From contig NC_059362.1 of assembly GCF_019703515.2 (NCBI RefSeq), forward strand, positions 29,366,326 through 29,430,325: 64,000 nucleotides of DNA. The letters run 5' to 3'. The DNA comes from Myxocyprinus asiaticus. Taxonomy: Eukaryota; Chordata; Actinopteri; Cypriniformes; Catostomidae. Below the pieces are notes generated by a model. That model had not been told where the DNA came from, made no database searches, and was given only the letters and a program-made list of their open reading frames with translations. Positions 1 through 64,000 of the stretch are shown here, one piece after another. The translations under genes and the position numbers were made by a program. Every line of letters begins with the position of its first letter. Positions within the stretch are counted from its first letter, which is position 1.

Positions 1-344
1 ACTTAGTTAAATCATGATAAATTCAACCTTTGACCTTGATGACCTGAGATACTGGACATAAACAAGAATGATCAGATACATGACCTTTCAGGTGTTTTTC
101 CAACTTAGATGTTGATTTACAGAAGCTATTTATGTTCCTCTATTCTAGGTGGTACAATACACAAAAATAGTAAGACATCTATGTTTCATTTTGGATCTCT
201 TCTCAAAGCTTGGGAAGTAGTCCTAGCACTGCATCTGTTATTTGTGGTTCAAATATCTATCACACCCACTGGAAAGAGGCCTTAATTTCCAAACAGGCCT
301 GAAGGAAATCTATAAATTGTACACCTATATGTGTTCCTCCATAC

Positions 345-423
345 CTGTTGAATTTTCTTCTAGGCCAACATCAAAAGACAGCTTGTCTGTTAGAGACCTG
401 GATGTTTTCAGACAAGTCAGATA
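345..423 (-). CDS. ryr3: ryr3 coding exon 5 (last exon in window)
   Basis: The minus strand has the acceptor AG at 425-424, 79 open bases, then donor GTATGG at 344-339. The translation starts [20 protein letters not shown] and ends LEENSTG, matching the RYR segment MYLTCL.TSRS.TDKLAFDVGL. The exon begins in phase 0 right after the GM of exon 4 and ends after one base of the last glycine codon (phase 1). The next exon (EACWW...) is not seen in positions 1-338 and must lie left of the window. Confidence 0.94.
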
Positions 424-964
424 CTGTGGGAAAACAAAGAAATGTGTGTGAATTTGACTCTTCACTGCAAATAAGGTTCCCATACATTGCATACTGCAAA
501 AAATAATTGTCTTAATCATTATTTTTCTTCTTTTCTAGAAAAAATATCTAAACATGCTAAAAACAAGATACCTTTAATTGAGAAAACAAAATTGTGTACA
601 ATAACACTTTTCTTCTCAAATGTTTTTTTTCTCTTTACAGGAAAACAAGACAAACATACAGATTAAGAGCATTCTTTTTTTTTTTTTTTGCTGCATTGTG
701 GATAAATGCAACCTGAAGGTCAAATTTAGGAAGTCCCAATCTGTTCTTCTACTGTTTATCAATAATATAAACATGTAATGATCCCATTAAAATTATAAGC
801 CATCTTGTCATTCATGATATTAAAAAGATTTCAGTAAGCCCCATCGATCCCCAAAATACTGTAGGGACTCATTGATCATGCAGTTGATGTATGGTAGCTG
901 TAAGCAGTGATAGGCTGCCTAATCCCCCTCCCCATTGGCTTCAATTTGAGTGGCGCATTCTCAC
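424..964 (-). other. ryr3 intron 4
   Basis: AT-rich intronic sequence between exons 5 and 4, with one poly-T run near 675-689. No other feature was seen. Confidence 0.85.
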
Positions 965-1039
965 CATTCCACTTAAGGAATGCCTGAGGAGGATGGCATG
1001 ACCGTAGAGCAGTGTCCGATGTCCTCCCCCCTGTGCAGC
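965..1039 (-). CDS. ryr3: ryr3 coding exon 4
   Basis: The minus strand has acceptor TCCTCTGTAG at 1049-1040, 75 open bases, then donor GTGAGA at 964-959. The translation is [20 protein letters not shown] followed by SLSGM. This is the [15 protein letters not shown](V/I)LLRHS(F/Y)SGM segment, the start of the first MIR-like repeat region. It is phase 0 on both sides, and the 75-base length agrees with the mammalian exon as I recall it. The exon lies only 541 bases from exon 5. Confidence 0.95.
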
Positions 1040-2164
1040 CTACAGAGGAAGAGAGCAGAATGGTGTGAGCAAACTTAAAGCAGGGGTTTAAACAAGTGAA
1101 AGGAACGGTCACTCTTCTGTGATTAAAACTCTTAAAAATAAACGTAAGAGTTGTTTATAAATGACAACTTTGAAACTGGAAAGGAGTGCATGCTAGACGG
1201 ATGTTAAAATAAAATGTCTAGTTCAGTTGTTTGAACAAGAACAAAATTTCGTTGTTGTACCGTAGATGAGGAAATGTGAAAAGGGTATGGAAAAAATATC
1301 CTGAAAAAGTAAAAATGGCCCCCAAGACCCTTTAAGAAATTAACAAAAATAATAAATAAGAAGGAATAGAGTAAGCATACATACCCGTCTTATAAACCTC
1401 TGAAAGCATTGGGAAAAAAAGATGTTTCGTTTAGTTAAATATGATTTTTATGAAGTAGATGTTCAGGTGAAAAGTTTGTAGCCACTGACATTGTTCAACA
1501 AAACTATAAATCATGTTCATTTAGCTGTAGACTGACTACAATAAATACTGTATGGCCACCCATTTTTTTATCTGTGTGTTTGAATTTTGACCACCATTTG
1601 AAACTATCACTGGCAGTCCACAAAAACTAATGAGCTTCACAAAGAGGAAAGATTAAACTTGTGTTTTCAGTCCTTGGCTGAATGTCACTGTGATATTGCT
1701 ATTTAGCTCTGCATTTAACCATAAACTACAACTTCAAGACAGTTTACAGTTTAGTTTTGTTTGCTTGAATGATCTAACTTGGGTGATCTAACTTATATGT
1801 ACTCTGTCAGCCTACTAAAGTTGGCAGGATCTCTGAATCAATGGTAAAAAGGATGTAAAAAGAGTGTTTTATAGGTAGTTGCATAACATGATAAGAGATC
1901 CCTGTATTTGTCAGAACTGTCTTGAGTAATTTAACTGAAAAAAGTGATATTTTGAACCTCAAGGGTAACCATGGTTTTGCCAAGGATGACTTGTTCCTGG
2001 ATCAACAACCTTTTTGGACCTAGAACAACATTCCTATTAAACATTACAATTTTAGGCTTAGGGTTAGGCTTATGGTGTGTTCACATCATGGTGGAATAGC
2101 CCGCAAAATTTGGTTCCGTAGGTAAAATTCCCGTTCAATTTTCCTGTAGGAAATATATTTTTAT
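1040..2164. other. ryr3 intron 3, unremarkable stretch
   Basis: AT-rich, no convincing open frame and no repeat I could assign. Confidence 0.6.
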
Positions 2165-2175
2165 ATTTTTCTTTT

Positions 2176-2580
2176 ACTCCCAGTTTGGAATGCCCAGTTT
2201 CCAATACTCTCTCTAGTTCCTCGTGGTGGCACAGTAGACCGCCTCAATCCAGGTGGTGGAGGATGAATCTCAGTTGCCTCCACATCCGAGACCATCAGCA
2301 TATTTTCATGTGGTTTACCACGAATAGTTTAGTTCACGTGGAGGCTCATGCTATTCACCGCGGCATGCACGCACAATTCACCACAAGCCCCACTGAGATG
2401 TAGAACCACCACATAGTGACCACGAGGAAGGTAATCCACATGACTCTACCCTCTCTAGCAACCAGGCCATATGGTTGCTTCGGAAGTTTGGCTGGAATCA
2501 CTCAGCACACCTGGATTCGACCTCGTGATTCCAGGGGTGGTAGTCAGCGTCTTAGCTCGCTGAGCTATCCAGGACCCCGG
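2176..2580 (-). mobile_element. tRNA-derived SINE copy 1
   Basis: Read on the minus strand, the head (from 2580) contains the tRNA-like A box TAGCTCAGCGAGC and a B-box-like GAGGTCGAATCCAGG. The body shared with the copies at 27361, 30774 and 51491 follows (GTGACTCCAGCC, CAACCA..TTGGC, GGTAGAGTCA). It ends with the common tail GGAAACTGGGCATTCCAAA. All four copies show the same order, so this is one dispersed tRNA-derived SINE family, transcribed by RNA polymerase III when active. This copy is diverged. Confidence 0.8.
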
Positions 2581-2842
2581 GAAATTGATTTTTAACAAAA
2601 TTTTTGTAAGACAAACATACCGTGAGTTTCGAAGGTTGTTAATCAATTCTGTTGAAGCCATTAGTCCATGTTATTTCAACTTTGGTTTTAAAAAATATTG
2701 TTTAAAAAAAACAGAATTTCTGGTGAAGAAGGACACTACCCATGATACAGCAGGGAAAGACCCACTAATTAGAGAATCACAGCCAGCAAAGCATGACAAA
2801 AGAGCTATGCAGCGACTGCCCACTCACAACGCCCTCTGAATA

Positions 2843-3354
2843 ATGTTATCATCGGCATAACAGTTTTCACTTTTATGCCGACGATACCCAATATTTTATT
2901 TCCTCAAAACTCGATGAAATTTCACAATTTCCCATGTTAGCAAAGTATATCAATGATATCAAAGATTGCATGGCTAGAAATTTCCTTCTACGCAACTCTG
3001 ACAAAACAGAGGTACTAGTTATTGGACCAAAAACCTCTAAAAAATAAGACGCTAAAATATAATTTGACTCTCTATGGATGTACTATCTTCTACAGCAAAG
3101 AACTTAGGTGTTATATTTGATAGCAATCTGTCCTTTGAAAACCACATTTCCAATGTTTGTAGAACACCATCTCAGAAATATGTTAAGTTACGACACGCTC
3201 TCTGTTTCTAATGCCGGAAAACTAATTCATGCATTGATGACCTCAAGATTAGATTATTGTAATGCACAACTGGGAGGATGTCCTGCAGGTTCCATAAATA
3301 AACTTCAGTTAGTTTAAAATGTAGCAGCCAGAGTGCTGACTAGAACCAAGAAAT
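2843..3354 (+). mobile_element. L2-like LINE fragment, 5' segment (RT palm)
   Basis: The plus strand encodes, with frame breaks, HFYADDTQ (the YADD reverse transcriptase motif, about 2868-2890), DIKDCMARNFLLRNSDKTEV and LVIGPK. These are followed by ALMTSRLDYCNAQLGGCPAG and INKLQLV (to 3316). This is the classic C-terminal RT order of teleost L2/CR1-group LINEs. The copy is 5'-truncated and has stops and frameshifts. It is interrupted at 3354 by a hAT element and resumes at 4981. Confidence 0.85.
3347..3354 (+). repeat. 8-bp target-site duplication (left), CAAGAAAT
   Basis: Identical to 4981-4988. Removing 3355-4988 restores the L2 reading from ...TRTKK to KYDHI. Confidence 0.9.
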
Positions 3355-4980
3355 CAGTGGCAGGCCATGCATTTAAAGTCTAGGCCTTCAGTGTGATTCA
3401 TCCCATTAAGAAAACACAGTTTCACAATGAATAAGACACCCTATGCCTTTGGGCATCATACATTATGTCGCAGCTAACTAATCATACCAATTGACATTTT
3501 AAAAACACATCCACGCACGAAAGCCAGAACTTGAAACGACACTTAATGCACAAGCAAGCCTAATTTTAACTGCAGCATGACTATTTTGTGAAATGAACGT
3601 CTCCCGAACAGACATTCAAAAATCATAATTTTTCATATGAATCTACCAAGAAGGTCTATAATACCTGGAAAAATCTATCTAATAATATTTACAATTTAAA
3701 TGCTGCTTGCAATACATTTTGTTTCGTCAGCGTACACGGTTATGTTCCATTCAAGTTGGATGTGGGATATTCCTACTTGATATCTCCGACCATAAATGCA
3801 TTCCCCGATATTCGGAACTGCAATGCTCCCGTCAGCTTAGCAGGGGTTTGACTCTCATTAGAGATGTCTCCTAGCAACCCAACTGATAAACAATGCTGCA
3901 GCGCTAGCATTTGTGCGTCAGGTGTACGATTATCAAAAGAGATTATAATGTTTTATACACCTGTTTCTGCAGTAAACAAGCTTTAATATCATGTAATGTG
4001 GAAAGGAACTCATTTATCGATATTACTTAATAAAGTGAATGTTTATCACTTACTTTGTATAGCTCCCTGAGTGTCGACATGTTTGTGTGACATCATGCAC
4101 CTGCATCTCGGCTAAATCGGAGTTGAGAATTTCTGCACGAGCCTACAAGTTGTAATTCTGACTTAAAGATGCATTCCATTGCACTTTTCCTAGTAGGAAG
4201 TTGTAAAATCTGACTTTCCGAGTGGAACGCAGCACTTCTTTTCAAAACTTGATCCGACACTGAATTCTCAAGCAGCCTAATTTACACTTAGAAAACTCCT
4301 GATGTTGCTATAACAATGCAAAAAGCACTTACCAATTTACTTGAAGTGAAAATCAGCCCTCCTTTCCTGTTTAATAAATCAATCGCACAATCATGCAGAA
4401 CATCTCAGGTTTGTAAATCCATTAGGATCTCTTTCTCAATGGCAATAACAGCAGTGATGACAGCGGACTCGTCAGCAAGATCTCGTGCTCTTCGCTTTCA
4501 AATTACATCACTTAAAGCGTGACTGCGTCACTCAAGTCCAGCTAGAAGGCCTCGACTGGGACATATCCTAAAGATCACATCCACCAAGAACAAATAAATC
4601 AGTCTGATTGGCTGATGAATCTGACAATCTGACATTAGTTGCCCATTCATTTGCACTGTTGAGGGACTCAACAATTCTGAAATTCTGAAGGCCTGAGGGG
4701 TTAGAGCTCAGACTCACACTCTGCTTTGGCTAACGAGCTGGCTTCGGGCATGCAATTTGTGAAACAGTTGTCACACTTTGCTTGTAAGCATCAAGGAATA
4801 AATTCTGATTGGATAAACTTTTTGTTTTTCCCTATTTGTTTGTAGATTAATTAAAAGTGGAAAGCGATTAAAAATACATAGGCAAAAAGGTGATTGAGAA
4901 TGAAAGGATGAAAAATATTTATTTATTTGGCATGTTAGGCCAGCAGAGAAGGCTTTGCTGGCCCTGAGAACTCGCCACTG
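3355..4980. mobile_element. Non-autonomous hAT element (1,626 bp) inserted in the LINE
   Basis: The ends are CAGTGGC (3355) and GCCACTG (4980), perfect 7-bp inverted termini typical of hAT transposons. The element is flanked by the perfect 8-bp duplication CAAGAAAT. No transposase-length frame is present; the longest plus-strand frames are about 70 residues and unrecognisable. It is therefore an internally derived, non-autonomous copy. Inside it, an AT-rich stretch and the segment near 3750-3840 are unassigned. Confidence 0.85.
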
Positions 4981-6068
4981 CAAGAAATATGATCATATCA
5001 GCCCTATCTTAGCATTGCTACATTGGCTACCTGACTAAATTTCTACAGTACTTACAAAGCTTTGGATGGTCTAGCGCCACAGTACTTATGTGACCTTCTA
5101 TCACACTATATTCCATCACGTTTACTAAGATTGCAAAATTCTGGCCTGTTAATAGCTCCTAGAATAACAAAATCCACAAAAGGAGGTAGATCCTTTTCTT
5201 ACTTGGCTCCTAAACCATGGAATAATCTTCCAAAGATGGTTTGGGACTCAGACACACTCTCTCAGTTTAAGTCTAGACTAAAGACTCATCTTTTCAGCCA
5301 GGCATACACCTAATTTATCTATCAACTCATAGTTATGCTGCATTAGTTAGGTCTACCAGAACCGGAAACACCTCTCATATTCTATAATCCTGTTTTTAAG
5401 TGAATGGCATCTATGCTAATATTATTCTATTTGTTTCTTTGTCTTAACCTCAGGATACATATCCTGCATGGTTACCATAGCAAGCCAGATCCAGCTCTGG
5501 TCCTGCCTCATGTCCAGCTCTGGTCCTGCCTGATGTCTGACTCCCACTACTACGTGTTGCTGAGTGATGACGACTAACTGCTGCCTGTGCCAACCAGATA
5601 TCACTTCAGTCTACTACGATGGGCTTCACAGAGGATGAACTGATGCCAGCACCAACCATCAGACATGGGATACTTCACTGAACACTGCCTGAAACTTGGA
5701 CTTAAATGGACTCCACCAGAAATTAATCTAACACGAGCTCACAATCGAACTGCAGTGCACCTTACTGACCTCTGCCTGCATCACCTTGGTCAAAGGATGG
5801 ACTACACTCTTAAATTGGAATACAAAGATAATAAATTAACTGCAGCCTTCATCAGCCCAATAACAAAGGATAATGCATCTGTTTGCACTTCCGCAGTTTG
5901 CACTTCCGCACTTAAACATTGGCCCCTAACACTTACTTAATTTACTCATTTTAATTATTGCCATTACAGTATATTCATGCTGTTTAGCCACAGGGGAACT
6001 GGCCCCCACAGTGAGCTGCTTTGAAATTATGTGTGTTGTGAAAAGCGCTATATAAATAAAAATGACTT
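4981..6068 (+). mobile_element. L2-like LINE fragment, 3' segment and 3' UTR
   Basis: After the duplication the LINE resumes with KYDHISPILALLHWLP. It continues (5062-5313) through MDGLAPQYLCDLLSHYIPSR, ITKSTKGGRSFSYLAPKPWN and LSQFKSRLKTHLFSQAYT, the highly conserved C-terminal end of L2-like ORF2. The 3' untranslated part runs to GTGAAAAGCGCTATATAAATAAA near 6040-6060, a tail seen on many fish L2 elements. Stops in the HWLP region show that it is dead. Confidence 0.85.
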
Positions 6069-6571
6069 GACTTATATATTTGTATATATCTGAATATTTT
6101 GTATATTTAAATATATTGTTTCTATACCTAACCAACAACTTTACATCAATAGTTTACATTTTTTCTATCAATTTTATTCAATGTAGTTCATTCTCTCTTT
6201 AAAGATGTTAAGTAGTCTTGTACCTGTGTCTTTTTGTCCAATTTTAAATACTTTTTTGCTTTTAATCAAAATTTTTAATGTTGTGATTCACCTCGGTGCT
6301 GGTTGGTTTGGTTCATGGCTTAGAACTCTTTTATGAAGAATTTTATGAATTTATCGCAGGCTTGCGACCGCAATTATTGTGTTATAATGCATTTCACATA
6401 CCTTCTTGTATCCAAAAAAATACCCTTCAGAGAGCAGCCCATCAGAGAGCAGACAAACGCTAACATCCATCACATCACTGCACATAATACAACCACGGGA
6501 GACAAATGCAAGTGTCGGTCTGTGCATGTAAAGTATTGGTGATATATCCAAAAAGACAAACTTTAATACTC
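6069..6571. other. ryr3 intron 3, AT-rich stretch
   Basis: No assignable gene or repeat. Opposite-strand frames of 60-84 codons here have no recognisable content. Confidence 0.5.
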
Positions 6572-6579
6572 CACTTAAC

Positions 6580-6658
6580 CAAGGGTGTAGATTTGGTTTG
6601 AACATTGGGGGGTTGTCTTGTTTTACCTACCCCCATTCCCCCAGAATCTACACTCCTG
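6580..6658. mobile_element. 79-bp hAT miniature element with perfect TSD
   Basis: The termini CAAGGGTGTAGATT and AATCTACACTCCTG are inverted repeats with two mismatches. The element is flanked by perfect 8-bp direct repeats CACTTAAC (6572-6579 and 6659-6666). The very short length and the 8-bp duplication point to a hAT-type MITE. Confidence 0.8.
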
Positions 6659-6666
6659 CACTTAAC

Positions 6667-9095
6667 TCAGTGAAGCTGATGTCTTCTTGAGTTGTTACAT
6701 AGTTACAGTGATATAACTGCTGCCTCTTGTACTCATGTTGATGACGTAATCAGACTGCGGTTCGGACCCAAATAATATGGTGTGAACAGAAACCAGCGGG
6801 GGCAGTGGGAGGGGGGAGGAAACAAAAATTGGAAATCAAACCAAGTGTGAAAGCAACCTAACACTCTTACCGACCTATCATTTCCCGCTGACTTCAGGGG
6901 TAGTGTATGGTTAGCGATAAGTTTGGGGTTCGGGACAAGGTTTGGACTAAGCTTGTGAATGTTGTTCCAGAACCAGCCAATTATGCTGATGCAGTAACAT
7001 TTCCTACTTGGCAAAACCATAGTCACTCAACAAGAAGATGGTGTAGGCAAATCACCAAAAACATTATAAAAAAAATAACAAAAATGGACCGTGAAGGAAA
7101 AAAATCATGGCACATCAAAACATTCATTCTGGAATCAGCATTCCAGATCATTTCCTCGTCATTGGTACCCCTGAAATTTAACTGTGTTAGAGCCAAATGC
7201 AAGTAGAAAAACAGCATCTCCAACAACAAATAATCAACAAAATAAAGATAACAAAATATGAGCCTTCTCTAGATTACAAATGTGTATCAAACACTGCATT
7301 CATTCAATGTATAGTGCTCATTTAATATTCACCACAAATCTTTATGAAAGGGATATCTATAGTGATGTTTGTACAATCTCTGCTGCATAATGGATTTCCA
7401 ACAGAACTCTTTGTCTCTTAGACAGTAATGTTAGCACAACAGCTACGCAGCTCTGAGACAATAAAATATCTGCTGTCATTTCAAAATGCTGCAGTAAAAA
7501 AATCAACATGAAATAAAAATCTGGCATGCCATTTTGTGCTGAAGAGTAGGTGAATAAAGCATTCCAATGGCCCTGTGCAGAACATGCTTAGCCAATATAT
7601 TTTATATTTGGATTTGCATCATTCAGGGCTTCAAAAATGGCCACTAGATTTGACAAAATCATTTATCTTCTTTGGACCACATTTTCACATTCTCAAACAT
7701 AAAAAGTGAGGAGAGAGAGAGAAAGAGCAACATCTATGATAAAGGAGAAAGATATTGAGTAGCTGACGGGGTTAGCTTTGTAAACTATAACATTAGTTGG
7801 GTTATGTGATAAGTGAAAATCACACTATTGTTTCACATATAAAAATACAGTTTAGTTAATGACAAGTGAACAACAACAATACATATTTAGAGGACTCTTT
7901 TCTGAAGGTGTAATAAATTATTTTTTTCCAAAAGTTGGATTGACATTCATGCATACTTGTTGGTGAATAAATTGTGAACATACCCATTGTTCATGATCAG
8001 GATTCTAGCAACGTTGAACAAAGATACAGATATGATTAAAGTAGGCAGTTGGAATACCCTCATCACTTCAACACATTCAGTTCATTATTTCTCTGTGTAC
8101 CAGTGTCAAATTATGCAGAAGCACAAAATGTCTTGTTTTTAACAAGAGTGGGTTTAAAATATCCCCCATTTTCCACTGTCTATGCTTGTTCTTTAGAGGT
8201 TTTCCTCTTGCTCTGTAAATTTATATCAAACATTGATATTGGTAAAGCTTTGAATATGGATATGATGAAACTGAATGTTGTCAAATGGCAAGGCAATCCA
8301 TAAGCAAATAAAAACATTGCAAATAACTTCAATTAAATGGATAATTGTAAAGTGTGTTGTATTTAACTGTAAAGTTTTTTATTTAATTGTGAAGTGTGTT
8401 CTATTAAAAAAAAACATGATTATAAGTGATTATAAAACAGATAAAATAACTATTCTTTCACTTTTCTGTAGATGAATGAAAGCATAAGAGACATGTGCAG
8501 AAGTGTAATTAGTCTATGCAAAGCAGAAGGTGAGGTACCATACCATCATAAAGAGTAAAAGAATGTGTTTTGAATTCATGCCAATACTATATCAATTTAA
8601 GTAAATATTATGACAATACATACCTCACCTGCATTTTTGCTCGTAAGTAGATGTTTTGAATTTATGAATTTATGTCTTCAGATAGACTAATTCAAAATGA
8701 TCAAAATTGAACCTGCCAGTGTGAATTTGGACAGTGGATTTAACAGTGTTTATATAGATGATGTATCTGTGGTCACTAATCAGTACTACACAATTTCTTT
8801 GTCATCATTAAGGATTACATACCCTAGGTCATACAGAAGCCAGAAGAGCTACAGCTGATGGGGTACCTTTTTCTAGCTATATAGTATAGACATGAATTAA
8901 ATACATAGTATGACATGAATTAAATGCTGCCAGATGTCTGCTAGCTTTTAAAGCACGTGTAATAAAAAAAAACATTCTGTCCCTACCAAGAATAAGGTTT
9001 GTTTTTTTCTGTTGTTTTTGGATGGCTAAAATCAAAATGTAACTAAATACAGTATTTACCTATATAGCAGTATGTGTCATAGAATTAAACAAGAT
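6667..9095. other. ryr3 intron 3, mostly unique AT-rich DNA
   Basis: Nothing convincing was seen. A short segment at about 6725-6880 (accacaccat-like and AAACCAAGTGTGAAAGCAACC) vaguely resembles the ends of the Harbinger-like element at 32415. No exon-like conserved frame was recognised. Confidence 0.5.
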
Positions 9096-9098
9096 TAA

Positions 9099-10353
9099 GG
9101 ACCCTATTTTAAGAGCGCTAGTGCTAAGCGAAGTGCTATGCCATAAGTTATAAGTGCAAAGTCAATGGATATGGCCATGAAGTTTTGGTATTTTCGTGCA
9201 AGCAAGCGCTAAGTCTAGGTGCAAGCGGGTTTGGCAAAATTGGACGCGCAAAGCGCTAATGGGCTGCGTCAAGTGCAATTTCATTCCTAGGTTCTTCTTC
9301 GGCACCGTCTTTGTCCTTTTATATAGTCCATTCCCTCAAGCACCAGCAATGTAAACAAAGACAACACATTCATAAGAAGTTGGTAGTGTAAATAGACTGT
9401 ATGCAATGAATTGGAAGAATAGACATATGGACTTACATTATTTTGTGCATTAACTGCATCCTTGTTAAATGTGACACGCTCCTTTTATTTGTAGAATCCA
9501 TTAAATTATAGAGAATGTAAGTATTATTAATAATTTTCATCTACGGACACACAAATCATGGCTAGTATTAACAGTTGTAGCATCAGAAAACGCACTTCTA
9601 GTGGTCGATTTTGATTTTGAAAAATTAAATTCATTTACTGAAACACAAACTAAAATTAAACCAAAAATATTTCTAAATTCAAATTACACTATTAACAAAA
9701 TTCAAATATAACCAAAATAACGAAGTGGTCAAAAAAATCATACCAAATCCAAACATTTTACCCTCTTCAACTTCTTCCACTGGCCACTTTTGCAGTGACT
9801 TAAAAATCATAAATACTATACAATTTATATCAATCAAAATATATCATAAATTACATCATAAATACAATTGTAAATATAAACATAATAATAATAATAATAA
9901 TAATAATAATTGAAAAATAAACCATGACCTATAAATAGTTGAACACAAATCTCATAAATATTTGTTTCATTAAAATGGCTACAACAGTAATCATCATGGA
10001 CATAATTTAATGTTCCACTTTATTTTCAGTTTAACATGAACTTTGGACATGAGTTTGGACATGAACTTTATCACCACCTGCTAGTGGAATCTCCAAACTG
10101 CCAACGCAGGAACTGATTTTGGACTTTGCGCTGAAAACAGACGTGGTTTTGAAATGTCTTAGCGCAATTACCTATTTCTCAGGAAAATAGCAAATTTCGC
10201 TTTGCGCCACTTCATTACTATACAATACACCCACAGTTTGCGCGCAAACGCCCACAGATGACGCAAACACGGCCACTTATTTTTGTGCTGGCACGAATAT
10301 TGCCCTTAGAATTAGTGCTCTCATGAAAATTGGATAAGATGGAAATAGAGCCC
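9099..10353. mobile_element. Harbinger-like non-autonomous element with TAA duplication
   Basis: The ends GGACCCTATTTTA (9099) and GGAAATAGAGCCC (to 10353) are inverted repeats. They are flanked by TAA at 9096-9098 and 10354-10356. The subterminal regions are rich in GCGC/GCGCAAA motifs in opposite orientations (GCGCTAGTGCTAAGCG near 9114; GCGCAAACGCCC near 10240). The 3-bp TWA target and GGGCCC-like ends suit PIF/Harbinger. No transposase is present. A (ATA)n tract lies inside at 9883-9911. Confidence 0.65.
9883..9911. repeat. (ATA)n microsatellite
   Basis: About ten tandem trinucleotides. Confidence 0.9.
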
Positions 10354-10356
10354 TAA

Positions 10357-10640
10357 ATCTATTCTACAATGAGAGTATGAACTCTCAAAAAACACAGAAA
10401 AAACATGGATTTACACAAAATTTCCAGTGGACAAAAAACTTAGGAAAATATATTTTGTGACATATATTTTGTGACATAGGACAAAGATACAACTACTTGT
10501 CCAACCTACTACATTACACGGATTATTCGGCTATCCCTCACAGCATTGTTTCCATTCGTGTAAAATTAAATATGAAGTCTACACGAACTAAGGTCTGTAC
10601 AGTGTTATTTTCCTAAGGTATACTTTTATTTACATTTAGG
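10357..10640. other. ryr3 intron 3, no feature seen
   Basis: AT-rich. One short direct repeat, ATATTTTGTGACAT, occurs twice near 10450-10475. Confidence 0.5.
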
Positions 10641-10641
10641 C

Positions 10642-10644
<3 letters not shown>

Positions 10645-10706
<62 letters not shown>

Positions 10707-10735
10707 ATAATATATATATTATATAATATGCATTA
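10645..10735. repeat. (TA)n microsatellite, 137 bp from ryr3 exon 3
   Basis: Pure TA dinucleotide tract to about 10702, followed by an imperfect TA-rich tail. Confidence 0.95.
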
Positions 10736-10871
10736 TAGAGTATGTCCTAATTGACATGGTTAATTTTAACTGTACACACAATTATAGGGTTTTAAAGGTA
10801 GCATTTGCACTAGAAAGACCAAAATATATACAGTATGGTAACCCTGCAATTGCTGTGTTGTGCTTACTTAC

Positions 10872-10970
10872 TCCTTCTCCATTCTGCCCGGCCAGCATCT
10901 CCTGTAGAGCCCGCACTGAGAGCGATTGCTCCAACACAAAGTTACAGATGCATAGGTCAGGAGGAAAATA
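10872..10970 (-). CDS. ryr3: ryr3 coding exon 3
   Basis: The minus strand has acceptor CTCTCTGCAG at 10980-10971, 99 open bases, then donor GTAAGT at 10871-10866. The translation includes [19 protein letters not shown] and [14 protein letters not shown]. The core matches the conserved RYR segment [22 protein letters not shown]. The residues after ALQEMLA (usually NT plus a variable acidic/glycine stretch) are GQNGEG, so this loop differs and is probably shorter than in the mammalian proteins I recall. Phase 0 on both sides. A (TA)n microsatellite and CT/GA-rich tract lie close by. Confidence 0.95.
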
Positions 10971-10980
10971 CTGCAGAGAG

Positions 10981-12836
10981 AGAAAGAGATTGTGTGGGAG
11001 TTTTTACTTACTCTTCTGTTGATAATGAATAAAATCATGTTACTGGAAGTGTGGCAATGTTATTAAGGGTACTAAACCTGTCAGTTTTCATTAATTAAAA
11101 TCTTTCCCGTTCATTAGAGCCAAACAGATATTTTTTTAGATACAGTATGTATTAATTAGGATTAGTTTGGCAGGCCAGCAGGGATTAACAAAGGCTAGTA
11201 ATGGGCTCCACCCTTGGTCTAGAGAAGTCATATCCCACCCAGCATCTATTTATCAGGCTGCTATTTAAAGCCCCTTGACTGTCTGGTTCAGCTATCCTGA
11301 GAAAGTGAACATTCTGTCACCTTCTGATAACTAGAGTTTGAATCCCTAGTGGACATAGCCGAGCATTTACTTTATAAACCATTTTCTTCCCAAGGTCTTC
11401 TTCTAAGTGGAGAAATTAGTTGTGAATTATTGTGACCTGTGATCTCTCAGATCTTAATGTGAAATTTGAGTGGGAAGAATGTGCAAACCAGAGGGACAGA
11501 TGCCTTGGAGGGAAACCCATCTGTAGCCATAAAAAACAAAGAGAACACTCTATGGAGGTATTATGTGTTACAGCTCCCCGTTTGGTTATGTAGTGAAAGT
11601 ATATAAACACATTTTATAAGTATCGTAACTCATACATAAACTGAAAGCCTAGACATTGTACAGAAATGGCCAAGTAGGCCTATTTTAACAGTTTATGTTA
11701 CAAACTGGCAATTTCTTTCCAGTAAAGAGTTTTTTGTTTTTCTGCTATTTATTTGTTTTTCTTTAAATATGCATTTGTAAGTATATTCAGGGTCCCACAC
11801 CTTTTCAACAATGAATTTCCATGACTTTTCCAGCGTTTATTGGATAAGGGTTTTTACAAATTCATTTTCTAGATTTTGCAAACACAAAAAGCAATCTAGA
11901 TAATTAAATATTTTAGAGCCAAACTTGAAAAAGCTATATTCACTTTATATGATCTGACTTTTAAAGACTTTATTAGGCCTGGAAATAACTATTTGAAGCA
12001 CAATTCCCTGTTATTCCCACGTTTTAAGTGACCGTGGGAACACTTTATATTGATGATCTTTATAAGCCACAACAAGAGACTAGAATTTGAGAATAAAAAC
12101 GTAATGACCTTTATGACCCTGCACTCTGACCCCAGCCTAGCTGGGATATGTAAAAAAGAAGAATTTCACTGTATATGTGCAAATGTATAATGTGTGATAA
12201 ATAAAGAAAATTATAAATTATTATTAATTATAATTATTATAATTATTATGGATATGTTGTTTCATATAAAATGTGCTTCCATTTTTAGATTTATATGCAT
12301 ATGTGATCGGTTAGAGAGACCAAGGTGATGGTAAAGATTGGCAGTTTTATCCACTTTTTCTCTCAAGCAATTAAAGCAGATGTCTCAGGGTGACTGTGTG
12401 TTATCCATTACATAGAGGCACTGCAAGTGAATCCATAGGGATTAATTTATCGACATGCATCAGTACCAGTAATTTATCAACATGAAGACCAGTACTTGTG
12501 TTGATGGATGCTTTTATCATCATTCACCTTCATTTTTTCAATGTATGTATAAGGTCAGGCCCAGTAGATACACTGCATATAACCATAGAGATGCCCACAC
12601 ATATTCTGCTGCCTTGCCTCCTGATGCATAGAAAATATGGTGCAGTGCACTAGGATCAATTGCTGTTGCCATGGTTTTCAACTACATGAATCTCTTCCCA
12701 TTAATTTGATGTATTACTAGAGGACAATATTTAAAAGGCAAATATCTTCGAACCTGATTAAGTCTAACTCCTTCATGTATATTTTAACCATACGATTTTC
12801 CTTCTATGGAACTTTTATTCATTATTTAAAGTATTT
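10981..12836. other. ryr3 intron 2, no assignable feature
   Basis: AT-rich. The segment 12090-12260 ends in a polyadenylation-like GATAAATAAAG and (ATTATA)n stretch, perhaps an old retroposon tail. No frame was recognised. Confidence 0.5.
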
Positions 12837-12837
12837 C

Positions 12838-13127
12838 TTAAAGGGATAGTTCACACAAAAATGAAATTCCTTCATTTACTCACTCTTATGTTGTTCCAAA
12901 TCCATATGACTTTCTTTCTTTTGTGGAACACAAGAGGAGATGTTAGGCAGAATGCTAGGGACTAATAGCTTCAGTCACCATTCACTTTCATTGCATGGAA
13001 AAAAGAGCAGCATCAACATTCTTCAGATTTTCTCTCTTGTGTTCCACGGAAGAAAGAAAGATTTTGGATCAATATGAGGGGGAGTAAATGATGACATAAT
13101 AAAACATTTTGGGTGAACAAACACTTA
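12838..13127. mobile_element. Foldback MITE, AAGGGATAGTTCAC family (short copy)
   Basis: The left end TTAAAGGGATAGTTCACAC is followed by ATTTACTCACTCTTATG; the right part has GGGAGTAAATGATGACAT and TTTTGGGTGAACAAACAC. The halves are mutually inverted around the CACCATTCACTTTCATTGCATGG middle. It belongs to the same family as 13535, 24316, 27046, 40722 and 54765. It lies only about 180 bases from ryr3 exon 2. Confidence 0.75.
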
Positions 13128-13310
13128 GAGAAAAACCTATTATGTAATATTAATGTAATATATTATTCATGTATATTTAAGTTGTCTTACCACTACATTG
13201 AAGCTGTTTTTTTATAAAATGTTTTGTTTTAATCTGAACTGTGGTTTGTGTGGGACCTTCAGGCACACACTGAAGGGGTAATTAGTTTCTCAGAACACAT
13301 GTAGCTTTAC

Positions 13311-13430
13311 CTTCGCCTCTGATGTGGGCTCTAGATAGCACAGGCGGTTGCCGAGTCCCTCTGCTGAAAGGCAGAATTTGCGATTCTCCTTCTCAATGGC
13401 AGCGACACACTGCAGCACCACCTCATCATC
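13311..13430 (-). CDS. ryr3: ryr3 coding exon 2
   Basis: The minus strand has acceptor GTGCTGACAG at 13440-13431, then 120 bases with no stop, then donor GTAAAG at 13310-13305. The translation starts [20 protein letters not shown] and ends [15 protein letters not shown]. This matches the RYR N-terminal domain strand region (family: DDEVVLQC...CLAAEG.GNRLCFLE). The 40-codon phase-0 exon has the same length as I recall for mammalian RYR exon 2. The ending EPTSEAK fits RYR3 rather than RYR2. This exon forms part of N-terminal domain A, which contributes to inter-subunit contacts and to ligand-independent gating control. Confidence 0.95.
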
Positions 13431-13534
13431 CTGTCAGCACAAAAATAAGGAATTAAACTCAAGCTTGAAAGCAAAAGCACTCTAAACACCTAAAAAGATT
13501 ACTCAATACTTCTCAATATAGTTCAACAAGCTTA

Positions 13535-14128
13535 TAGGGATAGTTCACCCAAAAATTTTTATTCTCTCATCATTTACTCACCCTCATGCCATCCCAGATG
13601 TGTATGACTTTCTTTAGTCTGCTGAACATAAACAAAGATTTTTAGAAGAATATTTCAGCTCTGTAGGTCCATACAATGCAACTGAATGGTGACCAGACCT
13701 TTCCAGCTCCAAAAATCACATATAATAGATGTGGGTGAGAAACAGATCAATATTTAAGTCCCTTTTTCCTATAAATCTTCACTATCACTTTCACATTCTG
13801 AAAGTGAAAGTGAAAGTGGAGATTTATAGTAAAAAGGTATTTAAATATTGATCTGTTTTTAACCCAAAGTGATTGCATCGCTTCAGAAGACATAGATTTA
13901 ACCACTGGAGTCGTATAGATTACTTTAATGCTGCTTTATGTGATATTTGAAGCTTGAAAGTTCTGGTCACCATTCACTTGCATTGTATGGACCTACAGAG
14001 CTAAAATATTCTTCAAAAAATCTTTGTTTATGTTCAGCAGAAGAAAGAAACTTTTACACATCTGGGATGGCATGAGGGTGAGTAAATGATGAGAGAATTT
14101 AAATTTTTAAAAAATTTAAAAGTGAAAC
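13535..14128. mobile_element. Foldback MITE with about 280-bp arms
   Basis: This is a near-complete palindrome. The left arm (TAGGGATAGTTCACCC, CCCTCATGCCATCCCAGATG, CAGCTCTGTAGGTCCATACA, AGAAACAGATCAATATTTAA) is repeated inverted in the right arm (TTTAAATATTGATCTGTTTT, TGTATGGACCTACAGAGCT, CATCTGGGATGGCATGAGGG). The turn is at about 13795-13825, around CTTTCACATTCTGAAAGTGAAAG. The right terminus is decayed. No coding capacity. Confidence 0.88.
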
Positions 14129-14857
14129 TAAACTGTTATATTATACAGTTAGCTACAACAGTTAGTTCTGGCCCTCTAATCTGATTGGACAAGCTGCGTT
14201 CAAACTGACCATATGGTGTATAAAATGTATGTTACTCCATATTAACTTCTTATTTATAGAACTGTGGTATAAATGCAATATCACACTCATGATCATAGTG
14301 TTGTACTGAATAGCTGAATATTTTATTATTTTGTAACTAATTAAGTTCATAATTCAGTAGGGAGAAAAACTATTATAAAGATATTCTGAACTCCTCATGT
14401 CCCTGAAGATTAAGTGTCACTGGTTTATGTCAAGGCCCTGACTTCTGGGAAATCAGAGTTAATTAGTTGATTTTATGGATGAAACAACTGCCAAATTATT
14501 TCTCAAGATTGTCATTGGGGGAAAAGAAGAGCAGTGGAGATACTGATGTCATCAGAATCCAAAATGAATCTCTGTAGATACTCTGGCATCTCTCTCTCTC
14601 TCTCAGGAGGAATATATTGATTTCGGTCTCACTCGGTCCTTTTCTTGTCTGCCAGCTCACATACCACATTAATCCGAGCTGATGGTTGCCATGGCTCTGA
14701 TGAACATCATCAGAGCAGTAACAATTCTTTAACACAGTCACGGTGTAGAAGTTCATACTTTAAATTGCAAGTTCAGGATGCGTGAATGAGATGAGAGAGA
14801 GCAGGATCATCCAACATTCTGAATGCATGTTTAAAGCATAATAACCTGTGTTTATTC
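14129..14857. other. ryr3 intron 1, no feature seen
   Basis: No exon or repeat recognised; a short CT-rich tract lies at 14589-14604. Confidence 0.5.
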
Positions 14858-14865
14858 AACCGGAT

Positions 14866-15275
14866 CTCATGAAAATTTGTACATAATTTATGAGCTATTT
14901 CGTATGGTCTCGCACGATGTTGTTTGCATAAACTCGTACGACTTCATCACGTGCAAATTCCCAGATGTCTAATGCGGAAGAGCGAGTTCCGCTTACGAGG
15001 CATTAAGGACATACTTATTAATATTATGCCCTTACCCAAAGCCCTTATCTAAACTTAACCAATCAGTAGAGTGTGTAAACGTGATAGGAAGCTGTTGTGT
15101 GTGACAGAAGCAAGTAATTGTCATGTATTAGATGGAAATGATGTCCAGCCACGTTAATGGCTGTAGTGAAAGTCGTAGGAATTCAAACTACTGCAGTCGC
15201 ACAATATCATACGAATTAGCCAAATTTAGAAAAGTCATACAAATCCTGACGATTTTGCCGTGAGAGTGTGTTGGT
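14866..15275. mobile_element. Probable MITE with diverged inverted termini
   Basis: The left part (TCTCATGAAAATTTGTAC, GCTATTTCGTATGGTCTCG) is matched inverted at the right by GTCATACAAATCCTGACG, TATCATACGAATTAGCC and TGCCGTGAGAG. The interior lacks coding potential. No clear target duplication was found. Confidence 0.5.
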
Positions 15276-15626
15276 ATATTTGGGCTTGAGTTATGCTCAT
15301 TAAAATGGGTTGTCTTTCTCTGCTATAAAGGCTATTCTAAAATTGGGGAACGTTATGACAACAGGAATGTTACTCTGACAGTAAGGGAGTGTAGCACTTA
15401 GTATTAAATCTAGATGCACAAACAACATCTGATGCAAACAAATAAGCTTTTTTCTTAAAAAATAATCAATACTTCAATAAACAGTGACAAGCAAGGAAAG
15501 CTTTCCAAATTATCTGATATTATAATTGAACTTCAGTTTCCACAGTGGATCTTTCCACAGTGGATTATATTAAAGTTGGTTTAAGTCCAATCACACAGTC
15601 CAATTGATAACTCAGTGCAGATATTT

Positions 15627-15662
15627 GTGTTGTTGTTGTTGTTGTTGTAGTTGTTGTTGTTT
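15627..15662. repeat. (GTT)n microsatellite
   Basis: Tandem GTT interrupted once by GTA. Confidence 0.9.
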
Positions 15663-15895
15663 ATCTAACCTAATAGTTTTATCTCACCTAATGAGATAAA
15701 CAGCACTGGTTGAGCCAATGTTGCTATGTCAGGTTGGTCAGGATGCTCAAACAAACAGATGTTTTATTAGCACCACAGTGTTTATCCTTTTCTGGGAAAT
15801 CATCCTACAAATGACTTACTTATTGTTGTCTTTGCATATTTAGTTGGGATAGGAGAAAATATTGTAACAGAACAAATGAAACAATTCACCTCTAA
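15663..15895 (+). mobile_element. Diverged copy of the TGTGTAATTTCT MITE (partial)
   Basis: The internal sequence GGTTGAGCCAATGTTGCTAT, GTTTTATTAGCACCACAG and GGGATAGGAGAAAATATT parallels 34190-34350 in the same order. A reverse copy occurs near 55380-55570. The left terminus is displaced by the GTT tract. Confidence 0.6.
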
Positions 15896-15907
15896 TCAAA
15901 TCCGCCT

Positions 15908-16115
15908 GTTCCCTTACGACTCAGTACACTTGACATTGTGTTCTGCCAACGCATATGGGGAGTGTCCTTCTACACGACCTAGTTGAAACCTATGTACAAT
16001 AACGGCAATATTGTTATATTGGCTATGGTGTTTGAGCCCCGCCCTTTTAAGCGCGAAGCTGTCTGCTATAAAAGCAGGTGCACAAACACCATTCCTCAGA
16101 ATTGTCTTCCTTCAA
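15908..16115 (+). repeat. DIRS-A left inverted terminal repeat with TATA box
   Basis: Matches the reverse complement of about 23945-24145. A TATAAAAG box at 16067-16074 sits in the repeat and probably drives the element. Confidence 0.85.
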
Positions 16116-16345
16116 GACAGCGATTCATCTCTCGTCTAGAAGCCCTCTACTACTTCACCGTCGACATACACGAGTCAGCGGGCGGGATCTTCACGCCAAC
16201 AAGAAGTCTCTCCGCTCCCCTGCAGTGTTCCGGCGAACATTTACTCCGCCTTGATGCTTCGCTGGTGAACGGGCCACTTCAGCTTCCTGAGTCCCCACAG
16301 CGCTTCAGCAGGAGTTTTGTATCCTTATAAGCTATTGTGTTATTG

Positions 16346-16358
16346 TGTATATGTATGT

Positions 16359-16404
<46 letters not shown>
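16346..16404. repeat. (GT)n microsatellite
   Basis: Near-pure GT tract beginning GTGTATATGTATGTG. Confidence 0.95.
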
Positions 16405-16407
<3 letters not shown>

Positions 16408-16923
16408 AACTACCAGTCAAAAGTTTTGAAACACTTGACCGAAATGTTTCTCTTGATCTTAAAAATCTTTTGATCTGAAGGTGTATGCTTAAATGACAAA
16501 AATATAATTGTGCCACCATATTAATTTATTTCATTATAAATCTAAGATTTAATAAAATAAAAAAAACATTTTTTAAATTGATGACTTGGACCAAATAATA
16601 AAGAAAAGGAGCCAATAAATGCCCAGCATATAGATGGGAACTCCTTCAATACTGTTTAAAAAGTATCCCAGGGTGATACCTCAAGAAGGTTGAGAAAATG
16701 TCAAGAGTACATTTCTGAAAATTCTAGGCAAAGGGTGAGTACTTTGAAGATGCTAAAATATAACACAGATTTGATTTATTTTGGATTTTGTTTAGTCACA
16801 ACATAATTCCCATAGGTCCATTTATGTTATTCCATAGTTTTAATGACTTTACTATTATTCTAAAATGTGAAAAAAATTATAATAAAGAATGAGTAAGTGT
16901 TTCAAAACTTTTGACCGGTAGTG
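16408..16923 (+). mobile_element. Tc1-like MITE, CTACCRGTCAAAAGTTT family, copy 1
   Basis: The left end ACTACCAGTCAAAAGTTTTG and right end CAAAACTTTTGACCGGTAGTG form about 30-bp inverted termini with TA on both sides. Interior blocks (CTTGATCTTAAAAATC, ATAATTGTGCCACCATATTA, CCCAGGGTGATACCTC) are shared with 23150-23623 and 46370-46889 in reverse orientation. No transposase frame, so it depends on a Tc1/mariner-type enzyme. Confidence 0.85.
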
Positions 16924-16927
16924 TATA

Positions 16928-18527
16928 CAGTTGTGCTCAAAAGTTTGCATACCCTTGGAGAATTGGTAATATATGTACCATTTTTAAGGAAAACATGAGT
17001 GAGCAGGCAAAACACATTTCTTTTATTTCTTATGGGATTCATATTCAACTGTAGGTTATAACAGAATGGCACAATCATAAAACAAAACATGGCAACAATG
17101 AAAAAAATGAAATGACCCCTGTTCAAAAGTCTGCATACCCTTAGTTCTTAATACTGTGTATTGCCCCCTTTAGCATCAATGACATTGTGCAGTCTTTTAT
17201 AATAGTTGTCTATGAGGCCCCAAATTCTTGCAGGAGGTATAGCTGCCCATTCGTCTTGGCAAAATGCCTCCAGGTCATGCAAAGTGTTTGGTCGTCTTGC
17301 ATGAACTACACGTTTGAGATCTCCCCAGAGTGGCTCGATGATATTAAGGTCAGGAGACTGTGATGGTAACTCCAACAACTGGAGGGTCAACTTGGCCTTG
17401 TGCTTAGGGTCATTGTCGTGCTGGAAAGTCCAAGAGCGTCCCATGCTCAGCTTTCGTGCAGAAGAATGCAAATTGTCTGCCAGTATTTTCTGATAACATG
17501 CTGAAATCATCTTGCCATCAATTTTCACAAGATTCTCCGTGCCTTTAGAGCTCACACACCCCCAAAACATCAGTGAGCCACCACCATGCTTCACAGTGGG
17601 GCTGGTATTCTTTTCACTATAGGCCTTGTTGACCCCTCTCCAAACATAGCGTTTATGGTTGTGACCATAAAGCTCTATTTTGGTCTCGTCACTCCAAATT
17701 AAGTGTGCCAGAAGCTGTGTCAAGGTGTTGTCGGGCATATTGTAACCGGGTTTTTTTGTGGAATTGGCGCAGTAAAGGCTTCTTTCTGGCAACTCGACCA
17801 TGCAGCGCATTTTTGTTCAAGTATCGTCGTATTGTGCTCCTTGAAATAACCACACCGTCTTTTTCCAGAGCAGCCTCTATTTCTCCTGAGGTTACCTGTG
17901 GGTTTTTCTTTGTATCCCGAACAATTCTTCTGGCAGTTGTGGCTGAAATCTTTCTTGGTCTACCTGACCTTGGCTTGTTATCAAGAGATCCCCAAATTTT
18001 CCACTTCTTAATAAATGATTGAACAGTACTGACTGGCATTTTCAAGGCTTTGGATATCTTTTTATATCCTTTTCTATCTTTATAAAGTTCCATTACCTTG
18101 TTACACAGGTCTTTTGACAGTTCTTTTCTGCTCCCCATGGCTCAGTATCTAGCCTGCTCAGTGCATACACGTGAGAGCTAACAAACTCATTGACTATTTA
18201 TACACAGACACTAATTGCAATTTAAAAAGCCACAGGTGTGGGAAATTAATATTTAATTACCATTTACACCTGTGTGTATCACCTTGTGTGTCTGTAACAA
18301 GGTCAAACATTCAAGGGTATGTAAACGTTTGATCAGGGCCATTTGGGTGATTTCTGTTATCATTATGATTTAAAAAGGAGCCAAACAACTATGTGATGAT
18401 AAAATGCTTCATATGATCACTATCCTTAAATAAAAGACAGTTTTTTTGCATGATCAGTCATATTTTCAAAATCAATGCCAAAATTTCACAATTTCTGCCA
18501 GGGTATGCAAACTTTTGAGTACAACTG
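16928..18527 (-). mobile_element. Tc1 transposon, 1.6 kb, complete ends
   Basis: The termini CAGTTGTGCTCAAAAGTTTG (left) and the inverted CAAACTTTTGAGTACAACTG (right) are flanked by TA. Both ends and one transposase gene are present, so this is a full-length copy. It sits directly against the MITE ending at 16923, and the TATA between them supplies both TA targets. Confidence 0.93.
17148..18138 (-). pseudogene. Tc1 transposase, broken by one frameshift
   Basis: The enzyme would bind the inverted repeats and cut and paste the element at TA. The N-terminal half (18138 down to about 17720) begins MGSRKELSKDLCNKVMELYK and has the paired-like helix-turn-helix DNA-binding region, the GRPR linker (RSGRPRK) and a second HTH. 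The C-terminal half is in another frame (about 17705 down to 17148) and carries the DDE catalytic domain: WSDETK (first D), FQHDNDPKHKA (second D) and SPDLNIIEPLW (E), with the spacing of DD34E Tc1 enzymes. The frame change lies at about 17700-17760, between ARQHLD and LIWSDE. No other lesion was seen, so the copy is fairly young. Confidence 0.92.
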
Positions 18528-18569
18528 TATAACTAAAAGAGCCGTTTATGTGTTCGTATCTTTTTAAAG

Positions 18570-19631
18570 ATGTCGTTTCGTGTTTTCTTATGCGAGGGAC
18601 ACATCCCGCCATCAGATCTGCATGAGACATAGAGACACTGCCCTCACTGTGAGGGCATGAGTCTCAAGATGCTTCGCTCATGAATCGCCCTTGTTCTGAG
18701 GGACTGTTCAGCCTCATGCACCCTCACATCCGCCTCTTCTGTGACACTCGAGGGATCACACGAGGAAGCATGACAGGGCAGCGAGGTCGAGCAGGATGAA
18801 TTTGAGGTGGACCTCGTGCCGGCCCCTGCCCCGCGAGCCCCTTAATCTCCATGTACTGCATCTATGCTGATACAGTATGTGCGTGACGAGCTTCGGCCCT
18901 CTGCAGGAGCACGCCGCCTCGTCACGTTCGGTGGTTCTGACGCTGGGGCTGATGATGTTATGTCTCTCGCTGCATCTGGGGAGTGGTCAGTGGATGACGC
19001 TGCCGCCCCTTACCCCAGCGAGGGCGAGGAGCGTGCACGTGCCACTGAAAAGGAGATGCTTCGCATCCTTTCAAGGGCGGTCGAAGAGCTTGATCTCGAG
19101 TAATCTCCGGAAAAACCTGAAAAATCTCACCTTGATGAATGGTTCGTGAAGTCTGGATGTCGTCAAGCGACCACATTCTGCAGATCTGCCCCGCTCTTCC
19201 CGGAAGTTCTTAAGGAACTGACAAAATCCTGGCACACGCCCTATTCAGCTCGCTCGCACAGCAAATCCACTCTTCTCAATAAAGTGCACTACAGGGAAGA
19301 CAAAATGTATGCCTAACTACCCCCCCCCCCAAAAGAGGCAGTGGCAGCACATCTCTGCCCAGCGAGTAGCTCGTTCATCTTTCTAAGCTGTGTCTAAACA
19401 CTGGCTGAAAGAGCATACTCAGTGGCAGGCCAAACTGGTTCAGCACTCCACGCGATGACGGTGCTCCAAGTTTTCCAAGCTAAGCTCCTCAAACAAATGG
19501 ACGAGCAAGGCTATGATCCAGCGATGTTCAAAGAGCTCCATACCATTACAGACTAAACGCTGCAAGCCACGAAAGTCACTGCACAGGCCATTGGCAAGTC
19601 AATGAGCAACCTGGTGTTCCCTATCTGTCAC
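18570..19631 (+). pseudogene. DIRS-A gag-like gene, decayed
   Basis: Starts MSFRVFLCEGHIPPSDLHET and then hits a stop. Further on YVRDELRPSAG, EEERA..KEMLRILSRAVEE and FQAKLLKQMDEQGYDP are readable in shifting frames. The same segments occur in the same order in the minus-strand DIRS copy at 60040-61200 (YVHDELRPSVG; FQAKLLKQMDEQGYDP), so both are one family. Several stops and a poly-C run (about 19321-19330) break the frame. Gag-like proteins of DIRS elements bind the element RNA. Confidence 0.8.
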
Positions 19632-20025
19632 TCACTTGACATTGTGTCAATGTAGTGATATTAGGGGTCACTCTTGGGAGCCCGAGACATCTCTGGTCTT
19701 TGATAAAAGGCCAATGAAAATTGGCGAATGGTATTTGTATACCACTCCCCCGGACATACAGGTATAAAAGGAGCTGGTATGCAACCACTCATTCAGATTT
19801 TCTCTTCGGAGCCGAAAGGTCGATGTTTACTGAGCTGACTGTTCATTCACCTCTGCTGGATTTGACGGCGCATTTCAGCGGCTTCTGCCTCCTCTGCACT
19901 GGTGCACTGAGAGAATGCCCCTGGGAGTATATTTAAGATATATATATAATTATATATAAGAGAGTATATTTCTCTAAAAGAGCGGCACCCACAGAACGTC
20001 TTTTTAAAGAAGCATCTTTTTAAAG

Positions 20026-21138
20026 ATGCCTTTCCGTTTGTGTGTTATTCCTGGTTGCGGTCGTTACCTCTCAACTTTGGATGGTCATGATCGCTGTCTT
20101 TCGTGTCTGGGCGTGACTCACGTGGAGACAGCGTTCGTGGATGGATCATGTACTCACTGCGAGAATATGACCATGGCAACGTTGCGGCTTTTCTTACGAA
20201 AGCAAGCCACCGCAGCGGCTCCCCACCTCGATCCTTCTACCTACGGGTATGAGGCCAGCGCGGCTAGCACTGGGGGCGATTTGAGGACCCTAGTGGGACC
20301 ACCTCCGCCGGGTATCCCCCCACGGACCTCCCATTCCCCATTACGCTCGTCTGCGACGATCGGGCTTCCGGATGAGTCCGCCGGCTCGCCTCATGGCGAA
20401 TTCGACCTCTTGTTCGGAGCCCGCGAAGCTGATGAGCTCTTGAGCGCAGCATCGGAGAGCGGGCTCGTCCAGTTGGACGCAGAAGCCTCAGCTGGGCGCC
20501 CCCCCTCGGGGACGGTTGCCCAGTCACAGGCTGATGCAGAAATGACGGACATGCTTTCCCTGTTGGCCAAAGCCTACAGTGCCGCTGGACAAGCCGCCTC
20601 CGCCCTGCATGCCATGGCTCTCCTGCAGGTCCACCAAGCCAATGTGCTAAAAGAACTGCACGAGGGTAGTTCCGCCCCAGATTTAATGCAGGAGCTGCAC
20701 TTGGCGACCGACCTCGCTCTCTGGGCGACGAAGGTCACGGTGCAGTCTCTCGGGCGGGCGATGTCAACCTTAGTGGTCCAGGAGCGCCACCTTTGGCTCA
20801 ACCTGGTCGAGATGGATGAGGCCGACAAGTCACGGTTCCTTGCTGCCCCTATCTCCCAGGTTGGCCTATTCGGCGACACCGTTGAGGACTTTGCCCAGCA
20901 GTTCTCGACGGTGAAGCAGCAGACGGAGGCTATCCGGCACTTACTGCCCCGGCGCAACTCAAGATCCCGCACCCTGCCTGCTCGTCGCCAAGGGCGTCCC
21001 CCTGCGGTGACTGCACCAGCTCCACCGCAGCCTACCCCTTCGGCCCGGCCCCAGCGTGGAGCCCACCGCAGGAAGCAGACGCCACCCGTCTCACGGCCGG
21101 CTGCCAAGAACCCATGGAAGGCTTCGAAGCGCCTCTGA
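20026..21138 (+). CDS. DIRS-B gag-like protein, intact 370-residue frame
   Basis: Begins MPFRLCVIPGCGRYLSTLDG. The N-terminal 60 residues hold clustered cysteines and histidines (CVIPGC, HDRCLSCLG, CTHC), a zinc-binding-like module. The middle (residues 170-300) is helical and alanine/leucine rich (SLLAKAYSAAGQAASALHAM). The C-terminal 60 residues are basic and proline rich (RRNSRSRTLPARRQGRPP), typical of RNA-binding gag tails. The frame is undamaged, unlike the downstream enzyme domains. GC content is well above the surrounding intron. The product would package element RNA. Expression is doubtful because the element lacks reverse transcriptase. Confidence 0.75.
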   Translation: MPFRLCVIPGCGRYLSTLDGHDRCLSCLGVTHVETAFVDGSCTHCENMTMATLRLFLRKQATAAAPHLDPSTYGYEASAASTGGDLRTLVGPPPPGIPPRTSHSPLRSSATIGLPDESAGSPHGEFDLLFGAREADELLSAASESGLVQLDAEASAGRPPSGTVAQSQADAEMTDMLSLLAKAYSAAGQAASALHAMALLQVHQANVLKELHEGSSAPDLMQELHLATDLALWATKVTVQSLGRAMSTLVVQERHLWLNLVEMDEADKSRFLAAPISQVGLFGDTVEDFAQQFSTVKQQTEAIRHLLPRRNSRSRTLPARRQGRPPAVTAPAPPQPTPSARPQRGAHRRKQTPPVSRPAAKNPWKASKRL

Positions 21139-21710
21139 GACGGAGGTTCCGGCCATTGATCCAGGGCAAGCACATGTTAGTTCGGACAGACAACACGGCA
21201 ATGGTAGCATATGTCAACCGTCAAGGCGGTCTGCGCTCCCGTTGTATGTCACAACTCGCCCGCCGTCTCCTCCTCTGGAGACAGCAGCACCTCAAGTCGC
21301 TGTGAGCCACTCACATCCCGGGTGACCTCAACACTGCAGCGGACGCACTGTCACGGCAGGTTACCCTCAGGTGTGAGTGGAGACTCCACCCTCAGGTGGT
21401 CCAGCTGATCTGGAGTCGATTCGGAAAGGCACAGGTAGACCTGTTTGCCTCCCAAGAATCCTCCCACTGCCTGCTCTGGTACGCCCTGACTGAGGCACCT
21501 CTCGGTATAGATGTGCTGGTACACAGGTGGCCCCCTGGACTGCGCAAATATGCATTTCCCCCAGTAAGCCTACTTGCACAGACCTTGTGCAAGGTCAGGG
21601 AGGACGAGGAGCAGGTCCTCCTGGTAGCACCCTACTGGCCCACCCAGACATGGTTCTCGGACCTCACGCTCCTCGTGACAGTCCCCCCCGGCGAATTCCC
21701 CTGAGGAAGG
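21114..21710 (+). pseudogene. DIRS-B RNase H domain, frameshifted
   Basis: Right after the gag stop come RRRFRPLIQGKHMLVRTDNT and AMVAYVNRQGG (the RNase H strand with the DNT motif). A frame break is followed by HIPGDLNTAADALSR, then VDLFASQESSHCLLWYAL and LLVAPYWPTQTWFSDL. This is the conserved RNase H end of DIRS/Ty3-group polymerases. The catalytic aspartates in TDNT and AADALSR are visible. No reverse transcriptase (no PKKDG or YxDD) lies before it, so about 1-2 kb has been lost between gag and RNase H. Confidence 0.82.
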
Positions 21711-21779
21711 ACCTTCTTTCTCAGGGATGGTGCACCATCTGGCACCCACGACCAGACCTCTGGAATCTCCATGTCTGGC

Positions 21780-22840
21780 CCCTGGATGGGACACGGAAGA
21801 CCTAAGCGGTCTACCACCCGCGGTGGTAGACACGATCACTCAGGCTAGGGCCCCCTCTATGAGGCGCCTGTATGCCTTTAAGTGGTGTCTGTTCGCTAAG
21901 TGGTGTTCTTCCCGACGGGAAGACCCCCAGAGATGCGCAGTTGGATCGGTGCTTTCCTTCCTGCAGGAGAGGTTGGAAGGGCGGCTGTCCCCTTCCACCT
22001 TGAAGGTGTATGTAGCTGCTATAGCGGCACACCACGACACAGTGGACGGTAAGTCCTTAGGGAAGCACGACTTGATCATCAGGTTCCTGAGAGGCGCCAG
22101 GAGGCTGAATCCCTTCAGACCGTGCCTCGTTCCCTCATGGGACCTCCCTGTAGTTCTTCAGGGTCTACAGAGAGCCCCCTTTGAGCCTTTCAGCTGAGCT
22201 TAAGGCACTCTCTTTGAAGACTGCCCTCCTGATTGCGCTCCCTTCCATCAAGAGGGTAGGAGACCTCCAAGCGTTCTCTGTCAGCGAAACGTGCCTGGAG
22301 TTTAGTCCGGGCTACTCTCACGTGATCCTGAGACACTGACCGGGCTATGTGCCAAGGTTCCTACGACCCCTTTTAGGGACCAGGTGGTGAACCTGCAAGC
22401 GCTGCCCCAGGAGGAGGCAGACCCAGCCCTGACGTTGCTGTGTCTGGTGCACGCTTTACGCATCTATTTGGATCGCACGCAGAGCTTTAAAGTCTCTGAG
22501 CAGCTCTTTATCTGCTTTGGTGGACAGAGGAAAGGAAGCGCTGTCTCCAAGCAGAGGATCGCCCACTGGCTCATTGACACCATAACTATGGCATATCACG
22601 CCCAGGACGTGCCGCCCCCTGGTAGGGCTACGAGCCCATTCTACCAGGGGTGTAGCGGCCCCCTGGGCCTTGACCAGGGGCGCCTCTCTAACAGTCATTT
22701 GCAGAGCAGCGGGATAGGCAACACCCAACACCTTTGCGAGGTTCTACAACCTCCGGGTGGAATCGGTTTCATCCCGTGTAGTGGCACTCACAAGCAGGTA
22801 AGTCCGGGACAGCCGGCCGGGTGTATCACTTGCGCATAGC
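21780..22840 (+). pseudogene. DIRS-B tyrosine recombinase, broken
   Basis: The tyrosine recombinase inserts the circular DNA intermediate. The core-binding half is open to 22197 (ARAPSMRRLYAFKWCLFAKW, LSPSTLKVYVAAIAAHHD). After a frameshift the catalytic half reads ALLIALPSIKRVGDLQ (first catalytic Arg), then HSTRGVAAPWAL (the H-x-x-R pair) and FARFYNLRV (the Tyr nucleophile). A stop replaces the Trp before ATPNTF, and at least two frame changes occur (about 22195 and 22620). All catalytic residues are still recognisable. Confidence 0.85.
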
Positions 22841-23059
22841 GCCTTTCACCTCCCCTGAGCTGAAGACTTGCGCCGTTAACTCCCAGTAGTGTTCACAAAC
22901 TGTGTTCCCTGGTTGATTTCCTCTGAGCCCTGTGGCAGACGAGTTTTCGGAGAGACTTGCTGCTGGCCCAGTACACGTGCTAACTAAAGCCCTGTACTGG
23001 GGTAGGTGCTCCGCATGTGGTGGTTCCCCGTAGGTAACCCCATGCGATGTATATCTTCC

Positions 23060-23063
23060 GCTA

Positions 23064-23143
<80 letters not shown>

Positions 23144-23148
23144 TTTTT
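23060..23148. repeat. (AT)n then poly-T tract
   Basis: Pure AT dinucleotides followed by about 22 T. It separates DIRS-B from the next MITE. Confidence 0.95.
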
Positions 23149-23149
23149 C

Positions 23150-23623
23150 ACATTTTAGAATAATAGTAAATTCATCACAACTATGGAATAATAAAAATGG
23201 AAATATGGGAATTATGTTGTGACTAAAAAAGTCAGAAATAGATCAAAACTATGTTATATTTCAGCATCTTTGGCCACACTTTGCCTAGATTGTGCAGAAA
23301 TGTACTCTTGGCATTTTCTCAACCAACTTCTTGAGGTATCACCCTGGGATGCTTTTTAAACAGTATTGAAGGAGTTCCCATCTATATGCTGGGCACTTAG
23401 TGGCTGCTTTTCTTAATTATTCGGTCCCAGTCATCCATTTCAAAAAAGTTTTTTTTAAATTAAATTTTAGTTTTGTAATTAAATAAATTAATATGTTGGC
23501 ACAATTATATTTTTGTCTACAAAACTAATTTCAAACATTTAAGCATATGCCTTCAGATCAAAAGGTTTTTAAGATCATGAGAATCATTTCAGGCAAGTGA
23601 CCCCAAATCTTTGAACAGTAGTG
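23150..23623 (-). mobile_element. Tc1-like MITE, copy 2 (one end lost in the AT/T tract)
   Basis: Reverse orientation relative to copy 1. The right end is TTGAACAGTAGTG followed by TA. The interior GAGGTATCACCCTGGGATGC and GGAGTTCCCATCTATATGC match copies 1 and 3. Confidence 0.8.
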
Positions 23624-23744
23624 TATATCCCCTCCTGGCTGACCATGAGGGTCATTCACTTGCGGCATACTCATGTCGGTTGATGTCCCACTAGACTGCG
23701 GCATCATGTTTCTTCTCTGGGAAGGTTACGTCGTGTAGTGTGGC

Positions 23745-23890
23745 GTGATGGGATTCTGTTCCCCATATGCGTTAGCAGATGCAATGTCAAGTGTATTGAG
23801 TCGTAAGGGAACGTCTCGGGTCATAAGGGAATGTCTCGGTTACATATGTAACCTTGGTTCCCTGAGACGAAGGGAACAAGACATTGAGAA
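23745..23890 (+). repeat. DIRS-A internal complementary region
   Basis: 23750-23800 is the reverse complement of the extreme left end (CCCCATATGCGTTAGCAG, GTATTGAGTCGTAAGGGAAC). 23830-23885 is the reverse complement of the extreme right end (GGTTACATATGTAACC, CCTGAGACGAAGGGAAC). In DIRS replication this segment templates completion of the ends and circle formation. Confidence 0.85.
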
Positions 23891-23939
23891 TGCTGGCCAC
23901 ATTACAAGACTCAGAATTCTTTGAGGTGTGAGCAATTTT

Positions 23940-24169
23940 CTCTTTGTTCCTCAGTCAGAAAATTCTGAGGAATGGTGTTTGCATGCCTGCTTTTATAGCG
24001 AACAGCTTCGAACATGGCTCAAACACCACAGCCAATATTAGAACATTGGCATTATTATGGAGAGGTTTCAACTAGGTCATGTAGAAGGACACTCCCCATA
24101 TGCGTTAGCAGAATTCAATGTCTCGTTCCCTTCATCTCAGGGACCCGAGGTTACGTACGTAACCGAGAT
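23940..24169 (-). repeat. DIRS-A right inverted terminal repeat
   Basis: Inverted match to 15908-16115, including the TATAAAAGCAGG block. It ends with the perfect 16-bp palindrome GGTTACGTACGTAACC (24149-24164). Confidence 0.85.
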
Positions 24170-24315
24170 GTTTTGCTAAGCAGTTACTCGCATATTTTGA
24201 GACAGTCCAATGGATGTTGGCTTGTTTTTCATTATTACACAGCATCTGTATATGTGAGACAGATTAACAGATGTACCTACAGTGTATACTATGTTCCCTT
24301 GTATAATATAGCATT

Positions 24316-24811
24316 ATCCACTAGTTCACCCAAAACTGAAAATTCAGCCCCCAAAACAAAAATGGCGATACGACAATAACATCAAAACTCATTGCTTTTT
24401 ACACAACTCGAAACCAAACGTCATGACACAAGAACCAATTAGGTTTAATGTTACTGATGTATTGCATTATTTGATTAGGGCACTGTATACAGAGGTTGAT
24501 CAATTATTTAATTTGAGAATGAATAGCAACTTAAATTTCAGTCTGTTCATCATACAAAGTCTGAAGACTTGGAAAAAAGTGCACAAGTCATGTAGACTAC
24601 ATTTACTGTGGTTTTACAATGTTTTTTTTCTTTTGTCCTTTAAGGAGCCTGACAGCCAGGAGGGACTATTCACTTAAAATTGTCGAAAAGATTTTGTACA
24701 TTTCTCCTTTTTGTGTTCCAAGGAAAAAAGAAAATCATACAGGCTTAGAACGACATGAGGGTGAGTAAATAATGAAATAATTTTCATTTTTGGGTGAGCT
24801 ATTCCTTTAAT
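24316..24811. mobile_element. Foldback MITE, AGTTCACCCAAAA family (decayed copy)
   Basis: Left CTAGTTCACCCAAAACTGAAAA and right CATGAGGGTGAGTAAATAATG with TTTTGGGTGAGCTATTCCTTT are inverted relative to each other. The middle is diverged. Confidence 0.7.
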
Positions 24812-27045
24812 GCAGCACACTACTCCATAGCTAAAAGAGGAGATCTTCCCTTTCTCCCCTTGTTAAGTCCCACCTAGATCCCTTGCCAAGGAATCTGGTG
24901 AATCTGCAGCAAAGTGATCCAGGGGAGCGCAGCACAGCCATCTGCAAAACAGCTAAGGGGCAGAATCACAGTCTATCTATAGGGGTGTTGCGTGTTTAGG
25001 GACACTTGGGGGGTGGGGCGGGTCCGCTCCAAATCTCAAGGGCAAGAACCAGGCCCCAACTTTCAGTCGTCTGTCCACATACCATACCCATGTGTGCCCA
25101 GAACTTCTGCCCAACCCAACCAGCACCTTGCAGACAGACCAAACCAACCCGCTCCCTGTTTTAGTCATCATGCCTGTGGGTTTAAACACAGGTGCAACAG
25201 AGGAAAAAAGGGCTTCTCCACTCTCTCCTTCTCCAAGCTTAGTGTCTGTCTTTAAGGACATGAACAGGTGTGGGTGTGTGGCCTGAAGTCTTCACAGGGT
25301 GTAACCCGAGAGGTCCTGAAATGCTCTGGTGCCAAATAAATGCTCACAACTCACCCGGCCCTGCCAGATATGAACTTAAGAAAAGGTGAATATACTAATT
25401 TGCCCCTCCCACAATGCTATTTTGAAATGTATGTGCATGCTCAGTAAGCCACTGTCTCAAACACTGTAGAATCACCCAATCTTCTGAAAATTTGTATTTG
25501 TTTTTCTCCAAACAAACATCATACTATACATAGTCTGCTCAAAATGCCTTCCATGTATGTTTCAGAAAATTTAAATTGCCAATATTAGAAGGCCTGTCTC
25601 AATAATTACATACAGTAATCACCTGATCACAAAATGTGATTATTTGACCAATCATAGTTATTTGAGACAACTGCGATCATTGTGTACTCTATCAAGCCAA
25701 ATATAGAAATATGAAATAAGTTTTCGTATGTCTTTCTTTCTAGTGCTCTTTAAATATTCAGTACAGGTTTATTTTCAGATTTGTGTAAACAATAAACAAT
25801 AATATAAAGAAATATAATATATACTAAAATAGCTATAGTAATTAAAACAATAATCAATATCATAATATAATATTCAGGGTTCGACAAAAACAACTTATAA
25901 TACATTAAATATTATTATTTGAATAACATTTCAAATATTATATTATTATTTGTGTACAAAGCCTTACAGACAAAATCACAAGTTTTATTTAAGCGGTTGA
26001 TATATGTTATATTTTGTTTATGTGTATTAAACTTACACTGTAACTGACATGAATAAAACAAACAATGAAATTATTAATTGCACTTATTTCAGTCCACTAA
26101 TTTCATCCAGCCCTGGCCATTAGTGCTTTTTTGGTTTAAACTTTTGAGTGCATTAATGCTGGTGTAATCATGTAAACTTATACTGTTGAACATTCAAGAC
26201 ATTTGTGGAGTTCATTACCACAAAAAAGAACACTTTTGAGAAAAATTGAGTATTTCATTATGCTCTGATCTAAGTAAGGATTTAATGAGATGGTTCAGGG
26301 TCCCTCATCTCAGCTGAACTCTCATTCACATTCCCTAAATAACTCAAATTCATTGCCAGCCACTGCACTTTACCAAGCAGGTGGCTCACGCCCCTGTATC
26401 TGACAGCTTAATGAGATGGTTGAATGCAGTGTGTGCTCATATCTCTATCACCTCTTTATCTGCATTCGGCTAAGTTGCAGGGTCCTTAATGCATAATGCT
26501 CCTTGAGAGTAATAAGTTATCCTTGAACTGAGAGACAAGCACGAGAAAGTTAAAGTTATGTGCTCAAGTCATTCCTTCGCCTTGCCCCTACCACATGCCA
26601 TTCAAAAGTTCATAATTTTACTGTATCTCCACACTCTAAATAGATTTATTTGCAGAGACATTTATATTACATTAATAACATAGATTGTTGATTTAAAATA
26701 GATTGGGGGGAATTCACTAAGAATGATAGCATGGTTTATTTGCAAAAACTGTCTGCATTGTTTTAGCACTTAGTTCACTGAATAAATTATGCAAATCAGG
26801 TAACAGTGCAAACGCACTCAAAAATGCGAGGTGCATTTTCTGATCTTTTGGGCCGGCTCTGAGTACTCAGTTATAAAGGTTGCAGCAGACTACAGCAATT
26901 CAGCACACTTTACTGAGACTGTACAACATCACTCCACCACTGCATTCCAGACACCTGAACTGGCCTTTTAAAATGGCAAAAGTGCACTCAAGGATTTATT
27001 AAAAAAAAAGAGGACTGTTTAGAGGACACGGAAAAGAATGACAAT
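24812..27045. other. ryr3 intron 1, unique AT-rich DNA
   Basis: No exon or repeat recognised. A GC-richer patch at 24985-25330 has overlapping frames on both strands but no recognisable protein. Confidence 0.5.
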
Positions 27046-27170
27046 GACTTAAAGGAATAGTTCAGCCAAAATTTTTAATTATCTCATCAAATACTCACAC
27101 TCATGTCGTCTCAAACTTGTATGACTATCTTTTTTCCATGTAACACAAACAAGGATTTTTTAAAGGATGT
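27046..27170. mobile_element. Foldback MITE, left-half fragment
   Basis: AAAGGAATAGTTCAGCCAAAA followed by CTCACACTCATGTCGTCTCA. Only one arm is present. Confidence 0.6.
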
Positions 27171-27360
27171 ACGATGTGTTTTTTGGGTTTAACCTCCTGA
27201 GAACAGAGCGTGACTGCTGTGTGCATTTTTCATTTCCCTTTTTGATTTGTAACTAGTAGCACCTAATAAACACGCAAAAAATAAATAATTCTAGAGCAAA
27301 TAGTTTTCCTAAAAATGCACAATGGGACTAAGTTGTGAAATTTTAAATAATATCAAGCTG

Positions 27361-27788
27361 GGGGACTGTGTAGCTCAGCGAGTAAAGACACTGACTACCA
27401 CACCTGGAGTTGTGAGTTCAAATCCAGGGCACGCTGAGTGACTCCAGCCAGGTCACCTAAGCAACCAAATTGGCCCAGTTGCTAGGGAGGGTAGAGTCAC
27501 ATGGGGTAACCTCCTCGTGGTCACTATAATGTGGTTTGCTCTCAGTGGGGTGCGTGGTGAGTTGTGTGTGGATGCCGCGGAGAATAGCGTGAAGCCTCCA
27601 CATGTACAATGTCTCCGTGGTGACACGCTCAACAAGTCATGTGATAAGATGCACGGATTGACATCTGAGACACTGAGGCAACTGAGATTCATCCTCCGCC
27701 ACCCGGATTGAGGCGAGTCACTACGCCACCACGAGGATTTACAGCGTATTGGGAACTGGGCATTCCAAATTGGGCAGAAAAAGGGAGT
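27361..27788 (+). mobile_element. tRNA-derived SINE copy 2 (longest, best preserved)
   Basis: The head GGGGACTGTGTAGCTCAGCG contains the A box, and GAGTTCAAATCCAGG the B box. The body runs CTGAGTGACTCCAGCCAGG, AAGCAACCAAATTGGCCCAG, GGTAGAGTCACATGGGGTAA and CACCCGGATTGAGGCGAGTC, with the tail CATTCCAAATTGGGCAGAAA. The tRNA-like fold is degenerate, so it is not a functional tRNA gene. Confidence 0.88.
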
Positions 27789-28087
27789 TTACAACAGTAA
27801 ATGACACTCTTCTTTGATATAGACCATCTCTGCTGGTGATAAGCCTCTTAAAAAGCCAGCATCTTTCACACAAGATGATCCCACAGAAAAGGTATTACAC
27901 AGCAAGACAGAGTCTAGAGAAAATGTATTAAAAATGCAAAAGCTATTTCACCAGTGCTGTCAAGCACCCTTAAAGAGACATTTCACTCTCGACTCCATGA
28001 GGGACACAACAAAGGCCATACTGTGATGTCTTGAAAGGAGTCTGAGAGCACTGCTAAAAATTCGATCGAGTTGGGGTGACAAACTTA

Positions 28088-28090
28088 AGG

Positions 28091-28142
<52 letters not shown>
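28088..28142. repeat. (GT)n(GA)n microsatellite
   Basis: Short GT run followed by about 18 GA units. Confidence 0.95.
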
Positions 28143-28145
<3 letters not shown>

Positions 28146-28638
28146 TCACAGACAGTTAGTACTATGCCTTCCACTACAGCAAAAAATACAAATTGTATTA
28201 CTCTGCTGTCTAGGCTTACTTTGCATGCATACTGCTTGAAAAATAGCCTAACACAATCAAAAATGGCTTGCAAGCATGCCTGAGTGACCTCCATCTACAC
28301 AAACAAATGAATTCAGACATGCTCCCGGTAGAGAGATATCTGTGGATGTGGATTAAAATACTGCTGCATCAGATTCAGTTTGAACAGGGTAGAACTTGTA
28401 GGGCTGCAGGAGCAATTTTCAGGTTCAAATCTTGTTTTCAATATTTCCTCTGACCTAAGCTGTTGTGCCTTTGAGTAAGCATGTGACTCCAGGACCGCCT
28501 TGGTGCTATGAGGCCTGTGTGTCGGACAAGCAAAGCTATGACAGATATGTTGCGACTTCACTGAGACAAGAATTCCTTGGTGCCTGCATAATCTTGGTAT
28601 AGCTAATTGCTTGAAGATAACGAGCTTAAGGAAGTCAA

Positions 28639-28663
28639 CCTATATATATATATATATATATAT
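28639..28663. repeat. (TA)n microsatellite
   Basis: About 12 TA units. Confidence 0.9.
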
Positions 28664-28902
28664 GCTGGGCTGTTTAAACAGTACAATGGCAGTTGATAGT
28701 TGCTCACTTTAAAGCATAAAAAAAATTAGCCAAATGTATCATAAAAGTAGTCCCTGCAGCTCATGCATCATGTTCCAAGTCTTCTAAAGGCATGCGATAA
28801 GTTTGGTCAGAAAACAACCTGAAATATAAGTAATTTTGTCAGTGCAAATTTTGACGTCAAGATTCAAAACTACTTTTATGATACTTTTGGGTCCTTTTTT
28901 AA

Positions 28903-29429
28903 AGGAATATCACGGGTTATGGCATAATGTTGATTACCACAAAAATGTATTTGACTTGTCTCTCCTTTTCTTTTAAAAAAGAACAATCAAGGTAACAGTG
29001 AGGAACTTACTCAGGAAGTTAATGGGGCAAATCCATAAACGTTAAAATAGGCTACTCACTGTTTCATAAGTACAGCCACAAGACGTACACAATATGTATT
29101 GTAACATGACTTTAGAGTAACAGAATCACTTACTATACTTTTCTGTGTAAAGTTATATCCAATTTTACAACTTCATCGCCATGACGACATAACGCTGTAA
29201 ACCCTAAAACGATGGTAAAAAATGACAATTTAAACAATACATGAGTTTTAACAGACAGATTAATTTAAGTGCTTTTATAAAACTATGAGCTTCATATTTC
29301 TGGCTTTAAACACTCCCAAAAAAAAAAAAAAAAAAAGTAACTCTGCAATATACATTTTTTACATTAATCAACATTATGCCACAAATGCTGTTAACTGAGC
29401 TTAACTTGTATAGAACCCAGAATATTGCT
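28903..29429. mobile_element. TTAA-target MITE (527 bp)
   Basis: Starts AGGAATATCACGGGTT and ends AACCCAGAATATTGCT, imperfect inverted termini. They continue inward as GGCATAATGTTGATTA and TAATCAACATTATGCC. Flanked by TTAA at 28899-28902 and 29430-29433, the target of Kolobok and piggyBac elements. No coding capacity. Poly-A run at 29317-29336. Confidence 0.75.
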
Positions 29430-29433
29430 TTAA

Positions 29434-30216
29434 GCTTTAAAGTGTGTCACTATCAACTGCAGCTGTACTGAATAGAGCTGGGCTATTCAATAAAAATTAT
29501 CCTTTTGTATCCTGCATAAGACAGAAAGTCATACTGAATGAAACTTATGACTGAAACTTCATTTTTGGATGAACTATTCCTACAATGCTAATGTTTTTTA
29601 AATGAAATGTTCAGCAAGCACATTGTTGTGGTGTTTGTTTGTCCACGTACTTTTGGACATGTTGTGTATCAGTCTGCAATGTAATTCTGTCAGACAAATT
29701 ATACACTAAACATGCTTTACAAATGCTCAGTAAACACATCCACAACACACTTTAAGTCAGAGCAGTTGTGTTGTCCTTCAGCACAGATGGCTTGTATACT
29801 TTTGGGACAAACTAATGCCAGAGGGCACAACAAGAGCTGTGACATCAAGTCTGTTTAATTTACCTGAAAGAAGCTCAATTACCTAAGCCTGCCACATGAA
29901 GCTCATAGAGGGCAGACAAGTCACTCGTCAGCAGCCTGATTCAGACCACAGTGGGGCACATAGTCAATTCATGTACACTGCAGGTTTCAGCTCAGGCCCA
30001 AAGCGCTGTGGTTTACCTTTTACCTGTGCGCCTCTCCTTACTCACAGTCAGAGAGCATTCAACGCTCAGCACTGCCACGGTGAAGGTGGAATAGTGAGAG
30101 CAGATAAGCACAAAATACTTTAAAATCTCCCCCATCTACACCACAATTGCTTATCACAGATACACACCCTAAGGGCTGTCAAAAGAGTTTGGTGTGCTGC
30201 AAATGTACAGCTATAA
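29434..30216. other. ryr3 intron 1, no feature seen
   Basis: A fragment TTTTTGGATGAACTATTCCT at about 29563-29582 is a relic of the foldback MITE end. Otherwise unassigned. Confidence 0.5.
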
Positions 30217-30492
30217 TAACACCGTGTAACAATTTTTTTTTTTTGTAAGTGTTATTTCCTAATTGCTTATGCCTCAAAAGTATAGAAAATGGCTATTATC
30301 CCCCACAAACTTTGCGTTTGTGACCAGGACAGTGATATGAACATTCCAGATAGATTCAGTGCTGAGTAAACTTGGAGTAACTTCTAGAACTTTCCAGTAA
30401 TATAAATAGTAGTATAAATACAGGGGCCTTAAGCCCACCAGTTCAGTTTAGTTACAGCTGCCTAAGTGGATACATATCTGCATTTTTCTGAG

Positions 30493-31933
30493 ATGGCATC
30501 AAGAGGCTGCAAGCATCCGGCAGACGCATTTTGCCATGTCTGCGGCCAATTTATCAAGACAAGAGAGAAAAAGTACTCTGTGGAAGCATCTGCTAAGATA
30601 TGTGAGGCCTACAAGGCATATTTCAGCATGCCTGTCGGGGATCAAGACAAACCCTGGACCACCTCATTTCACCTGCGAGCACTGCAAAAAAAAACTCTGG
30701 AAGATAATATGGACAATTGTTGCTCGGAATTTTATGATATAAAATTTGTTAATTTTTAAAATTGTAAAACTTTGGGGGGCCTGGGTAGCTCAGTGGTAGA
30801 AGACGTTGGTTACCACCCCTGGAGTTCGCTAGTTTGAATCCCAGTGTGTGCTGAGTGACTCCAGCCAGGTCTCCTAAGCAACCAAATTGGCCCAGATGCT
30901 AGGGAGGGTAGAGTCACATGGGATAACCTCCTCGTGGTACATTCTCGGTGGGGCGCGTGGTGAGTTGGGCGCGGATGCCGCGGTGGATGGTGTGAAGCCT
31001 CCACATGCGCTATGTCTCCGTGGCAACGCACTCAACAAGCCACATGATAAGATACGCAGATATAAAAAATATTTCATATATGAAAAATGTTGCAAGAATC
31101 TCTTTCACATTAGTCATGGGTGAAATAAATGTATTTTTGTAGGATGGTACAGCGGGGAAAAGAGAGCCATGAAGTTCGCTATCCCAAGAATTTTGCGGGA
31201 ACCCACTGACCACTCAAGCAACTGCTACTTCTGCATGGTGGACCCTTACAAACGTCGGACTGGCAAGAATGCACCTGCTATCATGTATCTGGACCTTCCT
31301 TCATCCATCACCCCGGTACCACACTGCCATGAGCTCCCTGTACCCACTCCTCCGGAGAGAGAGCAGCCGTCTTTAGAAGCGAGCAGCAAGTCAGAGAGCA
31401 AGGAAGATGTTGTAGATCCAGATGACAATTTCAGAGGTGGAGCTGAGGAGAGAAACCCGTACTACCCCAACCAAAAAGACCTCAACGACTTGATTAGAGA
31501 TCTTGGTCTCACCAAGTCCAATGCTGACCTTTTGACGTCTAGACTCAAGCTGTGAAACTTGTTGGATGAAAGTGTTCAAGTTGCAGATCAGAGGAAGCTT
31601 CACCAACCTTTTTTCAGCTTCTTCACCCGTCAAGATGGGCTCTGCTTCTGCCATAATGTGACCAGTCTGTTCGAGGCAATCGGACTCGCCTGTAACCAGA
31701 ATGAGTGGCGTCTCTTCATTGACAGCTCATCCAGGAGCCTCAAAGCCTAGCTGCTCCATAATGGTAACAAGTACCCATCTCTTCCCCTGGCTCACTCGGT
31801 GCACCTCAAAGAGGATTACAACAGCATCAAGACCTTGCTGGATGCCTTGAAGTATGATGAGTACATTTGGGGGCTGATTTGTGAAAGTGATTTACAGTAT
31901 AAATGTAAATCTCGAAAAACTACTCACTTCTAA
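30493..31933 (+). pseudogene. Uncharacterised transposon protein, N-terminal part, broken
   Basis: The start reads MASRGCKHPADAFCHVCGQF and then PHFTCEHCKKKL after a frameshift, so there are two CxxC-type clusters that could bind zinc. A probable intron runs 30704-31142: joining LE to GWYSGEKRAMKFAIPRIL keeps the frame, the acceptor is TTTTTGTAG, but the donor is AT instead of GT. The next exon has NCYFCMVDPYKRRTGKNAP, a Pro/Glu-rich linker, and YYPNQKDLNDLIRDLGLTKS. It also has DGLCFCHNVTSLFEAIGLAC and KTLLDALKYDEY, with stops after SRLKL and SLKA. A deletion then joins it to IWGLICESDLQ..RKTTHF. No family name is assigned. Confidence 0.72.
30774..31060 (+). mobile_element. tRNA-derived SINE copy 3, inside the transposon intron
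   Basis: The head GGGGGGCCTGGGTAGCTCAG carries the A box and AGTTTGAATCCCAG the B box. The body matches copy 2 to CACATGATAAGATACGCAGA and is 3'-truncated. It lies within the putative intron of copy 1, so it inserted after that element arrived. Confidence 0.85.
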
Positions 31934-32139
31934 ATCTTTTGTAGTCATTTTTTAATTACTTTAGTATACATGTTAATTTGGATTCATATGTTGTTTTTTT
32001 CTGACTTTATGTGAACGGAAAGACACAAATTCACCCGTTTTCTCATTGGAAATAGGTACATTTTCTATATTTTTGAGGCATAAGCAATTAGGAAATAACA
32101 CTTACTACCCAGGAACAAAAATTGTGTTACATAGTGTAA

Positions 32140-32411
32140 TTAAATGTAGCAGAAGCATTTCCTAAAACAAACCTTTTTTAGACATGAGAATTGGAAGATC
32201 ACCTGTGCTACTATGAGGTCAAAGACAAATATTATGATTTTCATCTAGAACCACCAGAGAAATAAAAAGTCCCCTTCAAGAAATATAATTGGTCAAAAAT
32301 CTCTCAATCTGATGCACAATCCCAAAAGTGAGGAAATACTTTTCAATCAGATTTTCAAACAGAAATACAGACATCAAATGAAAAGCTTTTTCTTTTATAT
32401 TGGTCTATTAT
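32140..32411. other. ryr3 intron 1, short gap between elements
   Basis: No feature seen. Confidence 0.5.
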
Positions 32412-32414
32412 TTA

Positions 32415-33310
32415 GGATGTGTTCACACTTGGCAGGTTTGGTTTGATTAAAAAGAACTCTTGTGCGATTGCTCTGTTAGTGTGGTTCATTTGAACAAGTG
32501 TGAACGCTGCCATCTGAACATTTGTGCGCACCAAACATGCGGACCGTGACCCTCTGAATAGTGGGTCTCAGTCCACTTCCAAACGAACTCTGGTGTGGTT
32601 TGATTGATATATGAACGCAGCATGGACCAAAGATGTCTAAACGGACCAATAACAGGAAGTAATTTGCCTACTGACCTCAAGCATACTTGGTTCTTCTCAT
32701 CATAGTTGCTATGTTGCCCATTACAGTTCGGTACAGGCGTCGGAAACGCCGCCAGTCGTCCTTGCAGCATATCTTCATTTGTGTGTGCAACAGAGGAATT
32801 TCTGGCACTGTTTTGACTCCTTTACACATTTTATTAGATAAAAATACCACCATATATACAGTATGGTGTGGTGGTGGCATAGTGGGCTAAAGCACAGAAG
32901 GTTGCTGGTTCAATCCTCACAGCCACCACCATTGTGTCCTTGAGCAAAGCACTTAACTCCAGGTTGCTCCGGGGGGATTGTCCCTGTAATAAGTGCACTG
33001 TAAGTCACTTTGGATAAAAGCATCTGCTAAATGCATAAATGTAATGTACATACATAAATCCAACAAGTGCATTTAGCCCAGCAGCCAGCATTGTTTTGGA
33101 TGTTCGGCAAGTTCCGTTGCAAAATATATGTCATAAAAGCTGTCCAATCAGGTTGTGACCTTATCTTTATGCCTTTTGTTTTGTAGCTTTAGGTTCGGTG
33201 TTAAAAATGCTAGTGTGAATGCTAAGCGAACCAGGACTAAATGTATAATTTTCTTTTTTGGTCCGGACCAAGTGAACCAAGAGAACCGAACTACAAGTGT
33301 GAACACACCC
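32415..33310. mobile_element. Harbinger-like non-autonomous element with TTA duplication
   Basis: Left GGATGTGTTCACACTTGGC and right ACAAGTGTGAACACACCC are 17-bp inverted termini, flanked by TTA at 32412-32414 and 33311-33313. Subterminal TGGTTCATTTGAACAAG and GTCCGGACCAAGTGAACC add further inverted blocks. A SINE is nested at 32866. No transposase. Confidence 0.72.
32866..33048 (+). mobile_element. Second tRNA-type SINE family (nested)
   Basis: GTGGTGGCATAGTGGGCTAAA (A-box region) and GGTTGCTGGTTCAATCCTCA (B box) are followed by CCTTGAGCAAAGCACTTAAC and CTTTGGATAAAAGCATCTGC. The latter is the conserved 3' tail of several fish SINE families. A tail-only relic occurs at 56455-56490. Confidence 0.8.
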
Positions 33311-33313
33311 TTA

Positions 33314-34105
33314 ATCATATGTGCATGAGAGACATCCAGACAACTGAAAGTAAAACATTATAATTGTTACAAGCAACAGACCGATATCGGCAAGGCAGAT
33401 AAAATCAGCTGATATTGGGCTGTTCAGATTATCCGCACTGGGCAATAACTTTGCCAGCTTGGCCAATAAAGAAAAGAATCATTAGCTCTCCCTTGCACTA
33501 GTTCCAAAATGTACCAGCGTCATTGACAATTAAGATTGTCTGTGGAGATACAAAATTAGAAATCTTTAAAAAATCTAGTTTGAAACACGTGTCAAGTTTG
33601 TAGAAATGAAAGTCTCTGTTTGGGTTACACCACATGGCAATTGTTACTTTAAGTCCCAGAAAAAATATAAAAATGACATTAAACTCAGTATTTGAAAACA
33701 CGTTCATCATAGAAGAGGTGTATTCAAGTAATTGTTTTGTGTGAATTGCATTTTCTAATGTATTTTTGAATAATTTAATAGATCTGGACCAAAGAAATCA
33801 GCGTCATGTTGACCCACTAACAGCTTTGTCAAAGAATAATACATAAAATATTAAAACATTGATATTATATGAAATATTGATAAATGTGGTCTAAAAATGG
33901 CTTGTTAAATCTCAGCATATAATATGTGTATCGACATTATATCGGTTACCAGCCAATGAAAAATCCATTTTGGTTGACCACACCACTGTCAACTCTTTGA
34001 ATTTATCAAAAAAAATGTACATGCAAACTAAAGACTTTGACTTTTATTATTTGAAATCCATGCTAATTTCAGTTACTTTCATTTGCATCTGTCAATTTGT
34101 TAAAG
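33314..34105. other. ryr3 intron 1, no feature seen
   Basis: AT-rich, no recognisable repeat or exon. Confidence 0.5.
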
Positions 34106-34369
34106 TTGAAGTGTGTAATTTCTGAGCCACAAACATGACCAAATGAAATTGACTGTTTTCAAACAGGTTTCCCAAACACTCCCCCGTCTATCATTGATTG
34201 AGCCGATTTTGCTGTGTCAGGCTAGTTGGAATGCTTAAACAATGTTTTGACAGCACCACAGAGACACAGAAGTTAATCAGCCTACAGTTGGCTTACTTGC
34301 AGTTGTCCCTGCATATTAAACTGGGATATGAGAAAATATTTTAACATTAAAAGAAATTACACACATCAA
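34106..34369 (+). mobile_element. MITE with TTGAWGTGTGTAATTTCT termini
   Basis: Left TTGAAGTGTGTAATTTCTG and right AGAAATTACACACATCAA are inverted. Related copies are at about 15663-15895 (same strand) and 55380-55570 (opposite strand). The target duplication is not clear. Confidence 0.72.
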
Positions 34370-37300
34370 TTTTTAAATACAGGAGAGGGACATTATCACT
34401 GTACTCTTCATGCATGGGTGAACTATATATGCCACAGTCAGTTCTCTGCAGAGTGGCATCATGGCTCTCATGACTGCTGTTATGACATGGGGCTCCATGT
34501 GTAGCAGTTCCTTTGCATGAAATACAAGATGCATGAACAACTGTCATATGTCATCATACAGCTCCTTACACTTCAATACAGGTAAAAAGCTGCCCATATT
34601 ATGTTCGCTTTTTATTAGGAGAAGACAAACTACAGTCTGTGGTGATTTGTTCTTTTGGGAGTCAATAAACTTGACAAATTACAAGCTTCTAAAAATTATG
34701 CTAATATTATCAAATTATTTTTGGACTAAAGAGGCATATTACATATGAAAATATAAAAAACATTCAAAGAATTACAAAAGGTATAAAGAAGACCTATGAA
34801 ACAGTTCTTATAGGGGTGTTATGCTAAAGAACTTTGAACCACACAATTCTATTTTACATCAAAGTGTGCTATTCTTCATACTCAAACTCCCACCAACACT
34901 TGTCTTTAGTAAATCTAAGGATAGTTAAGGTGAGGATATGTTATACTAATCCAGGTTTGCAGAATCTCTTTGCAGTATTTTTTTATATCTTAGCACATGT
35001 TGTGGTGGTTGTTGACTTTAAAATGTGATACTGTGCTAATAAAAATGGTGTTGAAACATCAGTGGTCTGGCTTGTTAAACTAGCTGATGCAATGACCTAT
35101 GGAGGTGGTGCCTGAGAACTGTGTGCGTATGTGGGGTGGAAGCATTAACTTTTAAGAGGCTAAATTTAAACCCAGGAATGCAAAAGGCTTTCAGAACAAC
35201 ATAAACTCCAAATAAGCCCACTGCTACTGTACTGGCGAACTCTACATCTGGATTTAGAGAAGTCTGTCAAATCTCACTTGAACAATAAATAGTAGAATTG
35301 GGGTACTCGAGTTCGGACTCAGGGATTTCAAAATTGCCTCTAAATGTCCGGGATTTGGCTTTGTCTTCATATTGATGTGCTTTCTACAGTTAGTACTATC
35401 ATACATTCTGTGTATTTGATACTGCGCAGCAGTTTTCATACGTATATGTCCTTATGTGTGATTATTCGGGCTGAGAGCAGCAGCGTGCACTCTTTTAATA
35501 CTGTTATTTACAGTCAGATTAATTCAAACACACAGCACGGATGTGGTAAAGAAACCACTCAACTGTTAATTGAACAGCCACTGTTCTTAAAGAGACAGTA
35601 TTTTAGCATTTGATATATACAGTATATCAATATAAACTCAATGGAAATACTTGCAAATTCTTGTCTTACAGCATCTGTGCATGGGTTCAGTGAAACTCTG
35701 CAAAGAGTTTAGGCAGTTCTGGCTTGCGCTGCCATATCTTTTCTAACTCATCAGTGTTCCATTCAGAAGTGATCATCCCTATACCCTATTTATACCCTAT
35801 TTAAAACAATTTAAAACTTTAAGACAAGGTTTTGTCAATCCAACATTATATTTTGTCTCGACAAACTTTACGTATATAGATAAATCAGTACTTTTGTACC
35901 ACACAAAATTGAATATCAAAATCGTATTTTATTCCAACCACCAGAGCCAAGTTTTTTTTTTTTATATATATATATATGTCAAACATGCAATTAAAGCAAT
36001 AATAGTATATAGTTTGTGTATCTTAAGAGGACACCCTGGGCTTTTTAGAGATACCAAAGGTTTCAGATTTGGCCATGACAACTTCCTCTCCTAGCTCTAT
36101 AGAAAAGCATGACATTACAATTAAAGAGTGGCTCAAAAAATGTAATTAGAAAAAGGAAGGGAAAAGGGTCCTATAAGAGGAATGAGGGCCCTCATTGTCA
36201 CAGGGCCCTATTGTGGGGGCCTTGTACAAGATGTGGGGCCCACATATTCAAGCTTATATTAAATATTTGTTTTCAAAGTAGATGGGCCACGAGACCTTGC
36301 AGCCCAGGGCCCTCCCGGGCCCCTGGTAGTCAAGGGCCCCTGGGCACTGGCCCAATTGGCCCAATCCGTAATTCACCTATATGTATCAGGGACATTTAAA
36401 CTAATATGACAGATGAAATACACCATGATGGAAATTGTACAATTCAGTCCATCACATATTTGTTGCGCAACCTCTGTGTGTTACCTGTAAAGCTGGCACT
36501 TGCGTTTCAGTGGCAATACTAAATATAATGTGAAAAGAATGAAATGTCAGCCCAAGGTGAGTTTGATCATGACTTTAGGGAAGTAGGCTACACCTGGACA
36601 CAGCAGGAGGACTGAAAAGTGTGAAGTGTAGTACTGTAGTATATAAATATTTTTTAATGATATCTGATCTTTTCTGTTTTTTTTTTATGTTGTTGTATTT
36701 AATTTTATGGGCATTCAATATTTTAATATTACCATTTATTAAATGTATTAAACACATTAAATGTATTAAATTAATTACATTAAATGTATTTCACCCATAA
36801 TTTTAGATAAAACTAAACTAAATTGAATGGACAAATTGAAAATGAAGAAGAAATAATAATAACTCTGGTTGTAATGACTAATGCAGCTTTCACTTTCTTT
36901 GGTGTATGTTTGAGTGGAGGTGAAAAGCAACAAATAACTGAAATGTCAACAGAACGCAATAAGAAGTGTGATGAAGGACAGTTTTGTCTTCATACACCTA
37001 AAGCATATGCTTTCATTCTGAAACAACTTTAAAAAAAATTTCAGCAGGATGCTAATAATTTGTTTTTTGCATTTATATTGACAAATTGTTTTTCTTAATT
37101 GTGAAGGATAAAATAAGCTTAATATATTGATGTTGAGTTTACGGTTACAATTTTAATTCAGATTCTTGAACAGATTCATTCTGACTCAGACTCGGCCACT
37201 TTTGGACTCGGACTCGATTGTTTAAAGACTCGAAAGGTGAACTCGAACCCAAAACTAATAAATAACCAACTTTGCCTAAGTTCGTGAGTTTTAGTAACCT

Positions 37301-38050
37301 GTGGAACCAATATTGATACTGGTGAAATGACTTCTGATTTTTGTTGTAGTATTTATTTTTAATAATATTTAAAATAATAATTTTTTACCCTCCACTCACT
37401 GATTAAACCTTAACTGGATTTTATGCTTTCCATTATTGATGTCCAGCAGATTATATTGCATTAGTTGAGCCTTCTTTCTGATTGCATAACAATGAACTAT
37501 TTCCTATAGCAAAAGCATAAACCAGCCATATCAAAAGAGAACTTACGGTTGTTGCATATTAAATGGTCAGTAACTGGAGTGAGAAAACCATGTGTCTGCT
37601 GTATTTTTGTGTGTAGTGCGAGTAGCCACCCAACAGCAAATACTGAACTAGGGCACATTTCACTGAGGTCTACAAGGTGCATTAATGTCCAATAGGCACT
37701 GCTATATAGTGAGACTGTAACCTTCACTGCCTTCGCTCTAGCGCTTTAACAGCAAAGTGAGTGATTTGATAGATGTTTCAAATACAAATTAAAAAGATAA
37801 GAAAATGTCAACCATGCTAATGCAAATACAAACCTAATCCTTAAACTAATCATAAATTATAAACTGTTGATTCTCAATTCATTAAGTCAATACAACAATA
37901 CTTCTATTAGACATTTGCTAATTGGGCACCCCAATTATTTTGGTTCATATGTGTAGCCTATACATAAAGTTATATATAACTTTAAATTATGTGTCTCCTA
38001 ACCTTTGATTTATCCAATTACTCCTGATATATAATGTCATATAATCTATA
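34370..38050. other. ryr3 intron 1, long stretch without gene
   Basis: Mostly unique AT-rich DNA. A GC-rich, G/C-homopolymer patch with GGGCCC repeats lies at 36180-36365 (unassigned repeat, possibly an old hAT). No RYR-like exon was found. Confidence 0.5.
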
Positions 38051-38086
38051 ACTATGTCATCAGATAATTCACATACCACACAGAAA

Positions 38087-38091
38087 AAAAA

Positions 38092-38126
<35 letters not shown>

Positions 38127-38147
38127 TATATAAAATATATATAAAAA

Positions 38148-38236
<89 letters not shown>

Positions 38237-38242
38237 TTTTTT
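38087..38242. repeat. (TA)n and poly-T microsatellite
   Basis: Imperfect then pure TA repeats to about 38219, followed by about 23 T. Confidence 0.95.
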
Positions 38243-38349
38243 GTGGTGAAGTAAATATAGCAGAAAAGATTGAGTACTTTCTATATTAAATAAGTTATTT
38301 TAAACATAAACTTGAAAATATTAAGTAAATTCTACATTTATACCAGAAA

Positions 38350-38770
38350 CTATTTAGCTATTTAGCCACTTATATTAAAATGAATGAGAGAAATTGGAAT
38401 GCTCAACAGTCAACAGATGTAGAAAGAAAGTCCCGCCTTACAGGTAAAAGAGCCAATCACCTTTTAGATACAGACATCACCTGTCAATCAACTCATTAAC
38501 GGGTATGAGCATTAGCTATCCAAACCAGCAGAATGGAATTTTTTTGTGTGTAATTTGAGGTTACGATGCACATTTATGAGTACAGTGTTGTCAGATTTTA
38601 CTGCTGATTTGAAATATGTTCTTTGATCGTAATCTTAACAAATAATTTTGTAGATTTTGGTCAAGTAGATAGGAGCTGCACTTTCATGACTGTAGATAGC
38701 TTCCCGGGAGCATTCTAAAGATGGCCGCCAGTGGACTGACTTGCTAGAAAGTCTTTGATTATACTCAATT
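38350..38770. mobile_element. Relic of the foldback element seen at 53994
   Basis: TCAAGTAGATAGGAGCTGCA, AGATGGCCGCCAGTGGACTG and ACTTGCTAGAAAGTCTTTG match 54185-54280. AATGAATGAGAGAAATTGGA matches the inverse of 54300-54335. One end is degraded. Confidence 0.55.
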
Positions 38771-40397
38771 CAAACATAAAAAAGAATGCTCTAGCTTAAT
38801 ATTTATGATTGTTTGTTATCTTTACAATGCATGATCATGTATCACTCCTGAAGTAGAAAACACTGACATATTAATTTGCTAATTTGAGTAAATTTCACAA
38901 GTAAATAAAATAAGTACATTTTAACTTTTTGAAGCTGGTGTTCCCAGTATGCACTGGGGCTTGAATAATTAATAAGCTTGCATAGTTTCACTTTTTGCCA
39001 GTTGATTTACACTATTTTTAATGTTGATTTTGTTACGTTTGGTAACTTCTTGTTTTGTGAAGTCTGAAGCTCATTTTCTATTCAAAATTACCTGTTCATG
39101 ATAAAAATAAAAATAAATTTGTTGATTGTTACCATCAATGTCTCTTCTGCACCAAGTGATGAGGTCTGCATGCACACTATTACCAATAATGTGAGGTGAA
39201 ATTGTATAGAATGCATATAACTTTCCTGTGGAAAGTGTCCATGCCATGTGATTGCATGATGAAACATACATTTAAGAAATTTGACAATGTGATGTTTTTT
39301 TGGGGGGGGTTTACTAAGCCTATTAAATTCTGTTTAAGCCAGTTATATAAGTAAGAGTTACTGCATTAACTGAAATGTGTAAGTTACATTTACTCACCCA
39401 CTTTAATCAATATTATTTCATGAAGTAGATTTTACTTAATTTTATGCCATAAAAATGTACTTGTGTGGAAAATCTTGCTAAATAAAAATTAAGTGAATCT
39501 TACTAGTCTTTATTTATTTGTTATTTATTTTTTTAGTGCATATCCTCATGGCATCTGAATGTTATGTGTCACTGCAGCACTCCCATCCAGGCATATTGCC
39601 AGAGCCTCATTAGAAACACTTCTGATTATAAATGATTGTAGATAACAACCTTTAAAACATCGTAAGCAGTCAATACAGCACGCATTTAATTTTTCATAAC
39701 TAACTCAACTGTGACGGTAATTTAAACCACGGTGTCGTATCCTGTTATGTCGTTCACGCAGGTAACTGCCATACGCCATGGCATCTCTGTAACCAATCTG
39801 CGTCGAACCACAGAAATAGAAAAGTCCTAAAGAAGGTGAGGGGATCGTATTAAATGTAATTGCATCTGAGAGTACTTTATGAACATAAAAACAGGGCACT
39901 TCTTTATGGAATGTACTGGAGAATTCTTTGACAAACACTGCGCGCGAGCGTAAATTTGATTTATTTACAAATCGCGCGCACATTAACTCCTGTGTCGCGT
40001 TATTGGAAATCACAACAAATAATTAACAAATAAAAAAAATGTTTGTTCTAAGACAGACCTACATATGAAAACTCACAGAAAAAAGTGACAGAAACTGAAT
40101 CGCGAGCCTACAGGTGCGTCGCGAGCGCAATCTCTGACCTGAGTCAAGTTCCAAATATGGAAATACTATTATGAAAAATAATATGTAATAAAAGCGTAAG
40201 GAATGTAAATAAACCAATACGACCACTGAGAAAAATCCAACAGCGTTGCTTTCAACCCGGCATGTGAGCCAACATTTTTGATGTCTCAGCATTAGGCTGT
40301 CTTGATCGCAATTACCCCCCAAGAATGCATAACAAGACAACAATGCAACGAAACCAAGCGATTTAATTTGCAAAATAAACAGCTGAGTTTTACTCAC
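38771..40397. other. ryr3 intron 1, 5'-most part
   Basis: Mostly unassigned. 39700-40020 is unusually CpG-rich (CGCGCGAGCG; CGCGCGCACA) for an intron and may be part of a CpG-island-like regulatory region flanking exon 1. Confidence 0.45.
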
Positions 40398-40445
40398 AGT
40401 TCGTAAGAACTGAATTTCATCTTCCCCTTCACCACCTTCGGCCAT
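40398..40445 (-). CDS. ryr3: ryr3 coding exon 1 (start codon to first splice donor)
   Basis: The start codon is at 40445-40443 in a strong Kozak context (GCCATGG). The exon encodes MAEGGEGEDEIQFLRT, the signature opening of ryanodine receptors just before the first beta-trefoil (inositol-trisphosphate/ryanodine receptor N-terminal) domain. It ends at 40398 and is followed by the consensus donor GTGAGT at 40397-40392. The coding length of 48 bases equals 16 codons in phase 0, and splices onto the GATGATGAG start of exon 2. The open frame continues into intron 1 for about 110 codons, but that part has no RYR similarity and should not be taken as coding. Confidence 0.95.
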
Positions 40446-40720
40446 GGCTGTAGAAGAGCCTAGACTCCGAAAGCCACCACTGACAGCAAGCAGCGGAGAG
40501 ACGCTTCTCCTGTCCTGCCGATATTAGCATAGAGCTCCCATCCAAAGCCATATAGGGGAGATTGGACAAGCCCACTATCGCGCGCTGCTGTCAGTCAGTG
40601 TCACAAGCGCTCGCACATACCAGCACTCTCACGAGGACGATCTCATTTGCTTCACCTTTGCGATGCTCTTATTAAAATAAGGGTATAAAAGAGTGTGCAA
40701 CAATCCTTCTGTACTGTACC
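40446..40720 (-). promoter_or_regulatory. ryr3: ryr3 5' UTR and proximal promoter region
   Basis: The stretch upstream of the start codon is clearly richer in CpG than the surrounding AT-rich DNA, for example the CGCGCGC runs near 40577. On the minus strand a CArG-like decamer, CCCTATATGG (40557-40548), differs at one position from the serum-response-factor consensus, and its TATAT core could also serve as a weak TATA box. The transcription start is not determinable. A foldback MITE begins at about 40722, so the conserved promoter can be at most about 280 bp before repeat DNA starts. Confidence 0.5.
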
Positions 40721-40740
40721 ATTAAAGGGACAGTTCACCC

Positions 40741-40790
40741 AAAAAAAAAAAAAAAAAAAAAAAACATATATATATATATATATATATAAT
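40741..40790. repeat. poly-A and (AT)n tract inside the MITE arm
   Basis: About 23 A followed by about 11 TA units. Confidence 0.9.
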
Positions 40791-41355
40791 TTACTCACTT
40801 TCATGCCATCCCGGATGTGTTTGACTTTCTTCTGCTTAACACAGAGATTTTTAGAAGAATATTTAAGTTCTGTAGGTCCATACACTGCAAATGAATGGTG
40901 GCCAGAATTTTGAAGGTCCAAAAACAACATATAGGCAGCATAAAAGTAATCCATAAAACTCCAGTGGTTACATCCATGTCTTAAAAGCGAAATGATAGAT
41001 GTGGATGAAAAACAGATCAATATTTAAGATCTTTTTTTTTTTTACAATAAATCTCCACTTTCACTTTAACATTCTGAAAAAATGTAAGTGGAGATTTATA
41101 GTGAAAAAGGATTGAAATATTGATCTGTTTCTCACCCAAAGTGATTGCATCGCTTCAGGACATGGATTAAAGCACTGGAGTCGTATGGATTACTTTTATG
41201 CTGCCTTTTATGTGATTTTTGGAGCTTGAAATGCCTGGACCCCATGCACTTGCATTGTATGGACCTACAGAGCTGAAATATTCTTCTAAAAAATCTCTGT
41301 TTGTTGCAGAAGAAAGGAAGTCATACACATCTGGAATAGCATGAGGGTGAGTTAA

Positions 41356-41753
41356 AGGTGCACTCAGTAATTTTTTCCTCATTAAAAAATTTTAACTCCT
41401 AAAGACATGAATTGTAATTTTGCAATATACTGTATGTAGGAAATCATGACCACTCACATTAAAATCAAGAATCCAGTCATATCAGTAAACTTATAAAAGC
41501 TGTTTTATTCTACATGGAGAGGGTCCACACATGGGGACTGCCATGTTAGAATCACATAACAAGCCAAATACAACTGGCCTGTTATTTGACACTTTCCCTC
41601 ATTCATTAAAATAATCATGGCTGACTGTGAATCCTAAATTTCTACAATGGTATCTAAAACTGAAAACTATTGATTTTAAATGATGCTGCATCCAAGCTGC
41701 TAGGTGTCAGTGTAAGTCCAAGGTGACACAAAGACAAAAGTTATTGAGCACCT
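41356..41753. mobile_element. TTAA-target MITE nested in the foldback MITE (398 bp)
   Basis: Starts AGGTGCACTCAGTAA and ends TTATTGAGCACCT, inverted. Flanked by TTAA at 41352-41355 and 41754-41757. Removing it rejoins the arm of the host MITE. Confidence 0.8.
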
Positions 41754-41797
41754 TTAATTAAGAGAGAATTTTCATTTTTGGGTGAACTATCCCTTTA

Positions 41798-41928
41798 GAT
41801 TTACGGGAGCAAAGCTATCATACAGGTTAAACAGGTTGATTGTTTCAAAAAGCTGGAATTATTCATTTTAAAGTTTTTTAAAGTTTTTTTCTTAATTAAT
41901 TTTACATTTATACAAACCCCACCTGTAA

Positions 41929-41967
<39 letters not shown>

Positions 41968-42301
41968 AAATTTAAAAAAAACACACTTGTAAGGAATTGT
42001 ATGTTACTTGGTTAAAGCCAAGAGGTCTTTGCAGATAAGACCTTGACAGAAGACACTGGATCTAATGACATTTTTCTAACACTGTATAAAAACACGGAAT
42101 GAGCTCTTTGATCGCTGAAAGACGCAGGTGTACAACGCATGTAATGTTTTAACTATACATTTTATGCCCGTTAATGCAAACACTTGTCTTGCCAATGGAA
42201 AGGGCAAAAGTTTCATGTTAGCCCTTGATTGTAGGCTATTTTGTACGAACAGCACCATCTGGCGGCCTAGTCTAAATCAGTTTTTCGATTCCATATTGGT
42301 C
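41798..42301. other. Intergenic stretch with (TAA)n
   Basis: (TAA)n microsatellite at 41930-41962; otherwise nothing seen. Confidence 0.6.
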
Positions 42302-44686
42302 AAATGATAAATCAATTGCTCAATCTGACATCTCAAATGATAAATCAAATACTCCAACTGACATCTCAAATGATAAATCAAATACTCCAACTGACATCTC
42401 ATATGATAAATCAAATACTCAAATTGACATCTCAAATGATAAATCAAATACTCAAACCGACATCTCAAATGATAAATCAAATACTCAAATTGACATCTCA
42501 AATGATAAATCAAATACTCAAACCGACCTCTCAAATGATAAATCAAATACTCAAACCGACATCTCAAATGATAAATCAAATACTTCAACCGACATCTCAA
42601 ATGATCAATCAAATACTCAAATTGACATCTCAAATGATAAATCAAATACTACAACTGACATCTCAAATGATAAATCAAATGCTCCAACTGACATCTCAAA
42701 TGATAAATCAAATACTCAAATTGACATCTCAAATGATAAATCAAATACTCCAACGGACATCTCAAATGATAAATCAAATACTCAAATTGACATCTCAAAT
42801 GATAAATCAAATACTCCAACGGACATCTCAAATGATAAATCAAATACTCCAACGGACATCTCAAATGATAAATCAAATACTCCAACTGACATCTCAAATG
42901 ATAAATCAAATACTCAAATTGACATCTCAAATGATAAATCAAATACTCAAACCGACATCTCAAATGATAAATCAAATACTCCAACTGACATCTCAAATGA
43001 TAAATCAAATACTCCAACTGACATCTCAAATGATAAATCAAATACTCCAACTGACATCTCAAATGATAAATCAAATACTCCAACTGACATCTCAAATGAT
43101 AAATCAAATACTCCAACTGACATCTCAAATGATAAATCAAATACTCAAACCGACATCTCAAATGATAAATCAAATACTTCAACCGACATCTCAAATGATC
43201 AATCAAATACTCAAATTGACATCTCAAATGATAAATCAAATGCTCCAACTGACATCTCAAATGATAAATCAAATACTTCAACTGACATCTCAAATGATAA
43301 ATCAAATACTCCAACGGACATCTCAAATGATAAATCAAATACTCCAACGGACATCTCAAATGATAAATCAAATACTCCAACTGACATCTCAAATGATAAA
43401 TCAAATACTCCAACTGACATCTCAAATGATAAATCAAATACTCAAATTGACATCTCAAATGATAAATCAAATACTCAAATTGACATCTCAAATGATAAAT
43501 CAAATACTCAAACCGACATCTCAAATGATAAATCAAATACTTCAACCGACATCTCAAATGATCAATCAAATACTCAAATTGACATCTCAAATGATAAATC
43601 AAATACTACAACTGACATCTCAAATGATCAATCAAATACTCAAACCGACATCTCAAATGATAAATCAAACACTTCAACTGACATCTCAAATGATCAATCA
43701 AATACTCAAATTGACATCTCAAATGATAAATCAAATACTACAACTGACATCTCAAATGATAAATCAAATACTCAAATTGACATCTCAAACGATAAATCAA
43801 ATACTCAAACAAACATCTCAAATGATAAATCAAATACTTCAACTGACATCTCAAACGATAAATCAAATACTCAAACGGACATCTCAAATGATAAATCAAA
43901 TACTCAAACGGACATCTCAAATGATAAATCAAATAATCAAACTGACATCTCAAATGATAAATCAAACACTTCAACTGACATCTCAAATGATAAATCAAAT
44001 AATCAAACTGACATCTCAAATGATAAATCAAATACTCAAACCGACATCTCAAATGATAAATCAAATACTTCAACCGACATCTCAAATGATCAATCAAATA
44101 CTCAAATTGACATCTCAAATGATAAATCAAATACTACAACTGACATCTCAAATGATAAATCAAATACTCAAATTGACATCTCAAACGATAAATCAAATAC
44201 TCAAACAAACATCTCAAATGATAAATCAAATACTTCAACTGACATCTCAAACGATAAATCAAATACTCAAACGGACATCTCAAATGATAAATCAAATACT
44301 TCAACTGACATCTCAAATTATAAATCAAATACTCAAACGGACATCTCAAATGATAAATCAAATAATCAAACTGACATCTCAAATGATAAATCAAACACTT
44401 CAACTGACATCTCAAATGATAAATCAAATACTCAAATTGACATCTCAAATGATAAATCAAATAATCAAACTGACATCTCAAATGATAAATCAAATACTCA
44501 AACAGACATCTCAAATTATAAATCAAATACTCAAACAGACATCTCAAATGATAAATCAAACACTTCAACTGACATCTCAAATGATAAATCAAATACTTCA
44601 ACTGACATCTCAAATGATAAATCAAATACTTCAACTGACATCTCAAATGATAAATCAAATACTCAAACTGACATCTCAAATGATGT
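42302..44686 (+). repeat. 33-bp minisatellite, about 72 tandem units
   Basis: The unit CAAATGATAAATCAAATACT plus CAAACTGACATCT repeats without interruption. Variation concentrates in the YYCAAMYGAC part (CTCCAACTGAC, CTCAAATTGAC, CTCAAACCGAC, CTTCAACCGAC, CTACAACTGAC). Because 33 is a multiple of 3 and the unit has no stop in the relevant frames, the plus strand is open for about 800 codons (MINQILQLTSQ repeated). The minus strand also stays open (YLIYHLRCQFE). Openness on both strands from one short unit argues against a protein. A (TG)n tract follows at 44687-44727. Confidence 0.95.
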
Positions 44687-44727
44687 GTGCATGTGTGTGT
44701 GTGTGTGTGTGTGCGTGCGTGTGTGTC
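44687..44727. repeat. (TG)n microsatellite abutting the minisatellite
   Basis: TG/CG dinucleotide run directly after the last 33-bp unit. Confidence 0.9.
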
Positions 44728-46367
44728 GCTCTTATCAATTGCTTCATGTGGCAACAAAACCCTGTCTGCATTCAGCGAACATTTAACGGTTATGTGTAGA
44801 CACTGTGTCTGACTATTTGATGAGAGAGATAGCAATAAACGTGGGGAGTTTGAGAATAAATTTAATATTAACTGAGACGAATTCAGCTGAAGAATTAAAC
44901 AGCAGAGAACTTTTATTCTGTCTCACAGCATTGAGGAAGACGACAGTGCAAGTTGACCAATCAGAAGAAAGGGGCCTTTCAGGCCCACCCATATGTGCAA
45001 ATCAAATATTCAAGCCGTAAATTAGTGAAATCAAATAATCAAAATGCACAGTGTCCCGTGGCTATTTTTCCAATTTCCTATTTTAACTTGAGCATTAAAT
45101 CGAAATTACAAAAAAAAAATATTATTTGTTTTTTAATATTGGTTTTGTAAACGAATAATGAAATAAAAAGTCATTTTTTGTTTTTCCGATTTTGAATTCC
45201 TATTTGAATATGAAATGAACAAATGATACACAGATTGTCAGTCAAGGCCTATCCACCTTATTTTGCAACACGGAAGTAAGCAGCGGCTTCATTTCCGACA
45301 AATGTGGGAAAGTTCCGCTGGCATTGACCACAGTGGAAATAACTAGAAGGTTATAATACCAGAGTTAGAGATCTGGGTTTATAAACTATCACACAACCAC
45401 AGGATGTATGAATTATGTGCCAATGTCGGATAATTTTCTACCATCAGCATTTATAGTAAAAGAGTAAGTAAATCATTCACTAGTTGCTATGTGTTGTTGT
45501 ATTGAAGAGACGGTAATAAAATATGCTTCTTTATTTACTGAGATTGTGATGATGCAGTCTTTCTTGTCTCCATATAAACTTCCATTCATATATACCTGCA
45601 TTACCTCTGATGATGCCTTTATTTATTTATTTCGAAAGGCGATGTTTCATCAGCCATGCTGAACGCTAATCTGTGTGTCTGTTTACTATACACCACTAAG
45701 AAAAAGAGAATGCTCTCTGACAAGAACGGAGAGTAAAATGCATTTATTATTTTGTCAAGATGAAACAAGATGCAGTTTTGATGCAAAGAAAGTTGAAGCA
45801 GCATTTTCCCGGCATCTTTCTTCTCTCTGCTGGTTGTGTAAAGTTTGTGGAGGTGTGTCAAGACGGCTTCCAGGACTGTCTGTGTCAGCCCCTGATTTAA
45901 TTCATTCTTCCAGTGCAACAGTGTGTGATTAAATTATGGCAAAATATGATAAATAGTTATGGTAAAACTATATGCACTCAAAACCAATGAGTTTATGAAA
46001 ATCGTAATTAATGATAATAATATGTCGACAATTATTGCCAGCCTGTAATATAAAGCAGCATAATGTAGTATTTTTGCATGGCTAAAATAGATGGAAGTGG
46101 CTCATACCGGAAGTGGTCCACATTCAATGTTGCTAATGGCAGTGCCCTAGTTTTGTGAGTAGCCCCAGACTCCAGTCTAGACAATGGGGCAGGCTGACAC
46201 GTTGGGGCGGAGTGACATGTGTTACCCCACCACTAAATATCTAAAAGCTCCGACACAAGGGGCAGTTCAAACTTAAAACAGTGGAACGATTTAGGAGGAG
46301 GGTGAACATAAGGACGGTGTCATTGCGTGAGAGAAACTGGTTGGTGTAAAGTTAATTAATATATATA
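44728..46367. other. Intergenic stretch, degraded repeats
   Basis: AAATCAAATATTCAAGC and GAAATCAAATAATCAAAATG (44998-45042) look like decayed minisatellite units. The rest, including CACGGAAGTAAGCAGCGGC near 45270 and CCGGAAGTGGTCCACATTC near 46108, is unassigned. Confidence 0.45.
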
Positions 46368-46369
46368 TA

Positions 46370-46693
46370 CACTACCAGTCAAAAGTTTAGGGTCACTTGC
46401 TCATTCTTTGTTATTATTATTTTTCACATTTAAGGATAATAGTAAAGTCATCAAAACTATGGAACAACAGAAATGGAACTATAGGAATTGAATCCAAAAT
46501 AAATCAAATCTGTGTTATATTTTGGCATCTTCATAGTCGTCACCCTTTTCCTAGAATTTGCAGACATGTACTCTTGACATTTTCTCAACCAGCTTCTTGA
46601 GGTATCACTCTGGGATGCTTTTTAAACAGTATTGAAGGAGTTCCCATCTATGTTGGGCACTTATTAGCTGCTCTTCTTTATTATTTGGTCCAC

Positions 46694-46725
<32 letters not shown>

Positions 46726-46889
46726 TACAATTTTAGTTTTGTAATGAAATAAATTAATATGGTGGCACAATTATATTTTTGTCTACAAAAATAATTTCAA
46801 ACATTTAAGCATACGCCTTCAAATCAAAAGGTTTTTAAGATCATGAGAAACATTTCAGTAAAGTGACCGCAAACTTTTGAACAGCAGTG
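46370..46889 (-). mobile_element. Tc1-like MITE, copy 3
   Basis: Left CACTACCAGTCAAAAGTTT and right AAACTTTTGAACAGCAGTG, both flanked by TA. The interior is the reverse of copy 1 (ATAATTGTGCCACCATATTA read inverted). Poly-T run at 46694-46717. Confidence 0.87.
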
Positions 46890-46891
46890 TA

Positions 46892-47344
46892 TATATATAT
46901 ATATATTTCTTTTAAATAACGCGATGTTCGAGAATCGAATGCGGCTTAATAGCTTAAGCATAGCTCAGTGTCATTCACAGCAAATATGAAGCACCATACT
47001 GTCTTATTAGAGACAGAATGTAAGCAGCAGGAGGCATATTGTAAGATGGTTTTCAATACATTGGCAGCTATATTAAACTCTCACAGGGGTAGAAGGAGAG
47101 AGACCAATACGTTTTGTTTTTTTTTCTCCAGCAGCAGCGAGAGACATATTAGTAGACGGGGTTGGGGAGTAATTAAAGAAGAAATAGGACTGTATATGTT
47201 CTCAAAACTGAATCAAACAAATAAAAAAACATGTAATCTACTAGTCATAATCCATACCAAACAAATTCACTTCAAATACTCTCATGTTCTTTAGAAGACT
47301 AAAATCCCCGATGCTCAAAAGTTATTAATACACTACACTATACT
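46892..47344. other. Intergenic stretch, no feature seen
   Basis: The 108-codon frame starting at 46968 has no recognisable content. Confidence 0.5.
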
Positions 47345-48193
47345 CAGGTCTGGGGAGTAACAGAATACATGTAACGGGATTACGTATTTAAAATACAAAA
47401 TATAAGTAACTGTATTCCACTACAGTTACAATTGAAATCATTGGTAATTAGAATACAGTTACATTCAAAAAGTATTTTGATTACTGTAGAGATTACTTTG
47501 CATTTTATTGTCATTTGTTTCATTTAATATTTAGTCCTTTCAGATGGAAAACATTTATACATATAAATGATGTGATCCAAAGTGCATTTGAACAGCGGTG
47601 AAACACTTTCTTATGATGTGTTACATTCACATGAGCAGACAGAGAAGTAAGTTTGAAGTAAGTTTGGAGCAGAAGAAATAAAAAAAAACCTTGTGTAAAT
47701 TATCAGCTTTACGCTAAGCTAAAATGCTATTTCTAGCCATTTTACATGCACGTTACCAGGCACGATCATATTTTTTTATCAAGAAAATTCACGTTGGATC
47801 ATAATTTCTTTTTTTCTAGTAAGACCTTTGATATTAGGACAAAAATCATATTCTTGATAATAATTTTTGTATTGTTTTCCTGTAAAAATATCTAAAAATC
47901 CTTAAAACAAGATCAACTGGATTTATCTTGTTTTAGAAACAACACTGCATAAGATATTTAGATTTTTCAGAGAATGTATTTTTAACATGTGTATTTTGTC
48001 TTACTGTACTGGCAGAGTTTTTATAGTCAAAACAAGTGAAAAAATCTACAAGTGCTGAAGAAGTAATCCAAAGTATTTAGAATACGTTACTGACCTTGAG
48101 TAATCTAACAAAATATGTTACAAATGACAATTTACAGCATGTATTCTGTAATCTGTAATGAAACACATCTCAAAAGTAACCCTCCCAACCCTG
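47345..48193. mobile_element. Non-autonomous DNA transposon with CAGGTYTGGGGAGTAAC end
   Basis: Left CAGGTCTGGGGAGTAACAGA and right GTAACCCTCCCAACCCTG form inverted termini. Many ATTACNNNNAATAC-like blocks are repeated inverted near both ends (GGGATTACGTATTTAAAATAC; GTATTTAGAATACGTTAC). Termini beginning CAGG resemble hAT. A duplication of 8 bp was not seen, so the class is uncertain. Confidence 0.65.
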
Positions 48194-48832
48194 TTAGTAG
48201 ATGTCCACTACATTGCAAGCCAAATAAAATGATAACATTCACTAGTATTGCAGAATAAGTGCTAATAATAAATAGTTATGGCAAACTCATCCCACGTGTC
48301 CCTCATTTACCTTATAATAAAATATGTATGTGGGTCAGTATGTTGGTTCATTTAATTTTTTTAAGCTGTGTAGAGTGTTGTTGCACTCACAAAAAAACAA
48401 AAAATTCCTTCAAGTGCATGGAGCTAGAGAATCTTGCCCAAATCTGAGGGATTGCTGTCCACACACTGAAAAATTATCCAGTCTAGTCAAGTCTATCAAA
48501 CATTATCCATCTTAATTGTATACAAAATTCCATAATGAGAAAAAAAAAGTGCACAGTGCAGTGCTCACAGAAAGCATGTGCTGAAATGTTTGCTCAGTTT
48601 TTTTAACTTCACTACACTGTACACTTTTTTCTCAAATTTCAATCTTAAGCTTTTGATGTTAAATAACCTAATGACACTTATTTGCTATGCATATCTAGGC
48701 ATTCAAAATCCAATTAATGAAAGTATTTTAGCTGCATAATAACAGTCAGCTGGAGCTTTGACTATTCTGTGCTGGCCACTTCAAACATATTCAGACATTG
48801 GGCTGGCTGTGCCACAGCAGCAGAGCGTTGCA
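48194..48832. other. Intergenic stretch, no feature seen
   Basis: AT-rich, no gene or repeat assigned. Confidence 0.5.
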
Positions 48833-48835
48833 TAA

Positions 48836-50229
48836 CACCATGTAACAAAATGTTTTTTGTTTTGTTTTGTTTTTTATTTATTTATTTATATTTTTTGGTT
48901 CCTGGGTAGTAAGTGTTATTTCCTAATTGCTTATGCCTCAAAAGTACAGAAAAATGGCTATTATTCCCCACAAACTTTGCTTTTGTGACCAGGACAGTGA
49001 TATTTTGAAATGCACCTATTTTCCAGAACATTCCAGATAGATTCAGTGCTGAGTAAACTTGGAGTAACTTCTAGAACTTTCTAGAACTTTCCAGTAATAT
49101 AAATAGTAGTATAAATACAGGGGCCTTAAGCCCACCAGTTCAGTTTAGTTACAGCTGCCTAAGTGGATACATAACAAGACCTTGCTGGACGCCTTGAAGT
49201 ATGATGAGTACGGTTGGGAGGTCATAGGAGACTTCAAAATGGTGGCATTCCTGATAGGTCTCCATGGTGGTTTTACAAAGTTTCCCTGCTATCTTTGCCT
49301 TTGGGACAGCAGGGAAGTCAAGGCGCACTACCAGAGGTGGGACTGGCCACAGCAGACCGAGTTCTCTGTGGGGAGGAACAATGTCAAGTGGGAGCCACTG
49401 TTGGACCCCCGGAAGGTGCTGATACCACCACTGCACATCAAATTGGGCCTTATGAAACAATTTTTCAGAGCTCTAGATAAGGAGTCGGCAGCCTTCAAGT
49501 ACCTTCAAGACTTCTTCCCTAAGCTGTCTGAGGCAAAGGTCAAAGCCGATGTCTTCGTCGGACCACAGATAAAGAAGATCCTGGAGTGCAATTCCCTAAG
49601 AAGCTCACTAGCAAGGAGAAAGCGGCTTGGAACAGCTTTGTCGCAGTGGTTCGGGGCTTCCTGGGCAATCACAAGGCCGAAAACTATGTGGAGCTGGTTG
49701 AGACTCTGGTGAAGAACTACGGCAAAATGGGCTGTAGGATGTACCTCAGAGTCCATATCCTTGATGCTCATCTTGATAAATTCAAGGAGAACATGGGAGC
49801 GTACTCGGAGGAGCAAGGCGAGTGCTTCCATCAGGATATACTGGACTTTGAACGCCGCTACCAAGGACAGTATAACGAGAACATGATGGGAGACTACATT
49901 TGGGGGCTGATTCGTGAAAGTGATTTACAGTTTAATCGTAAATCTCGAAAAACTACTCACTTCTAATTCTTTTGTAGTCATTTTTGTATTATTTTAGTGT
50001 AAATACATGTTAATTTGGATTCATATGTTGTTGTTTTTCTGACTTTATGTGAACGAAAAGACACAAATTCGCCCATTTTCTCATTGGAAATAGGTCAATT
50101 CAAAATATCACTGTCCTGGTCACAAAAGCAAAGTTTGTGGGTAATAATAGCCATTTTCTATACTTTTGAGGCATAAGCAATTAGGAAATAACACTTACTA
50201 CCCAGGAACAAAAATTGTGTTACATAGTG
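48836..50229 (+). mobile_element. CACTA-like DNA transposon, copy 2 (keeps C-terminal half)
   Basis: The ends CACCATGTAAC and GTTACATAGTG are flanked by TAA (48833-48835 and 50230-50232). The inverted repeats run inward for about 150 bp: GGTTCCTGGGTAGTAAGTG, CTAATTGCTTATGCCTCAA and TTTGTGACCAGGACAGTGAT are mirrored at 50100-50215. The left repeat has a T-rich expansion at 48849-48897. The 5' noncoding block is shared with copy 1 to GTGGATACAT, after which about 1.35 kb of copy 1 sequence is missing and the frame resumes at KTLLDALKYDEY. Confidence 0.8.
49170..49966 (+). pseudogene. Uncharacterised transposon protein, C-terminal part, one frameshift
   Basis: Frame 1 reads KTLLDALKYDEYGWEVIGDF, KMVAFLIGLHGGFTKFPCYL, CLWDSREVKAHYQRWDWPQQ and PPLHIKLGLMKQFFRALDKE up to KKILECN. 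A 4-base loss then shifts the frame to FPKKLTSKEKAAWNSFVAVV, VELVETLVKNYGKMGCRMYL and YIWGLIRESDLQF. It ends RKSRKTTHF and stop at 49966. The GDFKM...CYLCLWD block (acidic residue, then a CxxC pair) and the later PLHIKLGL resemble the layout of CACTA/EnSpm transposases (GD.K....CPWC...LH...G). That is a resemblance noted from memory, not a tested homology. The last residues match the end of copy 1. Confidence 0.72.
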
Positions 50230-50232
50230 TAA

Positions 50233-50594
50233 TAAAACAAGAGTTTACAAATTGACGGTTACATGAGGATTTAAAAGGGAAATAACCGCACAATCGGAAC
50301 ATTTAAAAAGCGAATGCATGAACATGCACAAGAACTTCATGACATTATTCAATGTGTCTAATATCAACATAAGGGACACAAATGTGAGAGGCATGCACGC
50401 ACATTAGAATCTCAGTTACAGGTACTGCACTAGAACAAAGCTTTCTTTTCTTTTACTTTTTGAGATTTATTATCATTCAGTAATACATAGATGTAATGAT
50501 TTATGTATGTCCTCATAAAACTGTGTACGCTTAGCTTAAAGCGTCAAACTTCTCAACACCATATACCAATAAACTCTGCTGTATTTAAGTATCC
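50233..50594. other. Intergenic gap between elements
   Basis: No feature seen. Confidence 0.5.
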
Positions 50595-50602
50595 CTGGCT
50601 GC

Positions 50603-51120
50603 TAGTGATGGGTCATTCATGAACAAATCTTTTATGTGACTGAAGAATGAGTAGTCTCAAGAGAGTGAATCGTTAATTTTGTGTTGGTCGCGCATGTGCA
50701 TTGCGCAACCTCCATTCGTTTGTTACGTGAAAACCGCATAGGCGCTGAACAGGAAACAGAAATAATTAGTTAACCTCTCGAGTCTTTTGGTCCGAGTCAT
50801 TCATTCTTTTATCACGTGACAGCCGTATATGCTATGAAGTGACAAAAGAACGAACGACTCCGACAAGAAGTTTCCAGAGGTGAACTAATCTTTCTGTTTC
50901 TCATAATTTGTCCTTGGCTGCATTATACATTTTTCCTTATTGGGACTATAAACAAAGTTTGCTTAAGTAGACGTGTTGGGGAGATTTGGCTATTGAAAAT
51001 TTAACATTTTAATTTAATTCTGCTCAAATGAACTAAATGACTTGAATAAAGATTCGTTCATTTTGTTGAACAAGACTCAAAGATTCAAGTCAGTAAAATG
51101 ATCCGATCTTCCCATCACTA
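50603..51120. mobile_element. Non-autonomous hAT element, 518 bp, perfect TSD
   Basis: The termini TAGTGATGGG and CCCATCACTA are perfect 10-bp inverted repeats. They are flanked by perfect 8-bp duplications CTGGCTGC (50595-50602 and 51121-51128). Internally, ATTCATTC-type and TCACGTGACAG motifs occur near both ends. No coding capacity. Perfect duplications imply a relatively recent insertion. Confidence 0.9.
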
Positions 51121-51128
51121 CTGGCTGC

Positions 51129-51490
51129 AGCTTGCAGAACGGGGCGGGGCAACAGATGGGGCGTGGCTACACTGTCGTTCCGCCCATAACTTACTCTCAT
51201 TGGCTCGTGGTGTACATGATAGGAAATGCGTTTTAAAATAATTTTGATTATAGTGCTGTGGCTCAATAGTGATATGAAATTGTGTTGTACCTCACAGTTT
51301 TTTGCAAACAGATGCAGTAGGAGTCAGACTGAGCATGCAGCATGTTGTCTTGTTGAAAACATGAGCAGAGGGCAAAATTACTAATCCTACTATGGCGAAG
51401 ATTCAACTGTAATATTATTGTGGTCATTGTCATTGTTAAAATGATTTAGCAAGATACTTTTGATTTTAGTGCTATATCACATGTCATTTT
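51129..51490. other. Intergenic stretch, GC-box-like patch
   Basis: 51135-51215 contains GGGGCGGGGC and GGGGCGTGGC boxes and ATTGGCT (CCAAT-like). A similar GCCCCGCC/ATTGG-bearing patch lies at 52570-52690. No gene start was identified at either. Confidence 0.4.
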
Positions 51491-51842
51491 TTTTTCTCCC
51501 CAATTTGGAATGCCCAATTCCCACTACTTTATCCGGGTGGTGGAGGACAAGTCTCAGTTTCCTCCCCTTCTGAGACAGTCAATCCACGCATCTTGCACAT
51601 GGAGGCTCACACTATTCTTCGAGATCCACGCACAACTTACCACGAGCCCCACTGAGAGCGAGAACCACTAATCGCGACCACGAGGAGGTTACCCCATGAC
51701 ACTCTACCTTCCCTAGCAACCAGGCCAATTTGGTTGCTTAGGAGACCTGGCTGGAGTCACTCAGCACACCCTGGATTCGAACTCGTGACTCCAGGGGTGG
51801 TAGTCAGCGTCAGTATTCGCTGAGCTACCCAGACCCCCCCCC
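51491..51842 (-). mobile_element. tRNA-derived SINE copy 4
   Basis: On the minus strand the head GGGTCTGGGTAGCTCAGCG (A box) and GAGTTCGAATCCAGG (B box) are intact. The body CTGAGTGACTCCAGCCAGG and tail GGGCATTCCAAATTGGGG follow. Best-preserved promoter boxes of the four copies. Confidence 0.88.
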
Positions 51843-53961
51843 ACCTCAGGTGTCATTTCAAACAAATTTAGCAGGACTGAGTCTCATGGAATAATGAAAA
51901 CAAAAGTGTTGATATGTCTGCTGTCATTCAAATCTGTAATTCAAAAAGTTGCAATTTCACAAAGCCTTCATTATAACGCATGGTTAGAGAAATGAATTAA
52001 ATTAACAATAAAATATGACACACAAATGCACAAAATTGTTGTCGCATTGTTATTAGTTCTGATGCAAATGCACCCAACAAACAGGTTATGAAAACCAACA
52101 GCACCATCTTCTGTAAATTAACTGTAAATTACACTCCAATTCTCACAAAAGTTTTAAAGACGTAATGATTCACAATTTAAACGTGTTTTCAAATATCGTA
52201 ATATTGGGGGACAGAATACAAATACACATGTTTTTTGTTTGTTCTTTCATTCATTCATTTGTTCGTTCATTCATAAGGCATGTGATTGTATGCAATTGGC
52301 TATTCTCGAAAAACGAGAGCAGTTATGCATGCACTTATACTTTCCTGGTTTCTGCTATAACAGCTCATCATCATGAGTGATTATTTTGCATAATTAATAA
52401 TAGATTAAATCATTGACCAAGTATGCCTTATGAACGCCGTCCTTATCTGCTTGATCTATTACGCTGCATTTTAGGAATGTAGTCATTTTAATTTATGCCC
52501 TCAACAACAGTAAACAAGATGCTGATGAATTGATGAAAATTGTTATTCCATTCTTGAGATAGTTGTAGTTCCGCCCCATGTGTAGCCCCGCCTCATTCTG
52601 TGGGCTGCGGCCAGGTCCTTCTCGTATAAACCAATGAAATCGGAAGTGGGCGGAGCTACAATTGTTGCCCCGCCCCAATGTGTCGTCATGCCCCATCGTC
52701 CAGATTGCACTCTGGAGTACTTGAGTTTTGCTGAAAAATAAGGCGGGGCTTATTGACCTTTTTCATAACAACACTTTTTCCTGGCAGCTGCCATATTTAT
52801 GACCATCAGCAGGATGCTATGGTGGTGAATGGAATACACTGGTGAAACAATATCAAGTAAAACATAAAAAAATAGCTTTTGATCCATGTCAAGTCTCTGA
52901 TAAAATGTATACAGGTATGAAGTCTGCATAAATACTTCCAAATTTGACTTTCGCTGACATATATGACATATATTTTATCCACGATTCATCTCCGTATGCC
53001 AGCGAGTGTGATGTGTGACCGGCAAGTACACATGCCCAGCTGTACATAATAAACATCTCAGAAGTTACAAATGTTTTTGTGTTGTTTTCGGTCTGATTTG
53101 GTGTAAATATTACAAAACGTCTGTGATGATCCCGTCTGTATGAATGTAAGAGCTCCTTTAAACTCATGAATACACAGAAAGCAACTGAAGCATATTAGTG
53201 TAAAATATGACTTTATTTTACATTGTGGTCTGGTGGTATGAATAAAGTCTGTGCTTCATAATCTTACGATGTGTTGTTTATTGATTAACATTAGTACATA
53301 TTAAAGATATAGGACTGTATATTGACATTATCATGCTTTTTATTTATTTCAATGGGTTACAATTATAACATATTTTTATACAGTCTGGGTGTTCTGAATT
53401 TAACATTGTCCTATGTGCATTTTCAGTTTAATTGTATACGACTCGTTTATGTTATACATTTTACTGACACATGTAATGACTACATGTCTGAATAAATGAG
53501 CAAAAACCAAGAACTGTTAATCCGGGTTCTCCCCCTTCATATATAACTTTATTGAAAGAAAAAAAAGTTCTCTGGTAAGTAAACAGCACTATCATCCTGT
53601 CAAGATTTATAAATAGAAACAACAATTTCGCCATCTTTCGTCTCATCCCGCAGTACAGCACAGTGATGCTTTATGGAATTTTAGTCACAAACATGGCCGC
53701 ATTGGTCATATAGTGACGTCACAGGTCCCCGTCAGTCTGGCGCTTATGTCTGATGCTGGGAAACAGTTAGATTGGAACTCTGTTCCAGTGCTGCTGCAGC
53801 ATCTTTTAAAAGTTCTGAAATTGTGTTTGAGTCCATGGAACAGATTTTAATTGAAAGATTGTCACAGAAATTAACCTTTCGTGCATACTCCAGTTGTCTC
53901 CATTGTGCTGTTAAACTCTGCCCATTGGTCTTGATTGACACTGCTGACATAGCATGCCATT
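51843..53961. other. Intergenic stretch, no assignable gene
   Basis: Minus-strand frames at 52889-53167 (92 codons) and 53461-53661 (66 codons) are the longest. Neither gave a recognisable family. They could be remains of a decayed transposon. Confidence 0.4.
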
Positions 53962-53999
53962 TGCATTTGATTTATCATTTGAGATGTCAGTTTGAGCAA
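53962..53999 (-). repeat. Single inverted unit of the 33-bp minisatellite
   Basis: Reads TTTGATTTATCATTTGAGAT then GTCAGTTTGAG, the exact complement of the 42-kb unit. It abuts the foldback element starting at 53994. Confidence 0.9.
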
Positions 54000-54285
54000 A
54001 GTCTTTCTAGCAAGTCAGTCCACTGTCAGCCATCTTTGGAATGCTCTCGGGAGGCAACGATAACGTAATCTCAGGCAAAGAAGCACAATTTATGATTCCA
54101 ATATTATCAAAATGTATTGCTGATTTGAAATAATCTTTTACCGTAATCTTGGCCAACTGTTTTTGAGATTTTGGTGTTCCTCCATTCAAGTAGATAGGAG
54201 CTGCACTGGCATGACTGGAAATAGCCTCCCAAGAGCATTCCAACGATGGCCAAGAGTGGATTGACTTGCTAGAAAGACTTTGCTC
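53994..54285. mobile_element. Foldback element with AGCAAAGTCTTTCTAGCAAG ends
   Basis: Left GAGCAAAGTCTTTCTAGCAA and right TTGCTAGAAAGACTTTGCTC are perfect inverted termini. The arms continue with CAGCCATCTTTGGAATGCTC matched by GAGCATTCCAACGATGGCC. 292 bp, no coding. A relic of the family is at about 38620-38770. Confidence 0.85.
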
Positions 54286-54363
54286 AGAGCTCCTTGGTTG
54301 AGCGTTCCAATTTCTCCCATTCATTTTAATAAAAGTGGCACATCTCTGCTAAATAATCTCTGG

Positions 54364-54490
54364 TTTGAGTGTTTGATTTATCATTTGAGATGTTTGTTTG
54401 AGCATTTGATTTATCACTTGAGATGTCAGTTGGAGTATTTGATTTATCATTTGAGATGTCAGTTTGAATATTTGATTTATCGTTTGAATT
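54364..54490 (-). repeat. Short inverted array of the 33-bp minisatellite (about 4 units)
   Basis: GTTTGATTTATCATTTGAGA, TGTTTGTTTGAGCATTTGAT, TTATCACTTGAGATGTCAGT and TGGAGTATTTGATTTATCAT are complementary to the main array and carry its typical variants. Confidence 0.92.
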
Positions 54491-54764
54491 TTGTTAGGAA
54501 AAAACTTCCATAGAGTAATGGCCCAGTGGCTTTTGTGCCAACAGTCTGCCGTGACACACTATTATGATCATTAATTTCCCCTGCTGGATGTGTATCTCCA
54601 AACATATAGGTTTTTAAATATGAAACATTTGTCTTTTGCCTCACCTAAAAAACGACAGATGCTTCGGACCACTTGAGATTTTTAACCTTTTTGCATGAGT
54701 GATTTCCAAATTTGTATTTTCCCACAGAAGGTATTTTTTACTCCCAGCTGTTTGTATGCTCCAA

Positions 54765-55320
54765 AAGCACATAAAGACAGCATAAAAGTAATTCATAAGA
54801 TTATAGTGGTTAAATCAATGTCTTCAGAAGTGATTTGATAGTTGTGGGTGAGAAAGAGAAGAATATTTTTGTCAACTGTTACTATAAATTCTCCTCCCTG
54901 CTCAGTCAATCTCCACTCTAACCTTCACTTTCACATTTTTCTTCTTGTGTTTTTGGTGATTCACATTCTTCGTGCAAGTCAATGGGTCCAAAACTTCCAA
55001 GCTCCAAAAAGGTCATTAAAGCAGCATAAAGGTAATCCATACGACTCAAGTGGTTTAATCCATGTCTTATGAAAAATACTATCTGTTTTGTGTGAGAAAT
55101 TGACCAAAATGTAACTTCATTTTTACTATAAATCTTGATATCTGCAGTCTCATTGGCATGTTAATGAGAGAAGTTTGATTGCACTTTCTTGCAATTGACG
55201 TATACAGCGCTCTGCACATGCATCAAGTGACTAAAGAAAGAAAGTCACAAGAGTTTGAGATGGCATAAAGTTGATTAAATTATGAGAGAATTATCGTTTT
55301 TAGGTGAAATGTTCCTTTAA
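54765..55320. mobile_element. Foldback MITE, rearranged copy
   Basis: ACAGCATAAAAGTAATTCAT, TGGTTAAATCAATGTCTTCA and AGCAGCATAAAGGTAATCCA are arm sequences of the 13535/40722 family. The right end GTTTTTAGGTGAAATGTTCC TTTAA is at 55301-55320. The arms are in an altered order. Confidence 0.65.
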
Positions 55321-55379
55321 TATGTAGAGACAACTATAAGAACTGTAAGGTTCGTAGGTTGAAAATTATTAACATTTTC

Positions 55380-55570
55380 AAAACATTGCTCTGTTTGAAC
55401 ATCCCGACCAGCCCGACACAGCCACATTGGCTCAACCAGTGGCATGAATTAAGGGCGGGACTATCTGTTTGCCTGACCAGTGATAAACGAGGAAGTGTTT
55501 GGGAAACCTGTTTGAAAAAAGACAAAAACATTTTGCAACTCCGTTTGGTGATGCTAGTGGCACAGCTTGT
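55380..55570 (-). mobile_element. TGTGTAATTTCT MITE, reverse fragment
   Basis: ACATTGGCTCAACCAGTG and GTGTTTGGGAAACCTGTTTG are the inverse of 15700-15720 and 34165-34185. Confidence 0.6.
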
Positions 55571-55895
55571 AATCTTTTAACTTTAAATTTCCTTCAGATA
55601 TGTCTGCAATGGATTGTCCCCATAAGAATATAAATTCTTTCAAGTTGCAGTTTTATGTGCTGAGTCACCTGTTTTACAGACTGCAGTGTGATGGTGACTA
55701 CCTGCTGCTTTGTGTTAAGAGGCTCACGCATCACAGCAGCAGCTGTTTTAGCCCAACAGCCAGCTGTTAATGTTCCAATCTCTGGAGCTTTACAGAAAAT
55801 GAAATCCTGAAGATGAGTCAAGCCTGTATCCCCTCAAATGAGATTAGATGCACACAAAAAGATTAGATAGTGTGACAGTAGGCTTGTCTGTCTGT

Positions 55896-55979
<84 letters not shown>

Positions 55980-57958
55980 GTGCGCAAGTGTTTTGAGTGT
56001 CTGATTGAGTTATTGAATTTGTGCCTCTCCTTGTTTTCTCTGTTTTGAACATTCAGTAGAGTAGAATGAAGTTTAAATGAGGACAGTGTGCCTCACTCAA
56101 CTTGAACCTCAGATTTTTAATATACAGTATCTGTTATCTGGACACAGCAATCACTTACAACTCCCCTCCAGGTCTGCCCACTGTTTGCAAAAATAGCTCA
56201 CACCATGAAGCTAATGGCATTGCCTCTGCATTAATGTTTGTTAATGGTGAGGTGTCTAAGATTAATGGTTTAATAAAAATGGACAAAACTCCCAAGATAC
56301 TCCTATAAAGCATCGTTATGGTTTAAACTGAATGTGCCCATTAAATAAATGATTTACAGGAATTTAACACTTAACGTCTTCTTGTTACTGTATGGTGTTG
56401 CAGTGTTCCCAGGGATCATGTGTTTATAAAAGGTATACCTTGAATGCACTAGAAGTTGCTTTGGATAAAAGCATCTGCCAAATGCCATAAAGATAAAGTT
56501 CCTATAAAGTGTGTTTTGTAACAAACTTTGATTGATAATTGTGAGGGAAAACAAAAGTAATCATAATCCTCCAGATAATGCAGCATTTTATTGATAGAAA
56601 AAAAGATAATCTGTTTTCCTTTATCACTATAGTAGTCAGTGTCCAGTGCCTTTTCAATTAGGGGTGTTTGTTTCTCCTGGGTATCTAAAATTATATAACC
56701 ACTGTCAATTGCACAGCACCTCCTGATCTCTCAATGAATATTCAATTATATCTGCCCATTGACTGGTTCTCTGTTCATTGTTTCCTGCACTGCAGAGATT
56801 CAGCGGGGATCCCTGGGTAGAGGAGCGGAGCCGAGGTCCCCTTTACTCTCACTGCTTTAACACTTTGAACCTGAGCTGTTTATTTAAAGCATAAAATGTT
56901 TATTGATTCTTGGAGTTGGTATCATGCTGTGATCGAATCAATTGCGTGGGGAGATTTTCCATTTGTTGGTCTGATTTAATGACTTGGAGATGTAATCTTG
57001 CAGGATGTCCAAAGTTATTGTGACCTGCATTTTTGTCACTTTACTTAATGGAAATGTAAGATTTTTTAAAGGACTATATGAGCCAAAAGAAACAAAAAGA
57101 GACTATAGTGTCTCTTGATATAATGCCTTTTAATTGCAGTACACTTCATTGTCCACTCTGATTGTGGCACTCTAGATATGAACAACATGATTACACGTGA
57201 AGTCGGCATGATGTTTCCGATAGTTTCGGTACCCTAGGAACGGCGTCTGTATGCCGACCTGCTGATATGCAGCATTCTTATCAGACATGTTTGCATTGGT
57301 TTCAAAGTATTTATCTTTCCACCTGGCATGATTGACAATTCATAGCATCAACCCTGTGGGAGACTAGGGTTCAAAGCCAGACAGTAACCACATTTGAATA
57401 ATCTATGAAGAGCATGATTCAGAGGTTTCACTTTTCCCTCTAACATTACTTTTTTACCCCACTAATGGTTAAGGTAAGGTTTGGGTTGGGGGATAGAATC
57501 TATAAATATATGCTTTTCTTTTCATTGTATAACGTCCTGTAAAGCTGAAAACAACTTGCTTCACTACTAGCTTTTGGCGACCTCTCCTGGACATAAATGG
57601 AGCTTACACGTGCCCATATGCCCTACAACACTTACCGCTTTGGCCACTGAGGGCAGTGTTTCGAAATATGGATTTTCAAATATTCCTATTGATATGTTGA
57701 CAAATGAGTCTTAAAATGTCATGTTATAACATAATCATAATACATATGCAGCCTATTTTATTGCATTCTTCAATTTACTTTGTTCTTCATATAGTTGCAG
57801 CTGACAGTACAACCTTTGGCTCATTCTTTTTTTAAAATATTCATGATATTCTGTGTTGCATAATGTAAATCCAAAACAATTTGTCCGATGGTTGACTTCA
57901 GAGATATTCACTGAGAACAGTCTGTGAGTATGAATACATTTGCTTTTGTTTTTCCTCA
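55571..57958. other. Intergenic stretch
   Basis: Contains a (TG)n microsatellite at 55899-55980 and a SINE-tail relic CTTTGGATAAAAGCATCTGC at 56459-56478. Otherwise no gene recognised. Confidence 0.55.
55899..55980. repeat. (TG)n microsatellite
   Basis: About 40 TG units with one CG interruption. Confidence 0.95.
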
Positions 57959-57959
57959 G

Positions 57960-58140
57960 AGGTGAATGATTGCAGGTTGCATGTGTCCAAGTGGTCCTGT
58001 GTCCAAGGTGAGCATTTGTCCCCCTCCAATGTGGCCTGCAACTCCAAACACAAACAAAGTTACTTCTTTAAGATCTCCTCTGCTGAGGATGACATCACCA
58101 GTGAACCACATATACTGTATCTCCTGACCTTGACCCCACT
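57960..58140 (+). CDS. Candidate orphan exon, unknown protein
   Basis: A strong acceptor (GCTTTTGTTTTTCCTCAG to 57959) is followed by 181 bases open in one frame, then the donor GTGAGT (58141). The translation is VNDCRLHVSKWSCVQGEHLS, then PSNVACNSKHKQSYFFKISS and AEDDITSEPHILYLLTLTPL. Composition (Cys, Trp, charged residues) is protein-like, but I recognise no family. Two bases at the start and two at the end complete codons with neighbours. No adjoining exon was found nearby, so it could be a stray or chance exon. It lies about 80 bases left of the DIRS copy. Confidence 0.3.
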
Positions 58141-58800
58141 GTGAGTGTCTTGATGTCAATATATTATTGTTTATTTGTGACAATTTAGCAGTGAACCATT
58201 ATTGTGTAGTAATGTCACAGAAACGTCTCAGTTACGTATGTAACCTTGGTTCCCTGAGATGAATGGATGGAGACATTGCGTCAAGTTGACGCATATGGGA
58301 AATTCCTTTTCCGACAACCTAGTTGAAACCCTCCTACAATAACGGCAATTCTAAGATTGACCATTGTGTTTAAAACCTTAGTCACATAGCCTTTTCTGGG
58401 TTTGACAGTGGCTTTTGAAAGACCCGGACCAAACTCCAGACATGAATTATCAACTGACAGTGCTTATAAATCACCAATCCATTTTAATGAGGTCAAAGCC
58501 AGCAGTAATGCGATCCTAAGAGAAAGCATATGCAATTCAACAGAGTCCAGATGCTCAAAGGGGGGCCCCACGAGCACTTTTAGGACCAAAGTTAGGTCCC
58601 AAGTCGGGACTGTAGCCGGGCGAGGGGGATTTAGCTGCCTCGCTCCCCTAAGGAAATTTATGATTAAATCATTTTTGCCTATAGTGGTGCTGGCTTCAGG
58701 TGTGTGATACGCAGAGATAGTCGCTACATAAACTTTGAGGGAGTGAGACCTGCGTCCAATAGCTCTTGAAGAAATGTTAGAATTTCAGGTACCGAGCAGT

Positions 58801-59253
58801 TCACTGGGTCTTTGCCGCTTGAATTGAACACCAATTAGTGGACACATTCCATTTCAGTGCATAAAGGCATCTCATAGACGGCATTCTAGCAGTCAGTTCT
58901 GGCAGGTTTAGCGCGTTCCGTTCAGGGGCCACACATGCAGGTTCCACAGCTTGGGCTGGGGATGCTAGATTGTGCCCTGCGCTTGAGAGAGTAGATCCCT
59001 CCTCAGCGATATTTCCCATGGAGGGCCGTCCAGAATCTCTATAATTTCTGGAAACCAGGACTGATTGGGCCACTATCGATGCAAACAAATCGCGTGGGTG
59101 GATTGCGATAAGAGTAATAGTTATAAGTAATAATTTGAATGGGAACTTTGCAAGTGCACGATTCAAATGTCTCAGATCTAAAATCGGCCAAAGCCCACCA
59201 TCTTTCTTTGGGACAAGAAAATATTGCTGTAAAACCCTTTGCAGGCTTGACAA
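58801..59253 (-). pseudogene. DIRS reverse transcriptase start fused to tyrosine recombinase scrap
   Basis: LQQYFLVPKKDGGLWPILDL and RHLNRALAKFPFK are the opening RT motif (PKKDG..R.ILDLR.LN). About 70 codons later MPSMRCLYALKWNVSTNWCS matches the recombinase start seen at 21859 (PSMRRLYAFKWCLFAKWCSS). The RT palm, RNase H and the rest are deleted between them. The copy cannot be autonomous. Confidence 0.8.
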
Positions 59254-59899
59254 TCTGGAACAACCTCTATCGCGTTCTTTGCGAGAAGACTGTGTATTTC
59301 AGCTCATAACACCAGTGCATCTTCGGACGGAACCGTGGAAGACAGAACACCACTGAAACGGGGTGGCCAACATGCAAATTGGATCGTATAACCATGTTTG
59401 ATCGTTTTTAGCACCCAGTCGGAAATGCCCGTACGAGCTTGCCACGCATCCACGTAACGGGACAGAGGATGATTTGGTTCATTCATTGTATGATATAATG
59501 CGCCGCTCACCATTGGGAAGTTTGAACAACATTTTGAACAACAATATTCCTTTCCCGACAAACAGCAGTGGGGAAGAGGGGAACAGCATTGTGTGTCTCT
59601 AATCGAGCCTTCTTCAGGACAGGTCCGGAAGGAATGGCGAGCTCTGCATTCCGCTTCATAGCGCTTTTGCTGCACAGGGGTTTTTTTTCCATCGGCACAG
59701 GACTCGCGCTGAGGCGGCTGCCTAGGTTTGGGCTACGGCTTGAGCGGCTTTACCGGCAGTTTGGCAGTGACTTTTGGCAGCGCTGAGGCAGCAGGCGTAG
59801 GGTTTTTAGCCAGACGCTGGCCCGAGACAGAGCGGGAGCGAGCCGGTTGGGATGAAGCACTGCTTCGTTTTGGCATAATATGTCTCAAAGCCTGCGAGT

Positions 59900-61435
59900 G
59901 TGGTTTGCTGAGCGCTACGTCATGGCTCAGCAAACCCGTCCACAGAGCTGCCGAATAGGCCAGCTGGAGACACCGGAGTATCAAAGAGGGTGGCTTTTTC
60001 CACGTCACGCATTTCTGTGAGGGTCAGCCAGATGTGACGATCCAGGACTACCAGGTTGCCCATGATTTGCCAATGGCCTGTGTAGTTAATTTAGTGGCCC
60101 ACAGCGCTAAGTCCATAACGGTGTGGAGCTCTTTAAATGTCTCTGGATCGTAGCCTTGCTCGTCCATTTGCTTGAGGAGCTTAGCTTGGAAAACTTGGAG
60201 CACCACCATCGTGTGGAGTGCTAAACCAGCTTGGCACGCTGCCGAGTATGCTTTTCCAGCCAGTTCGGACGTTAGTCAACATGGCTTGGAAGGATGAGTG
60301 GGGTGTGATTTCCACGCCATGCTTTTCGCCGGGCAGAGCTGTGCCGCTACCGCCTCTTCCACAGGGGTCAGTTGGGCATAACCTTTGTCTTCCCCGTGGT
60401 CCACTTTAGTGAGGAGAGTGGAATCGCTGTGCTAGCGAGCTGAATAGGGCACACGCCAGGTTTTTGCCTGTTTGTTATGAACCTCCAGGAAGAACAGGCA
60501 GATCTGCAGGACGCAGTCTCTTGACGACGTCCGGACTACAGGAACCATTCATCAAGGTGAGATTTTTCCGGTTCCTCTGGAGGAGACCACTCAAGACCGA
60601 GCTCTTCGACCACCCTTGAAAGGATGCAAAGCATCTCCTTGTCAGTGGCACGTGCATGCTCCTCGTCCTTGCTGGGGGAAGGGGTGGTGACATCCTCAAC
60701 TGACCACTCACCAGTGTCAGATGCAGTGACATAACCTCATCCCCAACGTCAGAACCGGCGAACATGACGAAGTCGTGCGCTCCTACAGAGGGCCGAAGCT
60801 CATCATGCACATACTGTACCGGCACAGATGCAGTTCATGGACATTGAGGGGCTCGCTGGGTGTGTGCCGGCACGAGTTCCACCTCAAATTCATCCTGCTC
60901 GACCTCGCGGCCCCATCATGCCTCATCATGTGATCCCTCGGGAGTCATGGAAGAGCCAGGTGGGAGGGCGCGGGATCGTCCCTCAGAATGAGGCCGATTT
61001 GCGAGCAAAGAGCCTTGAGACTCATGCCCTCGCAGTGAGAGCTGCCTCTGCATGGGCGCGGCCCAGACAGTGGACACAGCTCTCATGTTGATCTGATGGC
61101 GGGATGGGCCCCTCGCATAAGGAACACTTACAGAACACATAAGCGGCTCTTTTATATATACTAAATATAGTAGATAGCAATAAAGGACACGCAGGCCGAA
61201 GCGCAGCATGGAGTAGGTGTGTTGCTGAAGTGAGGACCCATTCAGAAACGAAGCGTCTAACGATAAGGTTTAGAATGTCCCCCGGAACACTGCAGGGGAG
61301 CAGAGAGTCTTCTAATCTTGTGAAGATTCTGTCCACTGACTTGTGTGTTTCGACAGCGATGAATGTAGAGATGACAAGAGATGAATCGCTGTCTTGAAGG
61401 AAGGAAAATCTGAGAAATGGTTTATTCTCTCCCAC
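59900..61435 (-). pseudogene. DIRS gag-like gene, decayed (copy 2)
   Basis: On the minus strand: CKCSLCEGPIPPSDQHESCV then HCLGRAHAEAALTARA (cysteine cluster near 61130-61022), YVHDELRPSVGAHDFVMFAG (60810 down), KNLTLMNGSCSPDVVKRLRP, and FQAKLLKQMDEQGYDPETFK near 60200-60140. These parallel 18570-19620. Several frame changes and stops. Confidence 0.78.
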
Positions 61436-61462
61436 TTATATACCAGACAGCTTCACAGTTTT

Positions 61463-62399
61463 ATGATGCATTCAAGATGTATATCTCTTATTTTAAAATG
61501 CTAAACAATCCTCATGGATTACTGTAAAAAAAACAACACACTTGAAATTATATAATCAAGAGCTGACCTCTAAATTCAACACCAAAGGCTTTCAACGCTG
61601 AATGGAAGGCTGATTGGCAATACAAGGATGTGGGTGGGGTTAGGTTAACAGGTTAATCACAGTGATTAAGTGTAATGTGGACAGAAGGAGATATGCAGCT
61701 CGAGAAAGTCACAGCAGAGTCCTGACTGGAGCTTTGTGTGCTCTTCTACCTGGGTGTGGCTCTGTCTGAGGTGCTGCTTCTGGCCCATGGATGACTGAGA
61801 GTGTACTATAAATCCTGTTATGTGGCAGAAAGTAGGTGGGTGGAGCTCTAATTGTGTATATGCTTATTCTAGGAGTTTTTGTGTGAGCTCGCTCTTGTTT
61901 GAAATTGTGGATTAAGAGCAAGTGGACATTGCAACAAGAACAAGAAGTGAAAAGGATCGAAAGGAGGGATAAATGGAACAGTTTTGGCTCACTGAGGAAT
62001 ATGTTTTCCCATTCCTTCAGCACTTCTGCAATGATGCCTGAGAACAGCTTCTTTGGGCATCTTACTTGAAAATATTCCTGGCAACCTTTTTTTCTGGAGA
62101 CGTCATGTAAGGACAACACATTACAAAAAAAACGTAAGACTTAAATTGAACTCTGAAGTTATATTGATGAAAGAGTCTGTGTTTTTTAACATTTAAAAAA
62201 GCAAGTAGATGCAACAAGTTAATGTTTATAATTTATAAAGTACATTCAGCACAAGGAAACCCTTTCTTTGTTTTCTTTGGAATATGCCAGTGTGAGTAAA
62301 TGTTATCTTGAAGAGGCTGTAGACCACAGTGGAAGGAAATGGAGAATGATTCAATCAATTAATTTTTTGTCAAGCTAACAAACCTTTTTTATCACTAAG
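61463..62399. other. Upstream region of the plus-strand gene
   Basis: No clear coding exon. A possible 5' exon ends at 62106 before GTAAGG, with short upstream frames from ATG at 61975 (MEQFWLTEEYVFPF...), all stopping within 25 codons. A TATAAAT-like motif lies at 61807. Transcription start unknown. Confidence 0.35.
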
Positions 62400-62619
62400 A
62401 AAAATATGAACTCCAAACCCTGACTGAGGAGAGTTTAGATGTGACTTCTTGTCACTCTTTGGGAGATGTTCAGGGTCAACAAAAAATTAAATGGCAAGAT
62501 TTAGAAACACAGGGAGATACGTTTGCACAGATGTTCAGACTGAACCTATTGATGCAGAGGACAATATGACAAATGAGAACCTCAGATCAGATCCTCAGGA
62601 AGTAAATTAAATTCTTAAA
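62400..62619 (+). pseudogene. Start of long exon, reading frame broken
   Basis: After an acceptor-like TTTTTTATCACTAAG (to 62399) the frame KYELQTLTEESLDVTSCHSL, GDVQGQQKIKWQDLETQGDT runs to about 62530 and then loses sense. A second frame continues TDVQTEPIDAEDNMTNENLR and SDPQEVN, then a TAA at 62608. Twelve bases later ATG at 62620 reopens the same frame. Both pieces have the acidic, Thr/Glu/Gln-rich character of the downstream part, so a frameshift plus a stop seem to have hit one exon. Alternatively the start is simply at 62620 and the upstream pieces are uORFs. Confidence 0.4.
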
Positions 62620-64000
62620 ATGGATTTAGAAAAGGAGAACAAGGACTTAGACCTGAATGCTGTGCACCAGAGGTATCATTTCAATGAAACATCAGCAGCA
62701 TGCCAAGCTAACCAGGATGTAACAGATGGTCAAGCTAAATCACTTAGTGAGGTCTCAGCCAATGACAGAGTTAGAAATCAGGACAAACAACTTGAGGATC
62801 CAGAAATTGGTACAGTAGATATTAAAGAGGCTGTTTTACGAGAGTGTATAGAGGAATCTTTGAACATGAGAAACCACAGTGATCATAAGGATGTTTGCAA
62901 ACACAGACTCAGTCAGGACATATCTGAAAATAAGGCAGCTGTTATGGAATCAGATATAATCAATGAGGAGACTTTTGGTGCTGTGCAAAATGAGGGACTT
63001 AATCTAGAAGGCCATATACCCAGTATATCCAATAATAGCAGTAGCACAGAAGAACTGACCACAGACTGTAAAGAAACAATAGATGTTTTCAGAGAGAACT
63101 GTGATGACGTACCATCGAATTTCGACATTTCATTGCAAAGTCAGCTGGAAGTATCTGCTGTTGTAAGCAAAATTGCTATGTTGAATGGAGATCTTCAAAA
63201 CACTACAGACATTGTTCCAGAGGTAATTAGAGCTACTGCTGCAATAAATGAACTCTCAACTCTGGATGACAACCAGGAATCTATAAATATGGCCATTCAG
63301 ACTATATCAACACAGTGTGAAGTTCATAGTCCCACTGATCAAAATGTTCTTTCTTCATTCTCACCAATGAACACCAAGAAAGTAGTTATCACCCTTACAC
63401 GTGTCAAAGCTCTTTCTGAAGAATCGGGTATTGATACTGAAACGATCCAACAAAGAGATGAGATTGCAAGTGGTTGCCTCTGTCAAGCTGCATGCAATGA
63501 AGGCAGTGCAGAATCAGTCCATGCACCCACCACAAACCAGAAGATAGAGGTCCAAATTGGACAATCTGAGATGAGTGGTGGCGAATGGGAGTTTTTAGAC
63601 AGTTCTGACCTGTGTGGCACTGAAGCTCACAGTTCCAGTTCAACAAAGCTAGAAAAACTCCAAATGACTAATTCTGACCCAAACTCACTGGAACCAATAC
63701 CTTCAGTAGTCCAACTGGGGAAACAGAATGAAATAAAAATGCAGAAAATTTCCCAAGACAAGGGAAATTTAGAAACGGAAATAGATGGACCTCAGGAAGA
63801 AATTAGAGAAATAGACCGGGAGACACAGATGCTGAATGAAACCAATAGGCTTGCGCATACCGAAGGAGAAATGGCCAGTTTGAAGATGGAGAAAGAGAAA
63901 TATGGAGTAAAAATTATACAAGAAGATACCATGGTTGATATTGTAGAAACAGCCTCTGTGTTGAAAAGCTTAGAGGATGCTTGTCCATCTGAGAAGACCA
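62620..64000 (+). CDS. Long acidic exon of an unidentified gene (continues past the window)
   Basis: From ATG at 62620 the frame is open to the right edge, 460 codons, with no stop. It begins MDLEKENKDLDLNAVHQRYH and includes MAIQTISTQCEVHSPTDQNV, EEIREIDRETQMLNETNRLA and SGGEWEFLDSSDLCGTEAHS. The protein is rich in Glu, Asp, Ser, Thr, Asn and Gln, lacks membrane segments and looks intrinsically disordered, with short coiled-coil-like stretches near the end (EEIREIDRET). Such an uninterrupted frame in AT-rich DNA is unlikely by chance. It is divergent from ryr3. The human gene divergent from RYR3 is FMN1, which also has a large disordered 5' exon, but I see no sequence match to formin-1. Function unknown. 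Confidence 0.6.
   Translation, partial: MDLEKENKDLDLNAVHQRYHFNETSAACQANQDVTDGQAKSLSEVSANDRVRNQDKQLEDPEIGTVDIKEAVLRECIEESLNMRNHSDHKDVCKHRLSQDISENKAAVMESDIINEETFGAVQNEGLNLEGHIPSISNNSSSTEELTTDCKETIDVFRENCDDVPSNFDISLQSQLEVSAVVSKIAMLNGDLQNTTDIVPEVIRATAAINELSTLDDNQESINMAIQTISTQCEVHSPTDQNVLSSFSPMNTKKVVITLTRVKALSEESGIDTETIQQRDEIASGCLCQAACNEGSAESVHAPTTNQKIEVQIGQSEMSGGEWEFLDSSDLCGTEAHSSSSTKLEKLQMTNSDPNSLEPIPSVVQLGKQNEIKMQKISQDKGNLETEIDGPQEEIREIDRETQMLNETNRLAHTEGEMASLKMEKEKYGVKIIQEDTMVDIVETASVLKSLEDACPSEKT

Follow-up and report, generated by a model that had tools for sequence, protein, structure and literature searches.

Two internally deleted Merrow-type Chapaev3 transposons in Myxocyprinus asiaticus and a putative heat-shock-type promoter of their transposase gene

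Introduction

PMC4079192, in its accessible text, characterises Chapaev elements by CAC/GTG ends together with C(2)C, LH and H(4)H motifs; those Chapaev3 elements that it examined are flanked by a TWA duplication that lies between A and T. Two types, Merrow and Garfield, consist of two exons, which in lamprey Merrow (Merrow_PM, equivalent to Chapaev3-1_PM of Repbase) code for 78 and 484 amino acids (PMC4079192). The Merrow branch is common to lampreys and fishes and occurs also in a dragonfly. In the part of PMC4746887 available to us, CMC-Chapaev-3 has a small entry of 42 copies in a single teleost, which appears to be medaka, and the zebrafish column is blank; Chapaev-3 elements are thus not new to teleosts. 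The main text of PMC4079192 mentions no cyprinid, with no match for Cyprin or Danio.

Here, we describe two copies of a repeat in a 64,000-nucleotide stretch of Myxocyprinus asiaticus DNA, hereafter the window (NC_059362.1, positions 29,366,326 to 29,430,325). A preliminary description, made from the sequence, treated this repeat as uncharacterised; its type, however, was described in 2014 (PMC4079192). We are highly confident that both copies are non-autonomous, internally deleted Merrow-type Chapaev3 DNA transposons that would move by the mechanism proposed below. The family is already known, and this element adds one member to it; the one unexpected finding, and the part worth following, is its putative promoter.

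Results

Two copies with CAC...GTG ends and TAA duplications

The copies and their flanks are as follows.

30220–32136, plus strand: copy 1, very probably an internally deleted Merrow-type Chapaev3 element (ends, duplication, match to copy 2, protein match)
48836–50229, plus strand: copy 2, very probably an element of the same kind, also internally deleted (ends, duplication, match to copy 1, protein match)
30217–30219: target-site duplication TAA 5' of copy 1, preceded by A
32137–32139: target-site duplication TAA 3' of copy 1, followed by T
48833–48835: target-site duplication TAA 5' of copy 2, preceded by A
50230–50232: target-site duplication TAA 3' of copy 2, followed by T
48893–49021, plus strand: 5' inverted-repeat arm of copy 2, paired with 50088–50214 (95% over 129 columns)

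Copy 1 starts with CACCGTGTAAC and copy 2 with CACCATGTAAC, and both finish with GTTACATAGTG. The CAC...GTG termini and the A-TAA...TAA-T context are present in both copies, the two insertions tabulated. The coordinates and ends given in the preliminary description are exact, with TAA/TAA flanks in both cases, and that description was right to see a DNA transposon of the cut-and-paste kind, bounded by CAC...GTG and flanked by a duplication of 3 bp. The inverted repeat of about 150 bp that it proposed holds for copy 2, where the arm listed above is complemented by the outer ends, but not for copy 1, in which the repeat is shorter, with an ungapped arm pair of 47 nt; the 3' end of copy 1 tracks that of copy 2 for 78 nt with a single difference and then diverges. 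The CACTA termini claimed for the element are found at only two of the four ends: the first five bases are CACCG and CACCA at the 5' ends and CACTA (within CACTATG) at both 3' ends.

Across the two end regions that the copies share, 494 of the 510 ungapped columns are identical, with 93 additional gap columns, an agreement indicating that both descend from one ancestor of fairly recent date. The end patterns, which are mutual reverse complements, were scanned for across the window and yielded two five-prime and two three-prime matches, all of them at copies 1 and 2, and BLASTN with each copy as the query found no third copy of the element in the window.

Complementary remnants of the transposase gene

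The coding remnants were aligned with a 562-aa protein of Myxocyprinus asiaticus (P0133), which provides the residue numbers.

30493–30702, plus strand: remnant of exon 1 of the transposase, residues 1–69, with a short stretch in another frame (copy 1)
30743–31061: SINE-type repeat between two coding parts of copy 1, with three further copies in the window
31142–31879, plus strand: 5' part of exon 2, residues 70 to about 310, with the first conserved Asp and two in-frame stops (copy 1)
31859–31933, plus strand: last 24 codons and stop of the transposase, residues 539–562, joined by an internal deletion with TAC microhomology (copy 1)
49176–49963, plus strand: transposase part of copy 2, residues 299–562, with the second Asp, C(2)C, LH, H(4)H and the candidate catalytic Glu

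The complementary halves noted in the preliminary description are real, and both the overlap KTLLDALKYDEY and the common end RKTTHF are present. In copy 1, the codon of the first conserved Asp is 31721–31723 (hand count), and the in-frame stops are at 31553–31555 and 31748–31750; in copy 2, the second conserved Asp is encoded at 49230–49232 (hand count), and the reading frame is broken near 49590–49620. The catalytic core is split, with the first Asp only in copy 1, and the second Asp, the zinc motifs and the Glu cluster in copy 2. Because each copy is missing part of this core, we infer that neither could make a working transposase. The deletion joints are simple: that of copy 1 shows the TAC microhomology, and that of copy 2 has about one filler base. 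The stretch that interrupts the coding sequence of copy 1 falls between residues 69 and 70, compared with the exons of 78 and 484 aa in lamprey Merrow.

Heat-shock-type arrays upstream of the coding remnants

Between the 5' ends and the coding remnants, both copies carry arrays of short alternating units followed by promoter-like motifs.

30382–30394, plus strand: three perfect alternating heat-shock-type units (TTCnnGAAnnTTC) of copy 1
30401–30420, plus strand: two TATAAATA boxes of copy 1 (30401–30408 and 30413–30420), read from the sequence, with a putative role
30443–30448: initiator-like TCAGTT of copy 1, with a putative role
49021–49033, plus strand: upstream heat-shock-type site TTCnnGAAnnTTC of copy 2, with GAt as the next unit; absent from copy 1 (22-nt gap)
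49069–49091, plus strand: five perfect alternating heat-shock-type units of copy 2, reading TTCnnGAAnnTTCnnGAAnnTTC and including a 10-bp tandem duplication
49098–49117, plus strand: two TATAAATA boxes of copy 2 (49098–49105 and 49110–49117), read from the sequence, with a putative role
49140–49145: initiator-like TCAGTT of copy 2, with a putative role

In both copies, the arrays stand upstream of the TATAAATA boxes and TCAGTT. Perfect three-unit matches occur at five places in the 64 kb, all within copies 1 and 2 and the same for both spellings of the pattern, for which 0.99 and 0.90 matches are expected, and five were reached in 0 of 100 and 1 of 100 shuffles, respectively, the pattern having been picked after sight of the sequence. 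When up to three mismatches to five units are allowed, 13 of the 15 matches are within the two copies (3.72 expected). In 35 of 20,000 dinucleotide shuffles of the region 48836–49170 there was a perfect three-unit match, and no shuffle contained a second one, compared with four observed, three of which overlap in one array with the 10-bp duplication. For the copy-1 region, 21 of 20,000 shuffles had at least one such match, and one is observed, at a site homologous to the array of copy 2.

The transposase gene probably had a TATA promoter with heat-shock-factor (HSF) sites at, and slightly internal to, the inner edge of the 5' repeat, a reading that is much less certain than the family assignment. 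The stronger proposition is that a true heat-shock promoter, made up of two HSF arrays, TATA and initiator, drives the Merrow transposase gene; we regard it as less likely than not. Its main rival is a role in transposase binding, with the repeated TTCTAGAAC units being subterminal binding repeats rather than heat-shock elements. Subterminal transposase-binding repeats are known in CACTA elements, and the location of the units at and just inside the 5' inverted repeat, together with the 10-bp tandem duplication, would suit such a function. However, the 3' sides of the two copies contain no perfect three-unit array (0 and 0), the units are directly upstream of the TATA boxes and the initiator-like motif, and their alternating 5-bp period is that of the HSF site, defined as NGAANNTTCNNGAAN and its reverse complement in the accessible text of PMC6927752. 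We consider the binding role, too, less likely than not.

Relatives of the transposase and assignment to the Merrow type

A search with copy 2 as the query retrieved 814 proteins at E up to 0.001, and one with a relative as the query retrieved 1641; the best 120 of the 814 and the best 120 of the 1641 were examined. Near the top of the copy-2 search, the named matches among those listed are many Lethenteron (lamprey) rows and Acipenser, and the rest include Phyllobates (frog), Tachypleus (horseshoe crab) and Octopus. The Acipenser protein (P0132) has 484 aa, compared with the 562 aa of P0133. Identity was compared over three pieces, namely, exon 2 of copy 1 and parts a and b of copy 2. Over these pieces, in that order, it is 88, 85 and 95% to the Myxocyprinus protein and 89, 84 and 94% to the Acipenser protein, versus 52, 59 and 63% to the Cotesia protein and 56, 60 and 68% to the Scirpophaga protein, which served as stand-ins for Garfield. 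Two lamprey rows show 89 and 85%, and 87 and 70%, over exon 2 of copy 1 and part a of copy 2, with part b uncovered. Merrow is delimited by at least 80% nucleotide identity over at least 300 bp, whereas the comparison here is at the protein level (84–95%, two rows).

The residues C336/C339, L384-H385, H493/H498, D263, D317 and E511/E512/E515 are invariant among 18 relatives and are present in the window pieces; in a 66-row set, L384 and H385 are still invariant, and the other motif residues are in the list of those conserved in 90% or more. The catalytic Glu is a candidate only, among E511, E512 and E515. In a tree of 18 rows, three insect rows (100/99) are apart from an 11-row group that includes the window rows. 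This group, which also contains the Oratosquilla, Octopus, Tachypleus, Metynnis and Phyllobates rows, is poorly resolved, with support of 93/97, short of the 95/80 mark, and neither window row is in a starred set. The wide host range of these relatives, seen at the protein level, fits the known horizontal transfer of the family.

The transposase was said to be poorly annotated, and indeed, Pfam gave no match in six window pieces and only weak matches in the 18 relatives. The latter belong to four families, zf-AD (5 members), GRAS (5), BIR (2) and DUF2789 (2), which we do not accept as real, although zf-AD may be; for P0133, the one relative for which cut-offs were compared, zf-AD reaches 18 bits where 28 are required. 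In viral_contigs, neither protein scans (queries P0198, P0133 and alignment A1) nor a search with a 24-base terminal-repeat pattern found a relative, nor was one found in genome_contigs with alignment A2 or the same pattern. A bracovirus copy of Garfield has reportedly been published.

We assign the element to Chapaev3, Merrow type, because TAA is duplicated inside A...T, because the motifs C(2)C, LH and H(4)H are present, and because of the nearest relatives. It shares with Merrow the CAC...GTG ends, TWA between A and T, the 562-aa total and these motifs, and its close relatives are in lamprey and sturgeon. The copies are shortened, like the fish copies of PMC4079192; however, more of the coding sequence survives in them than in the copies of 304–833 bp from sturgeon, catfish, paddlefish and tuna in Table 1 of that paper.

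These same features replace the proposal of the preliminary description, an unnamed EnSpm/CACTA-like vertebrate lineage with a TNP2-type transposase, which we now regard as very improbable. The guess was reasonable because EnSpm/CACTA and Chapaev are sister lineages within CMC(T) that have CA..TG ends and zinc motifs in common, those of EnSpm being C(2)C and H(3-4)H (accessible text of PMC12730594), and the CMC transposons abundant in zebrafish are of the EnSpm group (PMC4746887, in part). The 3-bp duplication and the exact CACTA at the two 3' ends also agree with it. Unlike EnSpm elements, however, the window copies have no TNP2 (Transposase_21) match, which was absent from the six window pieces and from the four weak families of the 18 relatives, the 5' ends lack CACTA, and a TWA duplication set between A and T, LH and sizes of 562/484 have been described for Chapaev3 and Merrow. 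We reject membership in EnSpm/TNP2 on the Pfam results for these pieces and relatives, and CACTA is missing at one end of each copy.

A Transib or RAG-like transposon is more improbable still: the target-site duplication of Transib is 5 bp, compared with 3 bp in both copies here, the TWA rule and the sizes are those of Chapaev3 and Merrow, and searches of PDB sequences produced only chance-level matches, with the best E of 0.5, or 0.17 with a profile, which gave no RAG1 or Transib chain. The predicted fold of the transposase does resemble the RAG1-like DDE fold in a comparison that barely covers the N-terminal 198 residues; it thereby checks, at the level of structure, the relationship reported between Chapaev and the V(D)J recombinase lineage.

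Proposed mobilisation of the Merrow-type copies

An intact relative encodes a 562-residue transposase, with a predicted RAG1/Transib-type DDE core. As expected for the family, this enzyme would cut at the CAC/GTG ends and insert the element into ATAAT-type sites, with duplication of TAA. The ends of copies 1 and 2 are intact and might be moved, but only by an enzyme supplied from elsewhere in the genome. The internal deletions seem to resemble the products of aborted (interrupted) repair after excision, given the simple joints with TAC microhomology and about one filler base.

Other repeats in the window

The SINE-type repeat in copy 1 matches 27330–27658, 51600–51839 and 2335–2578 at 74–79%, making four window copies with a candidate tRNA-like head read by eye; Rfam gave no match to the copy-1 repeat up to E 0.1. 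A 33-bp minisatellite of about 72 copies occupies 42300–44684, where two plus-strand frames stay open over 830 codons because the unit is a multiple of three; 10 kb away, a short array (54363–54487; 3.8 copies) appears by eye to contain the same unit in the opposite orientation. On the minus strand, 17148–18141 holds a Tc1-type transposase remnant in two overlapping frames, with HTH_Tnp_Tc3_2, Sleeping Beauty HTH domains and DDE_3. Long frames at 20008–22839 (plus) and 58801–59298 (minus) look by eye like a DIRS-type retroelement, which is a guess; three pieces scanned gave no Pfam match at E 0.01.

Discussion

Heat-shock elements have precedents in other transposons. Helitron1_CE of C. elegans is likewise a DNA transposon that bears HSF-1 sites, and its transposase mRNA is up in heat shock; unlike the element described here, it is a rolling-circle transposon with an unrelated enzyme, and binding and induction were measured there, compared with sequence alone here (PMC6927752, accessible text). 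Putative heat-shock elements are described also for the fungal TCN3/TCN12 transposons (PMC12810828, in part). For Chapaev, no promoter appears in the accessible portions of PMC12810828 and PMC7922186, and the main text of PMC4079192 has no match for 'promoter' or 'heat'. In the open-access literature, so far as its text was accessible, we found no report of heat-shock elements in Chapaev, and none that joins a heat shock element, a transposase promoter and a DNA transposon.

With this assignment, a repeat that had no name joins a family noted for jumps between animal phyla. HSF and its site are widely conserved, so that a heat-shock promoter would work in almost any new host. If the tentative promoter reading is true, the Merrow transposase gene would be active in such hosts and would fire under stress, which could help explain the spread of Merrow between lampreys, fishes and a dragonfly. 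Should the sites prove real and conserved, they would offer a simple, testable reason for the expression of this transposon in very different hosts.
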